From Anaeromonas frigoriresistens (GTDB lineage: Bacteria > Bacillota > Clostridia > Tissierellales > SIT17): DNA of 64,000 nt. The stretch spans positions 248,001 to 312,000 of the forward strand of contig NZ_WSFT01000053.1 of assembly GCF_016820655.1 (NCBI RefSeq), written 5' to 3'. A program made the translations under genes and the position numbers. The notes beneath the pieces are model-generated. The model searched no databases, was not told the origin of the DNA, and saw only the letters and a list, made by a program, of their open reading frames with translations. Below, piece after piece: positions 1 through 64,000 of the stretch; the stretch's first letter is position 1; every line of letters starts with the position of its first letter.

Positions 1-1
1 T

Positions 2-955
2 AATATCAAAATGTTATTTTCTCAAAAAAATTTAGATGTTAATAATGAATATTTAGAAAAAGTAATTAAAGATCTTGATATCATAAGTAATAATTTACTT
101 AAAAGTAATCTAGATAATATTATTAATACGATACAAATATCCGAAAATAAAAGTATGGATTCCATCAGCAGTTATATTAAAGTACTAGAAGACCTAGAAT
201 CTATTATTAATGAAATTAAAATTAATGTAGAGGAGAAAAAGATTGAAACTAATTTTGATTCAGAATTAGTAAGCAGAGAGAATAAAGATATAGATAAAGT
301 AAAACTTTCTCAAGTTAATTCAGATATTACTGAAGAAAATAAAAGTTCTACAAAGATTAATGATATACCAATAGAGATTAATAAAAGAGAAGTATTACAA
401 GAAGATATGCCTAAAAATTATCAATCTAATTACAATGAAAATGACAATAGCATAAAATCTAATTTTATAATCGATTCTAAGGTAGAAATAATTGACAAAA
501 CAGCTACCAAATCAACATCAGTATTAATGGATAAATTTGAAGTAATTAATCAAATTAAAGAGCAAGTAGTATTCAATAATAAAGGTGATATACAGGTTGC
601 TAAAATTAATTTAAAACCTGAATCTTTAGGAGAAGTAACAATAAATCTTAGTATGCAGGAGGGAAGCGTTACTGGGAAAGTATTAGTTGAAAATCAAGAT
701 ATAAAAGCATTGTTAGAAAATAATATTAATCAATTAAAAGAAGCAATCTCATCTAAAGGAATAAATATAGAGGGGTTTAGTGTTTCAGTTGGTAAAGACT
801 CTCAATCTCATAGTAATAACAATTTTTTCTCTCACAAAAAGAAAAAAATTGATATAGATTTAGATGAATTAAGTGATAGTGACTATATAGACATTATATC
901 TAATAATTATCAAGAGGCATTCAGTGAAAAAGGTTCACTAGATATTACTATATAA
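2..955 (+). CDS. fliK: Flagellar hook-length control protein FliK (5' end outside window)
   Basis: The C-terminal part matches the FliK hook-length control domain: around residues 195-262, counted from the first ATG at base 11, it reads as the conserved block with 'LKPESLGEV' followed by a glycine- and valine-rich strand and an amphipathic helix. FliK is exported during hook assembly and switches FlhB from rod/hook to filament substrates. The reading frame stays open upstream of that ATG to the window edge, and the ATG has no ribosome binding site (the bases before it are AT only). The true start is therefore probably outside the window. The N-terminal half is low-complexity, rich in Asn, Lys, Glu and Ile, as is common in FliK. 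It lies 16 bases before flgD, the usual order in Firmicute fla/che operons. Confidence 0.85.
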
Positions 956-971
956 AAGGAGGTACCAAAAC

Positions 972-1349
972 ATGAGTATAGAAGGAACTTCGAATAATAC
1001 TTTGGTATATGATATTAACCAAAGTAAAGAAAGTATTAAAACAGAAACAAATAAAGGAATGTTAGGAAAAGATTCTTTTTTAGAATTACTGGTTACTCAA
1101 TTACAAAATCAAGATCCATTAAAACCACTAGAAGATAAAGAATTCATATCACAGATGGCTCAATTCAGCACATTAGAACAATCACAAAATCTTAACAAAT
1201 CATTACAAGAGTCACAGGGGAAAATTATAGAAATAATGAATAGCTTACATAACAAAACTACATCTAATAATGAGGAATTAATAGAAGACATAAAAGAAAT
1301 AAAAAATTCAATAAAAAATTTAGTACAAGCCTATGAGAATAGTATTTAG
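972..1349 (+). CDS. flgD: Flagellar hook-capping protein FlgD (short form)
   Basis: This is the hook cap scaffold that FlgE subunits assemble under. Residues about 30-75 carry the FlgD N-terminal signature: '[19 protein letters not shown]', then the '[13 protein letters not shown]' block. A consensus AAAAGGAGG site precedes the ATG. At 125 residues it contains only the conserved N-terminal region plus a short coiled tail. The Tudor/Ig-like C-terminal domains of enterobacterial FlgD are absent, and the short form is normal in Bacillus and Clostridia. It sits between fliK and a flagellar-operon protein gene, ahead of flgE. Confidence 0.93.
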
Positions 1350-1364
1350 TATGGAGTGGAATTA

Positions 1365-1727
1365 ATGAAAACATACAACATTCATCAGATAAGTTCTAAT
1401 ATAACTAAAAGTAAAATTGATAACAAACAAAAAAATGATAAAAACACTTTTGATCAAATATTAAAAGATGTTGAAAATATTAAATTTTCAAAGCATGCAG
1501 TAAAAAGAATGGATGATAGAGACATATCTATTAATAATGAAGATGTATTAAGAATAAATCATGCTATGAATCAAGCAAGAGATAAGGGTGTAGATCAAGC
1601 TTTAATATTAATGGATAATAAAGCTTTCATTGCAAGTGTCAGAAATAACACTATAATAACTACAATTAATTCAGAACAGCTTAAAAATAACGTATTTTCA
1701 AATATTGATGGAGCCGTGATAGTATAG
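1365..1727 (+). CDS. Flagellar operon protein (TIGR02530 / flg_new family)
   Basis: A 120-residue protein of the family found between flgD and flgE in Firmicute flagellar operons. The recognisable part is residues about 40-118: 'FSKHAVKRMDDRDI', a middle block with 'MNQARDKGVDQALILMDN' and the ending 'SNIDGAVIV'. A GTG at 1356 is in frame, but the ATG at 1365 lies 8 bases after GGAG and is the better start. The molecular role is not well defined; position implies hook assembly. The region after its stop carries several possible RNA helices before flgE. Confidence 0.8.
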   Translation: MKTYNIHQISSNITKSKIDNKQKNDKNTFDQILKDVENIKFSKHAVKRMDDRDISINNEDVLRINHAMNQARDKGVDQALILMDNKAFIASVRNNTIITTINSEQLKNNVFSNIDGAVIV

Positions 1728-1797
1728 CTGGACCTTCATAGGAAGCTATTAATATCTGACTGATAGATGATATTGCACGGAATATAAGGAGGTTATA
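1714..1797 (+). promoter_or_regulatory. Possible structured RNA leader of flgE
   Basis: The gap before flgE is 74 bases, long for this compact operon. By eye it can form two adjacent hairpins: ATAGCT 1724-1729 with AGCTAT 1744-1749 (inner CCT/AGG pairing), and AATATC 1751-1756 with GATATT 1769-1774. A third helix, CCGTG 1714-1718 with CACGG 1776-1780, would enclose both and make a three-way junction. The ribosome binding site AAGGAGG follows at 1786-1792. I do not recognise a named motif, and short AT-rich helices can arise by chance. Confidence 0.35.
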
Positions 1798-1801
1798 TAA
1801 A

Positions 1802-3112
1802 ATGATGAGTTCAATGTATTCTGGAGTATCGGGTTTAAGAACCCACCAGAAAAAAATGGATGTTATAGGTAATAATATTGCTAATGTTAATACTTTAGGT
1901 TATAAAAAAGGACAAGTTACTTTTACAGAAGTTTTTAGTCAGACCATCCAAGGGGGAGGATCTCCTCAAGGAGGAAAAGGAGGAACTAATCCTCAACAAG
2001 TAGGGTTAGGTGCTCAATTAGGATCAATTAATACAATACATACCCAAGGGGCAGTACAAAGAACAGATAGCCCTACTGATCTTATGATAGATGGGGAAGG
2101 TTATTTTATAGTCTCTGATGATGAGAGTTTTGATAACAGATACTATACAAGAGCAGGAAATTTCGCATTAGATAAAGATGGACATATTGTTACACCAGAT
2201 GGTATGAAAGTATTAGGATATGAAAATGGGGAGCTAAAACCTTTAAAAATTAATAAAACAGAAACAGTAGCACCAGTAGCATCTAGTCAAATAGGGGTAT
2301 TAGGCAATCTAGATTCAAGATTACCAGATGCTGATACTGATAATGACTCAGTGATTGATAATGAGGATGGAATTTATCATACTGATACTACTATTAAAGA
2401 TAGTTTAGGAAATCAATATAAAGTTAATTTTAAATTTGAAAAGAGTGATGGAAACACGTGGAAATTAACAGTTTCTGACTTAGAAAGTTTAAATGGGGGA
2501 GATCCGGTTACACCTAATCCGGCAATAGGAACTATTGATGTTGAATTTGGACCTAATGGAGAAATTATTTCAACAACTCAGTTTGATATCAATTTTGGTG
2601 ATGGTACAAATGAACCTGCATATTTTGGTACAGGCCCTGATGTTGCTGACAATAAAATAACTGTAGATTTATCACAAATAACTCAATATGCTAATGAAAA
2701 TGATGCTAAAGGATTTGATGGTGGAAAGGATGGGGGTACAGAGGGAGCATCCTCAGGTATTCTTACTGGGTTTTCAATAGATACCTTTGGTGGAATTACT
2801 GGTACATTCAGTAATGGTATGAATAAAGGTTTAGGCCAAATTGCATTAGCTAAATTTGACAATAACTCGGGTCTTGAAAAAATAGGTAATAATCTATTTA
2901 AAGGATCCCCTAACTCAGGTGAACCTCAACTTTCTACAGCTGGAAGCAGTGGCTTAGGCGCTATAAAATCAGGATCATTAGAAATGTCAAATGTAGATCT
3001 TTCAATGGAATTTACTGAAATGATTACTACACAGAGAGGATTCCAAGCAAATTCAAGAATAATTACTACTTCTGATGAAATGCTTCAAGAACTAGTTAAT
3101 CTTAAAAGATAA
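1802..3112 (+). CDS. flgE: Flagellar hook protein FlgE
   Basis: This is the structural subunit of the hook, the universal joint between rod and filament, exported through the flagellar type III apparatus. The N-terminus has the rod/hook signature ('MYSGVSGLRTHQKKMDVIGNN', abbreviated to residues about 4-24, then 'NIANVNTLGYKK'). The central region has the FlgE/F/G fold ('YFIVSDDES...', 'YTRAGNF'), and the C-terminus has the polar motif 'SLEMSNVDLSMEFTEMI' and 'QRGFQANSRII'. The length of 436 residues is typical. Two ATGs stand in tandem (1802 and 1805) after AAGGAGG, and either may be used. The D2/D3 region (about residues 155-330) is Gly/Asp-rich. Confidence 0.96.
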   Translation: MMSSMYSGVSGLRTHQKKMDVIGNNIANVNTLGYKKGQVTFTEVFSQTIQGGGSPQGGKGGTNPQQVGLGAQLGSINTIHTQGAVQRTDSPTDLMIDGEGYFIVSDDESFDNRYYTRAGNFALDKDGHIVTPDGMKVLGYENGELKPLKINKTETVAPVASSQIGVLGNLDSRLPDADTDNDSVIDNEDGIYHTDTTIKDSLGNQYKVNFKFEKSDGNTWKLTVSDLESLNGGDPVTPNPAIGTIDVEFGPNGEIISTTQFDINFGDGTNEPAYFGTGPDVADNKITVDLSQITQYANENDAKGFDGGKDGGTEGASSGILTGFSIDTFGGITGTFSNGMNKGLGQIALAKFDNNSGLEKIGNNLFKGSPNSGEPQLSTAGSSGLGAIKSGSLEMSNVDLSMEFTEMITTQRGFQANSRIITTSDEMLQELVNLKR

Positions 3113-3143
3113 AATCTAGGCCTAGATTTTTTATCTAGGCCTA
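3111..3143 (+). other. Overlapping palindromes between flgE and flbD
   Basis: AAAATCTAGG/CCTAGATTTT (3111-3130) is a perfect 20-base palindrome. Its second half also pairs with a repeat: TAGGCCTAGAT 3117-3127 with ATCTAGGCCTA 3133-3143, an 11-bp stem with a TTTTT loop. The two foldings exclude each other. The first is followed by T-rich sequence, so partial termination or an RNA 3' end after flgE is possible; the second has no T run after it. Confidence 0.5.
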
Positions 3144-3159
3144 ATTAAAGAGGTGTAGA

Positions 3160-3348
3160 ATGATTGAACTTAACAGATTAAATGGTGAAAGAATATATTT
3201 AAACCTTGAGTTAATTGAATTAATTGAAGAGACTCCTAACACTGTAATCAGAATGACAAATGGTAATAAATACATAGTTATAGAGAAGGGTGAAGAAATA
3301 ATTGATAAAATTATTAATTTTAGAAAGCAAGTAAAGAACATATTTTAG
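3160..3348 (+). CDS. swrD: FlbD/SwrD family flagellar protein
   Basis: A 62-residue protein with the FlbD family layout: 'MIELNRLNG' at the start, a middle with 'ELIELIEETPNTVIRMTNG' and the ending 'VIEKGEEIIDKIINFR'. B. subtilis SwrD (YlzI) lies in the same place, after flgE, and is reported to raise flagellar motor power. The location directly before motA/motB fits a role at the stator, which is inferred by analogy. An AGAGGTG site precedes the ATG. Confidence 0.85.
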   Translation: MIELNRLNGERIYLNLELIELIEETPNTVIRMTNGNKYIVIEKGEEIIDKIINFRKQVKNIF

Positions 3349-3368
3349 TAAGAAATGAGGTGTAAGTT

Positions 3369-4154
3369 TTGGATTTAGGTACAGCTATTGGTTTTTTTGC
3401 AGGACTTGGATTTATCATATTTGGTATATTATTATCAGGGGAATTAATAACATTTGTAGATGTTGCATCAATTTTAATTGTTATGGGAGGTACAATCGCA
3501 TCAACCTTGGTAAGTTTTCCTCTTAGTAAAGTAATAGCTTCTATAAATGTAGCTAAACATGCTTTTACAGATAAAAAGATAAACGGTAGTGAAATAATAG
3601 GTGAGATAATTAACCTTGCTAATGTTGCAAGGAAAGAAGGTCTACTTGCATTAGAGGATGCAGCAGAAAACTTAACCGATAATTTTTTAAAAAAAGGTAT
3701 TCTTCTCATTGTTGATGGAACAGATCCAGAACTTGTAAGAAATATCTTGGAAACAGAACTAGTTTTTATAGAAGAAAGGCATGAAGAAGGTCAGAAAATA
3801 TTTCAGACTATGGCAAACTTTTCACCTGCCTTTGGTATGATAGGTACATTGATTGGATTGATAAATATGCTACAGCAACTTGATGATCCAACTACTGTAG
3901 GTCCTAATATGGCAGTAGCGTTAATTACAACTTTCTATGGTACAGTTTTAGCTAATCTTGTATTCCAGCCAATTGCTAATAAACTAAAAGGTAGAAGTAG
4001 ATCTGAGTTAATTGTTAAAGAAATGATAGTAGAAGGCTTATTGTCTATACAATCAGGTGAAAATCCTAGAATAATAGAAGAAAAACTAAGTACATTTATC
4101 CCACCGGGTATGAGAGAGAAGAGTGATGAGTCACCTGAAGGAGAGATAGCATAA
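3369..4154 (+). CDS. motA: Flagellar motor stator protein MotA
   Basis: This is the stator subunit that, with MotB, conducts ions and turns the rotor. Four hydrophobic segments are visible (about residues 5-25, 30-50, 145-170, 178-200). The conserved stretch 'MANFSPAFGMIGTLIGLINML' is represented around residues 155-175, with a cytoplasmic loop between TM2 and TM3. The length of 261 residues is typical. The start is a TTG about 8 bases after GAGGTG; no better start is in frame. The stop overlaps the motB ATG by one base, so the two are probably translationally coupled. The motAB pair sits inside the main operon, as in many Clostridia, unlike B. subtilis. Confidence 0.95.
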   Translation: MDLGTAIGFFAGLGFIIFGILLSGELITFVDVASILIVMGGTIASTLVSFPLSKVIASINVAKHAFTDKKINGSEIIGEIINLANVARKEGLLALEDAAENLTDNFLKKGILLIVDGTDPELVRNILETELVFIEERHEEGQKIFQTMANFSPAFGMIGTLIGLINMLQQLDDPTTVGPNMAVALITTFYGTVLANLVFQPIANKLKGRSRSELIVKEMIVEGLLSIQSGENPRIIEEKLSTFIPPGMREKSDESPEGEIA

Positions 4155-4876
4155 TGAGAAGAATCAAAAAGAATGATAATTCTCAACAAGCTGGATGGTT
4201 GGCTACATATGCTGATATGGTAACATTATTGCTGTGCTTTTTTGTATTATTATTTAGCTTTTCTACTATAGATGCTCAGAAATTCCAAGAGATTATGAAT
4301 TCATTTCAAGGTAATTTAGGTGTACTAGAAGGGGGTAAAACATTAGATCAAAATGAGTATGTTGAGCCTGAAGTAAGTAAAGAGAGCATAGACAGTGAAG
4401 ATATGAAAGATTTTGCTAAAATTGAAAAGTACTTAGAAGACTATTCTAAAGAGAATAATCTACAAAACAAAATAGAAATACAGTATAATGAAAGAGGGTT
4501 AGTTATAAGAACTAAAGATAATATATTCTTTGATTCTGGAAAAGCTAAAATCAAGGATGATGCACTACAACTTTTATTATACATAGGACAAATATTAAAC
4601 TCTGAAGAATTATTAGAAAAACAGATAAAAGTGGAAGGTCATACTGATAATGTGATAATGAATTCAGACGAATTCCCTTCTAATTGGGAACTATCAGTAA
4701 TAAGAGCTACGAATGTATTAAGACTATTAATAGAAGATACAAAAATTAGTCCTAATAGAATATCCGCTTCTGGCTATGGTGAGTTTAGACCTATTGCTCC
4801 TAACGATACAGAGGCTAATAAAGCAAAAAACCGTAGAGTAGATATAGTGATTCTTAAATCTGGTGTAATAGATTAG
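4154..4876 (+). CDS. motB: Flagellar motor stator protein MotB
   Basis: The N-terminus reads 'GWLATYADMVTLLLCFFVLL', a single membrane segment with the ion-binding Asp at residue 21. The C-terminal half is an OmpA/MotB peptidoglycan-binding domain with 'VEGHTDN', 'NWELSVIRATNVLRLL', 'SGYGEFRP' and 'NRRVDIVI'. MotB anchors the stator to the cell wall and forms the ion channel with MotA. The length of 240 residues is usual. It overlaps motA by one base and is followed by fliL. Confidence 0.96.
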   Translation: MRRIKKNDNSQQAGWLATYADMVTLLLCFFVLLFSFSTIDAQKFQEIMNSFQGNLGVLEGGKTLDQNEYVEPEVSKESIDSEDMKDFAKIEKYLEDYSKENNLQNKIEIQYNERGLVIRTKDNIFFDSGKAKIKDDALQLLLYIGQILNSEELLEKQIKVEGHTDNVIMNSDEFPSNWELSVIRATNVLRLLIEDTKISPNRISASGYGEFRPIAPNDTEANKAKNRRVDIVILKSGVID

Positions 4877-4902
4877 AATCTCGAAGGAAAAGGAGGCCGT
4901 TT

Positions 4903-5313
4903 ATGTCTTTTAAAAAGATATTATTAATTTCATTAATTATTTTTATTCTATTAGTTATTATTTCTGGAACTGTATTTGGAATTTTCATGCTAAAAGATGA
5001 TGAAGAAAAGAAATCAGAAGATTATTATTATAATGTAGGACAGATATATAGTAACTTGGATGACTCAAATAGAATTTTAAAACTAAATCTTACGGTATCA
5101 ACAAAAGAGGAAGAATTAATAGAGACTTTTAGTAGTAAATCCTTTTTAATTAAAGATGAATTATATAAAATTTTAAGAAATAAAAAGATAGAAGATATTC
5201 AAGGAAAAGAAGGTCAATTAGAATTAAAAAAAGAAATTATTCTAAATTTGAATAAAATATTCACTACTGATAAGATAAACAACATATACTTTGACGAACT
5301 AATAGTACAATAA
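4903..5313 (+). CDS. fliL: Flagellar basal body-associated protein FliL
   Basis: FliL is a single-pass membrane protein that surrounds or stabilises the stator. Residues 5-30 form a hydrophobic segment. The periplasmic part has the FliL pattern with 'LNLTVST', a central helix 'FLIKDELYKILRNK' and the ending 'INNIYFDELIVQ'. The length of 136 residues is typical. An AAGGAGG site precedes the ATG. The order motB-fliL-fliM supports the call, although primary sequence conservation in this family is low. Confidence 0.87.
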   Translation: MSFKKILLISLIIFILLVIISGTVFGIFMLKDDEEKKSEDYYYNVGQIYSNLDDSNRILKLNLTVSTKEEELIETFSSKSFLIKDELYKILRNKKIEDIQGKEGQLELKKEIILNLNKIFTTDKINNIYFDELIVQ

Positions 5314-5328
5314 AAGGGGGTAGATACC

Positions 5329-6324
5329 TTGTCGGAAGTATTATCCCAAAAGGAAATTGATGCATTATTGAATGCATTAAATACAGGTGAAGTTGATGTT
5401 TCTGAGATGAAGGAAGAAACTTCGGAAAAAAAAGTTAGGAATTATGATTTTAGAAATCCTCAAAAAATAGCAAAGGATCAATTAAGAACTCTAGAAATTA
5501 TTCATGAAAATTTTGGAAGACTATTTCAAACTTTTCTATCAGGTTATTTAAGAGCACCCGTAAAAATGTCAGTTCTTACTGTTGATCAATATGCTTATAG
5601 TGAATTTAGTAATGCAATTGCAAATCCCGCTTTCTTATCAATTATAGATTTTAATCCATTACCTGGAGAAGTTATTATTGATATTTCAACAAATATAGCA
5701 TTTACAATAATAGATAGACTACTAGGTGGAAAAGGGGAAAAAACAGAAGAAAGTAGAAATTTCACAGAAATAGAACAAAATTTATTAAAGAATTTAATCT
5801 CCAAGTCAATCAATTTAATATCTAGAGCTTGGGAAAATGTAATAGAAATTAATCCTTTATTAAAAAAAATTGAAACTAATCCACAATTTGCTCAAATAGT
5901 TTCACCTAACGAGACTATTGCATTGATTACTCTAAGTTTATCAATTGGAAAAGTAGAAGGAATGCTGAACTTTTGTATACCTCATGTAGTATTAGAGCCC
6001 ATTTTAGATAAACTAAGCACTAAATTATGGTTTTCAAGCTCCCAGAGAAAAGGAAATGAAGAAAGTGTTGATCTTATAGAAAATAGACTAAAAACAGCAA
6101 AAGTACTAGTAAAAGCAGAAGTTGGAAAATCTATTTTAAATGTTAAAGAAATACTAGAACTAGCTCAAGGAGATGTAATAGAACTAGATAATTTTGCAGG
6201 GAATAATGCAAGAATAAAAATAGGTTCTAATTTAAAATTCTTTTGTGAACCAGGGAGTATAGGAAATAATGTAGCAGTTAAAATAACATCAGTAAAAAGG
6301 GAGGGTGACGAAGTAGATGAATAG
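5329..6324 (+). CDS. fliM: Flagellar motor switch protein FliM
   Basis: This is a C-ring component that binds CheY-P and sets rotation direction. The N-terminus 'VLSQKEIDALLNAL' is the CheY-P binding peptide. The middle domain has 'RTLEIIHENFGRLFQTFLSGYL' (residues about 47-68) and the GGXG-like 'DRLLGGKGEK', followed by a SpoA/FliN-like C-terminus ('VLVKAEVGKSILNVKEIL', then 'GDVIELDN'). The start is TTG after AAAGGGGG. The length of 331 residues is normal. It overlaps the downstream fliY by 8 bases. Confidence 0.96.
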   Translation: MSEVLSQKEIDALLNALNTGEVDVSEMKEETSEKKVRNYDFRNPQKIAKDQLRTLEIIHENFGRLFQTFLSGYLRAPVKMSVLTVDQYAYSEFSNAIANPAFLSIIDFNPLPGEVIIDISTNIAFTIIDRLLGGKGEKTEESRNFTEIEQNLLKNLISKSINLISRAWENVIEINPLLKKIETNPQFAQIVSPNETIALITLSLSIGKVEGMLNFCIPHVVLEPILDKLSTKLWFSSSQRKGNEESVDLIENRLKTAKVLVKAEVGKSILNVKEILELAQGDVIELDNFAGNNARIKIGSNLKFFCEPGSIGNNVAVKITSVKREGDEVDE

Positions 6325-7465
6325 TAATATGCTTTCTCAAGAAGAGATAGACGCACTATTAAATGGTGATATAGGTGATACTAAGGTAGATGATACTAAG
6401 GTGGATGATAAAGATATTATGTTAACAGAAGAGGAAGTTGATGCATTAGGAGAAATTGGGAATATAAGTATGGGTACAGCAGCTACTACATTGTTTACGC
6501 TGTTAGGACAAAAAGTTCTTATAACAACCCCAAAAGTATCCACCACTAGTATGAAAAAGCTCTCTCAAGAATATCCAAGTCCATATGTGGCTGTAGATGT
6601 AAGCTATAAAGTTGGACTAGAGGGATCCAATGTCCTAATATTAAAAACCAATGATGTAAAGGTTATAACAGATTTAATGATGGGTGGAGATGGAACAAAT
6701 ACTGATAGAGAATTAAGCGAAATGGATCTAAGTGCAATAAGTGAAGCCATGAATCAGATGGTAGGTTCTTCTAGCACATCTTTATCTGAAATTTTTTCAA
6801 AAAAAATAGATATAGATCCTCCAAAGGCTTTTGAGATAAAATTTGATGAAAATATAAATGACATAGAAATTTTTAATACAGAAGACGAACTGATTAAAAT
6901 ATCTTTTAAAATGATTATTGGAGATTTAGTAGATAGTGAAATAATGCAATTAATTCCTATAGAGTTCGCTAAAGAACTAGTAAGTGAACTATTTAAAAAC
7001 GATAGTGATGAAGATGTAACTGATATTGTAGATGATAAAGAATGGGAGGAAGATTACTCCGATACAGATTCCTACGAAGAAGTGGTATCTGATATTAACT
7101 ATAGTGTCAGAAGAGAAGAGGCTAAAGTAAAAGAAAAACCTAGACAAGCAGTGAATGTTAAAAAGTTTGAGTTTAATAATTTTGATAATAAAGAAAAGGC
7201 AATATATAATGAAAGTATTGATTTAGTACAAGATATACCTATTGAAATAACTGTAGAATTAGGAAGAACAACAAAGAAAATAAGTGAAATATTAGAATAT
7301 GGTCCGGGAACTATAATAGAGTTAGATAAATTAGTGGGAGAATCTTTAGAGATTATGGCTAATGGCAGGGTCATTGCAAAAGGAGAAGTTGTTGTTATTG
7401 ATGACAACTTTGGAGTAAGAATTACGGATATAGTCAATCCATCAAAAAGATTAAAGAAACTTTAA
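6317..7465 (+). CDS. fliY: Flagellar motor switch phosphatase FliY
   Basis: FliY combines a CheC-like CheY-P phosphatase with a FliN-like C-ring domain. The N-terminus 'MLSQEEIDALLNG' is a CheY-P binding peptide like that of FliM. The CheC-type region has 'ALGEIGNISMGTAATTL' (residues about 44-60) and a second helix 'SEAMNQMVGSSSTSL'. A charged linker follows, and the last ~80 residues are FliN/SpoA ('DIPIEITVELGRTTKKISEILEYG' in part, 'GEVVVIDDNFGVRIT'). The length of 382 residues fits. The family replaces FliN in Bacillus and Clostridia, and no separate fliN lies in this window. Confidence 0.95.
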   Translation: MNSNMLSQEEIDALLNGDIGDTKVDDTKVDDKDIMLTEEEVDALGEIGNISMGTAATTLFTLLGQKVLITTPKVSTTSMKKLSQEYPSPYVAVDVSYKVGLEGSNVLILKTNDVKVITDLMMGGDGTNTDRELSEMDLSAISEAMNQMVGSSSTSLSEIFSKKIDIDPPKAFEIKFDENINDIEIFNTEDELIKISFKMIIGDLVDSEIMQLIPIEFAKELVSELFKNDSDEDVTDIVDDKEWEEDYSDTDSYEEVVSDINYSVRREEAKVKEKPRQAVNVKKFEFNNFDNKEKAIYNESIDLVQDIPIEITVELGRTTKKISEILEYGPGTIIELDKLVGESLEIMANGRVIAKGEVVVIDDNFGVRITDIVNPSKRLKKL

Positions 7466-7477
7466 GGAGGAAGAAAA

Positions 7478-7840
7478 ATGGGAAAAAGAATACTAATAGT
7501 AGATGATGCAGCTTTTATGAGAATGATGATCAAGGATATTCTCACAAAGAATGGATATGAAGTAGTAGGTGAGGCAGAAAATGGTGCTAAGGCTATTGAG
7601 AAGTTTAAAGAATTAACTCCTGATTTAGTTATAATGGATATAACAATGCCTGAAGTTGATGGAATTCAAGCAGTAAAAGAAATAAAAAAAATTGATGGCA
7701 ATTCAAAAGTAGTAATGTGCTCAGCCATGGGACAACAAGCTATGGTTATAGAGGCTATTCAAGCAGGAGCTAAGGATTTTATTGTTAAACCTTTTCAAGC
7801 TGATAGAGTAATCGAAGCTGTTAATAAGGCAATTGGATAA
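7478..7840 (+). CDS. cheY: Chemotaxis response regulator CheY
   Basis: A single receiver domain of 120 residues. It has Asp9/Asp10, the phosphoacceptor Asp54 ('IMDITMPEVDG'), Ser/Thr position Ser82 ('CSAMGQQAM') and Lys104 ('VKPF'). There is no output domain. Phosphorylated by CheA, it binds FliM and FliY to alter rotation. The position directly after fliY is the standard Firmicute arrangement. Confidence 0.96.
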   Translation: MGKRILIVDDAAFMRMMIKDILTKNGYEVVGEAENGAKAIEKFKELTPDLVIMDITMPEVDGIQAVKEIKKIDGNSKVVMCSAMGQQAMVIEAIQAGAKDFIVKPFQADRVIEAVNKAIG

Positions 7841-7856
7841 ATGAGGGATTCTTTAA

Positions 7857-8363
7857 ATGTTGATTAATTACGTTGTGTTAGCTAATGACTCTAATATACC
7901 AGGAGATATATTCAAAACTTTATTTGCCATATTTTCTTTTTTTATCATATTAATCTTAGCTTATTATACTTCTAAATTTATTGCATCTAATGGTAGAAAA
8001 TTGAATAATGGAAGAAATATGGAGATAATTGATATACTAAACTTAGGTAATAACAAAAGGATAATGATGGTGAAAATTATTGATAAAATATATATATTAG
8101 GAAGTAATAATTCAGGGTTTAATATGATAGATACTATTGAGGATGAGACTACAATTAAAAAAATAATAGATCCTCAAGAAGATAAACCAGGATTTGAAAA
8201 CTTCCTTAAAGATAAGCTCACATCATTCAATAAAAATAAACAATCAGAATATAAAGATAATTTAAATGACTTAGATTATAATAAAATAGATAGTTTAAAG
8301 AAAAGAATAGAATATTTAAAAGAAAATCATGTATTTGCTAGAAAAAAGGATGAAACTAAATGA
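7857..8363 (+). CDS. fliO: Flagellar biosynthetic protein FliO/FliZ
   Basis: A 168-residue protein with one strong membrane segment at about residues 18-42. A short soluble region has 'NGRNMEIIDILNLGNNKRIMMVKI', the FliO pattern (cut here to its core), and is followed by a charged Lys/Asp-rich tail. FliO helps FliP assemble into the export gate. The location between cheY and fliP is diagnostic. It overlaps fliP by 4 bases (ATGA). Confidence 0.85.
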   Translation: MLINYVVLANDSNIPGDIFKTLFAIFSFFIILILAYYTSKFIASNGRKLNNGRNMEIIDILNLGNNKRIMMVKIIDKIYILGSNNSGFNMIDTIEDETTIKKIIDPQEDKPGFENFLKDKLTSFNKNKQSEYKDNLNDLDYNKIDSLKKRIEYLKENHVFARKKDETK

Positions 8364-9115
8364 AGAGAAAGACTATAATAATTTTATTAATTTTATTAAT
8401 TTTTATTAATACTGGTGTTTATGCCAATCCTGATATCTCTTTATTTGGTACAGAGGTAAATATAGAAGATAGCGATAATCCTGATGATTATATTGTAGGA
8501 TTTGAAATACTGTTACTTTTAACGATTTTAACATTAGCACCTGCCATACTAATAATGATGAGCAGTTTTACTAGAATAATAATTGTTTTATCATTTATAC
8601 GAAACGCTCTTGGTACACAACAAACACCACCAAATCAAGTACTTATAGGATTAGCATTATTTTTGACATTTTTCATTATGGCCCCTATTGGGGCCGATAT
8701 TAATGAGAATGCATTGCAACCCTATCTAGAGGAAGAAATAGGACAGGCTGAAGCTATTGAAAAAGCTGTGATCCCTGTTAGGGAATTTATGTATAAACAA
8801 ACACGGGATAAAGACCTTGCTTTATTTATAGATCTTGCAAATGTAGATGAAGAAGTATTAAGTAAAGAAGACATACCTACTAAAGCTTTAATACCAGCAT
8901 TTATTATTAGTGAATTAAAAACAGCCTTTCAAATAAGTTTCATCTTATTTATACCATTTTTGATTATAGATATGGTAGTAGCAAGTACATTGATGTCTAT
9001 GGGTATGATGATGTTACCTCCAGTAATGATTTCCTTACCATTTAAGATATTGTTATTTATTATGGTTGATGGGTGGAATTTAATAATTAGATCATTAATT
9101 AATGGTTTTAATTAG
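8360..9115 (+). CDS. fliP: Flagellar export gate protein FliP
   Basis: A core component of the type III export gate. A signal peptide-like N-terminus (residues 1-22, ending near 'VYANPD') is followed by the family signature 'MMSSFTRIIIVLSFIRNALGTQQTPPNQ' (core about residues 67-94), two later membrane segments and 'PALIPAFIISELKTAFQ'-type sequence. The length of 251 residues is typical. FliP makes a ring with FliQ and FliR, whose genes follow directly. Confidence 0.97.
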   Translation: MKRKTIIILLILLIFINTGVYANPDISLFGTEVNIEDSDNPDDYIVGFEILLLLTILTLAPAILIMMSSFTRIIIVLSFIRNALGTQQTPPNQVLIGLALFLTFFIMAPIGADINENALQPYLEEEIGQAEAIEKAVIPVREFMYKQTRDKDLALFIDLANVDEEVLSKEDIPTKALIPAFIISELKTAFQISFILFIPFLIIDMVVASTLMSMGMMMLPPVMISLPFKILLFIMVDGWNLIIRSLINGFN

Positions 9116-9129
9116 ATAGGAGTGATTAT

Positions 9130-9399
9130 ATGAGTCAAGGGGATGTAATAAAGTTAGCACAGGATGCTATGTTCTCTATTTTAATTTTATCAGCACCAAT
9201 GTTAGGCTTTGGTTTATTAGTAGGTTTATTAGTGAGTATATTCCAAGCAACTACTCAGATCCAAGAAGCAACATTAGCCTTTGTACCTAAAATAATTGCA
9301 GTTTTAGTTGCATTTATTGTTTTTGGACCATGGATACTTACTTATATTGTAGAATTTACTGAAGACTTATTTATGAATATTAATAAATACATTCAATAG
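9130..9399 (+). CDS. fliQ: Flagellar export gate protein FliQ
   Basis: An 89-residue protein with two membrane helices and the FliQ landmarks 'APMLGFGLLVGLLVSIFQATTQIQE' (core residues 25-49) and 'LAFVPKIIAVL'. It forms the export gate with FliP and FliR. The start ATG follows ATAGGAG. It sits between fliP and fliR. Confidence 0.96.
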   Translation: MSQGDVIKLAQDAMFSILILSAPMLGFGLLVGLLVSIFQATTQIQEATLAFVPKIIAVLVAFIVFGPWILTYIVEFTEDLFMNINKYIQ

Positions 9400-9410
9400 G
9401 ATGAATAATT

Positions 9411-10193
9411 ATGGACTTATTTGATTACATTTTTTCAGAATATCAGACTTTTATACTAGTTTTCATAAGAATGACTGGGATTTTTATAATAACACCTATT
9501 TTTAGTAGAACTAATATACCTTCAATATTTAAAGTATCCTTTGCCTTACTACTATCGATTATTACCTTTAGTACCATAAGTGAGCAGGGTATTAGTTTTG
9601 ATACAGAAATTCATTTAGTTATATTGATAATTAAAGAACTTAGTGTAGGGTTAATAATTGGATTCATATCTTATTTATTTTTCATATCATTATTTATCGC
9701 TGGCCAGATAATTGATACCCAGATTGGTTTTGGAATGGTAAATCTATTTGATCCTCAACATAATGCTCAAGTACCAATTACAGGTAATCTATATTATATA
9801 TTAGCATTATTAATATTTTTGACTATTGACGGACATCATTGGTTTCTACAAGCCATAATAAAGTCATATTCTATATTACCCCTAGGGTCGATAAGTATTA
9901 ACGAGGGAATTTTAAAACAAATGATATACGTATTTTCTGAGATATTTAATATAGGATTCAAAATAAGTAGTCCTATACTAGCAACAGTTTTTTTAGCAAA
10001 TATATTATTAGGAATAATAGCTAGAACTATGCCTCAGATGAATGTCTTTGTGGTTGGTATGCCTTTAAAAATAATAGTAGGGATATTAACTATTTTTATA
10101 ACACTACCAATTTATTTAATAGCTCTTCAACATATTTTTGACAATATGTCTGGGGAGATTTTTAACTTTTTACAGTTGCTTATGAAGGGTTGA
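9411..10193 (+). CDS. fliR: Flagellar export gate protein FliR
   Basis: A polytopic membrane protein of 260 residues with the FliR pattern: 'FILVFIRMTGIFIITPIFSR' near residues 14-33, 'KELSVGLIIGFISYLFF', the conserved 'GQIIDTQIGFGMVN' and 'NIGFKISSPI'. It is the third component of the FliPQR gate. The ribosome binding site is weak (GGATG). The next gene, flhB, follows with a start very near or overlapping this stop. Confidence 0.95.
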   Translation: MDLFDYIFSEYQTFILVFIRMTGIFIITPIFSRTNIPSIFKVSFALLLSIITFSTISEQGISFDTEIHLVILIIKELSVGLIIGFISYLFFISLFIAGQIIDTQIGFGMVNLFDPQHNAQVPITGNLYYILALLIFLTIDGHHWFLQAIIKSYSILPLGSISINEGILKQMIYVFSEIFNIGFKISSPILATVFLANILLGIIARTMPQMNVFVVGMPLKIIVGILTIFITLPIYLIALQHIFDNMSGEIFNFLQLLMKG

Positions 10194-10198
10194 TTTAT

Positions 10199-11284
10199 GT
10201 GACTAATTACATTATAGACTTACAACTTTTTGCATCAGAAGAAAAAACAGAGAAACCCACATCAAAGAAAAGAAAAGAATCTAGAGAAAAAGGACAAGTT
10301 TTACAAAGTAGAGAGCTAACATCTGCTTTTTTACTAATATTCGCTTTTTTATCACTAAAAATTTTTGGACAATATATGGTCGATAATCTATCAAATTATA
10401 CAATATCAATTTTATCAGATCATTCTATATATAAAAGTTTATATACCGTGGATAATCTATCTATATTTTTTATGACTATGATTATTATAACTGCTAAGAT
10501 TATTGCTCCAATAATTGGAACTGTAGTAATTGTAGCCGTTTTAATTAGTTATCTTCAGGTAGGTTTTTTATTTAGTACTAAAAGCTTAAGCATGAAAATC
10601 AGTAGAATAAATCCATTAGAAGGGTTTAAAAAGATTTTTTCTACTAAATCTTTGGTAGAGCTAGTAAAATCATCAGTAAAAATATTTATTATAGGGTATG
10701 TTGTATCATTATATATTTATAATAATTTAAACAAAGTTTATGAATTATTTAATATGACTGTAAAGGAAATAGCTACAAATATTGGTTCATTAACTTTTGG
10801 AATTGCTATAAGATCTGGGGCAATATTATTTATATTAGCTATATTTGACTATTGGTATCAATGGTGGCAACATGAAAAAAATCTAAAAATGACTAAACAA
10901 GAAGTAAAACAAGAACATAAGCAATCTGATGGTGATCCATTAATAAAATCTAAAATTAAAGAAAAGCAAAGACAAATAGCTATGAGACGAATGATGCAAG
11001 ATGTGCCTAGTGCAGATGTTATCATTACAAATCCTACTCATTATGCAGTGGCAATAAAATATAATAAAGACAAATATGAAGCTCCTTACATAGTGGCTAA
11101 AGGACAGGATTTAATAGCTCAAAAAATTAAAGAAGTAGCAAAGGATTCAAATGTTACTATAGTAGAAAATAAATTATTAGCAAGATCACTTTACAGTTCT
11201 TGTGAGGTAGGAGATGTTATACCAGAAAAAATGTATCAGGCTGTGGCTGAAGTATTAGCCTATGTATTTAGTTTGAATACATAA
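10199..11284 (+). CDS. flhB: Flagellar export switch protein FlhB
   Basis: The N-terminus carries 'EEKTEKPTSKKRKESREKGQV' in part, the FlhB signature. Four membrane segments follow, and the cytoplasmic domain has the autocleavage motif NPTH (in 'ITNPTHYAVAIKY'). Cleavage there, together with FliK, changes export specificity. A TTG at 10190 is in frame and overlaps the fliR stop, but GAAGGG at 10184-10189 would touch it. The GTG at 10199 has 9-base spacing and gives a normal FlhB N-terminus, so I chose it. The product is 361 residues. Confidence 0.95.
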   Translation: MTNYIIDLQLFASEEKTEKPTSKKRKESREKGQVLQSRELTSAFLLIFAFLSLKIFGQYMVDNLSNYTISILSDHSIYKSLYTVDNLSIFFMTMIIITAKIIAPIIGTVVIVAVLISYLQVGFLFSTKSLSMKISRINPLEGFKKIFSTKSLVELVKSSVKIFIIGYVVSLYIYNNLNKVYELFNMTVKEIATNIGSLTFGIAIRSGAILFILAIFDYWYQWWQHEKNLKMTKQEVKQEHKQSDGDPLIKSKIKEKQRQIAMRRMMQDVPSADVIITNPTHYAVAIKYNKDKYEAPYIVAKGQDLIAQKIKEVAKDSNVTIVENKLLARSLYSSCEVGDVIPEKMYQAVAEVLAYVFSLNT

Positions 11285-11299
11285 TGAAAGGAGATAAAG

Positions 11300-13330
11300 A
11301 TGAAGTTCGGAGATATAGTTGTAGCTATTGGTATAATAGCAATTATAATAATTATAATAATACCTGTAAATGAAAATATTTTAGATATACTATTAAGTTT
11401 AAATATTTCCTTAGCATTATTGATATTATTACTTTCAATGTATATTGATAATGCACTAAGTTTTTCCATATTTCCTTCTTTACTACTTATAACTACGATG
11501 TTTCGATTATCACTAAATATATCTAGCACGAGAATGATACTTTCAAAAGGTGATGCTGGAAGTGTTATAGAGACATTTGGAGGATTTGTTATACAAGGAA
11601 ATCCAGTAGTAGGTTTTATTATATTCTTAATTATTGTAATAATTCAATTTCTTGTTATAACAAAAGGTTCAGAAAGAGTAGCAGAGGTAGCTGCCAGATT
11701 TACATTAGATGCTATGCCAGGAAAACAAATGGCCATTGATGCTGATTTGAATTCTGGTTTAATTACAGATATTGAAGCTAGAGAAAGAAGAAGTTTTATT
11801 CAAAGGGAGGCAGACTTTTATGGTTCTATGGATGGAGCCAGTAAATTTGTCAAAGGTGACGCTATAGCAGGTATAATAATTACTGTCTTAAATATAGTTG
11901 CAGGCTTTGCCATAGGTATGTTAACGCTAGACTTAACATTAGTTGAATCTTTAGCTAAGTTTACAACTTTAACAGTGGGAGATGGATTAGTTAGTCAAAT
12001 TCCAGCCTTAATGATATCAACAGCTACTGGTATAGTAGTAACTAGAGCTGCATCTGATTCTAATTTAGGGACAGATATAATAAATCAACTATTTTCTACA
12101 CATCCACGAGTAATGTTTTTGATTGCTGGTGTATTATATTTTCTAGGTATTGTAGGATTACCTCCGGTTCCATTTTTCATATTAGCAACTACTTTTCTAT
12201 GGATAGGTGTTGTAATGATGAAAAATATTAAAAAATCTAAAGAAGTTGATGTTGATACTGATAGTGAAGTAGATAAGGAAGAAATAAGAAAGCCAGAAAA
12301 TGTGAGATCATTACTTAAAGTTGAGGATATTGAATTAGAATTTGGGTATGGTATTATACCTTTAGCTGACTCTAATCAAGGAGGAGATCTACTAGATAGG
12401 GTTGTTATGATAAGAAGACAGATTGCTTTAGAATTAGGAATTATAGTTCCGATGATAAGGCTTAGGGATAATATCCAACTTAATCCTAATCAATATTTAA
12501 TTAAGATTAAAGGGGTAGAAGTATCTACAGGAGAGCTTATGTTTGATCATTATCTTGCTATGAATCCAGGAACGGCCAATGGAGAAATAGATGGAGTTGA
12601 TACAATAGAACCAGCCTTTGGTCTTCCAGCTAAATGGATAACAGAGGAACAAAGAGAGAAAGCTGAAATATTTGGTTACACTGTAGTTGATCCACCTTCA
12701 GTGATCTCAACTCATTTAACTGAAGTAATAAAAAGAAATATTGATGAGTTATTAGGTAGACAAGATGTAAAAGTGCTTATTGATAATATAAAAGAAGAGC
12801 ATCCAGCATTAGTAGATGAGGTTATACCTAGTGTAATGACAATTGGAGAAATACAAAAAGTATTATCTAATTTATTAAAGGAGCAACTATCCATAAGAGA
12901 TATGGTAACTATTTTAGAAACCTTGGCTGATTATGGTGCTGTTACAAAAGATACAGACATGCTTACAGAATATGTAAGGCAAAGACTTTCACGATATATT
13001 ACAAAAAAATATGTGGAAAGTAATATGCTTAAGGTGGTTACACTGGATTCAGAATTAGAACAATTAATAATGGATTCTATAAATCAAACAAATACAGGAT
13101 CATACTTATCATTAGAACCAACATTAGTACAGCAAATACTTAATAGTTTATCAAAGAATGTTCAAAAGCTTACTTCTATAGGCGAGCAACCTATAATATT
13201 AACAGCTCCTATTGTAAGATTATATTTCAAAAGGTTAACAGAACAAATTACTAGTGATTTTATTGTACTATCATATAATGAAATAGATCCTACTATTGAG
13301 ATAAAATCTCTAGGGATGGTGAAACTATAA
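11300..13330 (+). CDS. flhA: Flagellar export gate protein FlhA
   Basis: A large gate component with eight predicted membrane helices in residues about 1-310 and a cytoplasmic domain binding chaperone-substrate complexes. The FHIPEP signature region is visible ('RFTLDAMPGKQMAIDADL' core, then 'EARERRSFIQREADFYG'). The C-terminal domain has 'VMIRRQIALELGIIVP' and 'VIPSVMTIGEIQKVL'. The length of 676 residues is normal. The stop overlaps the flhF ATG by one base. Confidence 0.97.
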   Translation: MKFGDIVVAIGIIAIIIIIIIPVNENILDILLSLNISLALLILLLSMYIDNALSFSIFPSLLLITTMFRLSLNISSTRMILSKGDAGSVIETFGGFVIQGNPVVGFIIFLIIVIIQFLVITKGSERVAEVAARFTLDAMPGKQMAIDADLNSGLITDIEARERRSFIQREADFYGSMDGASKFVKGDAIAGIIITVLNIVAGFAIGMLTLDLTLVESLAKFTTLTVGDGLVSQIPALMISTATGIVVTRAASDSNLGTDIINQLFSTHPRVMFLIAGVLYFLGIVGLPPVPFFILATTFLWIGVVMMKNIKKSKEVDVDTDSEVDKEEIRKPENVRSLLKVEDIELEFGYGIIPLADSNQGGDLLDRVVMIRRQIALELGIIVPMIRLRDNIQLNPNQYLIKIKGVEVSTGELMFDHYLAMNPGTANGEIDGVDTIEPAFGLPAKWITEEQREKAEIFGYTVVDPPSVISTHLTEVIKRNIDELLGRQDVKVLIDNIKEEHPALVDEVIPSVMTIGEIQKVLSNLLKEQLSIRDMVTILETLADYGAVTKDTDMLTEYVRQRLSRYITKKYVESNMLKVVTLDSELEQLIMDSINQTNTGSYLSLEPTLVQQILNSLSKNVQKLTSIGEQPIILTAPIVRLYFKRLTEQITSDFIVLSYNEIDPTIEIKSLGMVKL

Positions 13331-14436
13331 TGAATATTAAACGATATATAGGAAGAACTAACCATGAAGCAATGTTAAAGTTAAAAAAGGAATTAGGAGA
13401 AGATGCTGTAATTCTACATACTAGAAAAATTAAAACTAAGGGATTACTAGGACTCTTTAAAAAACCTCTAGTAGAAGTGGTTGCAGCAAGAGAGGAAAAC
13501 ATTTCACCAAATAATAATAAATCTAACTTTAATTACAAACCAACAAAAAAAAGAAATACAAATGAAATAGACAATTTAAATAAAGAAATTACTAAATTAA
13601 GAAAAACAATTGAAGCTCATATAATACCAACAACTATACAAGATGATGGTAATCTAGATGAGAATCTTATGTATTTAAAGAATATATTAATTAATAATGG
13701 TGTTATAGAAGAATATGCATTAAGTATCATTAAAGAGCTGAAAAGTAGTTTTAATATAACAAATAAAAATGAAGAAGATCTAATTAATATATTAAAACAA
13801 TTAATAAACTCCACCCTAGGTGAAGCTAACCCTATAGAGATTGATAATAATAAAAAGGTTGTTTTTTTTGTGGGTACTACAGGAGTGGGTAAAACTACAA
13901 CTTTAGCAAAAATAGCAGCAGATTTATCTCTAAATAAAGATAAAGAGTTAGGTCTTATAACTGCAGATACCTATAGAATAGCAGCTGTGGAACAATTAAA
14001 AACTTATAGTGAAATTTTAAACTTACCTTTAGAAATAATTTATAATACAGAGGAAATTTATATGCCTATGTCGAAATTTAAAGATAAAGATATAATTTTA
14101 GTAGATACTGCTGGAAGAAGCCATAAAGATCATGAAAAAATTTCTGAATTAGAAAGTATGATAGATATTATTAACAATAAAGAAGTATATTTAGTACTGA
14201 GTATTAATACAGAATTCAGTTCAATAAAATCTATTATTGATAATTACAGTAAAATTCCAGAATTAAAGCTCATTTTTACTAAGTTAGATGAAACTGAAAA
14301 AATAGGGAATATTTTAAATGCTAAACTATACTCAAAGTATCCTATATCATATATTACAAATGGTCAAAATGTACCGGAAGACCTCCAAGTATTTAGTAAT
14401 GAAATAATTACTGATATGATAGTTGGTGAAAATTAA
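13330..14436 (+). CDS. flhF: Flagellar biosynthesis GTPase FlhF
   Basis: An SRP-type GTPase that sets flagellar position and number. The N-terminal basic region begins 'MNIKRYIGRTNHEAMLKLK'. The NG domain holds the P-loop 'GTTGVGKTTTLAKIAA' (residues about 180-195), 'TADTYRIAAVEQLKTY', the G3 'LVDTAGRS' and G4 'TKLDET'. The length is 368 residues. The gene for its partner ATPase FlhG follows at once. Confidence 0.96.
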   Translation: MNIKRYIGRTNHEAMLKLKKELGEDAVILHTRKIKTKGLLGLFKKPLVEVVAAREENISPNNNKSNFNYKPTKKRNTNEIDNLNKEITKLRKTIEAHIIPTTIQDDGNLDENLMYLKNILINNGVIEEYALSIIKELKSSFNITNKNEEDLINILKQLINSTLGEANPIEIDNNKKVVFFVGTTGVGKTTTLAKIAADLSLNKDKELGLITADTYRIAAVEQLKTYSEILNLPLEIIYNTEEIYMPMSKFKDKDIILVDTAGRSHKDHEKISELESMIDIINNKEVYLVLSINTEFSSIKSIIDNYSKIPELKLIFTKLDETEKIGNILNAKLYSKYPISYITNGQNVPEDLQVFSNEIITDMIVGEN

Positions 14437-14437
14437 A

Positions 14438-15334
14438 TTGAGAGATCAAGCTGAGAAGTTAAGACAATTAATAGTCAATAGAAAGAAAAATAATGAAAGT
14501 ATAGATAATAAGAGTGTTAGTAATACTCGAGTACTTACTGTTACCAGCGGTAAAGGGGGGGTAGGGAAAACTAATTTTACAATAAATCTATCACTTTCTT
14601 TATGTAAATTAGGATATAAAGTGGCTATATTAGATGCAGATATTGGTTTTGCAAATATTGATGTCATACTTGGTATTATGCCTAAATATTCTTTAATTGA
14701 TGTTATTCGAGAGAATAAAGATATATTAGATATAATGGAAAATGGACCTTATGGATTGAAAATTATTCCAGGGGGCTCAGGACTTGAAGATATAATGCAC
14801 ATGGAGACTAATGAACTAGAAATACTAACTAATCAATTAATGAAGTTAGAAGAGTCTATGGACTTCATTATAATAGATACTGGTGCAGGAGTTTCTAAAG
14901 CTGTAATTAATTTTGTAAGCTCCTCAGATGAAATAATTTTAGTTACAACTCCAGAACCCACATCCCTAACAGATGGCTATGCTATGCTCAAAGTTATTAA
15001 TAACCACGTTAAAAAAGATAATGTAAAATTAGTAGTTAATAGAGTTCAAAATGAAAGAGAGTCTATTGAAGTTTACAATAAACTTAATAGAGCTACTATA
15101 AAATTCTTAAATCTAGAATTAGAGAATTTGGGTTATATATATGAATCAAAATTAGTAACAAACTCTGTTAAAAATCAATTGCCTTTTGTATTATCAGATT
15201 CAAAATCACCTATAAGTAGGATGATTAACACCATAGCTCTTCGTTTAATTGATAAAGAAAATGTTGCTACACATAATGGGCTAAGAGGTTTTTTAAGCAA
15301 TATCAAAAATTTAGTAAATAGAGGTGGTGACTAG
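14438..15334 (+). CDS. flhG: Flagellum site-determining ATPase FlhG (YlxH)
   Basis: A MinD/ParA-type ATPase that works with FlhF. It has the deviant Walker A 'TSGKGGVGKTNFTINLS', 'LDADIGFANIDVILG' and the switch II-like 'IIIDTGAGVSKAV'. The N-terminal peptide 'DQAEKLRQLI' is the FlhF-activating motif typical of FlhG. A TTG at 14423 is in frame, but the TTG at 14438 lies 8 bases after GGTGA and starts exactly at the conserved peptide, so I chose it (298 residues). It lies one base after the flhF stop. Confidence 0.93.
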   Translation: MRDQAEKLRQLIVNRKKNNESIDNKSVSNTRVLTVTSGKGGVGKTNFTINLSLSLCKLGYKVAILDADIGFANIDVILGIMPKYSLIDVIRENKDILDIMENGPYGLKIIPGGSGLEDIMHMETNELEILTNQLMKLEESMDFIIIDTGAGVSKAVINFVSSSDEIILVTTPEPTSLTDGYAMLKVINNHVKKDNVKLVVNRVQNERESIEVYNKLNRATIKFLNLELENLGYIYESKLVTNSVKNQLPFVLSDSKSPISRMINTIALRLIDKENVATHNGLRGFLSNIKNLVNRGGD

Positions 15335-15335
15335 T

Positions 15336-15965
15336 ATGAATAAAACAACACCTAATCTTGAGTTAGGAAATAAGATTGAAATATATATTGGAAATCAGGG
15401 ATATGTAAGTCAAGTATCAGATATTATAAATAAAGACAAATTGATAATATTAGGGCCTATTAAATATGGGAAACTTGTTAATATTTTAATAGGAACTGAA
15501 CTTAAAATAATGTTTACTCTAAAGGATAAAGCTAGATATTGGTTTAATGGTGTTGTAGAAAATGTTGATAGAGAAAACTTATATAAGCTTCATATTAAGA
15601 AAATTAATGATACTGTTAAACTACAAGAAAGAGAATATTTTAGATTGAAAAAAATTTTGGATGTATCTATTACATTGGACAATAATGATATAATAAAAGT
15701 TTTTACAGAAGATATAAGTGGTAAAGGCCTCAAAATTGTAACTAAAAGAACTTTTAATCTAGGAGATAATCTTTTTCTTGAATTTTCATTAAATGATAAA
15801 AATATAAAGACAACTGGAGAAGTTGTAAGAGTAGAAGATTATGATGAAATTAACAATAATATTTATGGAATATGCTATAATAATTTAGATAAAGAATCTA
15901 GAGATATCATTGTAAAATACATATTTGAAGAGCAAAGAAAGCTAAGAAAAAAAGGGTTGAATTAA
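15336..15965 (+). CDS. PilZ domain protein, YcgR/YpfA-like flagellar brake
   Basis: A 209-residue protein with an N-terminal YcgR-like domain (about residues 5-95) and a C-terminal PilZ domain. The cyclic-di-GMP motif is present: RxxxR as 'REYFR', then the DxSxxG-type 'EDISGKG'. Such proteins slow the motor or change switching when c-di-GMP rises. The family role is established; its role here is inferred from its place between flhG and cheB. GTGs at 15324 and 15327 are in frame, but the GAGGTGG site at 15321-15327 fits the ATG at 15336. Confidence 0.88.
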   Translation: MNKTTPNLELGNKIEIYIGNQGYVSQVSDIINKDKLIILGPIKYGKLVNILIGTELKIMFTLKDKARYWFNGVVENVDRENLYKLHIKKINDTVKLQEREYFRLKKILDVSITLDNNDIIKVFTEDISGKGLKIVTKRTFNLGDNLFLEFSLNDKNIKTTGEVVRVEDYDEINNNIYGICYNNLDKESRDIIVKYIFEEQRKLRKKGLN

Positions 15966-15967
15966 TT

Positions 15968-17014
15968 ATGAAAAAAGTATTTATTGTTGATGACTCAGCT
16001 TTTATGAGAAAAATAATATCAGACATAGTGAACCAAGATAGTGAATTAACAGTTATTGATACAGCTAGAAATGGAAAAGAAGCTCTTGAAAAATTAAAAT
16101 ATATACATGTAGATATTCTTACACTTGATATAGAGATGCCTATAATGAATGGAATTGAAACTTTAAAAGAACTCAAAAAAAATAATATCGATATACCAGT
16201 ATTGATGCTAAGCAGTCTTACAAGAGATGGGGCTGAATTAACATTAAAAGCATTAGAAATAGGAGCAATAGATTTTATTACAAAGCCTAGTAGTATATTT
16301 AAAGTTAATAATGATGAGAAAAAAAATGAAATTATAAGCAAAATTAAAGGAGCAATTAATACTAAGACAATTTTTATCACCAATACTGAAAAAATTGTCT
16401 TCAAGGAAAAAGCACATAAAATAGTTAAGAATAAACAAGTTAAGAATATTATAGGAATAGGATCTTCCACTGGTGGCCCGAGAGCTTTACAAGAGATAAT
16501 TCCTCAAATTTCAGAAGATGTAGATGGATCTTTTGTAGTTGTACAACATATGCCCCCGGGGTTTACCAAATCATTAGCAGACAGACTTAATAGGATGTCC
16601 CATGTAATCGTAAAAGAAGCTGAGAATGATGAGATAGTCAGAAATGGATATTGTTATATTGCACCAGGGGACAAGCATTTAAAACTAGTCAATCACAATA
16701 ATAATATCAAAATTATATTAGATGATGGTATAAATGTAAATGGACATAAACCTTCAGTGGATGTGTTAATGAATTCAATCTCTAATCTAGAAAATATTAA
16801 TAAAATTGGAGTAATATTAACAGGAATGGGTTCAGATGGTGCTTTAGGATTAAAAAATTTAGTAAAATCAGGGGGATATTCTATAGGTCAAAATGAAGAA
16901 TCTTGCATAGTCTATGGGATGCCAAAATCTGCATATAATATAGGTGCAGTAGATGTGCAGTTGCCCCTTGAAGATATAATAAGTGAAATTTATAATAAAT
17001 TGGGGGGATTGTAA
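15968..17014 (+). CDS. cheB: Chemotaxis response regulator / protein-glutamate methylesterase CheB
   Basis: A receiver domain (residues 1-120) with phosphoacceptor Asp54 in 'LDIEMPIMNG' is linked to a methylesterase domain. The latter has the catalytic Ser in 'GIGSSTGGPRAL', His in 'VQHMPPGFT' and Asp in 'GMGSDGALG'. It removes methyl groups from chemoreceptors and deamidates them. The length of 348 residues is typical. The paired methyltransferase gene cheR is not in this window. The stop overlaps cheA by one base. Confidence 0.97.
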   Translation: MKKVFIVDDSAFMRKIISDIVNQDSELTVIDTARNGKEALEKLKYIHVDILTLDIEMPIMNGIETLKELKKNNIDIPVLMLSSLTRDGAELTLKALEIGAIDFITKPSSIFKVNNDEKKNEIISKIKGAINTKTIFITNTEKIVFKEKAHKIVKNKQVKNIIGIGSSTGGPRALQEIIPQISEDVDGSFVVVQHMPPGFTKSLADRLNRMSHVIVKEAENDEIVRNGYCYIAPGDKHLKLVNHNNNIKIILDDGINVNGHKPSVDVLMNSISNLENINKIGVILTGMGSDGALGLKNLVKSGGYSIGQNEESCIVYGMPKSAYNIGAVDVQLPLEDIISEIYNKLGGL

Positions 17015-19020
17015 TGGAAATCAATCAATATATAGATATATTTATTGAAGAATCGAATGAGCACTTACAAAGTATGAATGAATGTTTATTGAAATTAGAA
17101 AATGAACCTGAAAATACAGAATTATTAAATGAAATTTTTAGAGTATCTCATACTATAAAAGGCATGTCTGCAACTATGGGTTATGAAAAAATGGCAAGTT
17201 TAACTCATGAAATGGAGAATTTATTACAAGAATTAAGAAGTGATAAAATATCAATCAATACTGATATTATTGATATTTTATTTGAATGCTTCGATAAACT
17301 TGAGCAATATACAAAAAATGTCGCTGAGCAATCAAATGAAGGTGAAATTGAAGTTTCTAATTTAATTGTAAAATTAAATAGCATACTTAATGATAATGAT
17401 AAGTTAATTATTGCTGATTATACAAGCGATACAGGAGTAAAAAATATTGACTATTACATACTTAATATATTAAAAGAAGCAATGAAAAAAAACATGAAGG
17501 GATATAGAATAACAGTAGAAATAGATGAAAAGTGTATGCTTAAAGCCGCTAGAGCGTTTATTGTGTTTAATACACTAGAAGAATATTCTGAAATAATTAA
17601 ATCTGAACCTTCTACAGAAGATATTGAAGATGAGAATTTTGATAATAAATTTGAAGTTCTAATAATTACTGAAAATTCTGTTGAAGAAATTAATAAAGAA
17701 TTGACCCAAATATCTGAAATTAAAAGCATACTTATTGAAGAACTTGAAGAATCCAGTATTAATGCAGATTATGATCAAGATTATAAAGAAAAAACAATTA
17801 AAAAAGATAATTTAGAAGAGTTTAAAGAAGTGAGTGCTGATAAAATTGAAAAAAAGAAAAAAACAGTAAATAATAAAGTTGGTAAAACTGTAAGGGTTGA
17901 TATAGAACGGCTAGATAATTTAATGAATTTAGTAAGTGAATTAATAATAATAAAAACTCGAATGGAAGATATAGGGGATAATAATAGCAAACAAAGCATG
18001 AATGAGGCTACTGAATATTTAGAAAGAATCACAACAAATTTACATGATGCTGTAATGAAGGTAAGAATGGTCCCAATAGAGAGAGTATTTAATAGATTTC
18101 CAAGAATGGTTAGAGATTTATCTAAAGAGTTAGGAAAAGATATTAACTTGAAAATGTCGGGGGAAGATACAGAGGTAGATAGAACTGTAATTGATGAGAT
18201 TGGAGATCCATTGATACATTTAATTAGAAATTCAATTGATCACGGAATAGAAACACCAGATAAGAGAAAGTTACTTGGAAAAGAAGCTGAGGGTACGGTA
18301 TTCTTAAAAGCTTATCCTGATGGTAATAATGTTGTAATTGAAGTGCAAGACAATGGTTCAGGGATAAATATAGATAAAGTTAAACAGAAAGCTATAGAAA
18401 ATAATGTCATTACTGAGGAACAAGCTAATCAAATGGATGATAAAGAAGTACCAGAATTACTATTCATGCCTGGATTTAGTACAGCTGATGAGATAACAGA
18501 TATTTCAGGGAGAGGGGTAGGACTTGATGTTGTTAAATCAAAAATAAATTCAATTGGTGGTATAGTAGAGGTTGAAACCAAAAAAGAAGAGTACACTAAG
18601 TTTACAATAAGAATACCTTTAACTTTAGCAATAATACAAGCTTTATTAATAAAGTTATCTAATGAGATATATGCTATACCATTAAGTTCTATAAAAGAAA
18701 TTACTACTATTAAAACTGAGGATATAAGAAAAGTACAAAATCAAGAAGTTATTCTCTATAGAAATAAAACATTGCCAATCATTAGATTAAGTTCTATATT
18801 AGATACTAAAACTAATTTAAATAAAAAAGAGTTAATAACAGTAATTGTGAAAAAAGGAGAAAAAGAGGCTGGCTTTATTGTTGATGAATTATTAGGTCAA
18901 CAAGAGATAGTTATTAAATCTTTAGGTAAGTACTTGTCAAATGTTAAATACTTAGCTGGTGCAACTATTTTAGGTAATGGTAACATTTCTTTAATACTAG
19001 ATGTAAATTCATTATTTTAA
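17014..19020 (+). CDS. cheA: Chemotaxis histidine kinase CheA
   Basis: Domains in order: P1 HPt with His46 ('RVSHTIKGMSA'); a P2-like region (about 140-245) and charged linker; P3 dimerisation ('VDIERLDNLMNLVSELII'); P4 kinase with the N box 'HLIRNSIDHGIE', G1 'VQDNGSGI' and G2 'GRGVGLDVVKS'; and P5 CheW-like C-terminus. The kinase phosphorylates CheY and CheB. The length of 668 residues is normal. It is followed 11 bases later by cheW. Confidence 0.97.
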   Translation: MEINQYIDIFIEESNEHLQSMNECLLKLENEPENTELLNEIFRVSHTIKGMSATMGYEKMASLTHEMENLLQELRSDKISINTDIIDILFECFDKLEQYTKNVAEQSNEGEIEVSNLIVKLNSILNDNDKLIIADYTSDTGVKNIDYYILNILKEAMKKNMKGYRITVEIDEKCMLKAARAFIVFNTLEEYSEIIKSEPSTEDIEDENFDNKFEVLIITENSVEEINKELTQISEIKSILIEELEESSINADYDQDYKEKTIKKDNLEEFKEVSADKIEKKKKTVNNKVGKTVRVDIERLDNLMNLVSELIIIKTRMEDIGDNNSKQSMNEATEYLERITTNLHDAVMKVRMVPIERVFNRFPRMVRDLSKELGKDINLKMSGEDTEVDRTVIDEIGDPLIHLIRNSIDHGIETPDKRKLLGKEAEGTVFLKAYPDGNNVVIEVQDNGSGINIDKVKQKAIENNVITEEQANQMDDKEVPELLFMPGFSTADEITDISGRGVGLDVVKSKINSIGGIVEVETKKEEYTKFTIRIPLTLAIIQALLIKLSNEIYAIPLSSIKEITTIKTEDIRKVQNQEVILYRNKTLPIIRLSSILDTKTNLNKKELITVIVKKGEKEAGFIVDELLGQQEIVIKSLGKYLSNVKYLAGATILGNGNISLILDVNSLF

Positions 19021-19031
19021 GGAGGATTTTT

Positions 19032-19481
19032 ATGGAGAATATTATTGAAGTAGAAAATCAATATGTGATTTTCAGAATACATAATGATAGTTATGCCATA
19101 GATATTTCAATGGTTAAAACTATAGAAAAAGTAGAGGATTTTACTCGTATACCTAATTCTGAAGGATATATCAAAGGAGTAATCAATCTTAGGGGTGAAG
19201 TTATTCCTGTTATAGATCTTAAGAAGAGGTTAGGAATAGGAGAGATTGAAATAAATGAAAACTCTCGAGTAATAATAACATATAGGGATGAAATAGTCGT
19301 AGGATTATTGGTTGACGCATCCTCTGAAGTTGTTTATTTACAAAAAGATGAAATTGATAATCCTCCAAATATAAATGAAAGTGAAGATTATAATTATATT
19401 AAGGGAATTGGTAAGAAAAATGATAAATTAATTTTAATTATTGATCTAGACAGAATCTTGGATATTGAAAGGGAAGAATAA
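19032..19481 (+). CDS. cheW: Chemotaxis coupling protein CheW
   Basis: A 149-residue CheW-like SH3-type protein linking receptors to CheA. Landmarks are 'FRIHNDSYAIDISMVKTIEK', 'GVINLRGEVIPVIDLKKRLG' and 'VGLLVDASSEV'. An AAGGAGG site lies upstream. The last base of its stop is shared with the cheC ATG. Confidence 0.96.
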   Translation: MENIIEVENQYVIFRIHNDSYAIDISMVKTIEKVEDFTRIPNSEGYIKGVINLRGEVIPVIDLKKRLGIGEIEINENSRVIITYRDEIVVGLLVDASSEVVYLQKDEIDNPPNINESEDYNYIKGIGKKNDKLILIIDLDRILDIEREE

Positions 19482-20095
19482 TGACTGTTGATATTAGTAA
19501 TTTAAATAATATTCTTTTAGATGTATTGAAAGAATTAGGGAATATAGGAGCTGGAAATGCAGCCACAGCATTATCACAAATAATAAATAATAAAGTTGAT
19601 ATGAATGTACCCCAAGTAAGACTTCTAAATTTTTCAGAGGTAGATGGAATACTGGGTGGTCCGGAAAACCCAGTAGTAGGTATCTATTTTGGAATGGAAG
19701 GAGATGCAGTGGGGAATATAATGTTTATATTAGATTTAGAATCGGCAAAAAATCTAGTTGAACTTTTATTTGATAAGAAAAAGGAAAGTTCAGAATTAAA
19801 CGAATTAGAAATATCTGCTTTGTCTGAAATAGGAAATATATTAGCTTCTTCATATATAAATTCTTTAAGTCAATTAACCAGTCTAAAACTTAAGACTTCA
19901 GTACCGGCAATAACAATAGATATGGCTGGTGCAATTTTAAGTGTTCCAGCAATACAATTTAGTTATGTTTCTGATAAAGTTCTTTTTATTGAAACAGAAT
20001 TTATAGAAGAGAATAAATATATATCTGGAAATTTATTTTTGATACCAGATATTGATTCTTTTGAAATTATATTAAATAGTTTAGGAGTAGTATAA
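19481..20095 (+). CDS. cheC: CheY-P phosphatase CheC
   Basis: A 204-residue protein with two CheC active-site helices: 'KELGNIGAGNAATALSQII' (residues about 16-34) and 'ALSEIGNILASSYINSLSQL' (about 112-131). Each carries the Glu and Asn needed for CheY-P dephosphorylation. CheC also binds CheD, whose gene starts immediately after the stop. Together with FliY this gives two CheY-P phosphatases in the operon. Confidence 0.95.
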   Translation: MTVDISNLNNILLDVLKELGNIGAGNAATALSQIINNKVDMNVPQVRLLNFSEVDGILGGPENPVVGIYFGMEGDAVGNIMFILDLESAKNLVELLFDKKKESSELNELEISALSEIGNILASSYINSLSQLTSLKLKTSVPAITIDMAGAILSVPAIQFSYVSDKVLFIETEFIEENKYISGNLFLIPDIDSFEIILNSLGVV

Positions 20096-20578
20096 ATGCA
20101 ATCATTAAAAGTTGGAATGGCAGATTTAAACACTATAAAAAATAACGGAACACTTGTTACTTTAGGATTAGGTTCTTGTGTAGGAATTGCCATATTTGAT
20201 AGAAAGAATAAAATAGCAGGACTAGCTCATATAATGTTACCTTCTAGCTTAGAAATTAAAAACAATTCAAATAAAGCTAAATTTGCAGATTCTGGAATTG
20301 AATTATTAATATCGAAGATGGAATTTATAGGAGCTAATAAACATAATATGGTAGCTAAATTGGCTGGAGGAGCACAAATGTTTAAGTTTAATAGTAAAGC
20401 TGATGTTCTTAAAATTGGAGAAAGAAATGTACTAGCTTCTAAATCAAAACTTGATGAGTTAGGAATTAAAATTATCGCAGAGGACACTGGTGGAAATTTT
20501 GGAAGAACAATTGAATTTCGATCTTCAGATGGAAGTTTATTAATAAAAACTATAGGATATGGTAAAAAAACTATTTAA
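20096..20578 (+). CDS. cheD: Chemoreceptor glutamine deamidase CheD
   Basis: CheD deamidates receptor glutamines and is regulated by CheC. The catalytic Cys28 ('GLGSCVGIAIFD') and His45 ('AGLAHIMLP') are present, as are the conserved 'KLAGGAQMF' and 'EDTGGNFGRTIEF'. The length of 160 residues is usual. The ATG abuts the cheC stop, suggesting coupled translation. Confidence 0.96.
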   Translation: MQSLKVGMADLNTIKNNGTLVTLGLGSCVGIAIFDRKNKIAGLAHIMLPSSLEIKNNSNKAKFADSGIELLISKMEFIGANKHNMVAKLAGGAQMFKFNSKADVLKIGERNVLASKSKLDELGIKIIAEDTGGNFGRTIEFRSSDGSLLIKTIGYGKKTI

Positions 20579-20603
20579 CTAATCACCTCATAGGAGGAGA
20601 ATT

Positions 20604-21329
20604 ATGCTAAAAGATAAAATGTGGAAAGACTATCATGAGTATAGTGATATTCATATGAAAAATAAACTAATAGAAGAATATGCATATATCATAAAAATTG
20701 TAGCTAGTAGAATGTATAACTACTATGGTGGAAAAGTAGAATTTGATGACTTAATGGGTTTTGGAGCTTTAGGATTAATTGATGCTATAGATAAATTTGA
20801 TCCTTATAGAGGTGCAAAATTTGAAACCTATGCACAATTAAGAATTAGAGGTACTATAATTGATAATTTGAGAAAATTAGACTGGGTACCAAGAGCTTTA
20901 AGAGCAAAGTCCAAATTAATTGAAAGAACTATCTATAATCTTGAAAATAAATTACACAGAGATGTAACTTCTGAAGAAATTTCAAAAGAATTAAACATAC
21001 CAGTAAAAGAAGTAGAAGTAATATTAAAAGAAATTAACTCTTTTAATATTACTTCACTAGATGAAATAATATTAAATAACGGAGAGCAGCCTTTAGATAT
21101 ATCAGATGACCCTCAAAATATTATGGAGGAAAGTGAATACATAGAAACACTAACTGATATTATTTTGGAATTACCGGAAAAGGAAAAAATGGTAATAACC
21201 TTATATTATTATGAAGAATTAAATTATAAAGAAATTGGTAAAGTTATAGATTTATCAGAATCACGAATTTCACAAATTCATAGTAAAGCAATAAAAAAGC
21301 TTAAGAACCAACTGAGTAAATTAATATAA
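20604..21329 (+). CDS. sigD: RNA polymerase sigma factor for flagellar/chemotaxis genes (SigD/FliA)
   Basis: A sigma-28 factor of 241 residues. Region 2 has 'DDLMGFGALGLIDAIDKFDP' and 'FETYAQLRIRGTIIDNLRKLDWVPR' (seen in parts). Region 3 follows, and region 4 ends with a helix-turn-helix 'YKEIGKVIDLSESRISQIHSKAI'. It transcribes late flagellar genes such as those for flagellin. A strong ATAGGAGGAG site precedes the ATG. The position near the end of the fla/che operon matches B. subtilis. Confidence 0.96.
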   Translation: MLKDKMWKDYHEYSDIHMKNKLIEEYAYIIKIVASRMYNYYGGKVEFDDLMGFGALGLIDAIDKFDPYRGAKFETYAQLRIRGTIIDNLRKLDWVPRALRAKSKLIERTIYNLENKLHRDVTSEEISKELNIPVKEVEVILKEINSFNITSLDEIILNNGEQPLDISDDPQNIMEESEYIETLTDIILELPEKEKMVITLYYYEELNYKEIGKVIDLSESRISQIHSKAIKKLKNQLSKLI

Positions 21330-21358
21330 ATAATTAACTTTGGGGTGGTGGGGGTATT

Positions 21359-23173
21359 ATGGAAAAGTGTATCATTTTAGAGGGAAATAATAAAAATAAA
21401 CTTATACAACAGGCAACTGAACATTTTAATGTATCCCAGGAAGATTTGGATATTAAAATTATTACGGAAAAAAACAGAATAATAAAAAAATACTATAAGA
21501 TGGAGTTTAAACTGAGTAGTAACTTGAATAGTTATTCAACTGACAATAAGGAAAATTTAGATGAATTAATTGATGAAGAATATTTATCTAAATTAGAAAA
21601 ACCCCAAAAAGATTATAATATCCAATTTACAAATGAAGGGGTAAAGGTAACAGTAAATAAAATAAAAGACAAAAAATCTTTATATAATGAAATATACAAT
21701 TATATTTGTAGAAAAGAAATAAAGGATTTTGATAAAAGTAAAATCTACGAAGCAATTGATAATTTACATGAAGACATTATTTTAGCTCCAGTACAGAATG
21801 AAATTATAGTAGATGATGAAATTATTATTGATATAAGTAAAGATAATATGAAAGGATATGTTGAAATAATTCCAGGGGATGAAGATGGAAAAAAGATTAC
21901 ATATACTGAAGCATTGAACATATTAGAAGAAAAAATTAAATTTGGTATAGACAACAATATGTTAAAAGAAATTTTTAAAAGTAAATTATATAATAAAAAA
22001 TATGCTATAGCCTACGGAAAGGATCCAATAAATGGTGAAGATGGGTATCTAGATTATAAATTTGATATTAATACTGACTTAAAACCTTGTATATTAGACA
22101 ATGGAAGAGTTGATTTTAGAAACTTAGGCTTAGTAAATAATATAAGTAAAGGTCAAATATTAGCCCTAATTAATCCTCCTACCCAGGGAGAGATTGGATT
22201 TAACATTCTAGGTGAAGAGATATCTGCAATAGAGGGGAAGCCAGCTAGTTTAAAAATTGGTAAAAATATAACGATAAATGAGGAGGAAATTTTTTCTGAT
22301 ATTGATGGACAAGTTAGGTTAACTAATGGGAAACTAGAAGTTTTAAATATATATAATATAGAAGGAAATGTAGATAGTCACACGGGGAATATTGACTTTA
22401 ATGGTACTGTAGTGGTTAATAATTGTGTAAATAGTGGTTTTAAAGTAGAAGCTTTAGGTGATGTATATGTTAATGGTGTAGTTGAAGATACCAGTGTAAA
22501 ATCCATTGGTAATATTTATTTAGCCAGAGGTATAGTAGGTAAAAATAGGGCAACATTAGAATCTAAAGGTGAAATCGTATCAAAGTATATTGAGAATGCA
22601 ACAGTAAAAGCTGAAGGGGATATTACTGCTCAAGCTATATTACATAGTACTGCTCAAAGTAATAGTAGTATAAATGTGCAAGGAAAAAAGGGGTTAATAG
22701 TAGGGGGAGAGTGCAAAGCCCAGTTTGAAGTACATGCAAATATTATTGGATCACCTATGGAAACCTACACACTAGTAGAGGTAGGGACTAATCCAGAATT
22801 GAAAGAAAATTTAGTTAATATTAAATCAGAAATCGAGGGAATTGAACAAGATATTATCAAAATATCAAAATCAATAAATATTTTAGATAAGAGTTATAAA
22901 CATAATAACTTGTCGGATAAAAAAATTATTTTATTTAAAAAGTTATTAAAAACCAATAAACAGTTGAATGAAAAAAAGAAAAATTTAATTGAAGAATATG
23001 AAAACAAAGAAAAAGAATTGAAAATTTTATCTACAGGAACTATAAAAGTTGATGATATTATATATCCTGGGGTAAAAATAGTTATAGGGAATCATTCAAT
23101 GTATATTAGAAAGCCTATAAAAAATTCCAAATTTACTTTGGTAAGGGGGACTATCAAAGTAACAAAACTTTAA
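21359..23173 (+). CDS. FapA family protein (DUF342) with N-terminal Jag-N-like domain
   Basis: A 604-residue protein. Residues about 3-45 ('CIILEGNNKNKLIQQATEHF', then 'SQEDLDIKII') resemble the Jag N-terminal domain. From about residue 150 on there is a DUF342/FapA fold: 'DINTDLKPCILDNGRVDFRN', 'NISKGQILALINPPTQGEIG', then a beta-helix with repeated 'GDVYVNG', 'GNIYLARGIVG', 'GKKGLIVGGEC' turns, and a coiled coil at about 480-550. FapA-type proteins are often encoded near flagellar genes; function is poorly known. It lies between sigD and a SwrB-like gene, with a GGTGGGGG ribosome binding site. Confidence 0.85.
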   Translation: MEKCIILEGNNKNKLIQQATEHFNVSQEDLDIKIITEKNRIIKKYYKMEFKLSSNLNSYSTDNKENLDELIDEEYLSKLEKPQKDYNIQFTNEGVKVTVNKIKDKKSLYNEIYNYICRKEIKDFDKSKIYEAIDNLHEDIILAPVQNEIIVDDEIIIDISKDNMKGYVEIIPGDEDGKKITYTEALNILEEKIKFGIDNNMLKEIFKSKLYNKKYAIAYGKDPINGEDGYLDYKFDINTDLKPCILDNGRVDFRNLGLVNNISKGQILALINPPTQGEIGFNILGEEISAIEGKPASLKIGKNITINEEEIFSDIDGQVRLTNGKLEVLNIYNIEGNVDSHTGNIDFNGTVVVNNCVNSGFKVEALGDVYVNGVVEDTSVKSIGNIYLARGIVGKNRATLESKGEIVSKYIENATVKAEGDITAQAILHSTAQSNSSINVQGKKGLIVGGECKAQFEVHANIIGSPMETYTLVEVGTNPELKENLVNIKSEIEGIEQDIIKISKSINILDKSYKHNNLSDKKIILFKKLLKTNKQLNEKKKNLIEEYENKEKELKILSTGTIKVDDIIYPGVKIVIGNHSMYIRKPIKNSKFTLVRGTIKVTKL

Positions 23174-23196
23174 TAGAGATACGAAGGAGAAAAAAT

Positions 23197-23610
23197 ATGA
23201 TTCTTAGCATGATAATATTTGGAATATTATTGATTATATTATCCATTATTTTAATTGTAAAATATAGAGAAGTAGAAAATACTAAATACAATGAAATTAT
23301 AAAGATATATAATGAAATTGTAGAATATAGTGATATAATTAGTGGTGTTATTATTGACTTAGAGAGCATGATAAAAAATGAAAATTCTCAAAAAGAAAGT
23401 TATATTATAGAATCTAATTATAATATAAGTGGTACTAAGGATGACTATGCTACTGAAGATTATACAAGAAAAATAAAAGAAGAAGTTATAGATCTTTATA
23501 AAGATGGAAATAGTATTGATGAAATAGCAAAAAGGTTAAATAAAGGTAAAAGAGAAGTAGAAATGATGGTTAAACTAAATAATTTTAATAAAATCAAAAA
23601 AAAGAGTTGA
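23197..23610 (+). CDS. SwrB-like membrane protein (DUF6115-type), end of fla/che operon
   Basis: A 137-residue protein with one N-terminal membrane helix (residues 2-23), a short coiled region, and a C-terminal helix-turn-helix-like segment 'KEEVIDLYKDGNSIDEIAKRLN' ending 'GKREVEMMVKLNNF'. B. subtilis swrB (ylxL), which activates flagellar export assembly, occupies the same slot between sigD and rpsB and has a similar build. Direct sequence similarity is too weak to assign the symbol with certainty. Confidence 0.65.
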   Translation: MILSMIIFGILLIILSIILIVKYREVENTKYNEIIKIYNEIVEYSDIISGVIIDLESMIKNENSQKESYIIESNYNISGTKDDYATEDYTRKIKEEVIDLYKDGNSIDEIAKRLNKGKREVEMMVKLNNFNKIKKKS

Positions 23611-23636
23611 AATTACTACGATTTTTATGGTATACT
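23607..23636 (+). promoter_or_regulatory. Promoter of rpsB
   Basis: TTGAAA (23607-23612) and TATACT (23631-23636) are separated by 18 bases, with TG one base before the -10 (extended -10). The -35 overlaps the last codon of the preceding gene. This gives the ribosomal genes their own sigma-A transcription apart from the flagellar operon. Confidence 0.75.
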
Positions 23637-23642
23637 CGTAGA

Positions 23643-23741
23643 GGTGAAAATACACACACTCATTAATTCTTATGAATGTGCCTAACAAGGTTTTATAGGA
23701 AAGTGATATGAGTGGAGGCGTAAAACAAAGGAGGTGTAGTA
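23643..23741 (+). promoter_or_regulatory. rpsB mRNA leader with hairpin
   Basis: About 100 bases lie between the promoter and the rpsB start. CACACTCAT (23655-23663) pairs with ATGAATGTG (23672-23680) with one mismatch. The remainder, up to AAAGGAGGTG before the ATG, is richer in G than the surroundings. Leaders of rpsB are often bound by S2 for autoregulation; whether this one is was not tested. Confidence 0.45.
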
Positions 23742-24446
23742 ATGGCAGTTATAAGTATGAAACAACTTCTTGAAGCAGGTGTTCATTTTGGACATCAAAC
23801 AAGAAGATGGAATCCAAAAATGGCTGAATATATATTTACTGAAAGAAATGGAATCTATATTATAGATCTTCAAAAAACAGTGAAAAAAGTAGAAGAAGCT
23901 TACAATGTTATTAAAGAAATTGCTGCTAACGATGGAGAGGTTCTTTTTGTAGGAACTAAGAAGCAAGCTCAAGAGTCAATCGAGAACGAAGCTAAGAGAT
24001 GCGGTATGCATTTTGTAAGTCAAAGATGGCTTGGGGGTATGCTAACAAACTTTAAAACTATAAATAAGAGAATATCAAGACTTCATGAACTTAAAAGAAT
24101 GGAAGAAGAAGGAACTTATGAAGTTCTTCCAAAAAAAGAAGTTATAAAGTTAAAGCATGAGGAAGAAAGACTAGAAAAATTCCTTGGTGGTATTAAGGAT
24201 ATGAAGAAAATTCCAAGTGTTCTATTTATAGTAGATCCTAGAAAAGAGAAAATTGCTGTAAAAGAAGCGAAGATTTTAGGAATTCCTGTTGTTGCAATAG
24301 TTGATACAAACTGTGATCCAGATGAAGTTGACTATGTAATTCCAGGTAATGATGATGCTATAAGAGCAGTTAAGCTACTTACTGAAACAATGGCAAATGC
24401 CGTTTTAGAAGGTAAGCAAGGCGAACAAATAGAAGATAACGAGTAA
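23742..24446 (+). CDS. rpsB: 30S ribosomal protein S2
   Basis: A 234-residue protein with the S2 signatures '[19 protein letters not shown]' (near the N-terminus), '[18 protein letters not shown]', '[13 protein letters not shown]' and '[25 protein letters not shown]' (core). The ribosome binding site AAAGGAGGTG is strong. It is followed by tsf, the universal pairing. Confidence 0.98.
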
Positions 24447-24450
24447 TTCA

Positions 24451-24496
24451 AATGGTAAGGGCAATAAGGGAATTTTCCCTTACTACTCTTACCATT
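24451..24496 (+). other. Hairpin between rpsB and tsf
   Basis: AATGGTAAG (24451-24459) pairs with CTTACCATT (24488-24496), and inside it TAAGGG (24465-24470) pairs with CCCTTA (24477-24482). No T run follows. It is more likely an mRNA processing or stabilising structure, or a weak attenuator, than a full terminator. Confidence 0.6.
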
Positions 24497-24532
24497 TATT
24501 AATATACGATGATAAATTGAGGAGGCGTTAAT

Positions 24533-25180
24533 ATGGCAGTAACAGCAGCAATGGTAAAAGAATTAAGAGAACAAACTAGTGCAGGTATGATGGACTGTAA
24601 AAAAGCTTTAGTTGAAACTGATGGTAATATGGAACAAGCAATAGAATTACTTAGGAAAAAAGGTTTATCTAAAGCAGCTAAGAAAGCAGGAAGAGTGGCT
24701 GCAGAAGGTGTAGTAGAATCTTATATCCATGGTGGTAGAATAGGAGTTATGGTTGAGGTTAATAGTGAAACTGATTTTGTTGCTAAAAATGAGGAGTTTA
24801 AAGAGTTTGCTAAAAATGTAGCTATGCAAGTTGCAGCTCAGAACCCACAATATGTATCAAGAGATCAAGTACCAGCAAATGAAATTGAAAAAGAAAAAGA
24901 TATATTAAGAGAACAAGCATTAAACGAAGGAAAACCTGAAAAAATAGTTGATAAAATGGTAGAAGGAAGAATTGATAAATATTATAAGCAAGTATGTTTA
25001 ATGGAACAGACATTTATTAAAGATCCTGATAAAACTATCGAGCAACTAATGAATGAAAAAATTGCTAAGTTAGGCGAGAACATTAAAATTAGAAGGTTTA
25101 CAAGATATGAAGTTGGAGAAGGTATAGAGAGAAAAGAAGAAAATTTTGCTGAAGAGGTAGCAAAACAAATTCAAAGCTAA
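24533..25180 (+). CDS. tsf: Translation elongation factor Ts
   Basis: The nucleotide exchange factor for EF-Tu. The N-terminal UBA-like domain has '[18 protein letters not shown]' and '[19 protein letters not shown]', followed by the core '[18 protein letters not shown]'. At 215 residues it is the short, single-core form seen in many Clostridia. A GAGGAGG site precedes the ATG. Confidence 0.97.
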
Positions 25181-25191
25181 TAATATTAACA

Positions 25192-25222
25192 CAAATGGAG
25201 AACACCCTGTGTTCTCCATTTG
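25192..25222 (+). terminator. Probable terminator after tsf
   Basis: CAAATGGAGAACAC (25192-25205) pairs perfectly with GTGTTCTCCATTTG (25209-25222), a 14-bp stem with a CCT loop. The following sequence (AATAATTACTTT) is A/T-rich but lacks a clean T run, so read-through into pyrH is possible. Confidence 0.65.
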
Positions 25223-25295
25223 AATAATTACTTTAAAATGATATTTTAGAGGAGATTACTTATTAATGTAGAATAATATAGCTAGGAGTGTTTAA

Positions 25296-26012
25296 ATGGA
25301 TAAACCTATTTATAAAAGGGTAGTATTAAAGTTAAGTGGAGAAGCTTTAAAAGGAGATAAAAGTTTTGGTTTAGACGAAGAGACAATAATGAAAATAGCT
25401 GAAGAAGTAAAAGGATTACAAGAATCAGGTGTTGAAGTTGCAATTGTAGTTGGTGGAGGTAATTTCTGGAGAGGAAGAAGTAGTAAAGAGATGGATAGAA
25501 CTACTGCAGACTACATGGGTATGTTAGCGACAGTAATTAATGCGTTAGCTATGCAAGATGCACTAGAAAATATTGGAGTGCTAACCAGAGTACAAACAGC
25601 TATTGAGATGAGACAAATTGCTGAACCATATATTAGAAGAAAAGCAGTAAGACATCTTGAAAAGGGTAGAGTAGTTATATTTGCAGCTGGAACTGGAAAT
25701 CCTTATTTTACTACTGATACTACTGCTGCACTTAGAGCTGCTGAAATTGAGTCTGAAGTTATTCTATTAGCTAAAAAGGGTGTAGATGGAGTCTACGATT
25801 CAGACCCTCAAGAAAATCCTGATGCCAAAAAGTTCAATGAACTTAAATATAAAGATGTATTAAATTTAGAGCTTAAAGTTATGGATTCAACGGCAGCTTC
25901 TCTATGTAAAGATAATAATATACCAATAATTGTATTTGGTATAGAGCAGCCTGAAAATATTAAAAAGGTGATTTTTGGAGCTGAAATTGGTACTAAATTA
26001 AAGGAGGATTAG
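25296..26012 (+). CDS. pyrH: Uridylate kinase
   Basis: UMP kinase makes UDP for pyrimidine nucleotide synthesis. Landmarks are '[13 protein letters not shown]', '[11 protein letters not shown]', '[20 protein letters not shown]', '[17 protein letters not shown]' and '[12 protein letters not shown]'. The 238-residue length is typical. It is 2 bases before frr, the common pyrH-frr pair. Confidence 0.98.
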
Positions 26013-26014
26013 TT

Positions 26015-26572
26015 ATGTATTTAGAGACTCATAAAGAAGTAGAGCAAAAAATGAAAAAGACAGTTAAGGTTTTTAGTGACGAACTAAAGACAATAAGAGC
26101 TGGAAGAGCAAACCCAGCATTATTAGACAAAGTAATGGTGAATTATTATGGAACTGCAACTCCTTTGAAGCAGATTTCTAATATTTCAGTACCTGAAGCA
26201 AGACAGTTACTTATATCTCCATGGGATGCTAACGCCCTACCAGACATAGAAAAAGCAATTATGAAATCAGATTTGGGATTAAATCCATCTAATGATGGAA
26301 AAACTATAAGATTAATAATACCGCAATTAACGGAAGAAACGAGAAAAGATATGATTAAAGTCCTAGGTAAAATTACTGAAGGGGCTAAAGTAGCTATAAG
26401 AAATGAGAGAAGAACAGCTAATGATGAATTAAAGAAACTAAACAAAAATGGTGATCTTACTGATGATGAATTATCAAAAGCAGAAGATCAAACTCAAAAG
26501 TTAACTGACAATTACATTATTGAAATCGAAAAGTTAGCTAAGGAGAAAGAATCAGAATTGTTGGAGGTTTAG
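26015..26572 (+). CDS. frr: Ribosome recycling factor
   Basis: RRF splits post-termination ribosomes together with EF-G. The sequence has 'LKTIRAGRANPALLDKVMVNYYG' (core), 'SVPEARQLLISPWD', 'NDGKTIRLIIPQLTEE' and 'VAIRNERRTANDELKKL'. The 185-residue length is standard. An AGGAGG site precedes the ATG. Confidence 0.98.
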   Translation: MYLETHKEVEQKMKKTVKVFSDELKTIRAGRANPALLDKVMVNYYGTATPLKQISNISVPEARQLLISPWDANALPDIEKAIMKSDLGLNPSNDGKTIRLIIPQLTEETRKDMIKVLGKITEGAKVAIRNERRTANDELKKLNKNGDLTDDELSKAEDQTQKLTDNYIIEIEKLAKEKESELLEV

Positions 26573-26574
26573 AA

Positions 26575-26763
26575 TTGAAGTACCTTAATATAATAGGGTT
26601 ACCATTAAAAGATGCTATATCAAAAATAGATGAGGATTTATCTATAACAATAGTTGAAACAAAGGGAACTAACAATCGATTTAACAATAACCTGAATGAA
26701 TTAAGGGTTGTTAAATTTGATATTGATGATAAATTAATTAAAATTATAGTATGTGCTTTTTAA
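26575..26763 (+). CDS. Small protein of unknown function between frr and uppS
   Basis: A 62-residue open frame with a good ribosome binding site (TTGGAGG) and a TTG start 2 bases after the frr stop. The N-terminal part 'NIIGLPLKDAISKIDED' faintly recalls a PASTA unit, and the end 'LRVVKFDIDDKLIKIIVCAF' would be two beta strands. I do not recognise a function. The tight spacing and the terminator right after the stop suggest a real, co-transcribed gene. Confidence 0.65.
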   Translation: MKYLNIIGLPLKDAISKIDEDLSITIVETKGTNNRFNNNLNELRVVKFDIDDKLIKIIVCAF

Positions 26764-26764
26764 T

Positions 26765-26789
26765 CCCCTTCTACTAAGAAGGGGTTTTT
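26765..26789 (+). terminator. Intrinsic terminator / attenuator before uppS
   Basis: CCCCTTCT (26765-26772), loop ACTA, AGAAGGGG (26777-26784), then TTTTT. It starts right after the small gene's stop and ends 24 bases before the uppS GTG, with no clear promoter between, so it probably lowers rather than blocks uppS expression. Confidence 0.85.
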
Positions 26790-26813
26790 AGTCATTATAT
26801 TGGAGGTATAACA

Positions 26814-27575
26814 GTGGAGATTTTTAAAAATAAAAATACAGACCGTAAAGCTGGTTATAAAGGGAAAATCGATTTTGAGAATTTACCTGAACATATAGCT
26901 ATAATTATGGATGGTAATGGTAGGTGGGCTAAAAAAAGATTTTTACCAAGAACTGCAGGACATAGAGAAGGTGTAAAAAGAGTTATGGATACAGTTGAAG
27001 AATGCGGGAATCTGGGTATAAAACATTTGACCCTATATGCATTTTCCACTGAAAATTGGTCTCGACCAAAGGATGAAATTGATTATTTAATGAGACTTTT
27101 AGTTGAGTTTTTGAAAAGTAAACTACAAGAAATTCATGATAATAATGTTAAATTAAATGTTTTAGGAGATCTTAGCAGGTTTGATACAAAAATCAATAGT
27201 GAAATAAATGATGCTATAGAATTGACTAGAGATAATACTAAATTAATATTAAATATTGCTTTAAATTATGGTGGGAGAAGTGAAATAGTAAGAGCCACGA
27301 AATTATTATGGGAAAAAATAAGAAATAATGAGATAAATATAGATGAAATCAATGAAGAATCTTTTAAAGAGTTTTTATATACTAAAAATCAACCTGATCC
27401 TGATATAGTTATAAGAACTAGTGGTGAAAAAAGGTTGAGTAATTTTATGAATTATCAGATAGCATATAGTGAATTCTTCTTTCTTGATGTGAATTGGCCT
27501 GAATTTCATAGTAATAACTTACATAAAGTAATATATGAATATCAGCAACGTAATAGAAGATTTGGAGGTATTTAG
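26814..27575 (+). CDS. uppS: Isoprenyl transferase (undecaprenyl diphosphate synthase)
   Basis: This cis-prenyltransferase makes the lipid carrier for cell wall synthesis. Conserved regions: 'IAIIMDGNGRWAKKR' with catalytic Asp33, 'HREGVKRVMDTVEECG', 'LTLYAFSTENWSRP', and the C-terminal 'PDIVIRTSGEKRLSNF' and 'SEFFFLDVNWPEF'. The start is GTG, 8 bases after TGGAGG. The length is 253 residues. Confidence 0.97.
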   Translation: MEIFKNKNTDRKAGYKGKIDFENLPEHIAIIMDGNGRWAKKRFLPRTAGHREGVKRVMDTVEECGNLGIKHLTLYAFSTENWSRPKDEIDYLMRLLVEFLKSKLQEIHDNNVKLNVLGDLSRFDTKINSEINDAIELTRDNTKLILNIALNYGGRSEIVRATKLLWEKIRNNEINIDEINEESFKEFLYTKNQPDPDIVIRTSGEKRLSNFMNYQIAYSEFFFLDVNWPEFHSNNLHKVIYEYQQRNRRFGGI

Positions 27576-27601
27576 TAAACGAGTGATTAAGGAGTGGGAA
27601 A

Positions 27602-28366
27602 ATGAGAACAAGAATTATTAGCGGATTAATAGGAGTGATTCTATTATTAGGTGCTGTAATGACAGGTGGTATAGTTTTAAAAATATCTGTTTTAGTTATT
27701 ACTCTTATTGGTATAAAGGAGTTTAGAAGAGCCTTTTCTAAAGTTAATATTAAATTAACAAAATATCTATATTTATATTCTATATTGCTATTTGTTTTTT
27801 CAATATTAAATAATTATAACCTAGTAACTTTTAGTATAGTATTGAATTTGATTATATTTTTAATTATATATGTGTTTAATAGTGACTATAATATAAACGA
27901 AATATGCATTAGTGTATTTGCAAGTTTATATATTCCATTTTCACTAGTCCATATTTCATTTTTAGAAGGAAATATTTTAATATGGCTTATATTTATAATT
28001 GCATTCTCTACTGATACTTTTGCATATTTTAGCGGAAATTTCTTTGGCAAAAGAAAATTAGCACCAATACTCAGTCCTAAGAAAACAATTGAAGGAGCTA
28101 TTGGAGGTCTAATAGGTGCGTTAATATCTACTATAATTTTTGTGGAAATATTTAATCTAGATAATATTTTCCTATATGCAGCCTTAGGGGTTATATCATC
28201 AATAGCCTCTGTAATTGGTGACCTTACTGCATCTAAGATAAAGAGAAATATAGGTATAAAAGATTATGGAAATATCATGCCTGGACATGGCGGTGTATTA
28301 GATAGATTTGATAGTATATTATTTATTTCTCCTTTAATATTTTATTTTATTAGTTATTTGATATAA
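27602..28366 (+). CDS. cdsA: Phosphatidate cytidylyltransferase
   Basis: An integral membrane enzyme making CDP-diacylglycerol. About seven hydrophobic segments fill the 254 residues. The CDS signature is near the C-terminus: 'SVIGDLTASKIKRNIGIKDYG' (core) and 'PGHGGVLDRFDSILF'. It follows uppS and precedes dxr, a widespread Firmicute order. Confidence 0.96.
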   Translation: MRTRIISGLIGVILLLGAVMTGGIVLKISVLVITLIGIKEFRRAFSKVNIKLTKYLYLYSILLFVFSILNNYNLVTFSIVLNLIIFLIIYVFNSDYNINEICISVFASLYIPFSLVHISFLEGNILIWLIFIIAFSTDTFAYFSGNFFGKRKLAPILSPKKTIEGAIGGLIGALISTIIFVEIFNLDNIFLYAALGVISSIASVIGDLTASKIKRNIGIKDYGNIMPGHGGVLDRFDSILFISPLIFYFISYLI

Positions 28367-28418
28367 GATATAGTAACAAGTAATATTTTTTAAAAATAGA
28401 TAATAGAGGAGTGATACT

Positions 28419-29570
28419 TTGAGAAATATAGGAATATTAGGATCTACAGGTTCAATTGGAACCCAAGCTTTAGATGTAATAAGAAATAATAGTAATCTAT
28501 TTAATGTAGTGGCATTAAGTGGTAATAATAATATAAAATTATTAGAAAAACAAGCATTAGAATTTAAACCTGATATTGTAGCAGTATTTGATAGAGCTAA
28601 TGCTAATATCCTTAGAGATAAATTAAAGCCTTTTAATATTAAAGTATTTAGTGGGCTAGATGGACTAATTGAGATGGCTAAATATGAGAGTATAGAATTA
28701 TTATTAACTTCAGTTGTAGGAATGATAGGATTAAAACCTACCTTAGCAGCAATAGAGTCTGGTAAAGACATAGCATTAGCCAATAAAGAGACACTGGTTA
28801 CAGCAGGAAGTATTGTTATGAATAAAGCTAAAGAACACAATGTTAGTGTTATTCCCGTGGATAGTGAACATTCAGCTATTTTTCAATCCATAACTAGCAA
28901 GGAAAGTAAAGAAATTAGTAAAATTATATTGACTGCATCTGGTGGACCCTTTAGAAACAAAGAGAAGAGTGATTTATTAAATATATCTTCCAGAGAAGCA
29001 CTAAAGCATCCAAATTGGAGTATGGGAAGAAAAATATCAATTGATTCTTCAACACTAATGAATAAAGGACTAGAAGTTATTGAAGCAAAGTGGTTATTTG
29101 ATATAAATCTTAATGATATAGAGGTAATAGTTCACCCTCAAAGTATAATTCACTCTATGGTTGAATATATTGATGGTAGTATAATAGCTCAATTAGGTGT
29201 ATCAGATATGAGAATTCCAATACAATATGCATTATCATATCCTAAACGTATATCAAATAATATAAAAAAATTAAATCTTATAGAAGTATCAAATCTTACT
29301 TTTGAAAAGCCTGATTTAACAACTTTTCCTTGTCTGAAGCTTGCATATAGAGCTTCTGAGGAAGAAGGAACAATACCATCTGTTTTAAATGCAGCTAACG
29401 AAGTATTAGTAGATATGTTTTTGAAAGATAAGATTGGATTTTATGATATACCGAATACAATAGAAACTGTATTAGATAAGCATAAGAATATATGTGACCC
29501 AACATTAGATGAGATTTTATATAGTGACAATTGGGCTAGGAACAAGGCTATAGAATTATTAAAATTTTAG
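28419..29570 (+). CDS. dxr: 1-deoxy-D-xylulose 5-phosphate reductoisomerase
   Basis: The second step of the MEP isoprenoid pathway, DXP to MEP with NADPH. The cofactor motif is '[11 protein letters not shown]', followed by '[12 protein letters not shown]', the metal and substrate site '[11 protein letters not shown]', 'LTASGGPFR', '[10 protein letters not shown]' and 'VLNAANEV'. The start is TTG after GAGGAGTG. The length is 383 residues. With ispG two genes on, it shows that the organism uses the MEP route. Confidence 0.97.
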
Positions 29571-29586
29571 TTAGGAGTGTGTTTTT

Positions 29587-30588
29587 ATGACTACAGCAAT
29601 TGCAGCGATTATTATATTCTTTATTGTTGTATTAGTACATGAATTTGGACATTTTGCAGTAGCTAAATTAGTGGGAATTAAAGTTCATGAATTTTCTATT
29701 GGTATGGGTCCAAGAATTGGGAAACTTAATAAAGGCGAAACAGAGTATTCACTAAGAGTCTTACCTATTGGTGGATATGTGAGAATGGAAGGTGAAGACG
29801 AGAAATCGGATGATGAAAGAAGTTTTAGCAATAAATCTCCTATATCAAGAATTTTAGTACTATTAGCTGGTGCTACAATGAATTTTATTTTAGCTTTAAT
29901 TATATTTTTTATAGTTTCTATAGTTATAGGAACGCCTACTACAGAAATAGATACTGTTATGCAGAATGGACCAGCATATGAAGCCGGAATTAAAAATGGA
30001 GATAAAATTATTTCAGTAGAAGGAAATAAAATTAGTGATTGGCAAGAATTCAAAAATATTTTTGCTACAGTTGAAAACACAGTGGATATAAAAGTTTTGA
30101 GAGATGGAGAAGTTAAAAGTTTCACATTAGATCCACAGATAGATGAAAGTGGAAATAAAGTGATTGGTATTAGTGTTAAAACAAATGTATCTGTTATTGA
30201 ATCAATTAAGTATTCTTTTACTAATTTAATATTTATTATCACATTGATGTTTGATTTTATTAAAATGGCTATAACTGGAAATATAAATAAAGGTGATGTT
30301 GCAGGTCCAATAGGAGTTATTCAGTTAATTGGAGAAACAACTAAGTATGGATTTTTAAGTGTATTAAATTTAGCAGCTTTCATAAACATAAACTTAGGAT
30401 TCTTTAATTTATTACCTATACCAGCTCTAGATGGTAGTAGAATTTTATTTATTTTAGTTGAATTAGTAAGAGGAAAACCCCTAGATCCAGAAAAAGAAGG
30501 AATCATTCATTTTATCGGATTTGTATTTCTAATTGCTTTAATGTTACTAATTTCATACAATGACATAAATAGATTAAACATTTTTTAG
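29587..30588 (+). CDS. rseP: Site-2 metalloprotease RseP/RasP
   Basis: An intramembrane zinc protease. The HExxH motif is 'HEFGH' (residues 18-22), a PDZ domain occupies about 105-190 ('ENGPAYEAG'-like segment as 'QNGPAYEAGIKNGDKI'), and the third ligand motif is in 'NLLPIPALDGSRI'. It cleaves anti-sigma factors and signal peptide remnants. The length of 333 residues is typical. It sits between dxr and ispG. Confidence 0.96.
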   Translation: MTTAIAAIIIFFIVVLVHEFGHFAVAKLVGIKVHEFSIGMGPRIGKLNKGETEYSLRVLPIGGYVRMEGEDEKSDDERSFSNKSPISRILVLLAGATMNFILALIIFFIVSIVIGTPTTEIDTVMQNGPAYEAGIKNGDKIISVEGNKISDWQEFKNIFATVENTVDIKVLRDGEVKSFTLDPQIDESGNKVIGISVKTNVSVIESIKYSFTNLIFIITLMFDFIKMAITGNINKGDVAGPIGVIQLIGETTKYGFLSVLNLAAFININLGFFNLLPIPALDGSRILFILVELVRGKPLDPEKEGIIHFIGFVFLIALMLLISYNDINRLNIF

Positions 30589-30600
30589 GAAGGTGTTTTA

Positions 30601-31647
30601 ATGAGAAAAAATACAAAGAATTTTTACTATGGAAAAATAGGTATCGGGAGTGACTTTCCGATATCGGTTCAATCTATGACTAATACAGACACTAGGGACA
30701 TAGAATTAACAGTTAATCAAATTAAGGAACTAGAAAAAATAGGCTGTGATATCGTAAGGTTAGCAGTACCAGATATGGAAGCAGCTAGGGCAATTAAACA
30801 AATTAAAGAGCAAGTACAAATACCTATTATTGCTGATATACATTTTGATTATAAATTGGCTTTAGAGTCTATAAAAGGTGGAATTGATGGATTAAGGATT
30901 AACCCAGGTAATATTGGAGATGATCAGAGAGTTAGAGAAGTTGTAAAAGCATGTAAGGAACAAGATATTCCTATTAGAATAGGTGTTAATTCGGGATCTA
31001 TCAAGAAGGAATATCTTAAAAGATATAATGGTGTGAATGTTGATTCTATGGTAGAGAGTGCTATGGAACATGTGAGAATTCTTGAGGAAATGGATTTTCA
31101 TAAGATAATAATATCAGTTAAATCTACTGATATTGATATGACAATCAAATCCTATGAGAAATTATCTGAAATGGTAAATTATCCATTACATATTGGAATT
31201 ACAGAATCAGGTTCTCTCTGGAAAGGCACTATTAAATCAGCAATCGGAATAGGTTCATTATTATATAAAGGAATTGGAGATACTATAAGAGTTTCGTTGA
31301 CTGGAAGTCCTATTGAAGAGGTTAAAGTTGGAAAACAAATACTTCGCTCTTTAGGGCTACTTAATGATAAAATTGAAGTTATTTCTTGTCCCACATGCGG
31401 AAGAACCCGCATTAATTTAGAAAAAATAGTTGAAGAGGTTGAAAGTAGAATAGATAATTTAAATAAACCTATAAAAGTTGCTATAATGGGATGTGAGGTA
31501 AATGGACCAGGGGAAGCAAGGGAAGCTGATATTGGGATTGCTGGAGGAAATGGATTAGGCTTAATTTTTAAAAAAGGAAAAATAGTAAAAAAAGTTCAAG
31601 AAGAACAACTTATTGATGAATTAATTAAAGAGATAAATAAACTATAA
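30601..31647 (+). CDS. ispG: 4-hydroxy-3-methylbut-2-en-1-yl diphosphate synthase
   Basis: A [4Fe-4S] enzyme of the MEP pathway (GcpE). The TIM-barrel part has 'PISVQSMTNTDTRD' and 'ADIHFDYKLAL'; the Fe-S part has 'SCPTCGRTRIN' and 'IMGCEVNGPGEAREADIGI' (core), which supply the cluster cysteines. The length of 348 residues fits the bacterial short form. Confidence 0.97.
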   Translation: MRKNTKNFYYGKIGIGSDFPISVQSMTNTDTRDIELTVNQIKELEKIGCDIVRLAVPDMEAARAIKQIKEQVQIPIIADIHFDYKLALESIKGGIDGLRINPGNIGDDQRVREVVKACKEQDIPIRIGVNSGSIKKEYLKRYNGVNVDSMVESAMEHVRILEEMDFHKIIISVKSTDIDMTIKSYEKLSEMVNYPLHIGITESGSLWKGTIKSAIGIGSLLYKGIGDTIRVSLTGSPIEEVKVGKQILRSLGLLNDKIEVISCPTCGRTRINLEKIVEEVESRIDNLNKPIKVAIMGCEVNGPGEAREADIGIAGGNGLGLIFKKGKIVKKVQEEQLIDELIKEINKL

Positions 31648-31664
31648 TAAAGTAGGTGAAGAGA

Positions 31665-32297
31665 ATGTATCATATTACTACTATAATACCTGCCTTAAAT
31701 GAAGAGAAAACTATAAAAAATATTATTGAAACAATTAAACAAGTAGATCTTATCGAAGATATTATAGTAGTTAGTGATGGTTCTCAAGATAAAACTGCTT
31801 TCATTGCAAAGGAGTCTAATGTAGAGGTATTAGAATTTTCTATAAACAGAGGAAAAGGTTCAGCAGTAAGGAGTGGATTTGAAAAGTCCAAAGGTAATAT
31901 TATACTATTTCTAGATGCTGATTTAGTAGGTCTTACATCTAAACATGTAACAGACTTAATATTACCTATAGTTTTTGAAGACTATGAAATGAGCATTGGA
32001 ATATTTACTAAAGGTAGATTTAAGACAGATTTAGCTCAAAAAATCACTCCCTTTTTATCTGGACAAAGAGCAATAAAAAGAGAGCTTATAGATAAAATAC
32101 CAAATATTGATATATCTAAATACGGCCTTGAAATAGCTATTACTAAGTTTGTTCAAAGAAATAATATAAGGGTTAAAGAAATTCCTATGAAAAATTTAAC
32201 ACATTTAATGAAAGAAGAAAAAATGGGGATTTTAAATGGTCTTAAGGAAAGATTTAAAATGTACCTAGATATAAGTAAATTTATAATTAAAGATTAA
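31665..32297 (+). CDS. Glycosyltransferase family 2 protein
   Basis: A 210-residue GT-A fold enzyme. It has 'IIPALNEEKTI', 'VVSDGSQDKT', 'NRGKGSAVRSGFE' and a DxD-like 'LFLDADLVG', which bind nucleotide sugar and metal. It resembles dolichol-phosphate mannosyltransferase and glucosyl-3-phosphoglycerate synthase relatives, but the acceptor cannot be told. No membrane segment is evident. A GTG at 31656 is in frame; the ATG at 31665 is 6 bases after AGGTGA and is preferred. It lies between ispG and polC. Confidence 0.85.
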   Translation: MYHITTIIPALNEEKTIKNIIETIKQVDLIEDIIVVSDGSQDKTAFIAKESNVEVLEFSINRGKGSAVRSGFEKSKGNIILFLDADLVGLTSKHVTDLILPIVFEDYEMSIGIFTKGRFKTDLAQKITPFLSGQRAIKRELIDKIPNIDISKYGLEIAITKFVQRNNIRVKEIPMKNLTHLMKEEKMGILNGLKERFKMYLDISKFIIKD

Positions 32298-32401
32298 AAA
32301 TTCATGATTTAAAAAGATGATAATTTTTTGATGCTACTACGATAGATGATCCGATAAATATAAAAGCGACCCAAAAGTAATAATTAGGGGGAATTAAAAA
32401 G

Positions 32402-35400
32402 ATGATACAGAATTATAAACTAGATTATTTAGTTGATAAACATAGTATTAAATGCAGTGATGAATTAAGAGAGTGCAAGATTGAAAAAGTATATCTAAAT
32501 AATAGCAATAGAATTATAACCCTTAAGCTTAAAAGTATAAAAATCATTAATTTTCAAGACATTGAACTATTAAAAGCTTCATTTAAAAAAATATTAAAAG
32601 GGATAGATAAAATTAATATTACTATAAAATATGACTTAGATAAAATTGATAATAACTGGGTTATAGATAACTATTGGAATAATATAATATATATGATAAA
32701 ACACTATATACCTTCAAGTACAGGTTGGATTAATAATATAAAAAAAGTAGTTAACAACAATGATTTGTTAATAGAAGTAGAAGATGAGTTGTTCTTACAA
32801 GCTATTTTAAATAAAAAGTTAAATGAAATCATAAAAATGAAAATTAAAGAAGAATTTGATATAGATATAGAAGTAAAGATTGTTTTAAATGATAATGAGG
32901 CATCTAGTTTTAATGACCACTATCAACAAAAAGAGTTAGTAGAGAAAAAAATGGTTGAGAAAATAAAAATAACTAGTGAGCCACCTAAATCAAATAATTA
33001 TGAAAAAAATAATATCAAAAGTGAATATGTCTTTGGTAAAAGAGTAGATGATGAAATCATATCAATGAAGACTATAAATACTAATTCGGGAACAATCACA
33101 ATAAAGGGTGAAGTATTTGACATAGAGACTAAAGAAATAAAAAATAACAAAAAAATATATATGATAAATGTAACAGATTTCACTAATTCTATTCAAATTA
33201 AAATTTTTGCAAACAAAAAACAACAAGAGGTTATAGATGCGGGTTTAACAATTGGTGATACCTATATAATTACAGGGGATATTGTATACGATAGTTTTTC
33301 TAGAGAGTTAGTTATGATGGGTAAAGGAATTAAAACATCCTACTCATCAAGTAGAAAAGATAAAAATAAGGAAAAAAGAGTAGAACTCCATCTTCATACT
33401 CAGATGAGTGATATGGATGGTATGACAAATATCACTCAATATGTTAAAAGAGCTAAGGAATGGGGACATAAGGCTATTGGTATAACAGACCATGGAGTTG
33501 TACAAGGCTTTCCCGAAGGAATGTCAGCAGCAAATAAACATGGTGTAAAAGTATTATATGGAGTAGAAGGTTATTTAGTCAACGATTCCAAACAGATTGT
33601 AATAAATTCTAGAGATCAAGATATTGATTGCGAATATATAGTTTTCGATATAGAAACTACTGGATTTTCTCCTATAAATGATGGAATAACTGAAATTGGA
33701 GCTGTGAAAATTGTTAATAATCAAGTAGTAGATACATTTAGTAAACTTGTTAATCCTCAGAAGAAAATTCCTTTGAAAGTAGTAGAACTTACAGGAATTA
33801 CTGATGAAATGGTAAGGGGTGAACCTACAATAGATGAAATACTTCCTGAATTTAAAAAATTTATTGGAGATGCAGTGTTAGTAGCTCACAATGCTTCCTT
33901 TGATATGGGGTTTATATCTAAAAACTTTAATGATATGGGAATTACTTTATCTAATCCTATATTAGATACTCTTCAATTTGCGAGAGAATTATATCCTAAC
34001 TTAAAAAGTCATAGATTAAATAGGGTAGCAAAATATTTAAATGTTAGTTTAGAAAATCATCATAGAGCTGTAGATGATTCAAAAGCAACTGCAGATATAT
34101 TATTAAAAATGATATACGATGTAAAAAATATGAATGTCACAAAGCTTGAAGAAATAAACACGATTTTTAGTGGTAATATTAATTATAAATCTCAAGACAC
34201 ACATCATATAATAATATATGCTCAAAACTACACAGGTTTAAAAAATTTATATAAAATTGTATCAGAAAGTCATATAAACTACTTCTATAGAAAACCTCGA
34301 ATCCCCAAATCTCTATTAAATAAATATAGAGAAGGATTAATTATTGGTACAGCATGCGAAGCTGGAGAATTATATCGAGCTATTTTAAGAAATAAATCCG
34401 ATAAAGAAGTTAGGGAGATTGTAAATTTCTATGATTATTTAGAGGTACAACCTTTAGGGAATAATAATTTTTTAGTTGAAAATGGAATGGTTAAAGATGT
34501 AAATGAATTAAAAAATATAAATAAAAAAATATATCACCTTGGTAAGAAATACAATAAAATTGTGGTCGCTACAGGTGATGCACATTTCTTAGATCCTCAA
34601 GATGAAGCATATAGAAGAATTTTAATGGCTGGTAAAGGGTTTTCTGATGCAGACAATCAAGCTCCATTATATTTTAAGACTACAGACGAAATGTTAGAAG
34701 AATTTTCTTATCTAGGGGAAGAGATAGCAGAAGAAGTTGTTATAAAAAATACTAATATAATCGCTGATATGATAGAAGAGATATTACCTATACCAAATGG
34801 AACATTTCCTCCAGTGATTGAAGGTTCAGATAAAGATTTAAAGGATATGACATACAATAAAGCTAAAAATATATATGGAGATCCTATTCCTGAGATAGTT
34901 AAAAGTAGATTAGATAAAGAATTAAACTCTATTATTAGTAATGGATATGCGGTTCTTTATATTATATCCCATAAACTTGTTAAAAAGTCGCTAGAAGATG
35001 GCTATCTTGTTGGATCGAGAGGATCTGTTGGTTCTTCTTTTGTTGCTACGATGAGTGATATAACAGAAGTTAATCCACTACCACCTCATTATGTATGTCC
35101 TGATTGTAAGAATAGCGAATTTATAACTGATGGATCTGTAGGTTCTGGGGTTGATATGAAGGATAAGAATTGTCCTAAGTGTGGAACTAATTATAAAAAA
35201 GATGGTTTTGATATACCCTTTGAAGTTTTTCTAGGTTTTGAAGGAGATAAAGAACCAGATATCGACTTAAATTTTGCTAGTGAAGAACAAACAATAGCCA
35301 TGCAATATACAGAAGATTTATTTGGAGAAGGACATGTATACAGAGCCGGAACAATAGGTACTATAGCTGACAAAACAGCCTATGGATTTATTAGAAAATA

Positions 35401-36682
35401 TTATGAAGAAAGAGAATTAATATTAAATAGAGCAGAGACAAGTAGATTAATTAATGGATGTACTGGTATTAAAAGAACATCAGGACAGCATCCAGGAGGA
35501 GTTATGGTAGTACCTCAAGATAAAGATATATACGATTTTACCCCTATCCAATACCCAGCTAATAATCCTGAAGCTGGAGTAATAACAACACATTTTGATT
35601 ACCATTCTATAAGTGGTAGAATTCTTAAATTAGATATTTTAGGTCATGATACACCTACTATAATAAGAATGCTTGAAGATTTGACTGGAGAGGATGCTCA
35701 AAAAATTTCTTTAGATGATCCTAAAACTATGAAGATATTTACATCTACAGAAACATTAGGCATAACCCCAGATGATATAAATTGTAAAACAGGATCATTT
35801 GGAATACCAGAATTTGGTACTCGGTTTGTTATTCAGATGTTGTTAGATACTCAACCTACAACTTTTGCAGAATTAGTTCGTATAAGTGGTCTTTCACATG
35901 GTACTGATGTTTGGTTAAATAATGCACAGGATTTAGTAATTAATGGTGTAACAACTCTTAAAGAAGTTATTTCAACTAGAGATGATATTATGATGTATCT
36001 AATATATAATGGCTTAGATAAAAAGAAATCATTTAAGATAATGGAAAAAGTCAGAAAAGGTAAAGGACTAACTGAAGAAGAAGAAGAATATATGAGAGAT
36101 AATAATATTCCTGAATGGTATATTGACTCTTGTAAGAAAATAAAATATATGTTTCCAAAAGCTCATGCAGTTGCTTATGTTATGATGTCCTTTAGAATAG
36201 CATATTTTAAGGTTCATCATCCAGAAGCTTTTTATGCAACATATTTTACAATGAAAGCAACTGATTTTGATGCAGAATTAATAACAAAAGGAACAGATAC
36301 AATAAAAAGTAAAATAAATGAAATAGAAGAATTAGGGAATAATAAAACTGCTAAAGAGAAAAATTTGCTTACTGTATTAGAAGTTGCTTTAGAAATGTAT
36401 GCGAGAGGGTATACATTTAACAAAGTAGATTTATACCACTCCCATAATGATATTTTTCTTATTACAGATGATGGAATCCTTCCTCCTTTAAAGTCTTTAC
36501 AAGGAGTAGGAGAAAATGCCGCTAAAAGCATTGTAGAGGCTAGACAAGAGGGCAAATTTTTATCTATAGAAGATATTACTAAGAGAGCAAAAGTTTCTAA
36601 AACAGTTATTGAGGCATTAAGAGTTCATGGATGTCTAGATGGTATGTCGGAAAGTAATCAACTAGATTTATTTAGCATTTGA
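32402..36682 (+). CDS. polC: DNA polymerase III subunit alpha, Gram-positive PolC type
   Basis: The replicative polymerase of low-GC Gram-positives. In order: an N-terminal domain, an OB fold (about 225-310), PHP ('ELHLHTQMSDMDG', 'GITDHGVVQGFPE') interrupted by the DnaQ-like 3'-5' exonuclease ('VFDIETTGFSP', 'LVAHNASFDMGF', 'HRAVDDSKATA'), then the polymerase core with a zinc-binding pair ('CPDCKN', 'CPKCGTN'), catalytic acidic residues in 'EPDIDLNFA' and 'LDILGHD', and the C-terminal helix-hairpin-helix. The length of 1426 residues is normal. A 104-base gap precedes it. Confidence 0.98.
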   Translation: MIQNYKLDYLVDKHSIKCSDELRECKIEKVYLNNSNRIITLKLKSIKIINFQDIELLKASFKKILKGIDKINITIKYDLDKIDNNWVIDNYWNNIIYMIKHYIPSSTGWINNIKKVVNNNDLLIEVEDELFLQAILNKKLNEIIKMKIKEEFDIDIEVKIVLNDNEASSFNDHYQQKELVEKKMVEKIKITSEPPKSNNYEKNNIKSEYVFGKRVDDEIISMKTINTNSGTITIKGEVFDIETKEIKNNKKIYMINVTDFTNSIQIKIFANKKQQEVIDAGLTIGDTYIITGDIVYDSFSRELVMMGKGIKTSYSSSRKDKNKEKRVELHLHTQMSDMDGMTNITQYVKRAKEWGHKAIGITDHGVVQGFPEGMSAANKHGVKVLYGVEGYLVNDSKQIVINSRDQDIDCEYIVFDIETTGFSPINDGITEIGAVKIVNNQVVDTFSKLVNPQKKIPLKVVELTGITDEMVRGEPTIDEILPEFKKFIGDAVLVAHNASFDMGFISKNFNDMGITLSNPILDTLQFARELYPNLKSHRLNRVAKYLNVSLENHHRAVDDSKATADILLKMIYDVKNMNVTKLEEINTIFSGNINYKSQDTHHIIIYAQNYTGLKNLYKIVSESHINYFYRKPRIPKSLLNKYREGLIIGTACEAGELYRAILRNKSDKEVREIVNFYDYLEVQPLGNNNFLVENGMVKDVNELKNINKKIYHLGKKYNKIVVATGDAHFLDPQDEAYRRILMAGKGFSDADNQAPLYFKTTDEMLEEFSYLGEEIAEEVVIKNTNIIADMIEEILPIPNGTFPPVIEGSDKDLKDMTYNKAKNIYGDPIPEIVKSRLDKELNSIISNGYAVLYIISHKLVKKSLEDGYLVGSRGSVGSSFVATMSDITEVNPLPPHYVCPDCKNSEFITDGSVGSGVDMKDKNCPKCGTNYKKDGFDIPFEVFLGFEGDKEPDIDLNFASEEQTIAMQYTEDLFGEGHVYRAGTIGTIADKTAYGFIRKYYEERELILNRAETSRLINGCTGIKRTSGQHPGGVMVVPQDKDIYDFTPIQYPANNPEAGVITTHFDYHSISGRILKLDILGHDTPTIIRMLEDLTGEDAQKISLDDPKTMKIFTSTETLGITPDDINCKTGSFGIPEFGTRFVIQMLLDTQPTTFAELVRISGLSHGTDVWLNNAQDLVINGVTTLKEVISTRDDIMMYLIYNGLDKKKSFKIMEKVRKGKGLTEEEEEYMRDNNIPEWYIDSCKKIKYMFPKAHAVAYVMMSFRIAYFKVHHPEAFYATYFTMKATDFDAELITKGTDTIKSKINEIEELGNNKTAKEKNLLTVLEVALEMYARGYTFNKVDLYHSHNDIFLITDDGILPPLKSLQGVGENAAKSIVEARQEGKFLSIEDITKRAKVSKTVIEALRVHGCLDGMSESNQLDLFSI

Positions 36683-36707
36683 TTTATGTGACTCTATATG
36701 ATATATT
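36679..36707 (+). promoter_or_regulatory. Probable promoter of the rimP-nusA-infB operon
   Basis: TTGATT (36679-36684) and TATATT (36702-36707) lie 17 bases apart, right at the polC stop. It would place the transcription start about 20-25 bases before the rimP leader hairpin. Confidence 0.4.
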
Positions 36708-36735
36708 AGAATTAATATAAGACTGTTTTAAGGAG

Positions 36736-36764
36736 GAGTGGGTGCAGACCCACTCTTTACTTTT
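36736..36764 (+). terminator. Leader hairpin / attenuator upstream of rimP
   Basis: GAGTGGGT (36736-36743), loop GCAG, ACCCACTC (36748-36755), followed by TTTACTTTT. It sits about 75 bases before the rimP start and after a likely promoter, so it may be an attenuator at the head of the operon, where NusA, a product of that operon, acts on hairpin-dependent termination. Confidence 0.65.
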
Positions 36765-36831
36765 AGTTTAATTGTATTAATAATTGTAATTTTAGATAAA
36801 ATATGAATAAGAAACTATGGAGGTGAAAGAA

Positions 36832-37293
36832 ATGCTTAAAAAAGAAGTAGAAGAATTAGTATTTAATTTAGTAGAACCGATAACTGATAGCAAGGAATTT
36901 GAATTAGTAGATGTTGAATATGTAAAAGAAGGACCCTATATGTATTTAAGAGTATTTATTGATAAACCTGGTGGTGTGACAATAGATGATTGTCAGAGTA
37001 TAAGTCAATTAACAAGTGAAAAACTTGATGAAATTGATCCTGTAGAAGAGAATTATTTCTTGGAAGTATCATCCCCAGGGATAGATAGACCGTTCAAGAA
37101 TGACAAAGACTATAAAAGAGCTTTAGAAAAAGACGTTGAAGTTAGTTTATATAAACAAATTAATAATTCGAAGAATTATACAGGTCAATTAATTGATTTT
37201 AATGAAAATGATATATCGCTTGATGTTGAAGGGGAAATTATAAAATTAAATAGAAATGATATAGCAAAGATAAATCTTGCTATTAAATTTTAA
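36832..37293 (+). CDS. rimP: Ribosome maturation factor RimP
   Basis: RimP is needed for 30S subunit maturation. Landmarks: 'FELVDVEYVKEGPYMYLRVFID', 'GGVTIDDCQSIS', 'FLEVSSPGIDRPF'. The length is 153 residues from the chosen ATG. An ATG at 36817 is in frame but is itself part of the ribosome binding site (GGAGGTGA 36819-36826); the ATG at 36832 has proper spacing. It starts the rimP-nusA-rnpM-ylxQ-infB block. Confidence 0.95.
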   Translation: MLKKEVEELVFNLVEPITDSKEFELVDVEYVKEGPYMYLRVFIDKPGGVTIDDCQSISQLTSEKLDEIDPVEENYFLEVSSPGIDRPFKNDKDYKRALEKDVEVSLYKQINNSKNYTGQLIDFNENDISLDVEGEIIKLNRNDIAKINLAIKF

Positions 37294-37303
37294 AGGAGGT
37301 TAG

Positions 37304-38365
37304 ATGGGGATGAAAGCCGATTTTATACAGGCTCTTGAAGAAATAGAAAGAGAAAAAGGAGTTGCTAAAGAGATCTTAATAGAAGCAATTGAGGCAGCGT
37401 TAATATCAGCTTATAAACGAAACTTCGGATCTTCACAAAATGTAGAAGTTGAAATTGATAATGAATCTGGAGATGTTAAAGTTTATGCTTTAAAGGATGT
37501 AGTAGAACAAGTAGATGACGAGTTTTTACATATATCTCTAAATGATGCTAAAGAAATAGATTCTAATTATCAAATTGGGGATGTTATAAAGATTGAAGTA
37601 ACTCCTAGAAATTTTGGTAGAATTGCTGCTCAAACTGCAAAGCAAGTAGTAGTACAGCGTATACGAGAGGCTGAAAGAGACATCATTTTTGATGAATTTA
37701 TAAGTAGAGAAAATGAAATAGTAACGGGTATAATACAAAAGCTAAACAATAATGTACTGGTAGATTTAGGTAAAGCTGAAGGAATATTGCTACCATCTGA
37801 ACAAATCAAAGGAGAATCTTATAATCATAATGATAGAATTAAAACATATATAGTTGAAGTTAAGAAAACTACAAAAGGTCCTCAAATTTTATTGTCTAGA
37901 AGTCATCCAGGGCTAGTCAAAAGACTTTTTGAATTAGAAGTTCCAGAGATACAAGAAGGAGTTGTTGATATCTATAGTATATCCAGAGAAGCTGGTTCTA
38001 GAACTAAGATAGCTGTTTATTCAAACGATGAGAACGTTGATCCTGTTGGAGCATGCGTTGGACAGAATGGAGGCAGAGTAAAAGCTGTTGTAGACGAATT
38101 AAATGGAGAAAAAATAGATATTATTAACTGGAGTAACGATCCAGCTGAATTTATAGCTAATAGTTTAAGTCCTGCTAAAGTAATAAAAGTAACAGTAAAT
38201 GAAAATGAAAAAAATGCTTCAGTAATTGTACCAGATTATCAACTCTCATTAGCAATAGGCAAAGAGGGACAAAATGCTAGATTAGCTGCCAAGTTAACAA
38301 GCTGGAAAATAGATATTAAGAGTGAAAGTCAGAGTGAAGAAAGCACCGATGAAAATTTAGAATAA
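37304..38365 (+). CDS. nusA: Transcription termination/antitermination protein NusA
   Basis: The N-terminal RNA polymerase-binding domain (1-125), S1 domain ('ENEIVTGIIQKLNNNVLVDLGKAEGIL' core), KH1 ('SREAGSRTKIAVYS', 'GACVGQNGGRVKAV') and KH2 ('SLAIGKEGQNARLAAKLTSWKIDI' core) are all visible. It lacks the extra C-terminal repeats of E. coli NusA, as usual for Firmicutes. ATGs at 37304 and 37310 are both possible after AAAGGAGG; spacing does not decide. The length is 353 residues. Confidence 0.96.
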   Translation: MGMKADFIQALEEIEREKGVAKEILIEAIEAALISAYKRNFGSSQNVEVEIDNESGDVKVYALKDVVEQVDDEFLHISLNDAKEIDSNYQIGDVIKIEVTPRNFGRIAAQTAKQVVVQRIREAERDIIFDEFISRENEIVTGIIQKLNNNVLVDLGKAEGILLPSEQIKGESYNHNDRIKTYIVEVKKTTKGPQILLSRSHPGLVKRLFELEVPEIQEGVVDIYSISREAGSRTKIAVYSNDENVDPVGACVGQNGGRVKAVVDELNGEKIDIINWSNDPAEFIANSLSPAKVIKVTVNENEKNASVIVPDYQLSLAIGKEGQNARLAAKLTSWKIDIKSESQSEESTDENLE

Positions 38366-38378
38366 CAGAGGTGATAGA

Positions 38379-38648
38379 ATGAAAACAAAAAAAATTCCTC
38401 TAAGGAAATGTATTGTTTGTAACGAAAGAAAAGAAAAAAAAGACTTAGTTAGAATTGTAAAGAATAATGAAGGTGAAGTATTTGTAGATATGAATGGAAA
38501 GGCCAATGGAAGAGGAGCTTATATCTGCAATAATAAAGAATGTTTAGATAAGGCATTTAAAAGTAAAGCTTTTAATAGAGCATTTAAAACTAATATTTCG
38601 CCAGATGTCTACAATTCATTAAAAGAGGAGTTATATAAAAATGAATAA
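38379..38648 (+). CDS. rnpM: YlxR family RNA-binding protein (RnpM)
   Basis: An 89-residue protein of the DUF448/YlxR family, with 'PLRKCIVCNERKEKKDLVRIV', 'GKANGRGAYICNNKECL' (cores) and two Cys pairs. B. subtilis YlxR has been described as a modulator of RNase P and named RnpM. It lies between nusA and ylxQ and overlaps the latter by 8 bases, as in most Firmicutes. Confidence 0.93.
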   Translation: MKTKKIPLRKCIVCNERKEKKDLVRIVKNNEGEVFVDMNGKANGRGAYICNNKECLDKAFKSKAFNRAFKTNISPDVYNSLKEELYKNE

Positions 38649-38946
38649 TTTTTATTCATTCTTAGGTATAGGTCAAAAAGCAAGTATTATTAAAGCAGGA
38701 GAATTTAAAGCAGAAGAAGCTATAAAATTCAAAAGGTCCGTATTAATAATATTAGCAGAAGATGCTTCAGATAATACCAAAAAGAAATTTACTAATTTAA
38801 GCGAAAAGAATAACATAGAATTATTAATATGTGGAAATAAAGAGAATTTAGGCAATGCTCTAGGAAAAAATTACATATCTGTTATAGCAGTATGTGATAA
38901 GAAATTCTCTGATACATTAAAAAAGAGATCTAAATGTATCACCTAA
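38641..38946 (+). CDS. ylxQ: L7Ae/L30e family ribosomal-type protein YlxQ
   Basis: A 101-residue L7Ae-like RNA-binding protein with '[22 protein letters not shown]' (core), '[18 protein letters not shown]' and a later '[19 protein letters not shown]'. The family recognises kink-turn RNA. The gene is standard between ylxR and infB. The exact role in the cell is not settled. Confidence 0.92.
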
Positions 38947-38968
38947 TTTTATAGGGGGTGAATGTGGT

Positions 38969-40978
38969 ATGACAAAGAAAAGAGTCTATGAATTAGCAAA
39001 AGAATTAAATATTAGCAGTAAAGAATTGATAAATAAAATGAATGACTTAGATATAGAAGTATCTAGTCATATGAGTACGATTGAAGATGAAGAATCAAAA
39101 ATACTAAAAGAATTATTTAATAATAAATCTGATAGTGATATAAAAGAAGAACTAAAATCAAAAGTAGAGGAAGAAGATAAAACGGAAAATTCAAATAATA
39201 CTAATCATACAAATATAGAAGAAGAGAAACAAAATATAATAGAAATAGAAGGTAACATCACAGTTAAAGACTTAGCAGAAAAGCTTTCTGTAAATAGTAA
39301 TGAGTTAATAGGGAAGTTAATTGGTTTAGGTATCATGGCGAATTTAAATCAAGAATTAGACTATGAAACTACAGAATTAATAGCAGCAGAGTATGGGTAT
39401 GCTATTGAAGAAGGTAAAACATTAGAAGAAATTCAAGAAGATGAGCTAGATTCAGAAGATAGTCCAGAAAGCCTTATATTACGTCCACCAGTAGTTACTG
39501 TTATGGGTCATGTTGATCATGGTAAAACATCATTATTAGATTCTATTAGAGAAAGTCATGTAACAGAAAAAGAGGCTGGAGGTATAACTCAGCATATAGG
39601 AGCATCAACAGTAAAAATTAATGATAATAAAATTGTGTTTTTAGATACTCCTGGACATGAGGCTTTTACTTCTATGAGAGCTAGAGGAGCTCAAGTTACG
39701 GATATTGCAATTTTAGTAGTTGCTGCAGATGATGGAGTAATGCCTCAAACTATAGAAGCTATAAATCATGCTAAAGCAGCAAATGTACCAATTATAGTAG
39801 CTATAAATAAAATGGATAAACCAGAAGCAAATCCTGATAGAGTTAAACAGGAATTAACAGAACATGGTCTTGTTCCAGAAGACTGGGGTGGTGAAACAAT
39901 CACAGTACCAGTTTCTGCAATAAATAAAGAAGGTTTAGATGAACTTTTAGAAATGATATTATTGGTTTCTGAAATGGGTGAGTTAAAAGCTAATCCAAAC
40001 CGTAAAGCGGTAGGAACAATTATTGAAGCAGAATTAGATAAAGGAAGGGGCCCTGTAGCTACTGTACTAGTACAAAAAGGAACTCTAAGAGTGAGTGATT
40101 CAATAATAGCTGGAACAGCTAGCGGAAGAGTCAGAGCTATGATAGATAGCCAAGGTAAGAGAGTAAAGAAAGCTGGACCATCAACTGCAGTGGAAATTCT
40201 TGGTTTATCTGAAGTTCCTCATGCGGGAGATAAATTATATGCAGTGAAAGATGATAAAAAGGCTCGTGTAATTGCCGATGAAAGAAAAGAACAAATAAAA
40301 AGAGATCAAATTAAATCTAAGCAAAATATTTCTCTTGATGAGTTATTTAATCAAATAAAAACTGGAGAAGTTAAGGATCTTAATATAATTATAAAAGCGG
40401 ATGTACAAGGATCGATTGAAGCTGTAAAAGATGCATTAGTGAAATTAAGTAATGAAGAAGTAAAAGTCAATCCTATTCATGGGGGCGTAGGTGCTATTAC
40501 TGAAACTGATATAATGTTAGCAACTGCCTCAAATGCAATAGTAATAGGATTTAATGTAAGACCTACAACTTCTGCATCTAACTTAGCGGATAGAGAGTCA
40601 GTAGATGTAAGAACCTATAGAATAATTTATAAAGCTATCGAAGATATTGAAGCGGCAATAAAAGGAATGCTTGATCCTGAATATAAAGAAGTTGTTCAAG
40701 GAAGAGCTGAAGTTAGAGCTACATTCAAAGTTCCCAATGCTGGAACAATTGCTGGAGTATATATGTTAAATGGTAAAGTAACAAGAAACTCTAAACTTAG
40801 ATTATTAAGAGATAACGTAGTTGTACATGAAGGAGAAATATCATCTCTTAGAAGATTTAAAGATGATGTTAAAGAGATCGCTACTGGATATGAAGGCGGT
40901 ATAGGAATAGAAAATTATAACGACCTTAAAGAAGGCGACATTATAGAAGCATATATAATGGAAGAAATAGAAAGGTAA
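38969..40978 (+). CDS. infB: Translation initiation factor IF-2
   Basis: The GTPase that places initiator tRNA on the 30S subunit. It has two IF2-N motifs (residues about 2-50, and about 90-140 '[21 protein letters not shown]' core) with a charged linker. The G domain has '[14 protein letters not shown]', '[15 protein letters not shown]' and 'NKMDKPEA', followed by domains II-IV ('[12 protein letters not shown]', '[12 protein letters not shown]'). At 669 residues it has the short N-terminus typical of Clostridia. Confidence 0.98.
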
Positions 40979-40998
40979 TGTTGAGGAAGGTGAACTAA

Positions 40999-41364
40999 AT
41001 GAGTTCAAAAAGAAATGCTAGAATATCTGAAGAGATAAAAAAAATAGTAAGTCAATTAATTTTAAAAGAACTTAAAGATCCAAGGATAGCCACTATGACA
41101 ACTATTACAGATGTTGATGTAACAAATGATCTTAGTTACGCTAAGATATATGTATCTGTATTAGGAAGTGAAAAAGAAAGAAAAAGTACTATGAAAGCTT
41201 TAGAGAGTGCATCTGGATTTATAAGAAAAGAAATAGGTAAAAAAGTAAAACTAAGATATATACCAGAACCTAAGTTTAGTCTAGACAAGTCAATAGAAAA
41301 CGGTATATATATATCTAAATTAATAGATAGTATTAAAGAAGATGATAACAAAAATGATGAATAA
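40999..41364 (+). CDS. rbfA: 30S ribosome-binding factor RbfA
   Basis: A KH-like factor for 16S rRNA 5' end maturation. Landmarks: '[23 protein letters not shown]' (core), '[11 protein letters not shown]', '[18 protein letters not shown]'. The length is 121 residues. Its 3' end overlaps the start of the DHH phosphoesterase gene by 23 bases. Confidence 0.96.
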
Positions 41365-42319
41365 AATAATAGGAGAATTAGATAGGTCTAAAATGATCTA
41401 TCTAATTTCTCATATTAATCCAGATGGAGATAGTATAGGATCTTTAGTAGCTCTTGGCTCCACGTTAAAAGAAATATATAAAGATAAAGTAATATTAATA
41501 AAATCAGATAATATACCTAGAAAATTTAATTTTTTAACAAATATAGAAACTTTATCGGATTTAAATGTCTTAAACAATATAAGAGATAATTCTGTATTGA
41601 TAACTCTAGATTGTGGAGATATAAGTAGAATAGGTGAAGCTTATAATTACATAGATAAATTTAAAAAAATTATTAATATTGATCACCATATTTCAAATAC
41701 AAATTTTGGAGATATCAATATAATAAAAAGTGATGCAAGTTCTACAGGAGAAATAGTTTTTGATATAATAAAAGAGAATAATTTACTATTAAATAAGGAT
41801 ATTGCTAATGCGCTTTATACTGCGATATCTACGGATACTGGTAGTTTTATTTATGATAATACTACATCAAAAACCCATAGGATTGTTGCAGAACTACTTG
41901 ACTATGATATTGATAAGGATAAAATAATATATGAGATTTATCAAAACAGATCTATGGAAAAAACAAATATATTTATCCAAGCTATAAAACATTTAGAATT
42001 TTTTAGTAATAATAGAATTGGTATTACTGTTATTACTAAAAAAATGATGAATGAGACTAATGCTAAGTCTGAAGACTTAGATGGGATAGTAGAATTTATA
42101 AGAGATACTGATGGAGTAGAAATAGCATGTGTTATAAAGGAACTTGAGAATGATAAAGTAAAGGTTAGTTTAAGATCTAAAAGTCGTATTAATGTATCTG
42201 AAATTGCTGAAATATTTAGCGGTGGAGGACATATTAGAGCAGCAGGATATACTATTGAAAGTAATGTGGAAGTTGCTAAAAATAAAGTATTAAAAGAAAT
42301 AATTAAACGATTAAGGTGA
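41342..42319 (+). CDS. nrnA: DHH family phosphoesterase, NrnA-like (nanoRNase / pAp phosphatase)
   Basis: A 325-residue DHH-DHHA1 protein. Metal-binding motifs are '[14 protein letters not shown]', 'TLDCGD', 'NIDHHISN' and 'AISTDTGSF'; the DHHA1 domain has '[17 protein letters not shown]' (core). NrnA degrades short RNA oligomers and pAp. Its place between rbfA and truB is usual in Firmicutes. Three ATGs (41342, 41354, 41357) are possible starts, all inside the rbfA 3' end. Confidence 0.93.
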
Positions 42320-42323
42320 TACT

Positions 42324-43214
42324 ATGAATGGTATAATAAATGTACTGAAACCTACAGGTATGTCTTCTCATGATGCAGTTAACTTTATTAGAAAGTGCTT
42401 AAACATGAAAAAGGTTGGACATACGGGCACACTAGATCCAAATGCTGTAGGGGTCCTTCCTATATGTATAGGTAAAGGAACCAAAGTTATAGAATATATC
42501 CAGTATACAAAAAAAAAATACAGAGCAGAATTAACGTTAGGATCAAATACAGATACTCAAGATAAGTATGGTGAAATTATTAATACTTCAGATAAAAAGG
42601 TTTCTAATGAAACTATCATTGAAGTTATCAATAGTTTTAAAGGTGATATTAAACAGATTCCACCTATGTATTCTGCATTGAAAAAAAATGGTAAGAGGCT
42701 ATATGAATTAGCAAGAGAAGGAAAAACTGTAGAAAGAGAATCTAGAAAAGTCTTCATTGATGAAATAGATATTATCCATATAAATAATAATAAAGTGATA
42801 TTTGATGTGGTATGCTCTAAAGGAACCTATATCAGAACATTATGTAATGATATAGGGGAAAAATTAGGGACTTATGGACATATGTCTTTCCTAGAGAGGT
42901 TTGAAGTAGGATCTTTTAAATTAGACTCAGCATATACTATAGAGGAAATTAAAAGTAAGTCTCAAATAAATGATTTTAGTTTTATTTTACCTATTGATTA
43001 TCCTTTGATTAATATGAAAGAAATAAAAGTAGATAAGAAATTCCTAAAACATTTATCAAATGGACTTAAGATAAGTACTAGAAGATTAAATATAAAACAT
43101 TTTGATATTGATGAAGAATACAGGGTATATAGTGAGAGTGTATTCATTGGAATAGGATCTATTATAAAAGACAATGAAGATATATTTCTAAAAATGAACA
43201 AAGTATTAGTGTGA
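42324..43214 (+). CDS. truB: tRNA pseudouridine(55) synthase TruB
   Basis: TruB makes pseudouridine 55 in the T loop of tRNAs. It has 'GIINVLKPTGMSSHDAV', 'GHTGTLDPNAVGVLPICIGKGTK' (core) with the catalytic Asp in 'GTLDP', 'IPPMYSALKKNGKRLYELAREG' (core) and 'CSKGTYIRTLCNDIG'. The length of 296 residues is typical. It is 4 bases after nrnA. Confidence 0.97.
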   Translation: MNGIINVLKPTGMSSHDAVNFIRKCLNMKKVGHTGTLDPNAVGVLPICIGKGTKVIEYIQYTKKKYRAELTLGSNTDTQDKYGEIINTSDKKVSNETIIEVINSFKGDIKQIPPMYSALKKNGKRLYELAREGKTVERESRKVFIDEIDIIHINNNKVIFDVVCSKGTYIRTLCNDIGEKLGTYGHMSFLERFEVGSFKLDSAYTIEEIKSKSQINDFSFILPIDYPLINMKEIKVDKKFLKHLSNGLKISTRRLNIKHFDIDEEYRVYSESVFIGIGSIIKDNEDIFLKMNKVLV

Positions 43215-43226
43215 AGGTGAGTATAG

Positions 43227-44138
43227 ATGAGGATTATTGAAAATATTAGTAATAAAATAAATGATAAGACAGTAATATGCTTGGGAAGCTTTGATGGGTT
43301 ACATAGAGGACATAAGACATTAATAGAAAATGTCATTAAAGAAGCTAAGCAGGAAGGATTAAAAAGTGCAGTTTTTACTTTTAGTAATCATCCTGCAAGT
43401 ATTATATCTAATAGAGAAGAGCCAAAATTATTAATAAATAATAATCACAAAACCGAAATATTAAAAAAACTAGGTGTAGATTATTTGATAATGATACCTT
43501 TTAGTACAGAGTTCATGAAAATGGAACCTGAAGATTTTGTTAAAAATATACTTGTAGATAATTTGAAAGTTCAAAGAATCGTTGTAGGTTTTAACTATAG
43601 ATTTGGATACAAGGGTAGAGGTGACACAGATCTACTTAAGAAACTAAGTGAAAAATATGGTTTTGAGGTAGAAATAGTCTCTCCAATAAAATACAATGGT
43701 GAAATTATTAGTAGCACTGTTATTAGAAATTTAATTTCAGAAGGTAATATTAAAAAAGCTAATAAGTATCTAGATAGATATTTTTCTATAGAAGGTAAAG
43801 TCATTCATGGGAAAAAGAGAGGTAAAGGGATGGGATTTCCTACTGCTAATATAGATTTAAATAGTAATTATATTGTTCCAAAACTAGGTGTATACAAAAC
43901 TGAGACAATTTATAATTCATCTAAATATGATAGTGTAACAAGTGTTGGTATGAATCCAACTTTTGAAAATGGAGAGGATATATCTATTGAAACTTATTTG
44001 TTGAATTTTGATAAAAATATATATGATGAAGATATAAGAATTAATTTTATAAAGCATCTTAGAAATGAGATTAAGTTTCAATCTAAAGATGAACTAGTTA
44101 GACAGATGACACTTGATGTAGAGAATGCAATAAAATAA
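43227..44138 (+). CDS. ribF: Bifunctional riboflavin kinase / FAD synthetase
   Basis: The protein makes FMN and then FAD. The N-terminal nucleotidyltransferase half has 'CLGSFDGLHRGHKTLI', 'GFNYRFGYKGRGD' and 'ISSTVIRNLISEGNI'; the C-terminal kinase half has 'GKKRGKGMGFPTANI', 'GVYKT' and 'NPTFENGEDISIETYLLNF' (core). The length of 303 residues is typical. It follows truB, as in many bacteria. Confidence 0.97.
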   Translation: MRIIENISNKINDKTVICLGSFDGLHRGHKTLIENVIKEAKQEGLKSAVFTFSNHPASIISNREEPKLLINNNHKTEILKKLGVDYLIMIPFSTEFMKMEPEDFVKNILVDNLKVQRIVVGFNYRFGYKGRGDTDLLKKLSEKYGFEVEIVSPIKYNGEIISSTVIRNLISEGNIKKANKYLDRYFSIEGKVIHGKKRGKGMGFPTANIDLNSNYIVPKLGVYKTETIYNSSKYDSVTSVGMNPTFENGEDISIETYLLNFDKNIYDEDIRINFIKHLRNEIKFQSKDELVRQMTLDVENAIK

Positions 44139-44141
44139 TTA

Positions 44142-44170
44142 TTTACATGTATACATTAGTATGTTAAAAT
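44142..44170 (+). promoter_or_regulatory. Promoter of rpsO
   Basis: TTTACA (44142-44147) and TAAAAT (44165-44170) are 17 bases apart, with TG one base before the -10. It stands right after the ribF stop and ahead of the rpsO leader. Confidence 0.7.
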
Positions 44171-44171
44171 T

Positions 44172-44255
44172 AAGGTATTAACCTTGTTCTATGGATATCG
44201 TTACCTCGGCGTTATTCTTGGGATTGGGAGTATTAAAAAACTAGGAGGTATTTAA
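44172..44255 (+). promoter_or_regulatory. rpsO leader, likely S15-responsive
   Basis: The leader opens with a small hairpin, AAGGT (44172-44176) with ACCTT (44181-44185). It continues through the G-rich 'GCGTTATTCTTGGGATTGG' segment at about 44209-44227, and ends with ACTAGGAGG before the ATG. Firmicute rpsO leaders are bound by S15 for feedback control. I think this is one, from position and the sequence style, but I could not align it. Confidence 0.5.
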
Positions 44256-44522
44256 ATGATAAGTAAAGAAGCTAAAACAACAATTATTGAGGAATACAAA
44301 ATACATGAAGGAGACACTGGTTCTCCAGAAGTACAAATTGCTATATTAACTTATAGAATAAATGAGTTAAACGAGCATTTAAAAGAACATAAAAAAGATC
44401 ATCATTCAAGAAGAGGTCTTTTGAAAATGGTTGGTAAAAGAAGAGGTCTTTTAAATTATTTAATGAAAAATGATTTAGAAAGATATCGTAAATTGATTGA
44501 AAGACTTGGTTTAAGGAAATAA
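44256..44522 (+). CDS. rpsO: 30S ribosomal protein S15
   Basis: An 88-residue S15 with '[23 protein letters not shown]' (core), '[20 protein letters not shown]' and the ending '[12 protein letters not shown]'. It binds 16S rRNA early in 30S assembly. It precedes pnp, the common pairing, but a terminator lies between. Confidence 0.98.
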
Positions 44523-44524
44523 TA

Positions 44525-44557
44525 AGAGCGGGGATATTCCCGCTCTATTATTTTTAT
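44525..44557 (+). terminator. Terminator after rpsO
   Basis: AGAGCGGG (44525-44532) pairs with CCCGCTCT (44539-44546) around GATATT, followed by ATTATTTTTAT. A further run of ten T lies at 44561-44570. Confidence 0.85.
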
Positions 44558-44630
44558 CAATTTTTTTTTTACATATAAGGTTATTATCTAAAGTTTTATA
44601 GTATGATTAATATATATAAGGAGGTTTAAT

Positions 44631-46724
44631 ATGGAAAGAACATTTGAGTATACTCTTGCTGGAAGAAAATTAAGTGTTACAGTAGGCAAGGTTGCAGAAC
44701 AAGCTAATGGATCATGTATAGTAAGTTATGGAGATACAGTAGTCTTAGTTACAGCTACCGCATCAAAGTCTCCAAGAGAAGGCATTGATTTTTTCCCACT
44801 AAGTGTAGATTTTGAGGAAAAACTATATTCAGTTGGAAAAATACCAGGAGGCTTCATTAAAAGAGAAGGTAGGCCTAGTGAAAAAGCAGTACTTACTTCA
44901 AGACTTATAGACAGACCTATAAGACCTTTATTCCCAAAAGGATATCGTAACGATGTACAAGTGATAACTACAGTATTATCTGTAGATCAAGATTGTGCAC
45001 CTGATATAGTTGCTATGATAGGATCTTCTATAGCATTAACTATATCAGATATTCCATTTCAAGGACCTACAGGAGCAGTTGCAGTTGGTTTAATAGATGA
45101 AGAATTAGTTATAAATCCTAATAGTGAATATAGAGATAAGTCTGACTTAAGCTTGGTGGTTTCAGGTACTAGTGAAGCTGTTATGATGGTGGAAGCAAGT
45201 TCCAATATTATTTCAGAGGATACTATGCTTGATGCAATTTTAACAGCCCATGACGAAATAAAGAATATTTGTAGTTTTATAGAATCAATTAGAGAAGAGG
45301 TTGGAAAGGAAAAATCTGAATATGAAGTATATATATCTGATGAGGAAATATCTAAAGAAGTTAGAGAATATACAACAGATAAAATGATTGATGCAATTAA
45401 AACAGAGGATAAACTTGAAAGAAAGCAAAATATGGATAAAGTAAAAGAAGAAACTAAAAAATATTTTGAAGAAAAATATCCTGACAATTCTAAAGATGTT
45501 GATGAAACCTTATATACTATAATAAAAGAACAAGTAAGAAAAATGATTATTCATGAAGGAGTTCGACCTGATAATAGAAAAATTGATGAAATAAGACCAA
45601 TATCCTGTGAGGTTGGATTACTTCCTAGAACTCATGGTTCAGGATTATTTACAAGAGGTCAAACTCAAGCATTAACTGTAGCAACTCTTGGAGCTGCTGG
45701 AGATGCACAAATGATTGATGGTCTAGGAGAAGAAGAGTCTAAGAGATACATGCATCATTATAACTTTCCTCCCTATAGTACAGGAGAAACACGATTTTTA
45801 AGAGGACCTGGAAGAAGAGAAATAGGTCATGGAGCATTAGCTGAAAGAGCATTAGAACCAGTAATCCCAGGAGTAGATGAGTTTCCATATACAATAAGAG
45901 TCGTTTCTGAAGTTTTAAGTTCAAATGGATCATCTTCTCAAGCCAGCGTATGTGGAAGTACCTTAGCATTATTAGATGCAGGTGTTCCAATAAAAAGCAA
46001 TGTTGCTGGTATTGCAATGGGTCTTATAAAAGAAGAAGATAAAGTAAGTATCCTAAGTGACATTCAAGGTATGGAAGATTTCTTAGGTGATATGGACTTC
46101 AAAGTAGCAGGTACAAAAGATGGCATAACGGCTATTCAAATGGATATTAAAATAGCAGGAATAGGTAGAGAAATATTAACAGAAGCTTTAAAAAGAGCAA
46201 GAAAAGGAAGACTATATATTCTTGATAAGATGAATGAAGTAATCTCTGTACCAAGAGAAGAGATGTCACCATATGCTCCTAGAATCCTTACATTAGAAAT
46301 AAATCCTGATAAAATAAGAGATATTATAGGACCTGGTGGAAAAACTATAAACAAAATTATTGATGAAACTGGAGTTAAAATTGATATTGAAGATGACGGT
46401 AAAGTTTTAATTGCAGCAGATGATATGTCAATGGGGCAAAAAGCTATTGATATGATTAAAGATATAATAAAAGAAATTGAAATAGATGAAATATATTTAG
46501 GTAAAGTAGTTAAGATTATGCCTTTTGGTGCATTTGTTGAGGTGTTACCAGGAAAAGAAGGTTTAGTCCATATCTCAAATATTGCTAAAGAGAGGGTAGA
46601 AAAAGTCGAAGATGTATTATCAGTAGGTGATGAAGTCCTTGTTAAAGTTACCAATATTGATAAACAAGGAAGAGTAAACTTATCTAGAAAAGATGCTCTA
46701 CCAGAAAATGAAGAAGGTAAATAA
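44631..46724 (+). CDS. pnp: Polyribonucleotide nucleotidyltransferase (PNPase)
   Basis: A 3'-5' phosphorolytic exoribonuclease. It has two RNase PH domains ('[24 protein letters not shown]' core; '[16 protein letters not shown]', '[13 protein letters not shown]'), then KH ('[20 protein letters not shown]' core) and S1 ('[26 protein letters not shown]' core) at the C-terminus. The length of 697 residues is typical. A candidate -10 TATGAT at 44602-44607 precedes TAAGGAGG, but I see no matching -35. Confidence 0.98.
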
Positions 46725-46760
46725 GACATAAAACTATATAAGTTTTATGTCTTATTTTGT
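46720..46760 (+). terminator. Terminator after pnp
   Basis: AATAAGACATAAAACT (46720-46735) pairs perfectly with AGTTTTATGTCTTATT (46741-46756) around ATATA, giving a 16-bp AT-rich stem that includes the pnp stop codon and is followed by TTG. The A-rich 5' side could also let it work on the opposite strand. Confidence 0.7.
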
Positions 46761-46775
46761 CCAAATATATAACTC

Positions 46776-46805
46776 TTACAATGTTAGGTATATTATCATT
46801 ATAAT
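46776..46805 (+). promoter_or_regulatory. Candidate promoter of the ylxY gene
   Basis: TTACAA (46776-46781) and TATAAT (46800-46805), 18-base spacing, 41 bases before the start codon. Confidence 0.5.
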
Positions 46806-46846
46806 AATGAATATTAATGTAATATATATAAATTGGAGGGGTAGAT

Positions 46847-47557
46847 ATGAAAATTTATTTTATAAAGTATAGAACTATTTATTTTGTATTAATATCATTA
46901 ATAATAATTTTGATTTTATCATTCTTATATTCAAGAAGTATTTCTATAAAAACATTTAATAATAAAGATAACTTATATTATGAAGGAAACGGAGAAAGTA
47001 ATACAGTAGCATTTACTTGTAATGTAGATTGGGGTGAAGAATTAGTACCTGTAATGCTACAAATTTTTGAAAAAGAGAAGTTAAAGATTACTTTTTTTGT
47101 TACAGGTAAATGGGCAGAAAAAAATCCAGAACTTTTAAGAAAGATATACAACAATGGCCATGAAATAGGAAATCATGGTTATATACATAGAAACTATGGA
47201 AACCTAAGCTACAAGATAAACTTAGAAGAAATTAAGAAAGCAGATAATATAATAGCTAAAATAATAGGTCATAAACCCTTATTGTTTGCACCCCCATCAG
47301 GTGATTTTAGTGAAGCTACCCTAAGGGCTGCAACAGATCAAAACCATAAAACAATTATGTGGTCTGTTGACACTATTGATTGGAGAAAAGATAGTTCTAG
47401 GGATATCATTATCAAAAGAGTTGTATCAAAAAGTAAAAAAAATTCTATCATATTAATGCACCCTAAAGAAGAAACAATTAAAGCTCTTCCAACTATCATA
47501 AAAGAGTTGAAAAATAAAGGACTTAATATAGGAAAAGTATCAGATATATTGAAATAA
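46847..47557 (+). CDS. ylxY: Polysaccharide deacetylase, YlxY-like
   Basis: A 236-residue protein with an N-terminal membrane anchor or signal (residues 8-28) and a carbohydrate esterase 4 (NodB) domain: 'VAFTCNVDWGEELVP' (motif 1 with Asp), 'ITFFVTGKWAEKNPELL', 'HEIGNHGYIHRNY' (HxxxxH-type zinc site), 'FAPPSGDFSEATL' and 'TIMWSVDTIDWRK', ending 'SIILMHPKEET'. The place between pnp and mlpA is that of B. subtilis ylxY, a sporulation-linked family. Motif 1 has Asn-Val-Asp in place of Asp-Asp, as in YlxY relatives, so catalytic activity is uncertain. Confidence 0.88.
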   Translation: MKIYFIKYRTIYFVLISLIIILILSFLYSRSISIKTFNNKDNLYYEGNGESNTVAFTCNVDWGEELVPVMLQIFEKEKLKITFFVTGKWAEKNPELLRKIYNNGHEIGNHGYIHRNYGNLSYKINLEEIKKADNIIAKIIGHKPLLFAPPSGDFSEATLRAATDQNHKTIMWSVDTIDWRKDSSRDIIIKRVVSKSKKNSIILMHPKEETIKALPTIIKELKNKGLNIGKVSDILK

Positions 47558-47577
47558 GTCTTTCACTCTATTATAAT
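47549..47577 (+). promoter_or_regulatory. Promoter of mlpA
   Basis: TTGAAA (47549-47554) and TATAAT (47572-47577) have exactly 17 bases between. The -35 overlaps the end of the ylxY gene. Confidence 0.65.
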
Positions 47578-47610
47578 AAAGTTATTATGTAGTTTAGGGG
47601 AGAGAAATTA

Positions 47611-48900
47611 GTGTATAATAAATTAGAATTATCTAATGGAATTAGAGTAATAACTGAAAATATACCTTATGTAAAGTCCGTATCTATTGGGTTATGGATA
47701 GAAGCAGGATCTAGGTATGAAGATATTAATAATAATGGTGTGTCTCACTTCATTGAACACATGTTATTTAAAGGTACTAATAAGCGCTCTGCAAGAGATA
47801 TTGCTGATGCAATTGATAGTGTAGGGGGACAAATGAATGCATTTACTAGTAAAGAATGCACATGTTTTTATATCAAAATACTAGACAATCATATTGACTT
47901 AGCAATTGATGTATTACAAGATATGCTGTTTGATTCTAAATTTGAGGAAGCAGAAATAGAAAAAGAAAAAAGTGTAATAATTGAAGAAATAAATATGTAT
48001 GAAGACTCTCCAGAGGAGTTAGTACATGATTTATTATCAAAAACATTGTTTAATAGTCATCCGCTGTCTTATCCTATATTAGGAAATAAAAAAAGTGTAA
48101 ATAATCTAACTAAAAAAGGAATAAAGGAATATTTTAATACCTATTATAGACCTGATAATTTAGTTATATCAGTAGTAGGTAATATTAATGAAAAGCAATT
48201 ATTAAAATCATTAGAAAGAAATTTTGGTAAATGGAGTAATGTCAAAGATACTATACAAGCAGATATTAGTACACCAACAATAAAGGGTAACTTTATTAGT
48301 AGAAAAAAGCAAACAGAACAATTACACTTATGTTTAGGATTACAAGGAATCAATCAAGGATCTGATGATTTATATTCTTTATTAGTTTTAAATAATATAT
48401 TTGGTGGAAGTATGAGTTCTAGACTTTTTCAAAAGGTAAGAGAGGATATGGGCTTAGCTTACTCAATATATTCTTATCCATCTACTTATAAAGATACTGG
48501 AGCATTTACAATATACGCTGGATTAAATCCAAATCATTTAATAAACTTATCAGAGATAATTGCCACAGAAATAGAAGAGGTTAAGAAAAATAGTTTTTCA
48601 GATGAAGAAATATATAAGTCAAAAGAACAATTAAAAGGAAATTATATTCTAGGGTTAGAGAGTACCTCTAGTCGTATGAGTGCTTATGGTCAATCAGAAT
48701 TATTAAATAGAGATATTAATACTTCAAAACAGATAATAGATAAAATAAATGGAGTAAATAAAACTTCAATCAATGAGCTAATTAAAGAAATTTTTGATTA
48801 TAATAAAATGAATATCGCGTATATCGGAAATTTAAAAGATTCAGATAAAACAGAGAAAAATTTAAAAAACTTATATAAAAATACTCCCTTTAAAAAGTAG
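47611..48900 (+). CDS. mlpA: M16 family zinc peptidase MlpA
   Basis: An insulinase/processing-peptidase type protein of 429 residues. The inverted zinc motif HxxEH is His46, Glu49, His50 ('HFIEHMLFKGT'), and the downstream Glu ligand is in 'EKSVIIEEINMYED'. The second domain has 'GGSMSSRLFQKVREDMGLAYSI' (core). The start is GTG after GGGGAGAG. Its ylxY-mlpA-ymxH order matches B. subtilis. Confidence 0.95.
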   Translation: MYNKLELSNGIRVITENIPYVKSVSIGLWIEAGSRYEDINNNGVSHFIEHMLFKGTNKRSARDIADAIDSVGGQMNAFTSKECTCFYIKILDNHIDLAIDVLQDMLFDSKFEEAEIEKEKSVIIEEINMYEDSPEELVHDLLSKTLFNSHPLSYPILGNKKSVNNLTKKGIKEYFNTYYRPDNLVISVVGNINEKQLLKSLERNFGKWSNVKDTIQADISTPTIKGNFISRKKQTEQLHLCLGLQGINQGSDDLYSLLVLNNIFGGSMSSRLFQKVREDMGLAYSIYSYPSTYKDTGAFTIYAGLNPNHLINLSEIIATEIEEVKKNSFSDEEIYKSKEQLKGNYILGLESTSSRMSAYGQSELLNRDINTSKQIIDKINGVNKTSINELIKEIFDYNKMNIAYIGNLKDSDKTEKNLKNLYKNTPFKK

Positions 48901-48911
48901 GGAGCATTTTT
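48884..48911 (+). terminator. Terminator overlapping the mlpA stop
   Basis: CTCCCT (48884-48889) pairs with AGGGAG (48899-48904), followed by CATTTTT. The 5' arm is within the coding sequence and the 3' arm includes the stop codon. Confidence 0.65.
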
Positions 48912-48997
48912 ATATAAGTTTTATCATAATAAATGTTATCATAAATGATAAAGAATATATTAAAAATTTACTCATATAATATATAGGAGGTGTAAAT

Positions 48998-49270
48998 ATG
49001 GCGATTTATGAAATTGGAAATCAAAAAATTGTTACATTAAGGGAATTAGGTGGTAAAGAAATCGTAAATCTTAACACTGGTGGACGATTAGGTATTATAG
49101 CAGATTCAGATATTCTAATAGATGAGAAGACAGGAAAAATTCATTCCTTACTAGTTCCTGATAATAGAAATCAGTTCAAATTTTTTGGTGAAAAAAGAGA
49201 ACTAAATATTCCTTGGAACACTATTAGAAGAATTGGTGATGATATGATTATAATAGAATTACAATATTAA
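48998..49270 (+). CDS. ymxH: YlmC/YmxH family PRC-barrel sporulation protein
   Basis: A 90-residue protein with the family pattern 'LGGKEIVNLNTGGRLGIIADSDI' (core), 'KIHSLLVP' and 'IPWNTIRRIGDDMIII'. Family members are tied to sporulation in Bacillus but the biochemical role is unknown. The order mlpA-ymxH-dapG fits. An AATATATAGGAGGTG region gives a strong ribosome binding site. Confidence 0.92.
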   Translation: MAIYEIGNQKIVTLRELGGKEIVNLNTGGRLGIIADSDILIDEKTGKIHSLLVPDNRNQFKFFGEKRELNIPWNTIRRIGDDMIIIELQY

Positions 49271-49283
49271 TATTGAAGAATCA

Positions 49284-49312
49284 TTCACAAATAAAATAAT
49301 GTATCATATAAT
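49284..49312 (+). promoter_or_regulatory. Candidate promoter of dapG
   Basis: TTCACA (49284-49289) and TATAAT (49307-49312) with 17-base spacing, 30 bases ahead of the start codon. No lysine riboswitch is possible in so short a leader. Confidence 0.55.
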
Positions 49313-49341
49313 ATAACTAAACTTATTTATGAGGTGAAATG

Positions 49342-50544
49342 ATGAGTATAATAGTACAAAAATTTGGAGGTACATCAGTAGCTAATGAATCCTCAAGAGA
49401 AAAAGTAATAGAAAAAATAATTGAAAAGAAAAATAAGGGTCATAAGATTGTTGTTGTTGTATCAGCTATTGGGAGAAAAGGGGATCCCTATGCTACAGAT
49501 TCTCTAATATCTTTGATAAATACTCAATATATTAATAAAAGAGATTTGGACTTGCTTATGTCTTGTGGCGAAATAATATCATCTGTAGTGTTATCTAACA
49601 TGTTAACTCAAAAAGGATATAGTACTCAAGTATTAACAGGAGGTCAAGCTGGTATAATAACCGATGAGAATTATGGAAGTTCAAAAGTCCTATCTGTTAA
49701 TACAGATAATATAAAGAATAAGTTAGAAAATAATAATATTATTATTGTAGCAGGATTTCAAGGAATTACAAGTCAAGGTGATATAACAACCTTAGGAAGA
49801 GGTGGAAGTGATACTACTGCTGTTCTATTAGGAGAAGCATTGAAATCAGAGTTTGTGGAAATATATACTGATGTTGATGGTATTATGACTGCAGACCCAA
49901 GAGTTGTACCTGATGCTCAAGTTATTGATACAATAAACTATAGCGATTTATATAATATGGCAGAAGATGGCGCTAAAGTAATCCATCCAAAAGCAGTTGA
50001 AATTGCAGAAAGAAGCAATCTTAAAGTAAAGATAAGAAATACTCTGAGCAGTTCAGATGGTACTACAGTACTCAGAAGACAAGGAATAATTGATTATAAT
50101 GATAAAAAAATAATTAGTTCAATCACCTATAAAGACAGAAGAACACAAATAATCATCGATAACATAAAAAATAAAGGGAAAATCCAATCGGTAATGAATT
50201 TATTAACTGAATCTAATATCAGTATAGATTTAATTAATTTTTCATTAGAAACAAATATGTTTACTATTGATGATGAAAATGTAATGTTAGCTGAAAAGAT
50301 CCTTTCTGAAAATGGTTATATTTATTCTATCAATAGAGATTGTTGCAAAATAAGTGTTGTAGGACATAAAATGAAAGGCATACCTGGAGTTATGTCTAGA
50401 ATAATAAATAGTATTTTTAGAGAAAACATAAAAATATTACAAACTTCGGATTCCCATTCATCTATATGGGTTTTGGTGAAAACAAAAGATGCTATTAAAG
50501 CTATGAGGTCTTTGCATAAAGAATTTAATTTAGGAGAAAAATAG
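49342..50544 (+). CDS. dapG: Aspartate kinase (DapG type)
   Basis: The first enzyme of the aspartate family pathway. The kinase domain has 'VQKFGGTSVAN', 'GGQAGIITDENYG' and 'TLGRGGSDTTAVLLGEAL'; two ACT domains follow (about residues 265-400), expected to bind an end-product effector. The length is 400 residues from the ATG at 49342. The preceding in-frame ATG (49339) is only 2 bases from GAGGTG, so the second is preferred. B. subtilis has spoVFAB, asd and dapA near this gene; none is present here. Confidence 0.95.
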   Translation: MSIIVQKFGGTSVANESSREKVIEKIIEKKNKGHKIVVVVSAIGRKGDPYATDSLISLINTQYINKRDLDLLMSCGEIISSVVLSNMLTQKGYSTQVLTGGQAGIITDENYGSSKVLSVNTDNIKNKLENNNIIIVAGFQGITSQGDITTLGRGGSDTTAVLLGEALKSEFVEIYTDVDGIMTADPRVVPDAQVIDTINYSDLYNMAEDGAKVIHPKAVEIAERSNLKVKIRNTLSSSDGTTVLRRQGIIDYNDKKIISSITYKDRRTQIIIDNIKNKGKIQSVMNLLTESNISIDLINFSLETNMFTIDDENVMLAEKILSENGYIYSINRDCCKISVVGHKMKGIPGVMSRIINSIFRENIKILQTSDSHSSIWVLVKTKDAIKAMRSLHKEFNLGEK

Positions 50545-50565
50545 ACTTATAAGTCTATTTTTTTT
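50540..50565 (+). terminator. Terminator after dapG
   Basis: AATAGACT (50540-50547) pairs with AGTCTATT (50552-50559) around TATA, followed by a run of eight T (50558-50565). The stop codon TAG lies in the 5' arm. Confidence 0.85.
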
Positions 50566-50598
50566 GGTTATTAACAATCGAAAGGGTGATACTAAATA

Positions 50599-51309
50599 AT
50601 GTCAAATAAAATTCCTAATCCTGCTCCAAAACCTAACAAAGAAAGTACCAAGAAGGCAAGTGTAGTTAAAACTATAGAATCTTTAGGAGTAACTAATGTT
50701 CCTGCAAATGAAGGTGATATACATTTTATTTCAATAATTGGTGAAATAGAAGGACATAATCTATCTCATCCTCAAAAGAAATCTACTAAGTACGAACATA
50801 TTATACCTCAATTATTATCAGTTCAAAGGAATCCTGATATAAAAGGATTATTAGTAATTCTAAATACTTTAGGTGGAGACGTTGAAGCAGGGTTAGCTAT
50901 ATCTGAAATGATAAATAGTATAAAAAAACCCACCGTGTCTTTAGTCTTAGGTGGAAGTCATAGCATTGGAGTTCCTTTAGCTACATCAACAAATTATTCT
51001 TTTATAACTCCTTCTGCTACTATGACTTTACATCCAATTAGAATGACTGGTCTTGTAATTGGAGTACCTCAAACCTTTAGATATTTTCAAAAAATGCAAG
51101 AAAGAATATCTAGCTTTATATTAAGAACTACGAAAATATCTCCTGAGAATTTACAAAAGCTAATATATGATACCGATGAAATTGCAAATGATGTAGGAAC
51201 TATATTAGTTGGCGAAGAAGCTGTAAAATATGGCCTAATAAATGAAGTAGGGGGATTGAATTCTGCTATAATAAAGTTGGAAGAACTCTTAGAACAGCAC
51301 AAAGAATAA
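50599..51309 (+). CDS. tepA: ClpP-class serine protease, TepA-like
   Basis: A 236-residue ClpP/crotonase-fold protein. Residues about 43-235 carry 'FISIIGEIEGH', 'LLVILNTLGGDVEAGLAI', the Ser122 site ('LGGSHSIGVPLA') and His145 ('MTLHPIRM'). The N-terminal 40 residues are polar, with no signal peptide. B. subtilis tepA (ylzJ neighbour), described as a translocation-enhancing or spore-associated protease, sits before spoIIIE in the same way. Confidence 0.9.
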   Translation: MSNKIPNPAPKPNKESTKKASVVKTIESLGVTNVPANEGDIHFISIIGEIEGHNLSHPQKKSTKYEHIIPQLLSVQRNPDIKGLLVILNTLGGDVEAGLAISEMINSIKKPTVSLVLGGSHSIGVPLATSTNYSFITPSATMTLHPIRMTGLVIGVPQTFRYFQKMQERISSFILRTTKISPENLQKLIYDTDEIANDVGTILVGEEAVKYGLINEVGGLNSAIIKLEELLEQHKE

Positions 51310-51343
51310 AAAATAGTATAATAATATGAAATATGTTATAATT

Positions 51344-51387
51344 ACTTAAAGTAAAGTACTAATGTTATAGGAAACTTTACTTTAAGT
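51344..51387 (+). other. First hairpin in the tepA-ftsK gap
   Basis: ACTTAAAGTAAAGT (51344-51357) is the exact reverse complement of ACTTTACTTTAAGT (51374-51387), with a 16-base loop. It is AT-rich, with no clear T run beyond 'TTTAAT'. Confidence 0.7.
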
Positions 51388-51420
51388 TTAATACATATAT
51401 AATTTAAAATAATACTATAT

Positions 51421-51464
51421 ATATCAAAGCTACTCCATCAGTTCTGATGGAGTAGCTTTGATAT
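51421..51464 (+). terminator. Second, very stable hairpin in the tepA-ftsK gap
   Basis: ATATCAAAGCTACTCCATCAG (51421-51441, given here as arm position) pairs perfectly over 21 bases with 51444-51464; the loop is effectively GTTC. AAGAATTGTTTTTCTT follows, so the T run is displaced. It is probably a transcription terminator for tepA or an RNA 3' end signal; other roles are possible. Confidence 0.65.
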
Positions 51465-51531
51465 AAGAATTGTTTTTCTTGAAGGAATTCACTAATGTAA
51501 TGAAGAATTAAATCCATTGAGAGGTGATAGG

Positions 51532-53850
51532 ATGAGTAGTAAAACAAAAAAAAGTACAAAAGGTAGAAAAAAAAGAAACAATAAACCTTCCGAGATTAAT
51601 AAAGAAGTAATTGGTGTGATTATTGTATCTTTCGGTCTCTTATTATTGTATAGTATGAATACAGCTACAAGTGGAATATTAGTAAAATTAATAGGTGAGA
51701 AGTCATGGCAACTTCTAGGATCAGGAGGGTACTTATTACCTTACGTAATTATAATAATTGGTATTTTATTTTTAATCAATAAACTAGATATATACCAAAC
51801 AAAAAAAACCGTATCAATATTCATTATCTTTATATGTCTAATAACACTATTTGATATAAAGTTTCTTCCCACAATTGATGGCTTAGAAATATCAGATAGA
51901 ATAAGGATATCTATGGAAGCATCTTTACTATCCTTTCATCGAAGTGGAGGCATTTTAGGAGCATTTTTTGCATATTTGTTTTTAAAATTATTCGGAGTTA
52001 TTGGATCCTATATAATTCTATTTACAATATTAACAATAAATATTTTATATGTTACTAATACAAGTCTTATTTTTTTAATTCAAAATATCCTAAAATCAAT
52101 TATTAGTATATATGAAACTATAGTCTCATTTCTAAAAAACATTTCTAATCATACTAACACCTCAAAATCAAGAATTAAGAAAAAAACAAATAAATCTAAA
52201 ACTGAAGAAAATAAGACTAAAAATATTATAGATAAAAATGAAACTAAAATAAAAGATAATAAAATCAAGATTTTAGATTATACTAAAAATGAATATAAAG
52301 ATAATGATACCTTTGAGATAGCAGAAATAGAAAAACCTGAAAAGAAAAATATTGAATCGCCTAAAGAAAATACTAAAAAAGATAATGAAAGTGAAAATCA
52401 TAATCTTGATAGTATTGCAGTTTCAGAAAATGAATATAATGATTATGAATATCCTTCTTTAGACATTTTACAAAAAAGTGATATTTCATCAAACAAAAAA
52501 GAAAATAAGATTATATTGAATAATGCTAAAAAATTAGAAGATATACTAAAAAATTTCGGGATAGAGGCCCAAGTAACACAAATAAGTAGAGGCCCTACTA
52601 TAACAAGATATGAATTACAACCAGCTCCCGGGATTAAAGTAAGTAGGATCGTAAATCTTTCTGATGATATAGCCTTAGGATTAGCTTCTTCTGATATAAG
52701 AATTGAAGCGCCAATACCAGGTAAAGCAGCTATAGGAATAGAAGTGCCTAACATTGATAAATCCACGGTTAATTTGAGAGATGTACTTGAAACTAAAGAA
52801 TACAGTGATCTTGAAAGTAAATTATCATTTGCATTAGGCAAAGATATTGCAGGAAAACCTATAGTAGCTAATATTGAAAAAATGCCTCATTTACTTATTG
52901 CTGGTGCAACAGGATCTGGAAAGAGTGTTTGTATTAATACTCTTATTACAAGTATATTATATAAATCAAAACCTGATGAAGTAAAATTACTGATGATAGA
53001 TCCCAAAGTTGTAGAGTTAAGTATCTATAATGGAATTCCCCATCTTCTAATACCTGTAGTTACCGATCCTAAAAAAGCATCATTTGCCTTAAATTGGGCC
53101 GTACAAGAAATGAATAAAAGATATAACCTTTTTGCTGAAAATAGTGTTCGAGATATAAAAAGTTATAATAGTAAATCACAAAAGGATGAATCTATGACGA
53201 GATTACCACAAATAGTAGTTATAATAGATGAGTTAGCAGATCTTATGATGGTATCTCCTGGAGAAGTTGAAGATAGTATATGTAGACTAGCTCAAATGGC
53301 AAGAGCAGCTGGTATACACCTTATAGTAGCTACTCAAAGACCATCTGTGGACATAATAACTGGAACTATAAAAGCTAATATACCTTCAAGAATTTCTTTT
53401 GCAGTTTCTTCTCAAGCTGATTCTAGGACTATATTAGATATGGGAGGGGCAGAAAAATTATTAGGAAAAGGCGATTTATTATTTTATCCAGTAGGAGCAT
53501 CTAAACCTAAAAGATTACAAGGGGCATATATTGATGAAAAAGAAGTTGAAAAAATAGTTAGTTTCTTAAAAAAAGATAATGCTGCTGATTATAAAGAAGA
53601 AATAATAGAAAACATAGACAAAGATATTAATACTGAATTTGATGATACAGATGAATTATTGCCATCAGCTATTGAGTTAATAATAGACGAAGGACAGGCT
53701 TCTATTTCATATCTTCAAAGAAAATTAAAAGTAGGTTATTCAAGAGCAGCAAGGATTGTTGACGAAATGGAGGAAAGAGGAATAGTAGGTCCCCATGAAG
53801 GAAGTAAACCACGAAAAGTTCTAGTAACAAGGGAAGAGTTAGATAATTAG
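51532..53850 (+). CDS. ftsK: DNA translocase FtsK/SpoIIIE
   Basis: An ATP-driven DNA pump for chromosome segregation at division and, in spore formers, into the forespore. Four N-terminal membrane helices (about 20-185), a charged linker (about 195-320), then alpha/beta motor domains with Walker A '[15 protein letters not shown]', Walker B '[13 protein letters not shown]' and a C-terminal gamma winged helix ('[22 protein letters not shown]'-type, DNA-recognition domain). The TTG at 51517 is upstream, but GAGGTG (51521-51526) fits the ATG at 51532. The length is 772 residues. Confidence 0.96.
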
Positions 53851-53913
53851 AATATACACATTTTTATGTATTTTAATTATAATATTTTTTATAAGGATAA
53901 AGTAGGTGTAGTA

Positions 53914-54960
53914 ATGATAAAAAGAGTAAATTATGAAGATATAGTTGATAAAGATAATATAGTATATATTGATGTTCGTAGTCCAAAAGAATATAATGAA
54001 GATACCATTCCAGGAGCAATAAATATTCCAATCTTAGACAATAAAGAAAGAGAAGAAATTGGATATACCTACAAGCATATCAGTAAGGATAAAGCTAAAA
54101 GAATGGGATTAGAATATGCTTCAAAGAAATTAGTGAATTTCTATGACCAAATAAAGGAGATTATCAATACTAATAAAAATGTAGTATTATTTTGCTATAG
54201 GGGTGGTATGAGAAGTTCTTCAATTGCTAAAATATTAGATATCATGAACTTACCAATCTATATAATAGATGGAGGATACAAAGAATATAGGAACTTTGTT
54301 ATTAATAATCTGGAAAAATACGGTCATAAGTTCAAATTTATTGTTCTACACGGTTATACTGGTGTAGGAAAGACCAAAGCTTTAGTAAATTTAAAAAATA
54401 ACAATCATGCAGTATTAGATTTAGAAAAGTTAGCCCAAAATAGCGGTTCTGTTTTTGGGAACATATTTTATAGTAATCCTTCTCATGGACAAAAAAAGTT
54501 TGAATCTTTACTATTAAATAAATTTATGAATTTTAAAGACGAATATATTTTTGTAGAAAGTGAAAGTAAAAGAATTGGAAACTCCGTGATGCCAGACTTT
54601 TTATACGAAAACATACAAAATGGATATCATATATTATTAAGTACTAACATCAGTAATAGAGTAGATACCATTGCATATGATTACTTAAGTAACAAATCAG
54701 ATGATAGTGAACAGGTAATAAGTGCAATTAAAAAGTTAAAAAAGAAATTAGGTAACGATAAAATTAGGAATTTAGAAGAAGAGTTTCGAAAAAATAACTA
54801 TAGATATGTTATAAAAGAATTAATGATAGATTATTATGACCCTCTATATGAATATTCTATAAATAAAGTAAGTGAATATGATATAAAAATTTATTATAAT
54901 GAAGAAAATGAACTTTTAAAAAAACTAATTAGTTTTAAAGAGATGATAAAGGAGAGATAG
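53914..54960 (+). CDS. mnmH: tRNA 2-selenouridine synthase MnmH (SelU)
   Basis: An N-terminal rhodanese domain with catalytic Cys94 ('VLFCYRGGMRSSSIA') is followed by a P-loop domain ('GYTGVGKTKAL', residues 147-157). MnmH replaces sulfur by selenium in wobble 2-thiouridine of some tRNAs, using selenophosphate. The length is 348 residues. An ATG at 53866 is in frame but lacks a ribosome binding site; AGTAGGTG fits the ATG at 53914. selD is not in the window. Confidence 0.93.
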   Translation: MIKRVNYEDIVDKDNIVYIDVRSPKEYNEDTIPGAINIPILDNKEREEIGYTYKHISKDKAKRMGLEYASKKLVNFYDQIKEIINTNKNVVLFCYRGGMRSSSIAKILDIMNLPIYIIDGGYKEYRNFVINNLEKYGHKFKFIVLHGYTGVGKTKALVNLKNNNHAVLDLEKLAQNSGSVFGNIFYSNPSHGQKKFESLLLNKFMNFKDEYIFVESESKRIGNSVMPDFLYENIQNGYHILLSTNISNRVDTIAYDYLSNKSDDSEQVISAIKKLKKKLGNDKIRNLEEEFRKNNYRYVIKELMIDYYDPLYEYSINKVSEYDIKIYYNEENELLKKLISFKEMIKER

Positions 54961-54964
54961 TTTA

Positions 54965-56305
54965 ATGTCAATAAATATAGCAATGGTATCTCTAGGGTGT
55001 TCTAAGAATCTTGTGGATTCAGAGCTAATGATGGGACTACTAGATAAAGAAGGATATAAAATAATAGATGAATTAGATAAAGCTAACATTATTATTGTAA
55101 ATACCTGTGGTTTCATTGATGCAGCTAAAGAAGAGTCTATAGATACTATATTAGAGATGGCTGAATTTAAAAACAATGGTGTATGTAACATGTTGATTGT
55201 AGCAGGATGTTTAAGTGAAAGATATCAGGAGATGCTTATTGAAGAAATGCCTGAAATTGATGCAATAGTAGGAACAGGAAACATTAGAGAAATTGCAGAA
55301 ATAATAAAAGAATATAAAGAAGAGAAAATAATTAGAGTTGGAGATATTCATAGCGATTATTTAGAAGAACATCCAAGGATTCCTTTAGAACCTGGTGCTA
55401 CATCTTATATTAAAATATCAGAAGGATGTAATAATTATTGTACCTATTGTATTATTCCTAAATTGAGGGGTAAATATAGAAGTAGAAAAATTGAGTCTAT
55501 ACTCGAAGAAGCTAGAGAATTAGTAAAAAGAGGGACAAGAGAGATTATCTTAATAGCTCAAGATACAACAAAATATGGTATAGATATATATAATGAATAT
55601 AAGCTTCCCGAATTATTAGATGAATTAAATAAAATAGAAGATTTAAAATGGATAAGAATATTATATATGTATCCTGAAACATTTTCTGATAGTTTAATAA
55701 ATAGTATTAAGAATAATGAAAAAGTAACAAACTATGTAGATATACCAATACAACATATAAGTGATAATGTCTTAAAAAGAATGAATAGAAAAACAAATAA
55801 ACAAACAATAACAAATCTAATCAATAACTTAAGAAAGGAAATCCCAAATATTATAATAAGAACTACAATTATAGTGGGTTTCCCAGGAGAAAATCAAGAT
55901 GATTTTAATGAGTTATCTGATTTTATAAAAGACATTAAGTTTGATCGTTTAGGAGTATTCTCATATTCTAAAGAAGAAGATACAGCTGCTAGTAAATTTG
56001 AAGATCAAATACCTGAGAACATAAAAGAAGAGCGAAAAGAAATATTAATGCAAATACAGCAAAATATATCGGAAAATCTTACTAATAAAAAAGTTGGTAA
56101 AGTTTATGATGTTATTATTGAAGAAAAGGTTCAACATGAAGACTTATATATAGGTAGAACTTATATGGATTCTCCAGAGATTGATGGTTGTGTTTATATA
56201 TCATCAACAAAAGAATTAGAAATTGGAAGCTTTGCTAATGTAAAAATCACCGAAAGTTATGATTACGATTTAAAGGGGGAAATAATTAATGAATTTAGCA
56301 AATAA
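54965..56305 (+). CDS. rimO: Ribosomal protein S12 methylthiotransferase RimO
   Basis: A radical SAM enzyme that methylthiolates Asp of S12. The UPF0004 domain has 'VSLGCSKNLVDSELMMG' and 'NTCGFIDAAKEESID'; the radical SAM CxxxCxxC is in 'GCNNYCTYCIIPKLRGKYRSR' (core); a TRAM domain ends the protein. 'GCSKN' and the residues after the cluster favour RimO over MiaB. The length is 446 residues. It overlaps pgsA by 17 bases. Confidence 0.96.
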   Translation: MSINIAMVSLGCSKNLVDSELMMGLLDKEGYKIIDELDKANIIIVNTCGFIDAAKEESIDTILEMAEFKNNGVCNMLIVAGCLSERYQEMLIEEMPEIDAIVGTGNIREIAEIIKEYKEEKIIRVGDIHSDYLEEHPRIPLEPGATSYIKISEGCNNYCTYCIIPKLRGKYRSRKIESILEEARELVKRGTREIILIAQDTTKYGIDIYNEYKLPELLDELNKIEDLKWIRILYMYPETFSDSLINSIKNNEKVTNYVDIPIQHISDNVLKRMNRKTNKQTITNLINNLRKEIPNIIIRTTIIVGFPGENQDDFNELSDFIKDIKFDRLGVFSYSKEEDTAASKFEDQIPENIKEERKEILMQIQQNISENLTNKKVGKVYDVIIEEKVQHEDLYIGRTYMDSPEIDGCVYISSTKELEIGSFANVKITESYDYDLKGEIINEFSK

Positions 56306-56831
56306 GTTAACATTATTTAGGATTTTTCTTGTTCCAGTTTTTATGGTGTTTTTATTAGTAGATATACCCTATGGGTCTACCATAGCAGCTATTATTTTTA
56401 TAATAGCTGCATTAACTGATATGTTAGATGGACATATTGCAAGAAGTAGAAACATGATAACAAAATTTGGAAAGTTTATGGATCCTTTAGCTGATAAGTT
56501 ATTAGTTTCAGCTGCTTTAATATCTCTTACCGAAATGGGGATAGTACCATCTTGGATGGTTGTAATAATAATCGCTAGAGAATTTGCTATAACAGGCCTT
56601 AGAGTCTTAGCAGCATCAGAGGGTATCACTATTGCTGCAAGTAAGTGGGGTAAAGTTAAAACAATTACTCAATTAGTAGCTATAATAAGTATATTACTTA
56701 ATAATTTCCCATTTAATTATGTGGGACTTCCTTTTGATAGATTTATGTTAGTTTTAGCAGTAATATTTACTATCATCTCAGGATTAGACTATATTTATAA
56801 AAATATTAACTTATTCAACTTACAAGATTAA
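56289..56831 (+). CDS. pgsA: CDP-diacylglycerol-glycerol-3-phosphate 3-phosphatidyltransferase
   Basis: A membrane enzyme committing CDP-DAG to phosphatidylglycerol. The N-terminus is 'NLANKLTLFRIFLVPVFM', and the CDP-alcohol phosphotransferase motif DGxxAR...GxxxDxxxD is present as 'DMLDGHIARSR' and 'FGKFMDPLADKLLV'. The length of 180 residues is typical. GGGGG before the ATG lies inside rimO. With cdsA it covers phospholipid synthesis in this window. Confidence 0.97.
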   Translation: MNLANKLTLFRIFLVPVFMVFLLVDIPYGSTIAAIIFIIAALTDMLDGHIARSRNMITKFGKFMDPLADKLLVSAALISLTEMGIVPSWMVVIIIAREFAITGLRVLAASEGITIAASKWGKVKTITQLVAIISILLNNFPFNYVGLPFDRFMLVLAVIFTIISGLDYIYKNINLFNLQD

Positions 56832-56844
56832 TAGGAGAGATTTG

Positions 56845-58071
56845 ATGAATGCAATAGTAATAAGCATTGGTGATGAGATATTATCTGGAGATATTTTAAA
56901 TACCAATAGCCAATTTATCTCAAAATCCTTAAAAGAACAAAATATTGAAGTTTCTAAGATATACACAATAAGGGATAATATAGAAGATATTATTAATTCA
57001 ACAAAAGAATCACTAGCACATTCTGACATAATTATAGTCACAGGGGGATTAGGACCAACTGAAGATGATAAAACACGAGAAGGTGTAGCTGAGGCATTAA
57101 ATTATAATTTAGTACTAGATGATAGTCTTTTAAAAGAAATAAAAGATAAATTCACTAAAAACAACTATATTATGTCTGATAATAATATAAAGCAAGCCTA
57201 TAGAATTGAAAATTCAATAGTTTTGAAGAATACAAAAGGTACTGCCCCGGGAATGTTGGTCAATTACCATAATAAAAAAATATTTTTATTACCTGGACCC
57301 CCAAGGGAATTACAACCAATGTTTAATAAATATGTTTTAGATTCTTTAAGAAATAAATCTGATCAAAAAATTTTCACTAGAACTATTCACACTATAGGTA
57401 TTGGAGAATCTCATTTAGAAGAAAAAATTAAACCTTTTTTCAATAATAATATACAAATTGGCATGTATGCTAATAATGGAATAGTAGATATAAAGGTTTC
57501 ATCAAAAGCTTCTTGCTTATCACAAGCCAAAAATAATGTTAATGCTTTTTTAAATTCTATTGATATTGACAAATATATATGGGGCTTTGACGAAGAGACT
57601 TTAGAAAGTATTGTTTTAGAACTATTAAAGAAAAATAACCTTACTATTGGTTTTGCTGAATCTTTAACCGGTGGATTAATAAGTAGTAACTTTACAAGAC
57701 TCTCTGGAGTATCAGAAGTATTTCCTTTATCCTTAATTACATATAGTAATGCTTCAAAGATTAATTTATTGGGAGTAAAAAAAGAAACTCTAAAGGAATA
57801 CGGTGCTGTAAGCAAAGAAACAGCTATAGAAATGGCTGAAGGATTAGTTAAAAAATATGAAGTAGATATAGCATTATCAGTAACTGGTATAGCTGGACCT
57901 ACAGGAGCTACAAAAAATAAACCTGTTGGATTAGTATTTATAGGTATAGCTAATAAAAAAATATCTATTTCTAAAAAAATAATCTTAAATGGAGATAGAA
58001 ATAATATTCAAAATAGAACTTCACTAAATGCCTTTAGTACTCTTCGTAATTTTCTATTAAAAAATTATTAA
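56845..58071 (+). CDS. cinA: CinA family protein (NMN amidohydrolase / MoCF-like domain)
   Basis: A 408-residue two-domain protein. The N-terminal molybdopterin-binding-like domain has 'GDEILSGDILNTNSQF' and 'TGGLGPTEDDKTREGVAEAL' (core). The C-terminal domain has 'GFAESLTGGLISSNFTRL' (core) and 'TGIAGPTGAT', as in nicotinamide mononucleotide deamidase. A TTG at 56842 is in frame; the ATG at 56845 is preferred. The pgsA-cinA-recA order is widespread in Firmicutes, where cinA is linked to competence or NAD salvage. Confidence 0.95.
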   Translation: MNAIVISIGDEILSGDILNTNSQFISKSLKEQNIEVSKIYTIRDNIEDIINSTKESLAHSDIIIVTGGLGPTEDDKTREGVAEALNYNLVLDDSLLKEIKDKFTKNNYIMSDNNIKQAYRIENSIVLKNTKGTAPGMLVNYHNKKIFLLPGPPRELQPMFNKYVLDSLRNKSDQKIFTRTIHTIGIGESHLEEKIKPFFNNNIQIGMYANNGIVDIKVSSKASCLSQAKNNVNAFLNSIDIDKYIWGFDEETLESIVLELLKKNNLTIGFAESLTGGLISSNFTRLSGVSEVFPLSLITYSNASKINLLGVKKETLKEYGAVSKETAIEMAEGLVKKYEVDIALSVTGIAGPTGATKNKPVGLVFIGIANKKISISKKIILNGDRNNIQNRTSLNAFSTLRNFLLKNY

Positions 58072-58076
58072 AGTAT

Positions 58077-58105
58077 TTGACTTAAAACTAAGTATATTAT
58101 ATAAT
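58077..58105 (+). promoter_or_regulatory. Promoter of recA
   Basis: TTGACT (58077-58082) and TATAAT (58100-58105) with 17-base spacing, a near-consensus sigma-A promoter starting 5 bases after the cinA stop. Confidence 0.9.
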
Positions 58106-58111
58106 CTAATC

Positions 58112-58125
58112 AGAACATTTGTTCG
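58112..58125 (+). promoter_or_regulatory. LexA (SOS) box of recA
   Basis: AGAACATTTGTTCG matches the Firmicute SOS box CGAACNNNNGTTCG at 13 of 14 positions counting the free centre. It lies 6 bases after the -10, over the transcription start, where LexA binding would block transcription. Confidence 0.85.
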
Positions 58126-58168
58126 GAATACGGAAAGGTAGGTGAACCCATTAAACGGGGGTTAAATT

Positions 58169-59203
58169 ATGGAAAAGAAAAAAGCTTTAGAAATGGCTAT
58201 TAATCAAATCGAAAAACAATTTGGAAAAGGATCTATTATGATGCTTGGAGAAGAATCTAAATTAAATATTGATTCTATATCCACAGGATCCTTGGAGTTA
58301 GATATTGCTTTAGGTATAGGAGGTCTACCAAGGGGTAGAGTTGTAGAAATATATGGACCTGAGTCTTCTGGTAAAACTACTGTAGCTCTTCATGTTCTTG
58401 CAGAAGCACAGAAAGCTGGAGGATCTGTAGCCTTTGTAGACGCAGAACATGCATTAGACCCATCTTATGCAAGAAAGCTAGGAGTAGATACAGAGAGTTT
58501 AATAGTATCCCAACCAGATACGGGTGAACAAGGGTTGGAAATTGCGGAAGCTTTAGTTAGAAGTGGAGCAATTGATGTAATTGTTGTAGACTCTGTTGCT
58601 GCATTAGTACCCAAAGCGGAGATAGAGGGTGAAATGGGTGACAGCCATGTTGGACTTCAAGCTAGATTAATGTCCCAAGCCCTTAGAAAACTAGCAGGGG
58701 CTATAAAAAAGTCAAATACTATTGCAATTTTTATAAATCAATTGCGAGAAAAAGTTGGTATCATGTTCGGTAACCCTGAAACTACTCCAGGGGGTAGAGC
58801 TCTGAAATTCTATTCTTCTGTTAGATTAGATGTTAGAAGAATAGAAACTTTAAAACAAGGAGATAATATGATAGGAAATAGAACAAGGGTAAAGGTTGTT
58901 AAAAATAAGGTAGCGCCACCATTTAAAAAGGCTGAGTTTGATATTATGTATGGTGAAGGGATATCAAAAGAAGGTAATATCCTTGATGTAGGTGTTACTG
59001 CTGATATTGTAAATAAAGCTGGATCATGGTATAGTTATGGAGATCAAAGATTAGGTCAAGGACGAGAAAATGCAAAAGATTTTCTTAAAGAGAATAAAGA
59101 AGTAGCTAATGAAATAGAAAGAAAAGTAAGAGAATACTATGGTCTTATTTCAAAGGAATCTAACAAAACTGAGGATGATAATAAAAAATCAAAAGATAAA
59201 TAA
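58169..59203 (+). CDS. recA: Recombinase RecA
   Basis: The strand exchange and SOS co-protease protein. Walker A is 'GPESSGKT' (residues 63-70), with '[17 protein letters not shown]', Walker B '[22 protein letters not shown]' (core), loop L2 region '[20 protein letters not shown]' and '[11 protein letters not shown]'. The length is 344 residues. In the leader, AACCC (58145-58149) can pair with GGGTT (58159-58163), covering part of the GGGGG ribosome binding site. This weak hairpin might temper translation. Confidence 0.99.
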
Positions 59204-59227
59204 AAGACTTCTTCGGAAGTCTTTTTT
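59202..59227 (+). terminator. Terminator after recA
   Basis: AAAAGACTTC (59202-59211), tetraloop TTCG, GAAGTCTTTT (59216-59225), continuing into six T (59222-59227). A textbook intrinsic terminator that separates recA from the following nuclease/ATPase genes. Confidence 0.93.
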
Positions 59228-59301
59228 ATAATGAAATTTTAATCTATAATATATGTTTATGTTATAATTATAATAAAATATTTCAGATTGGAGTGTATAA
59301 T

Positions 59302-60285
59302 ATGAAAATACTCTATTTTACAGACACCCACATAAGAGGAACAACTCCAAAAAACAGAAAAGATAATTTATTAGAAACTCTTGAGAAAAAATTTAATGAA
59401 ATTGTGGATGTTGTACAATCTCATGATATAGATTATGTTTTAAATGGAGGAGATTTATTTGATAGGCCAGATATTTCACCTTCTATAGTTAGAAAATTTG
59501 CTATGATACTTAATAAGATAAAAGTTCCCATCTATGCTATAGCTGGAAATCACGATATATATGGCCATAATCCAAGTACTCTACATAGAACAATGCTTGG
59601 TTTATTTGATGGTATAGGAATATTGGATCTTATTGATGAGGGAGAAGTAATAACCTTAGATAAGGATAATATTAGAGTGCAAGTAACTGGTAGCCCGTAT
59701 AAGTATGGAATTGACTCAGACACATATAGATCCGCATATATAGTAAATGAAAAACCAGATAATGTTGACTATGCTATACATCTATCCCATGGTATGTTAT
59801 TAGATAAGCCATTTATTAAAGGTGTCCCCTATACTTTAATAGATGACATACTTCATACAAAAGCTGACATTACATTGTGTGGTCATTACCATTCTGGATT
59901 TGGTATAAAAGAATACAATAATAAATACTTTATTAATCCTGGTAGTTTGATAAGAATAACTAACAGTCTAAAAGAAATTAGTAGAATTCCTAGAGTATTG
60001 ATAATAGAGTTAGACAAGAGTATTAAACTGGATTTCTATTATCTTAAATCAGCAGCTCCTGGAGAAGAAATATTAGATAGAAGTATTATTGAAAAGAATA
60101 TGTTCAGAAGCGAGAAAATTATTCAATTTAAGCAGTCTGTGGATTCATCTCAAGATTTTAATAAACTAGATATAAACCATATATTAAATAATCTAACAAA
60201 AGCTGAAGATATTGAAGATGATGTAAAAATCGAAGCTGTAAATAGAATTGAAGAAGCTCAAATAGAATTAGGGGGTGATGATTAA
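59302..60285 (+). CDS. Mre11/SbcD-like metallophosphoesterase
   Basis: A 327-residue calcineurin-type phosphoesterase with all metal motifs: 'DTHIRG' (D8, H10), 'GGDLFDRPD' (D51), 'AGNHDIYG' (N83, H84, D85), 'HLSHGML' (H160/H163) and 'CGHYHSGFG' (H195, H197). The C-terminal ~75 residues are an acidic helical tail that could bind the partner ATPase. With the next genes this makes a nuclease/ATPase pair like SbcD/SbcC or phage T4 gp47/gp46. A GTG at 59293 is in frame, but TTGGAG fits the ATG at 59302. It lies 4 bases before the ATPase gene. Confidence 0.88.
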   Translation: MKILYFTDTHIRGTTPKNRKDNLLETLEKKFNEIVDVVQSHDIDYVLNGGDLFDRPDISPSIVRKFAMILNKIKVPIYAIAGNHDIYGHNPSTLHRTMLGLFDGIGILDLIDEGEVITLDKDNIRVQVTGSPYKYGIDSDTYRSAYIVNEKPDNVDYAIHLSHGMLLDKPFIKGVPYTLIDDILHTKADITLCGHYHSGFGIKEYNNKYFINPGSLIRITNSLKEISRIPRVLIIELDKSIKLDFYYLKSAAPGEEILDRSIIEKNMFRSEKIIQFKQSVDSSQDFNKLDINHILNNLTKAEDIEDDVKIEAVNRIEEAQIELGGDD

Positions 60286-60288
60286 TAA

Positions 60289-61731
60289 ATGAAACATATA
60301 ACTCAAGTAGAGATTAGTAATTTTCAATCCCATAAAAAAACTAAAATTGATTTTGTAAATGGCTTGAATGTAATAGTAGGTCCTTCTGATCAAGGTAAAA
60401 CAGCTATAATAAGGGCTATAAGATGGGTTTTATATAATGAACCTCTAGGTAACTTCTTTATTAGACATGGAGAAAGCGAGGCTAGTGTAGTTTTAACCTT
60501 TAATACTGGTGAAAAAGTTAAAAGGCTTCGCTCAAATAGTAAAAATTTATATATATATATAAATGAAACAGGAGAAGAAGAAATTTATGAGGGTTTTGGA
60601 CTTAGCACTCCAATAGATATAGTAGAAAAGCTTAATATAAGAAAGATACATTTAGATAGCAAAGAATCTAGTTCAATAAATATTGGAGAACAACTAGAAG
60701 GACCTTTTCTTATGGCTCAGAAAAATTCAACAAGAGCAAATGCTATAGGGAGATTAGTAGGAGTACATGTAGTGGATAAAGCAGTACAAAATACAATTAA
60801 AGATACAAGGAGTCTTAATGTAAAGAATAAATCCTTAAAAGACGATATAGATGCCTTAGAATCAAAATTATCACGGTATGAATACTTAGAGTCCTTAGAA
60901 AAGCAAATAGTTACATTAGAAACTATACAACTTGCTATTAATGATAAAGAAAATATATTGTCACAATTAATGAATATAAAAGAGCAAATGAATAACAACA
61001 TAAAAGAAATTAAAAATTATAACGATATTATTTTAAGCTTATCAGAAATTAATACTGTTGAAAATTATATTTCTAATTTAGATGATAACCTGTATAAAAT
61101 TAAATCATTTACAAAATTAAAAGGTAAACTATCAGATGTTAATGATTCGATTGATACAAATCGTAATACATTGAAGAAATTAAAAGAATTAAGTTCTATA
61201 GAATCCTTAACAATTACATTGGAAGAAAAAATAAAAATCAGTCAAAATTTAGTACCTAAACATAGGAAACACACTCTATTAGTCAATGAAATTAAAAGTG
61301 TAAGTAATATAAGTAATAGGCTAGATAATATAAATCATTTAAATAATATATATCAATCAATTGAACATATATCAAAATCTTTGAATAAGTTAACTACCTA
61401 TAATAATAACTTGAACAAAATAATATCTAGTATAAGAAAAGGGAAAGTGTATATAGATAGTTTCGATGATATTAATAAAGTTGAACTTCTGTATAATGAT
61501 ATAGTTAAGAAAGAAGAAAAAATTAACATACTAACCACATTAATTAGAAAATTAAATAAATTAAATACAGAAAAAAACAATACTATATTGTTATATAATA
61601 AAGAGAAATTAAAACAACAAAACCTATTATATGAATATAAAGATTTACTTAAGACAATTGAAAAGTGCCCTCTATGTTTTAATGAGATATCAAATGAAGA
61701 TATGGAGAGAATTGTTAACAATTTAATATAA
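60289..61731 (+). CDS. Rad50/SbcC-like ATPase, N-terminal half with hook CxxC
   Basis: A 480-residue protein with an ABC/SMC N-lobe: 'VEISNFQSHKKTKIDF', Walker A 'GPSDQGKT' (residues 31-38), 'AIRWVLYNEPLGNFFIRHGE' and a Q-loop-like region near 'GEQLEGPFLM'. From about residue 165 it is a long Asn/Lys/Leu/Ile coiled coil, ending with 'KCPLCFNE' (C460, C463), the CxxC of a zinc hook, only 17 residues before the stop. No signature motif or Walker B occurs. It is half of a Rad50-type protein; the matching C-lobe is encoded two genes on. It overlaps nothing, and the next gene has its own AAGGAG site. Confidence 0.85.
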   Translation: MKHITQVEISNFQSHKKTKIDFVNGLNVIVGPSDQGKTAIIRAIRWVLYNEPLGNFFIRHGESEASVVLTFNTGEKVKRLRSNSKNLYIYINETGEEEIYEGFGLSTPIDIVEKLNIRKIHLDSKESSSINIGEQLEGPFLMAQKNSTRANAIGRLVGVHVVDKAVQNTIKDTRSLNVKNKSLKDDIDALESKLSRYEYLESLEKQIVTLETIQLAINDKENILSQLMNIKEQMNNNIKEIKNYNDIILSLSEINTVENYISNLDDNLYKIKSFTKLKGKLSDVNDSIDTNRNTLKKLKELSSIESLTITLEEKIKISQNLVPKHRKHTLLVNEIKSVSNISNRLDNINHLNNIYQSIEHISKSLNKLTTYNNNLNKIISSIRKGKVYIDSFDDINKVELLYNDIVKKEEKINILTTLIRKLNKLNTEKNNTILLYNKEKLKQQNLLYEYKDLLKTIEKCPLCFNEISNEDMERIVNNLI

Positions 61732-61747
61732 GAAAGGAGCTATAATA

Positions 61748-62008
61748 ATGGAAAATCATGAAAAGCAACTATCCCAACTTAAGGATAATTTAGATAGAGC
61801 AAGAAACTTAAAATATAAAGCAGAAGCCCGATTAGAACATTTAAATAAGCAACAAGAAGAATTAATAAGTGAACTGAAAGATTTAGGGGTAAATCCTGAT
61901 GAGTTAGATGATGAAATCAATAAATTAGAAAAAGAGATAACAAACTTATTTAATAAAGCTAACCAATTGCTACCAATGGATATATTAAATGCCCATTCTA
62001 AAGAATGA
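61748..62008 (+). CDS. Small coiled-coil protein between the two Rad50-like halves
   Basis: An 86-residue, highly charged helical protein with heptad-like repeats over residues 3-45 and 50-75, broken at 'LGVNPDELDD'. It has no cysteines and no membrane segment. I do not recognise the family. It has its own site (AAAGGAG) and lies 16 bases after the N-half and 13 bases before the C-half, so it is probably part of the same complex, perhaps supplying part of the descending coil. That is inference. Confidence 0.75.
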   Translation: MENHEKQLSQLKDNLDRARNLKYKAEARLEHLNKQQEELISELKDLGVNPDELDDEINKLEKEITNLFNKANQLLPMDILNAHSKE

Positions 62009-62021
62009 TTGAGGTGATAGT

Positions 62022-62681
62022 ATGGATTCTAAAATAAACGATAAAATAAGCCTCGATAAATATATTAAAATATTGAGAGATATATATTCATCAGAAAATG
62101 GAAAAAAGCAAGCTATAGAAGAAGAATTAAATCTAAAAAAAGATGAAATACAGAGTATAGATAATAGAATTGATATTTTAGAAAAAACTAACATATTATT
62201 ACAAAAAACTAGTGAATATGCAAGAGAACAGGCAAAAAAACAAATAGAAGGATTAGTTACTAATTGTCTACAATATATATTCGATGAAAATATGGAATTC
62301 GAAATAGAAATTCAAGAATTGTATGGAAAACCTAATGCAGAGTTTTATGTAATAACAAAAGGTGAAGAAACAATAAGAACAAAGCCTGAAGATTCAAGGG
62401 GCGGAGGAGTAATAGATATTATATCTTTATCTTTACGAATTGCTTTCTTACAAATACATAAACCTCAAGTCTATGGGCCATTAATATTAGATGAACCTGC
62501 AAAACATGTAAGTGAAGATTATATTTTTAATGTTTCTGAATTTTTAAAACAAGTCTCTGAAATGTTTAATAGACAAATAATAATGGTTACTCATAATAAT
62601 CATCTAGCTTCTATCGCAGATATTGCTTATAGAGTACAATTAAGTGGGATTACTAGTGTAGTAAGCAAAATAGAAGAATAA
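62022..62681 (+). CDS. Rad50/SbcC-like ATPase, C-terminal half
   Basis: A 219-residue protein: a coiled coil at residues about 10-80, then an ABC C-lobe with a signature-like 'DSRGGGVIDIISLSLRIA' (124-141), Walker B 'YGPLILDEPAKHVSED' (Asp157, Glu158) and the His-loop 'IIMVTHNN' (His191). There is no Walker A. Each half alone lacks what the other has, so they should assemble into a working ATPase head. The ATG follows GAGGTGATAGT. It is the last gene before the rny leader. Confidence 0.86.
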   Translation: MDSKINDKISLDKYIKILRDIYSSENGKKQAIEEELNLKKDEIQSIDNRIDILEKTNILLQKTSEYAREQAKKQIEGLVTNCLQYIFDENMEFEIEIQELYGKPNAEFYVITKGEETIRTKPEDSRGGGVIDIISLSLRIAFLQIHKPQVYGPLILDEPAKHVSEDYIFNVSEFLKQVSEMFNRQIIMVTHNNHLASIADIAYRVQLSGITSVVSKIEE

Positions 62682-62720
62682 TTCTTTATGTAAACTATTA
62701 CCAATGCATCCTTAATTCAC

Positions 62721-62749
62721 TTGACATATATATTAAAAAATATTAAAAT
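62721..62749 (+). promoter_or_regulatory. Promoter of rny
   Basis: TTGACA (62721-62726), a consensus -35, and TAAAAT (62744-62749) with 17-base spacing. Transcription should start near 62756, leaving a leader of about 175 bases. Confidence 0.8.
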
Positions 62750-62755
62750 ATAGAC

Positions 62756-62860
62756 GGGTGATAGTAAATCATTATTTATACTTTAATTGTTTCTGCAGCT
62801 AGGTATTGACGTAATGTAGAGATATCTAAGCCGAGAATTCTCGGTTTATATTTTTATCAT
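62756..62860 (+). promoter_or_regulatory. Structured leader of rny with alternative pairing
   Basis: CTAGGTATT (62799-62807) can pair with GATATCTAAG (62821-62830), using G-U pairs and one bulge. The last four bases of that strand (TAAG) are also the first bases of the terminator stem that follows, so the two structures compete. An earlier weak hairpin can form around 62765-62781. The arrangement is that of an attenuator or riboswitch, but I do not recognise a known class. Confidence 0.45.
62827..62855 (+). terminator. Intrinsic terminator inside the rny leader
   Basis: TAAGCCGAG (62827-62835) pairs with CTCGGTTTA (62840-62848), including one G-U pair, around AATT, followed by TATTTTT. It lies about 85 bases before the rny ribosome binding site, downstream of a strong promoter. 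Confidence 0.7.
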
Positions 62861-62932
62861 GATTTATTTAAATAATCCATTAATAAAAACGAAACGAAAC
62901 TTGAAAAATTAATAGTAAAGGAGGTGCTTCCA

Positions 62933-64000
62933 ATTTTAGAAGGAATAATCCCAGTAATTATAGCAATTATTACACTAATAATAGGTGTATTTATAGGTAT
63001 ATATATAAGAAAAGTAATTGCTGAAGGAAAAATTAGGACTGCTGAAGAAGAAGCTAAAAAAATAATTGAAGAAGGTATAAAGGCAGCTGAAACTGCTAAA
63101 AAAGAATATCTCATTGAAGGAAGAGAAGAAGTTCATAAAATGAGAAATGAGATAGAAAGAGAAAATCGTGAAAGAAGAAATGAGCTACAAAGACTTGAGA
63201 GAAGATTAGTTCATAAAGAGGAATCCATTGATAAAAAGAATGATTCTCTAGACCGAAAAGATGATTTTCTTAATAAAAAATTAAAAGGTATAGAAAATAA
63301 AGAAAAAGACATTAATGATTTATACCAAAAACAAATTAATGAGTTAGAAAGACTTTCAGGATTAACTAGTGAGCAAGCAAAAGATTTATTACTTAGTGAT
63401 ATTAGAAAAGAAATTAATCATGAAGCAGCAATTATGATTAAAGAAATTGAAAATAAAGCTAAGTTAGAAGCAGAAAAGAAATCAAGAGAAATATTATCAT
63501 ATGCTATACAGAAATGTGCTGCTGATCATGTGGCTGAGACAACTGTTTCTGTAGTATCTTTACCAAATGATGAAATGAAAGGAAGAATCATCGGTAGAGA
63601 GGGAAGAAATATAAGAACTCTTGAAACACTTACAGGAATAGATCTTATTATTGATGACACTCCAGAGGCTGTAATCTTATCAGGATTCGATCCTATAAGA
63701 AGAGAAGTAGCTAGAATAGCTTTAGAAAAGCTTATAGCTGATGGTAGAATACATCCTGCTAGAATTGAAGAAATGGTCGAAAAGGCAAAACGCGAGGTAG
63801 ATAATCACATTAGAGAAATGGGTGAACAAGCTACTTTCGACACTGGAATTCATGGACTTCATTCGGAAGTTATAAGATTATTAGGTAGACTTAAGTATAG
63901 AACTAGTTATGGACAAAACGTACTAAAACATTCAATCGAAGTATCTCACTTAGCAGGTATTATGGCAGCAGAGATAGGTGCAGATGTTAGAGTAGCTAAA
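62933..64000 (+). CDS. rny: Ribonuclease Y (3' end outside window)
   Basis: The endoribonuclease that starts mRNA decay at the membrane. Visible are an N-terminal membrane helix ('[18 protein letters not shown]'), a long coiled coil (about residues 28-190), the KH domain with '[19 protein letters not shown]' (core) and the beginning of the HD domain ('[17 protein letters not shown]'), where the window ends. No ATG or TTG is well placed. ATT at 62933 lies 8 bases after GGAGG (62920-62924). The only other near start, GTG at 62924, overlaps the ribosome binding site. I therefore infer an AUU start, with GTG as the alternative. The frame is open upstream to about 62876. Confidence 0.9.

Follow-up and report, generated by a model that had tools for sequence, protein, structure and literature searches.

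A conserved split Rad50-type ATPase encoded with an Mre11-like nuclease between recA and rny in Anaeromonas frigoriresistens

The DNA analysed here, referred to as the window, is a stretch of 64,000 nt of Anaeromonas frigoriresistens (NZ_WSFT01000053.1, positions 248,001-312,000, forward strand), and all coordinates are positions in it. According to the ORF calls the interval between recA and rny holds four genes in a row, MPE, RN, SC and RC, all on the plus strand. They are separated by 3 (MPE/RN), 16 (RN/SC) and 13 (SC/RC) bases, RBS-like stretches precede SC and RC in the window sequence, and RN, SC and RC each occupy a different reading frame. This agrees with the original prediction, made from the window sequence alone, which had placed the locus between recA and rny, as is also common among relatives, and had argued from separate ribosome binding sites and the gaps of 16 and 13 bases that no single frameshift is involved. 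The Rad50 motor of the Mre11-Rad50 DNA-repair machine is normally one long protein. That it is cut in two genes here, as had been proposed, is correct as to the split and wrong as to the count: there are three genes, the one for the 86 amino acid SC being conserved too. The prediction did not include SC as a subunit, the 47-residue modules, the phage relatives or the scarcity of classic SbcCD markers described below.

MPE (59302-60285) encodes a 327 amino acid Mre11/SbcD-like metallophosphoesterase, with matches to Pfam Metallophos (1.5e-15), to the SbcD-like phrog_100 (7e-14) and to Mre11 structures (1ii7, 1.1e-6). The motifs DTH, GGDLFD, GNHD, SHG and GHYH were read in the sequence by eye, in agreement with the Mre11 metal motifs previously noted. 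The length is counted from an ATG; an upstream GTG would give a protein of 330 amino acids.

RN (60289-61731) encodes a 480 amino acid protein composed of a Rad50 N-terminal head half, an arm and a C-terminal zinc hook. The Walker A motif GPSDQGKT (residues 31-38; 60379-60402) is followed by Q135, which we assign from sequence to the Q-loop, and RN thereby has both features expected of a Rad50 N-lobe. In alignment A4 (79 rows: the window and 78 members drawn from 84 non-redundant candidates, L108 being one of the six omitted) G31, G36, K37 and Q135 are invariant, as are C460, P461 and C463 of the hook motif CPLC (residues 460-463; 61666-61677). The protein ends 17 residues past this motif, as the original prediction had it, and 117 of the 119 RN-bearing ORFs of at least 300 amino acids among relatives carry CPxC 5-26 residues from the C-terminus; the two exceptions, L108 and L125, are both short. 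The CxxC of a zinc hook is therefore present, zinc binding being inferred from sequence. The RN family profile matches Rad50 heads (5f3w, 4.3e-16), its positions 410-479 and 415-479 match the solved Rad50 hook domains 6zff (3.2e-5) and 1l8d (4.9e-5), respectively, and RN matches phrog_16465 (2e-64). The predicted model has a low pTM of 0.32 and pLDDT below 50 for residues 122-145; by Foldseek it superposes on Rad50 N-lobes (1f2u_A, TM 0.57). In a phmmer search with the single RN sequence the SMC protein 5h66_A ranks first, and the first Foldseek match by E-value, for the RN and RC models alike, is a B. subtilis SMC head and not Rad50.

RC (62022-62681) encodes a 219 amino acid protein with the Rad50 C-terminal head half, preceded by a predicted N-terminal helix of 86 residues. 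A separate protein with signature, Walker B and His-loop had been noted before, and the latter two, which define a Rad50 C-lobe, are found without change: LILDEP (residues 154-159; 62481-62498), whose D157 and E158 do not vary across the 89 rows of alignment A5 (88 of 102 candidates plus the window), and THN with the His-loop histidine H191 (62592-62594), conserved in at least 90% of these rows. The signature is a variant, RGGG[VI][VI]D (RGGG, residues 126-129; 62397-62408), with glycine at the position of serine in the SGG of aligned Rad50s, and does not meet the usual LSGGE/Q pattern. The RC profile matches Rad50 C-halves (3aux, 1.4e-13; 3qkr_B, 6e-13; 1ii8_B, 2e-12), RC matches phrog_15167 (1.4e-62), and its model superposes on the C-lobes 1f2u_B (TM 0.81, target length) and 9a9j_B, the closed P. 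furiosus Mre11-Rad50 (0.73). RN and RC correspond to chains A and B, respectively, of the P. furiosus Rad50 crystals composed of two chains (1ii8, 1f2t/1f2u, 3qkr). That division was made in the laboratory, while the one in the window is natural, lies at the hook and leaves the whole arm on one chain.

SC (61748-62008) is by its sequence a coiled coil with a conserved turn of its own, LG[VI]xPExL (alignment A6, 53 of 90 candidates plus the window), and it matches phrog_18563 (1.3e-10). A Gam/Gp157 domain was considered and set aside, the Pfam match being only weak (0.031; 0.07 in the own genome), and the matches to solved structures, which are designed repeat proteins and coils, were judged meaningless. 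An SC-like ORF was seen by eye upstream of RC in all ten divergent or SC-less viral loci inspected. In one genome, G093 (locus L034), 87 bases separate RN and RC and no SC is recognisable.

The arm of RN (residues 173-459; 60805-61665) is built of tandem 47-residue repeats, of which the window copy has four clear and two diverged ones. From head end to hook it measures 287 residues, near the roughly 295 first estimated. Arm lengths among relatives cluster near 241, 288 and 335, and the lengths of the members translate into about 3 to 7 modules. The repeat was not found in 20 classic SbcC controls, and in seven short viral arms (<200) lag 47 was not the top-scoring one (z 0.9). The model breaks the helix at 298-303, 346-347 and 392-394, and the heptad pattern is local. 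A straight helix with 13 turns per 47 residues is ruled out by the local period of 3.5 and the register breaks; by eye the unit reads best as seven heptads minus two residues.

Unequal coil arms, also part of the original prediction, are confirmed: in the window about 460 residues lead out to the hook and 326 follow it, compared to 466 and 453 in a classic SbcC example. In the 20 SbcC controls CxxC lies near the middle of the chain, and the matched outgoing and returning coils are not met with in the split system. An ordinary SbcC which underwent neutral fission, re-forming the usual geometry with SC as a remnant of the return coil and the split without consequence, would find some support in the long helix at the start of RC, in the coiled coil of SC and in the distance from Walker A to hook, which in the commonest class (428-430) matches that of short classic SbcC (431-435). 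We consider this unlikely, given a return side about 130 residues short, an arm repeat that classic SbcC lacks, the turn proper to SC, and SC and RC lengths which do not increase with the arm (Spearman -0.13, n=135, and 0.04, n=131). Because they do not scale, a 1:1 facing strand cannot be true of every member, and the nature of the strand facing the arm therefore remains undecided.

Two arrangements would accommodate these lengths. In the first, two RN arms pair in parallel, one zinc hook zips the tip, and the role of SC and RC is confined to stabilising the base; RN-RN pairing allows at no cost an arm that varies by whole modules next to constant SC and RC, and the local heptad pattern along the arm is in keeping with it. 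This is possible, if somewhat doubtful, as SC is lost together with the coil and otherwise mostly kept, which suggests a larger role for it; the present data cannot separate this arrangement from one with several copies of SC. In the second, which is possible but less likely than not, the arm is modular and adjustable: the number of modules evolves in whole units, the facing strand consists of several SC copies (one per module or pair) or of a second RN, and coil-less fusions would represent the end with zero modules. If true, arm length could change without altering the rest of the complex.

The system was compared in the best 80 of 275 chromosomal loci and in 65 viral loci, with genes called at self-set bit scores of 60 (MPE, RN and RC) or 40 (SC). 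The four-gene order of the window recurs in 60 of these best 80 chromosomal loci, which supplies the co-occurrence that the original prediction asked for and rules out sequencing error or a local fission. A continuous gene at this locus in relatives would have contradicted it; no ORF joining RN, SC or RC above threshold was found in either sample. Three distant viral contigs (L188-L190) have ORFs of 716-747 amino acids with weak RN and RC matches below threshold, by the look of it ordinary one-chain Rad50. In 38 of the 65 viral loci the order is RN-SC-RC-MPE. Scanning the viral contigs with the single RC protein gave no relatives, while the alignment query gave 65.

Two kinds of exceptional loci bear on whether the halves belong together. 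In all five genomes examined where RC is away from MPE-RN-SC, RN was found as well, at a distance of 0.3 and 1.1 Mb from RC in two single-contig genomes. Elsewhere, one family (three genomes) fuses MPE, the RN head and RC into a single protein lacking coil, hook and SC; neither recA nor rny was matched in the 13.5 kb fetched around it. The solitary RC genes could mean that RC and RN share no head and that each works independently or pairs with another SMC-like protein. We regard this as very improbable in view of the RN gene in every such genome searched, the natural one-chain fusion, and a complete ATPase motif set on neither half alone. In a quick-type, midpoint-rooted tree (146 assembled loci, reduced to 102 by removal of redundancy; 18 dropped, and 9 broken or very divergent ids excluded earlier) the coil-less fusion family is nested among split members; because it sits inside the split group, a derived fusion is likelier than an ancestral single chain from which a local split arose. 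Viral sequences form one main clade amid chromosomal members, and divergent viral rows fall outside; the placement of long viral branches is uncertain, and no root was inferred.

The system is encoded by many viral contigs and also occurs in nine plasmid records, and the best PADLOC matches of RN are to the ABC ATPases LmuB and GajA, which could point to a module of phage origin serving recombination or anti-phage defence, and not to housekeeping repair. These matches cover only part of the profile and do not reach the full length required for a defence family (partner genes were outside the search). This reading is distinctly unlikely considering the chromosomal position, with recA and rny both within the fetched stretch in 55 of the 67 RN-carrying loci among the best 80 of 275, the place of the main viral clade in the tree, its root not inferred, and the scarcity of classic SbcCD markers in genomes with the split system. 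SbcD_C was matched in 1 of 21 genomes with split RC versus 82 of the 270 lacking it (Fisher p 0.011), and SbcC_Walker_B over its cut-off in 2/21 versus 133/270 (Fisher p 0.0004) or, at E 0.001, in 6/21 versus 155/270. The tests ignore shared ancestry, and the markers are imperfect in 14 control genomes, where SbcD_C (4), TIGR00618 (1) and SbcC_Walker_B (12) exceeded their cut-offs. In the genome of the window the profile search gave no match to SbcD_C or SbcC_Walker_B and none to TIGR00618 over cut-off; MPE scores 35.7 bits with TIGR00619, below the cut-off of 77.65. G227 is an exception, carrying both the split system and classic SbcCD, and in G245, a genome of the same taxonomic order as the window, neither split RC nor any classic marker above its cut-off was found.

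We think it probable that the products of the four genes make up one Mre11-Rad50 (SbcCD-type) complex, with Rad50 distributed over three polypeptides, which replaces classic SbcCD. The distinct split-Rad50 complex originally inferred is supported insofar as relatives retain a divided Rad50 together with an Mre11-like nuclease as its partner. The parts and their homology, the cut kept at the hook, the unlinked halves, the coil-less fusion and the repeats are established by sequence and comparison; the physical assembly of the complex, its stoichiometry, its nuclease activity and its biological role are inferred, since no complex was modelled or measured. Two composite ABC heads would form in trans, each from the RN N-lobe (Walker A, Q-loop) and the RC C-lobe (RGGG, Walker B, His-loop), and would sit on an MPE nuclease dimer. 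The outgoing arm would lie on RN alone, running through about six coiled-coil modules of 47 residues to the CPxC hook at the C-terminus of RN, and SC with the long N-terminal helix of RC may give the facing strand, both close to the head and along the rod. Head closure driven by ATP would then control cleavage at DNA ends that are blocked, broken or folded into hairpins. SbcCD/Mre11-Rad50 acts on hairpins and blocked ends (PMC6265447), and a DNA-end processor of this kind, substituting for SbcCD in Tissierellia and other Bacillota, is the most likely function, its activity being inferred.

An Mre11-type nuclease, N- and C-terminal Rad50 head halves, a long arm and a CPxC zinc hook are common to SbcCD and the split system. 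The latter differs in having three chains instead of one, head halves not on one chain around the hook, the hook at a C-terminus, the RGGG signature, unequal strands, 47-residue modules and the extra SC subunit, and in not meeting the curated SbcC/SbcD cut-offs. The archaea-specific SMC-related proteins (ASRP; PMC9389158) are likewise SMC-related ATPases with a zinc hook, but are one chain, and NF045487 matches RN at 50 bits, far under its cut-off of 300. For SMC arms, lengths are multimodal and periodic, which the authors consider probably extends to Rad50, and their period is related to the superhelix; sequences with one strand below 75% of the other were discarded, and the available part of that paper describes no 47-residue sequence repeat as in RN (PMC5344682). 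There, communication from hook to ATPase head through the Rad50 coil and the role of periodic arm elements are given as unresolved. For such questions the split system offers a natural series, with arms of about 3 to 7 modules plus an armless and hookless family, and with head halves and coil protein on separate genes which can be swapped, titrated and mutated singly. No described split or multi-chain Rad50 or SbcC was recognised among the open-access papers searched, subscription papers not being covered.

A three-gene Rad50 design common to many bacteria and phages would explain the half-ATPases labelled exonuclease, ATPase or hypothetical in phage and plasmid records. The same three proteins are matched over nearly their full length by phrog_16465 (exonuclease), phrog_18563 (unknown) and phrog_15167 (ATPase), and in Bacillus phage vB_BboS-125 they are encoded close together as gp32, gp34 and gp35. 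In PHROGs they are separate families of viral proteins, and the rows consulted do not mention one split Rad50, a role of SC or the repeats. The design also offers a reason for an observation in Bacillus phage 0305phi8-36, whose Mre11/Rad50 fusion was noted, without explanation in the part of the source available, to miss one NTPase half (PMC3175470). MPE and RN are likewise fused in two viral contigs, and in L134 (218,948 bp), where they are joined in this way, SC and RC are encoded downstream.

The part of the window examined (54.9-64 kb) carries four genes on the same strand between recA (58169-59203) and rny (from 62924), the two flanking genes being named from their own sequences: an Mre11/SbcD-like phosphoesterase (MPE, 59302-60285), a Rad50 N-lobe with CPLC near its C-terminus (RN, 60289-61731), a small coiled coil (SC, 61748-62008) and a Rad50 C-lobe (RC, 62022-62681). 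The intergenic gaps MPE/RN, RN/SC and SC/RC are 3, 16 and 13 bases, the latter two as claimed in the original prediction. Searched as a profile, the RN family hits Rad50 heads and also, towards the C-terminal end, zinc hooks of solved Rad50 structures. Only 17 residues remain after the CPLC and RC is a separate gene, so the predicted cut at the hook stands, as does the Mre11-like nuclease partner, MPE heading the four genes between recA and rny. The Rad50 chain is indeed split, but not into the two genes proposed, since RN, SC and RC are three chains.

The split is real and widespread. Genomes with the RC family number 66 among the 398 from the phylum and 21 among the 291 from the class; the 21 include that of the window itself and those of 10 out of the 12 further members of its order. 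Co-occurrence in the class is confirmed: MPE, RN and RC are together in 15 of the 20 other RC-bearing genomes, of which 14 have SC by BLAST and 14 a recA or rny match within the fetched stretch (at locus L030 a contig end cuts MPE). In G093 (L034, 6218-6304) 87 bases lie between RN and RC in place of SC, which is present in the congeners L036 and L038; SC seems to have been deleted. In five of the 20, the only RC-alone genomes searched for RN elsewhere, RC lies by itself between a folD-like gene (judged by eye) and rny, and MPE-RN-SC is located elsewhere in each, RC and RN being at 1.62 and 2.73 Mb (G222) or 1.64 and 1.97 Mb (G278) of single contigs and on different contigs in the other three.

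A scan of named genomes gave at least 275 relatives, of which the best 80 were kept as chromosomal loci; these include Tissierella and kin, Peptoniphilus, Caloramator, Tepidanaerobacter, Thermosediminibacter, Natroniella, Halanaerobacter, Halalkalibacter, Acetivibrio and others. Sixty have MPE-RN-SC-RC (five with a short gene: L068 and L117, both with MPE at the contig start, and L108, L111 and L125), three RN-SC-RC, four a gene in two pieces and 13 RC alone. A continuous gene at the locus would have refuted the split; no above-threshold ORF joins RN, SC or RC in these best 80 of at least 275 loci, nor in 65 viral contigs. L100 (Caloramator sp. mosi_1) has recA and RN both in two parts and a short MPE, all within one stretch; this resembles an assembly error more than a loss of genes. 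Two RC matches per genome occur in G358, G396 and G576, where one may be chromosomal and the other prophage-borne, and in G370, where both are partial and on different contigs. RC relatives, mostly annotated as hypothetical, are also found in nine plasmid records (Paenibacillus, Alkaliphilus, Geobacillus, Brevibacillus and others).

In PHROGs the three split pieces are already present as separate viral families. Gene order in the 65 viral contigs is RN-SC-RC-MPE in 38, RN-MPE-RC in 10, MPE fused to RN in two and other in eight, with seven below every threshold. Among the latter, a single ORF (716-747 aa) in each of L188-L190 weakly matches both RN and RC (20-28 bits), which makes it a putative one-chain Rad50-like protein, and in L191-L193 ORFs of 960-1053 aa match RC weakly. 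Ten viral loci that are divergent or lack SC were inspected; all have an SC-like ORF (about 80-130 residues, coil-turn-coil, judged by eye and not by HMM score) upstream of RC, adjoining it in seven. Between RN and SC, L027 (Bacillus phage vB_BboS-125) carries a gene (5125-5697) whose annotation is AP2 domain protein and which may be a homing element.

One family, in three of the 66 RC-bearing genomes of the phylum, joins MPE, RN head and RC in a single ORF of 684-700 residues, from which coil, CPxC and SC are all absent. This implies that MPE, RN head and RC work together and that SC goes with the coil, physical assembly being inferred. In a quick tree of MPE, RN head and RC (84 rows, root not inferred) the family is nested among split chromosomal members without recA or rny match (SH-aLRT 93, 88, 92 and 95 for the nesting forks), so that the fusion would probably be derived. 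A second natural fusion of partners, MPE with RN, is found in L134 (2534-4843, 769 aa) and L136 (3249-5372, 707 aa), with RC a separate gene in both. The available part of PMC3175470 describes a Bacillus phage Mre11/Rad50 fusion without one NTPase segment; L134 is alike in the fusion, but has SC and RC downstream.

The coil arms are unequal, as predicted: the hook is preceded by 459 residues and followed by 21+86+219 = 326, spread over three chains, whereas the halves of classic SbcC are nearly equal (C at 466 of 918). The RN arm was taken as the stretch between the end of the head and the first Cys of the hook, CPxC being required (146 measurable of 157 sequences, 119 non-redundant). Arms within 3 residues of 241 (13), 288 (88) or 335 (6), steps of 47, account for 107 of the 119; the other 12 are 183-194 (7), 127, 228, 249, 292 and 339. 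The step of 47 is at the same time a repeat in the sequence: when 130 lags were compared in a profile of 60 equal-length arms, 47, 94 and 141 came out best (z 3.2, 2.8 and 2.4), and lags 46 and 48 are below the mean. Lag 47 ranks first in 84 chromosomal, 12 short chromosomal, 36 viral and 6 long viral arms and in the window protein alone; it does not lead in 7 short viral arms (z 0.9), and the 20 classic SbcC from the same class lack it at the top in both their outgoing and their returning arms (z -0.8 and 1.2). Modules 2-5 are mutually similar (mean BLOSUM62 0.31-0.54 per residue), the first and last having diverged, and neighbouring modules score a mean of 0.26 in register versus -0.61 off register. 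The AlphaFold model of RN has helix breaks at 298-303, 346-347 and 392-394, spaced 46-47, and an extra one off this grid at 196-197. Each module can be read as a run of heptads interrupted by two shifts of one residue. A restricted length is in itself no novelty, since SMC arm lengths are known to be restricted (PMC5344682, as far as its available text goes) and those of classic SbcC fall into clusters as well (Walker A to Cys 431-435, 474-492 and 541-558 in 19 of 20); the exact sequence module is new.

Grouped by whole modules, the arm classes hold 2, 9, 15, 101 and 19 loci, redundant ones included. Neither SC length (class medians 77-86.5, Spearman -0.13, n 135) nor RC coil length (Spearman 0.04, n 131) follows the arm. 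As arms change by whole modules while SC and RC coil do not, one SC per arm cannot fully face every arm; several SC copies, RN-RN pairing or bare helix remain.

The RC signature is RGGG[VI][VI]D, with Gly at the position of Rad50's Ser, and Walker B is followed by AKHVS, K161 and S164 being present in 90% or more of 89 rows. ATP hydrolysis is plausible, given that Walker A, a conserved Gln, the Asp-Glu of Walker B and the His-loop have all been retained. Searches of open-access literature found no description of a split Rad50/SbcC of this kind, and the accessible portion of PMC7824862, on SbcC/SbcD of jumbo phages, has no mention of one. The system probably works like Mre11-Rad50, as inferred, but since it lacks the defining single chain, matched strands and canonical signature, it is a new variant and not a plain member. 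The split originally proposed was rightly observed and for the most part rightly interpreted, the complex and its function being inferred.

The window genome (3.2 Mb, completeness 99%) has no SbcC above the curated cut-off and no SbcC_Walker_B or SbcD_C match. SbcD_C is found in 1 of 21 genomes with split RC versus 82 of 270 without, and SbcC_Walker_B above cut-off in 2 of 21 versus 133 of 270 (at E 0.001, 6 of 21 versus 155 of 270). One of the two positives is G086, whose 1397-residue ORF may, by size, be another family. Scarce classic markers and the recA neighbourhood point to replacement of SbcCD, but marker detection is incomplete in control genomes (SbcD_C 4 of 14, SbcC_Walker_B 12 of 14) and the counts carry no correction for shared ancestry. 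The other positive, G227, has the split operon and, besides, classic SbcD and SbcC proteins (394 and 921 aa), and offers a natural test of redundancy.
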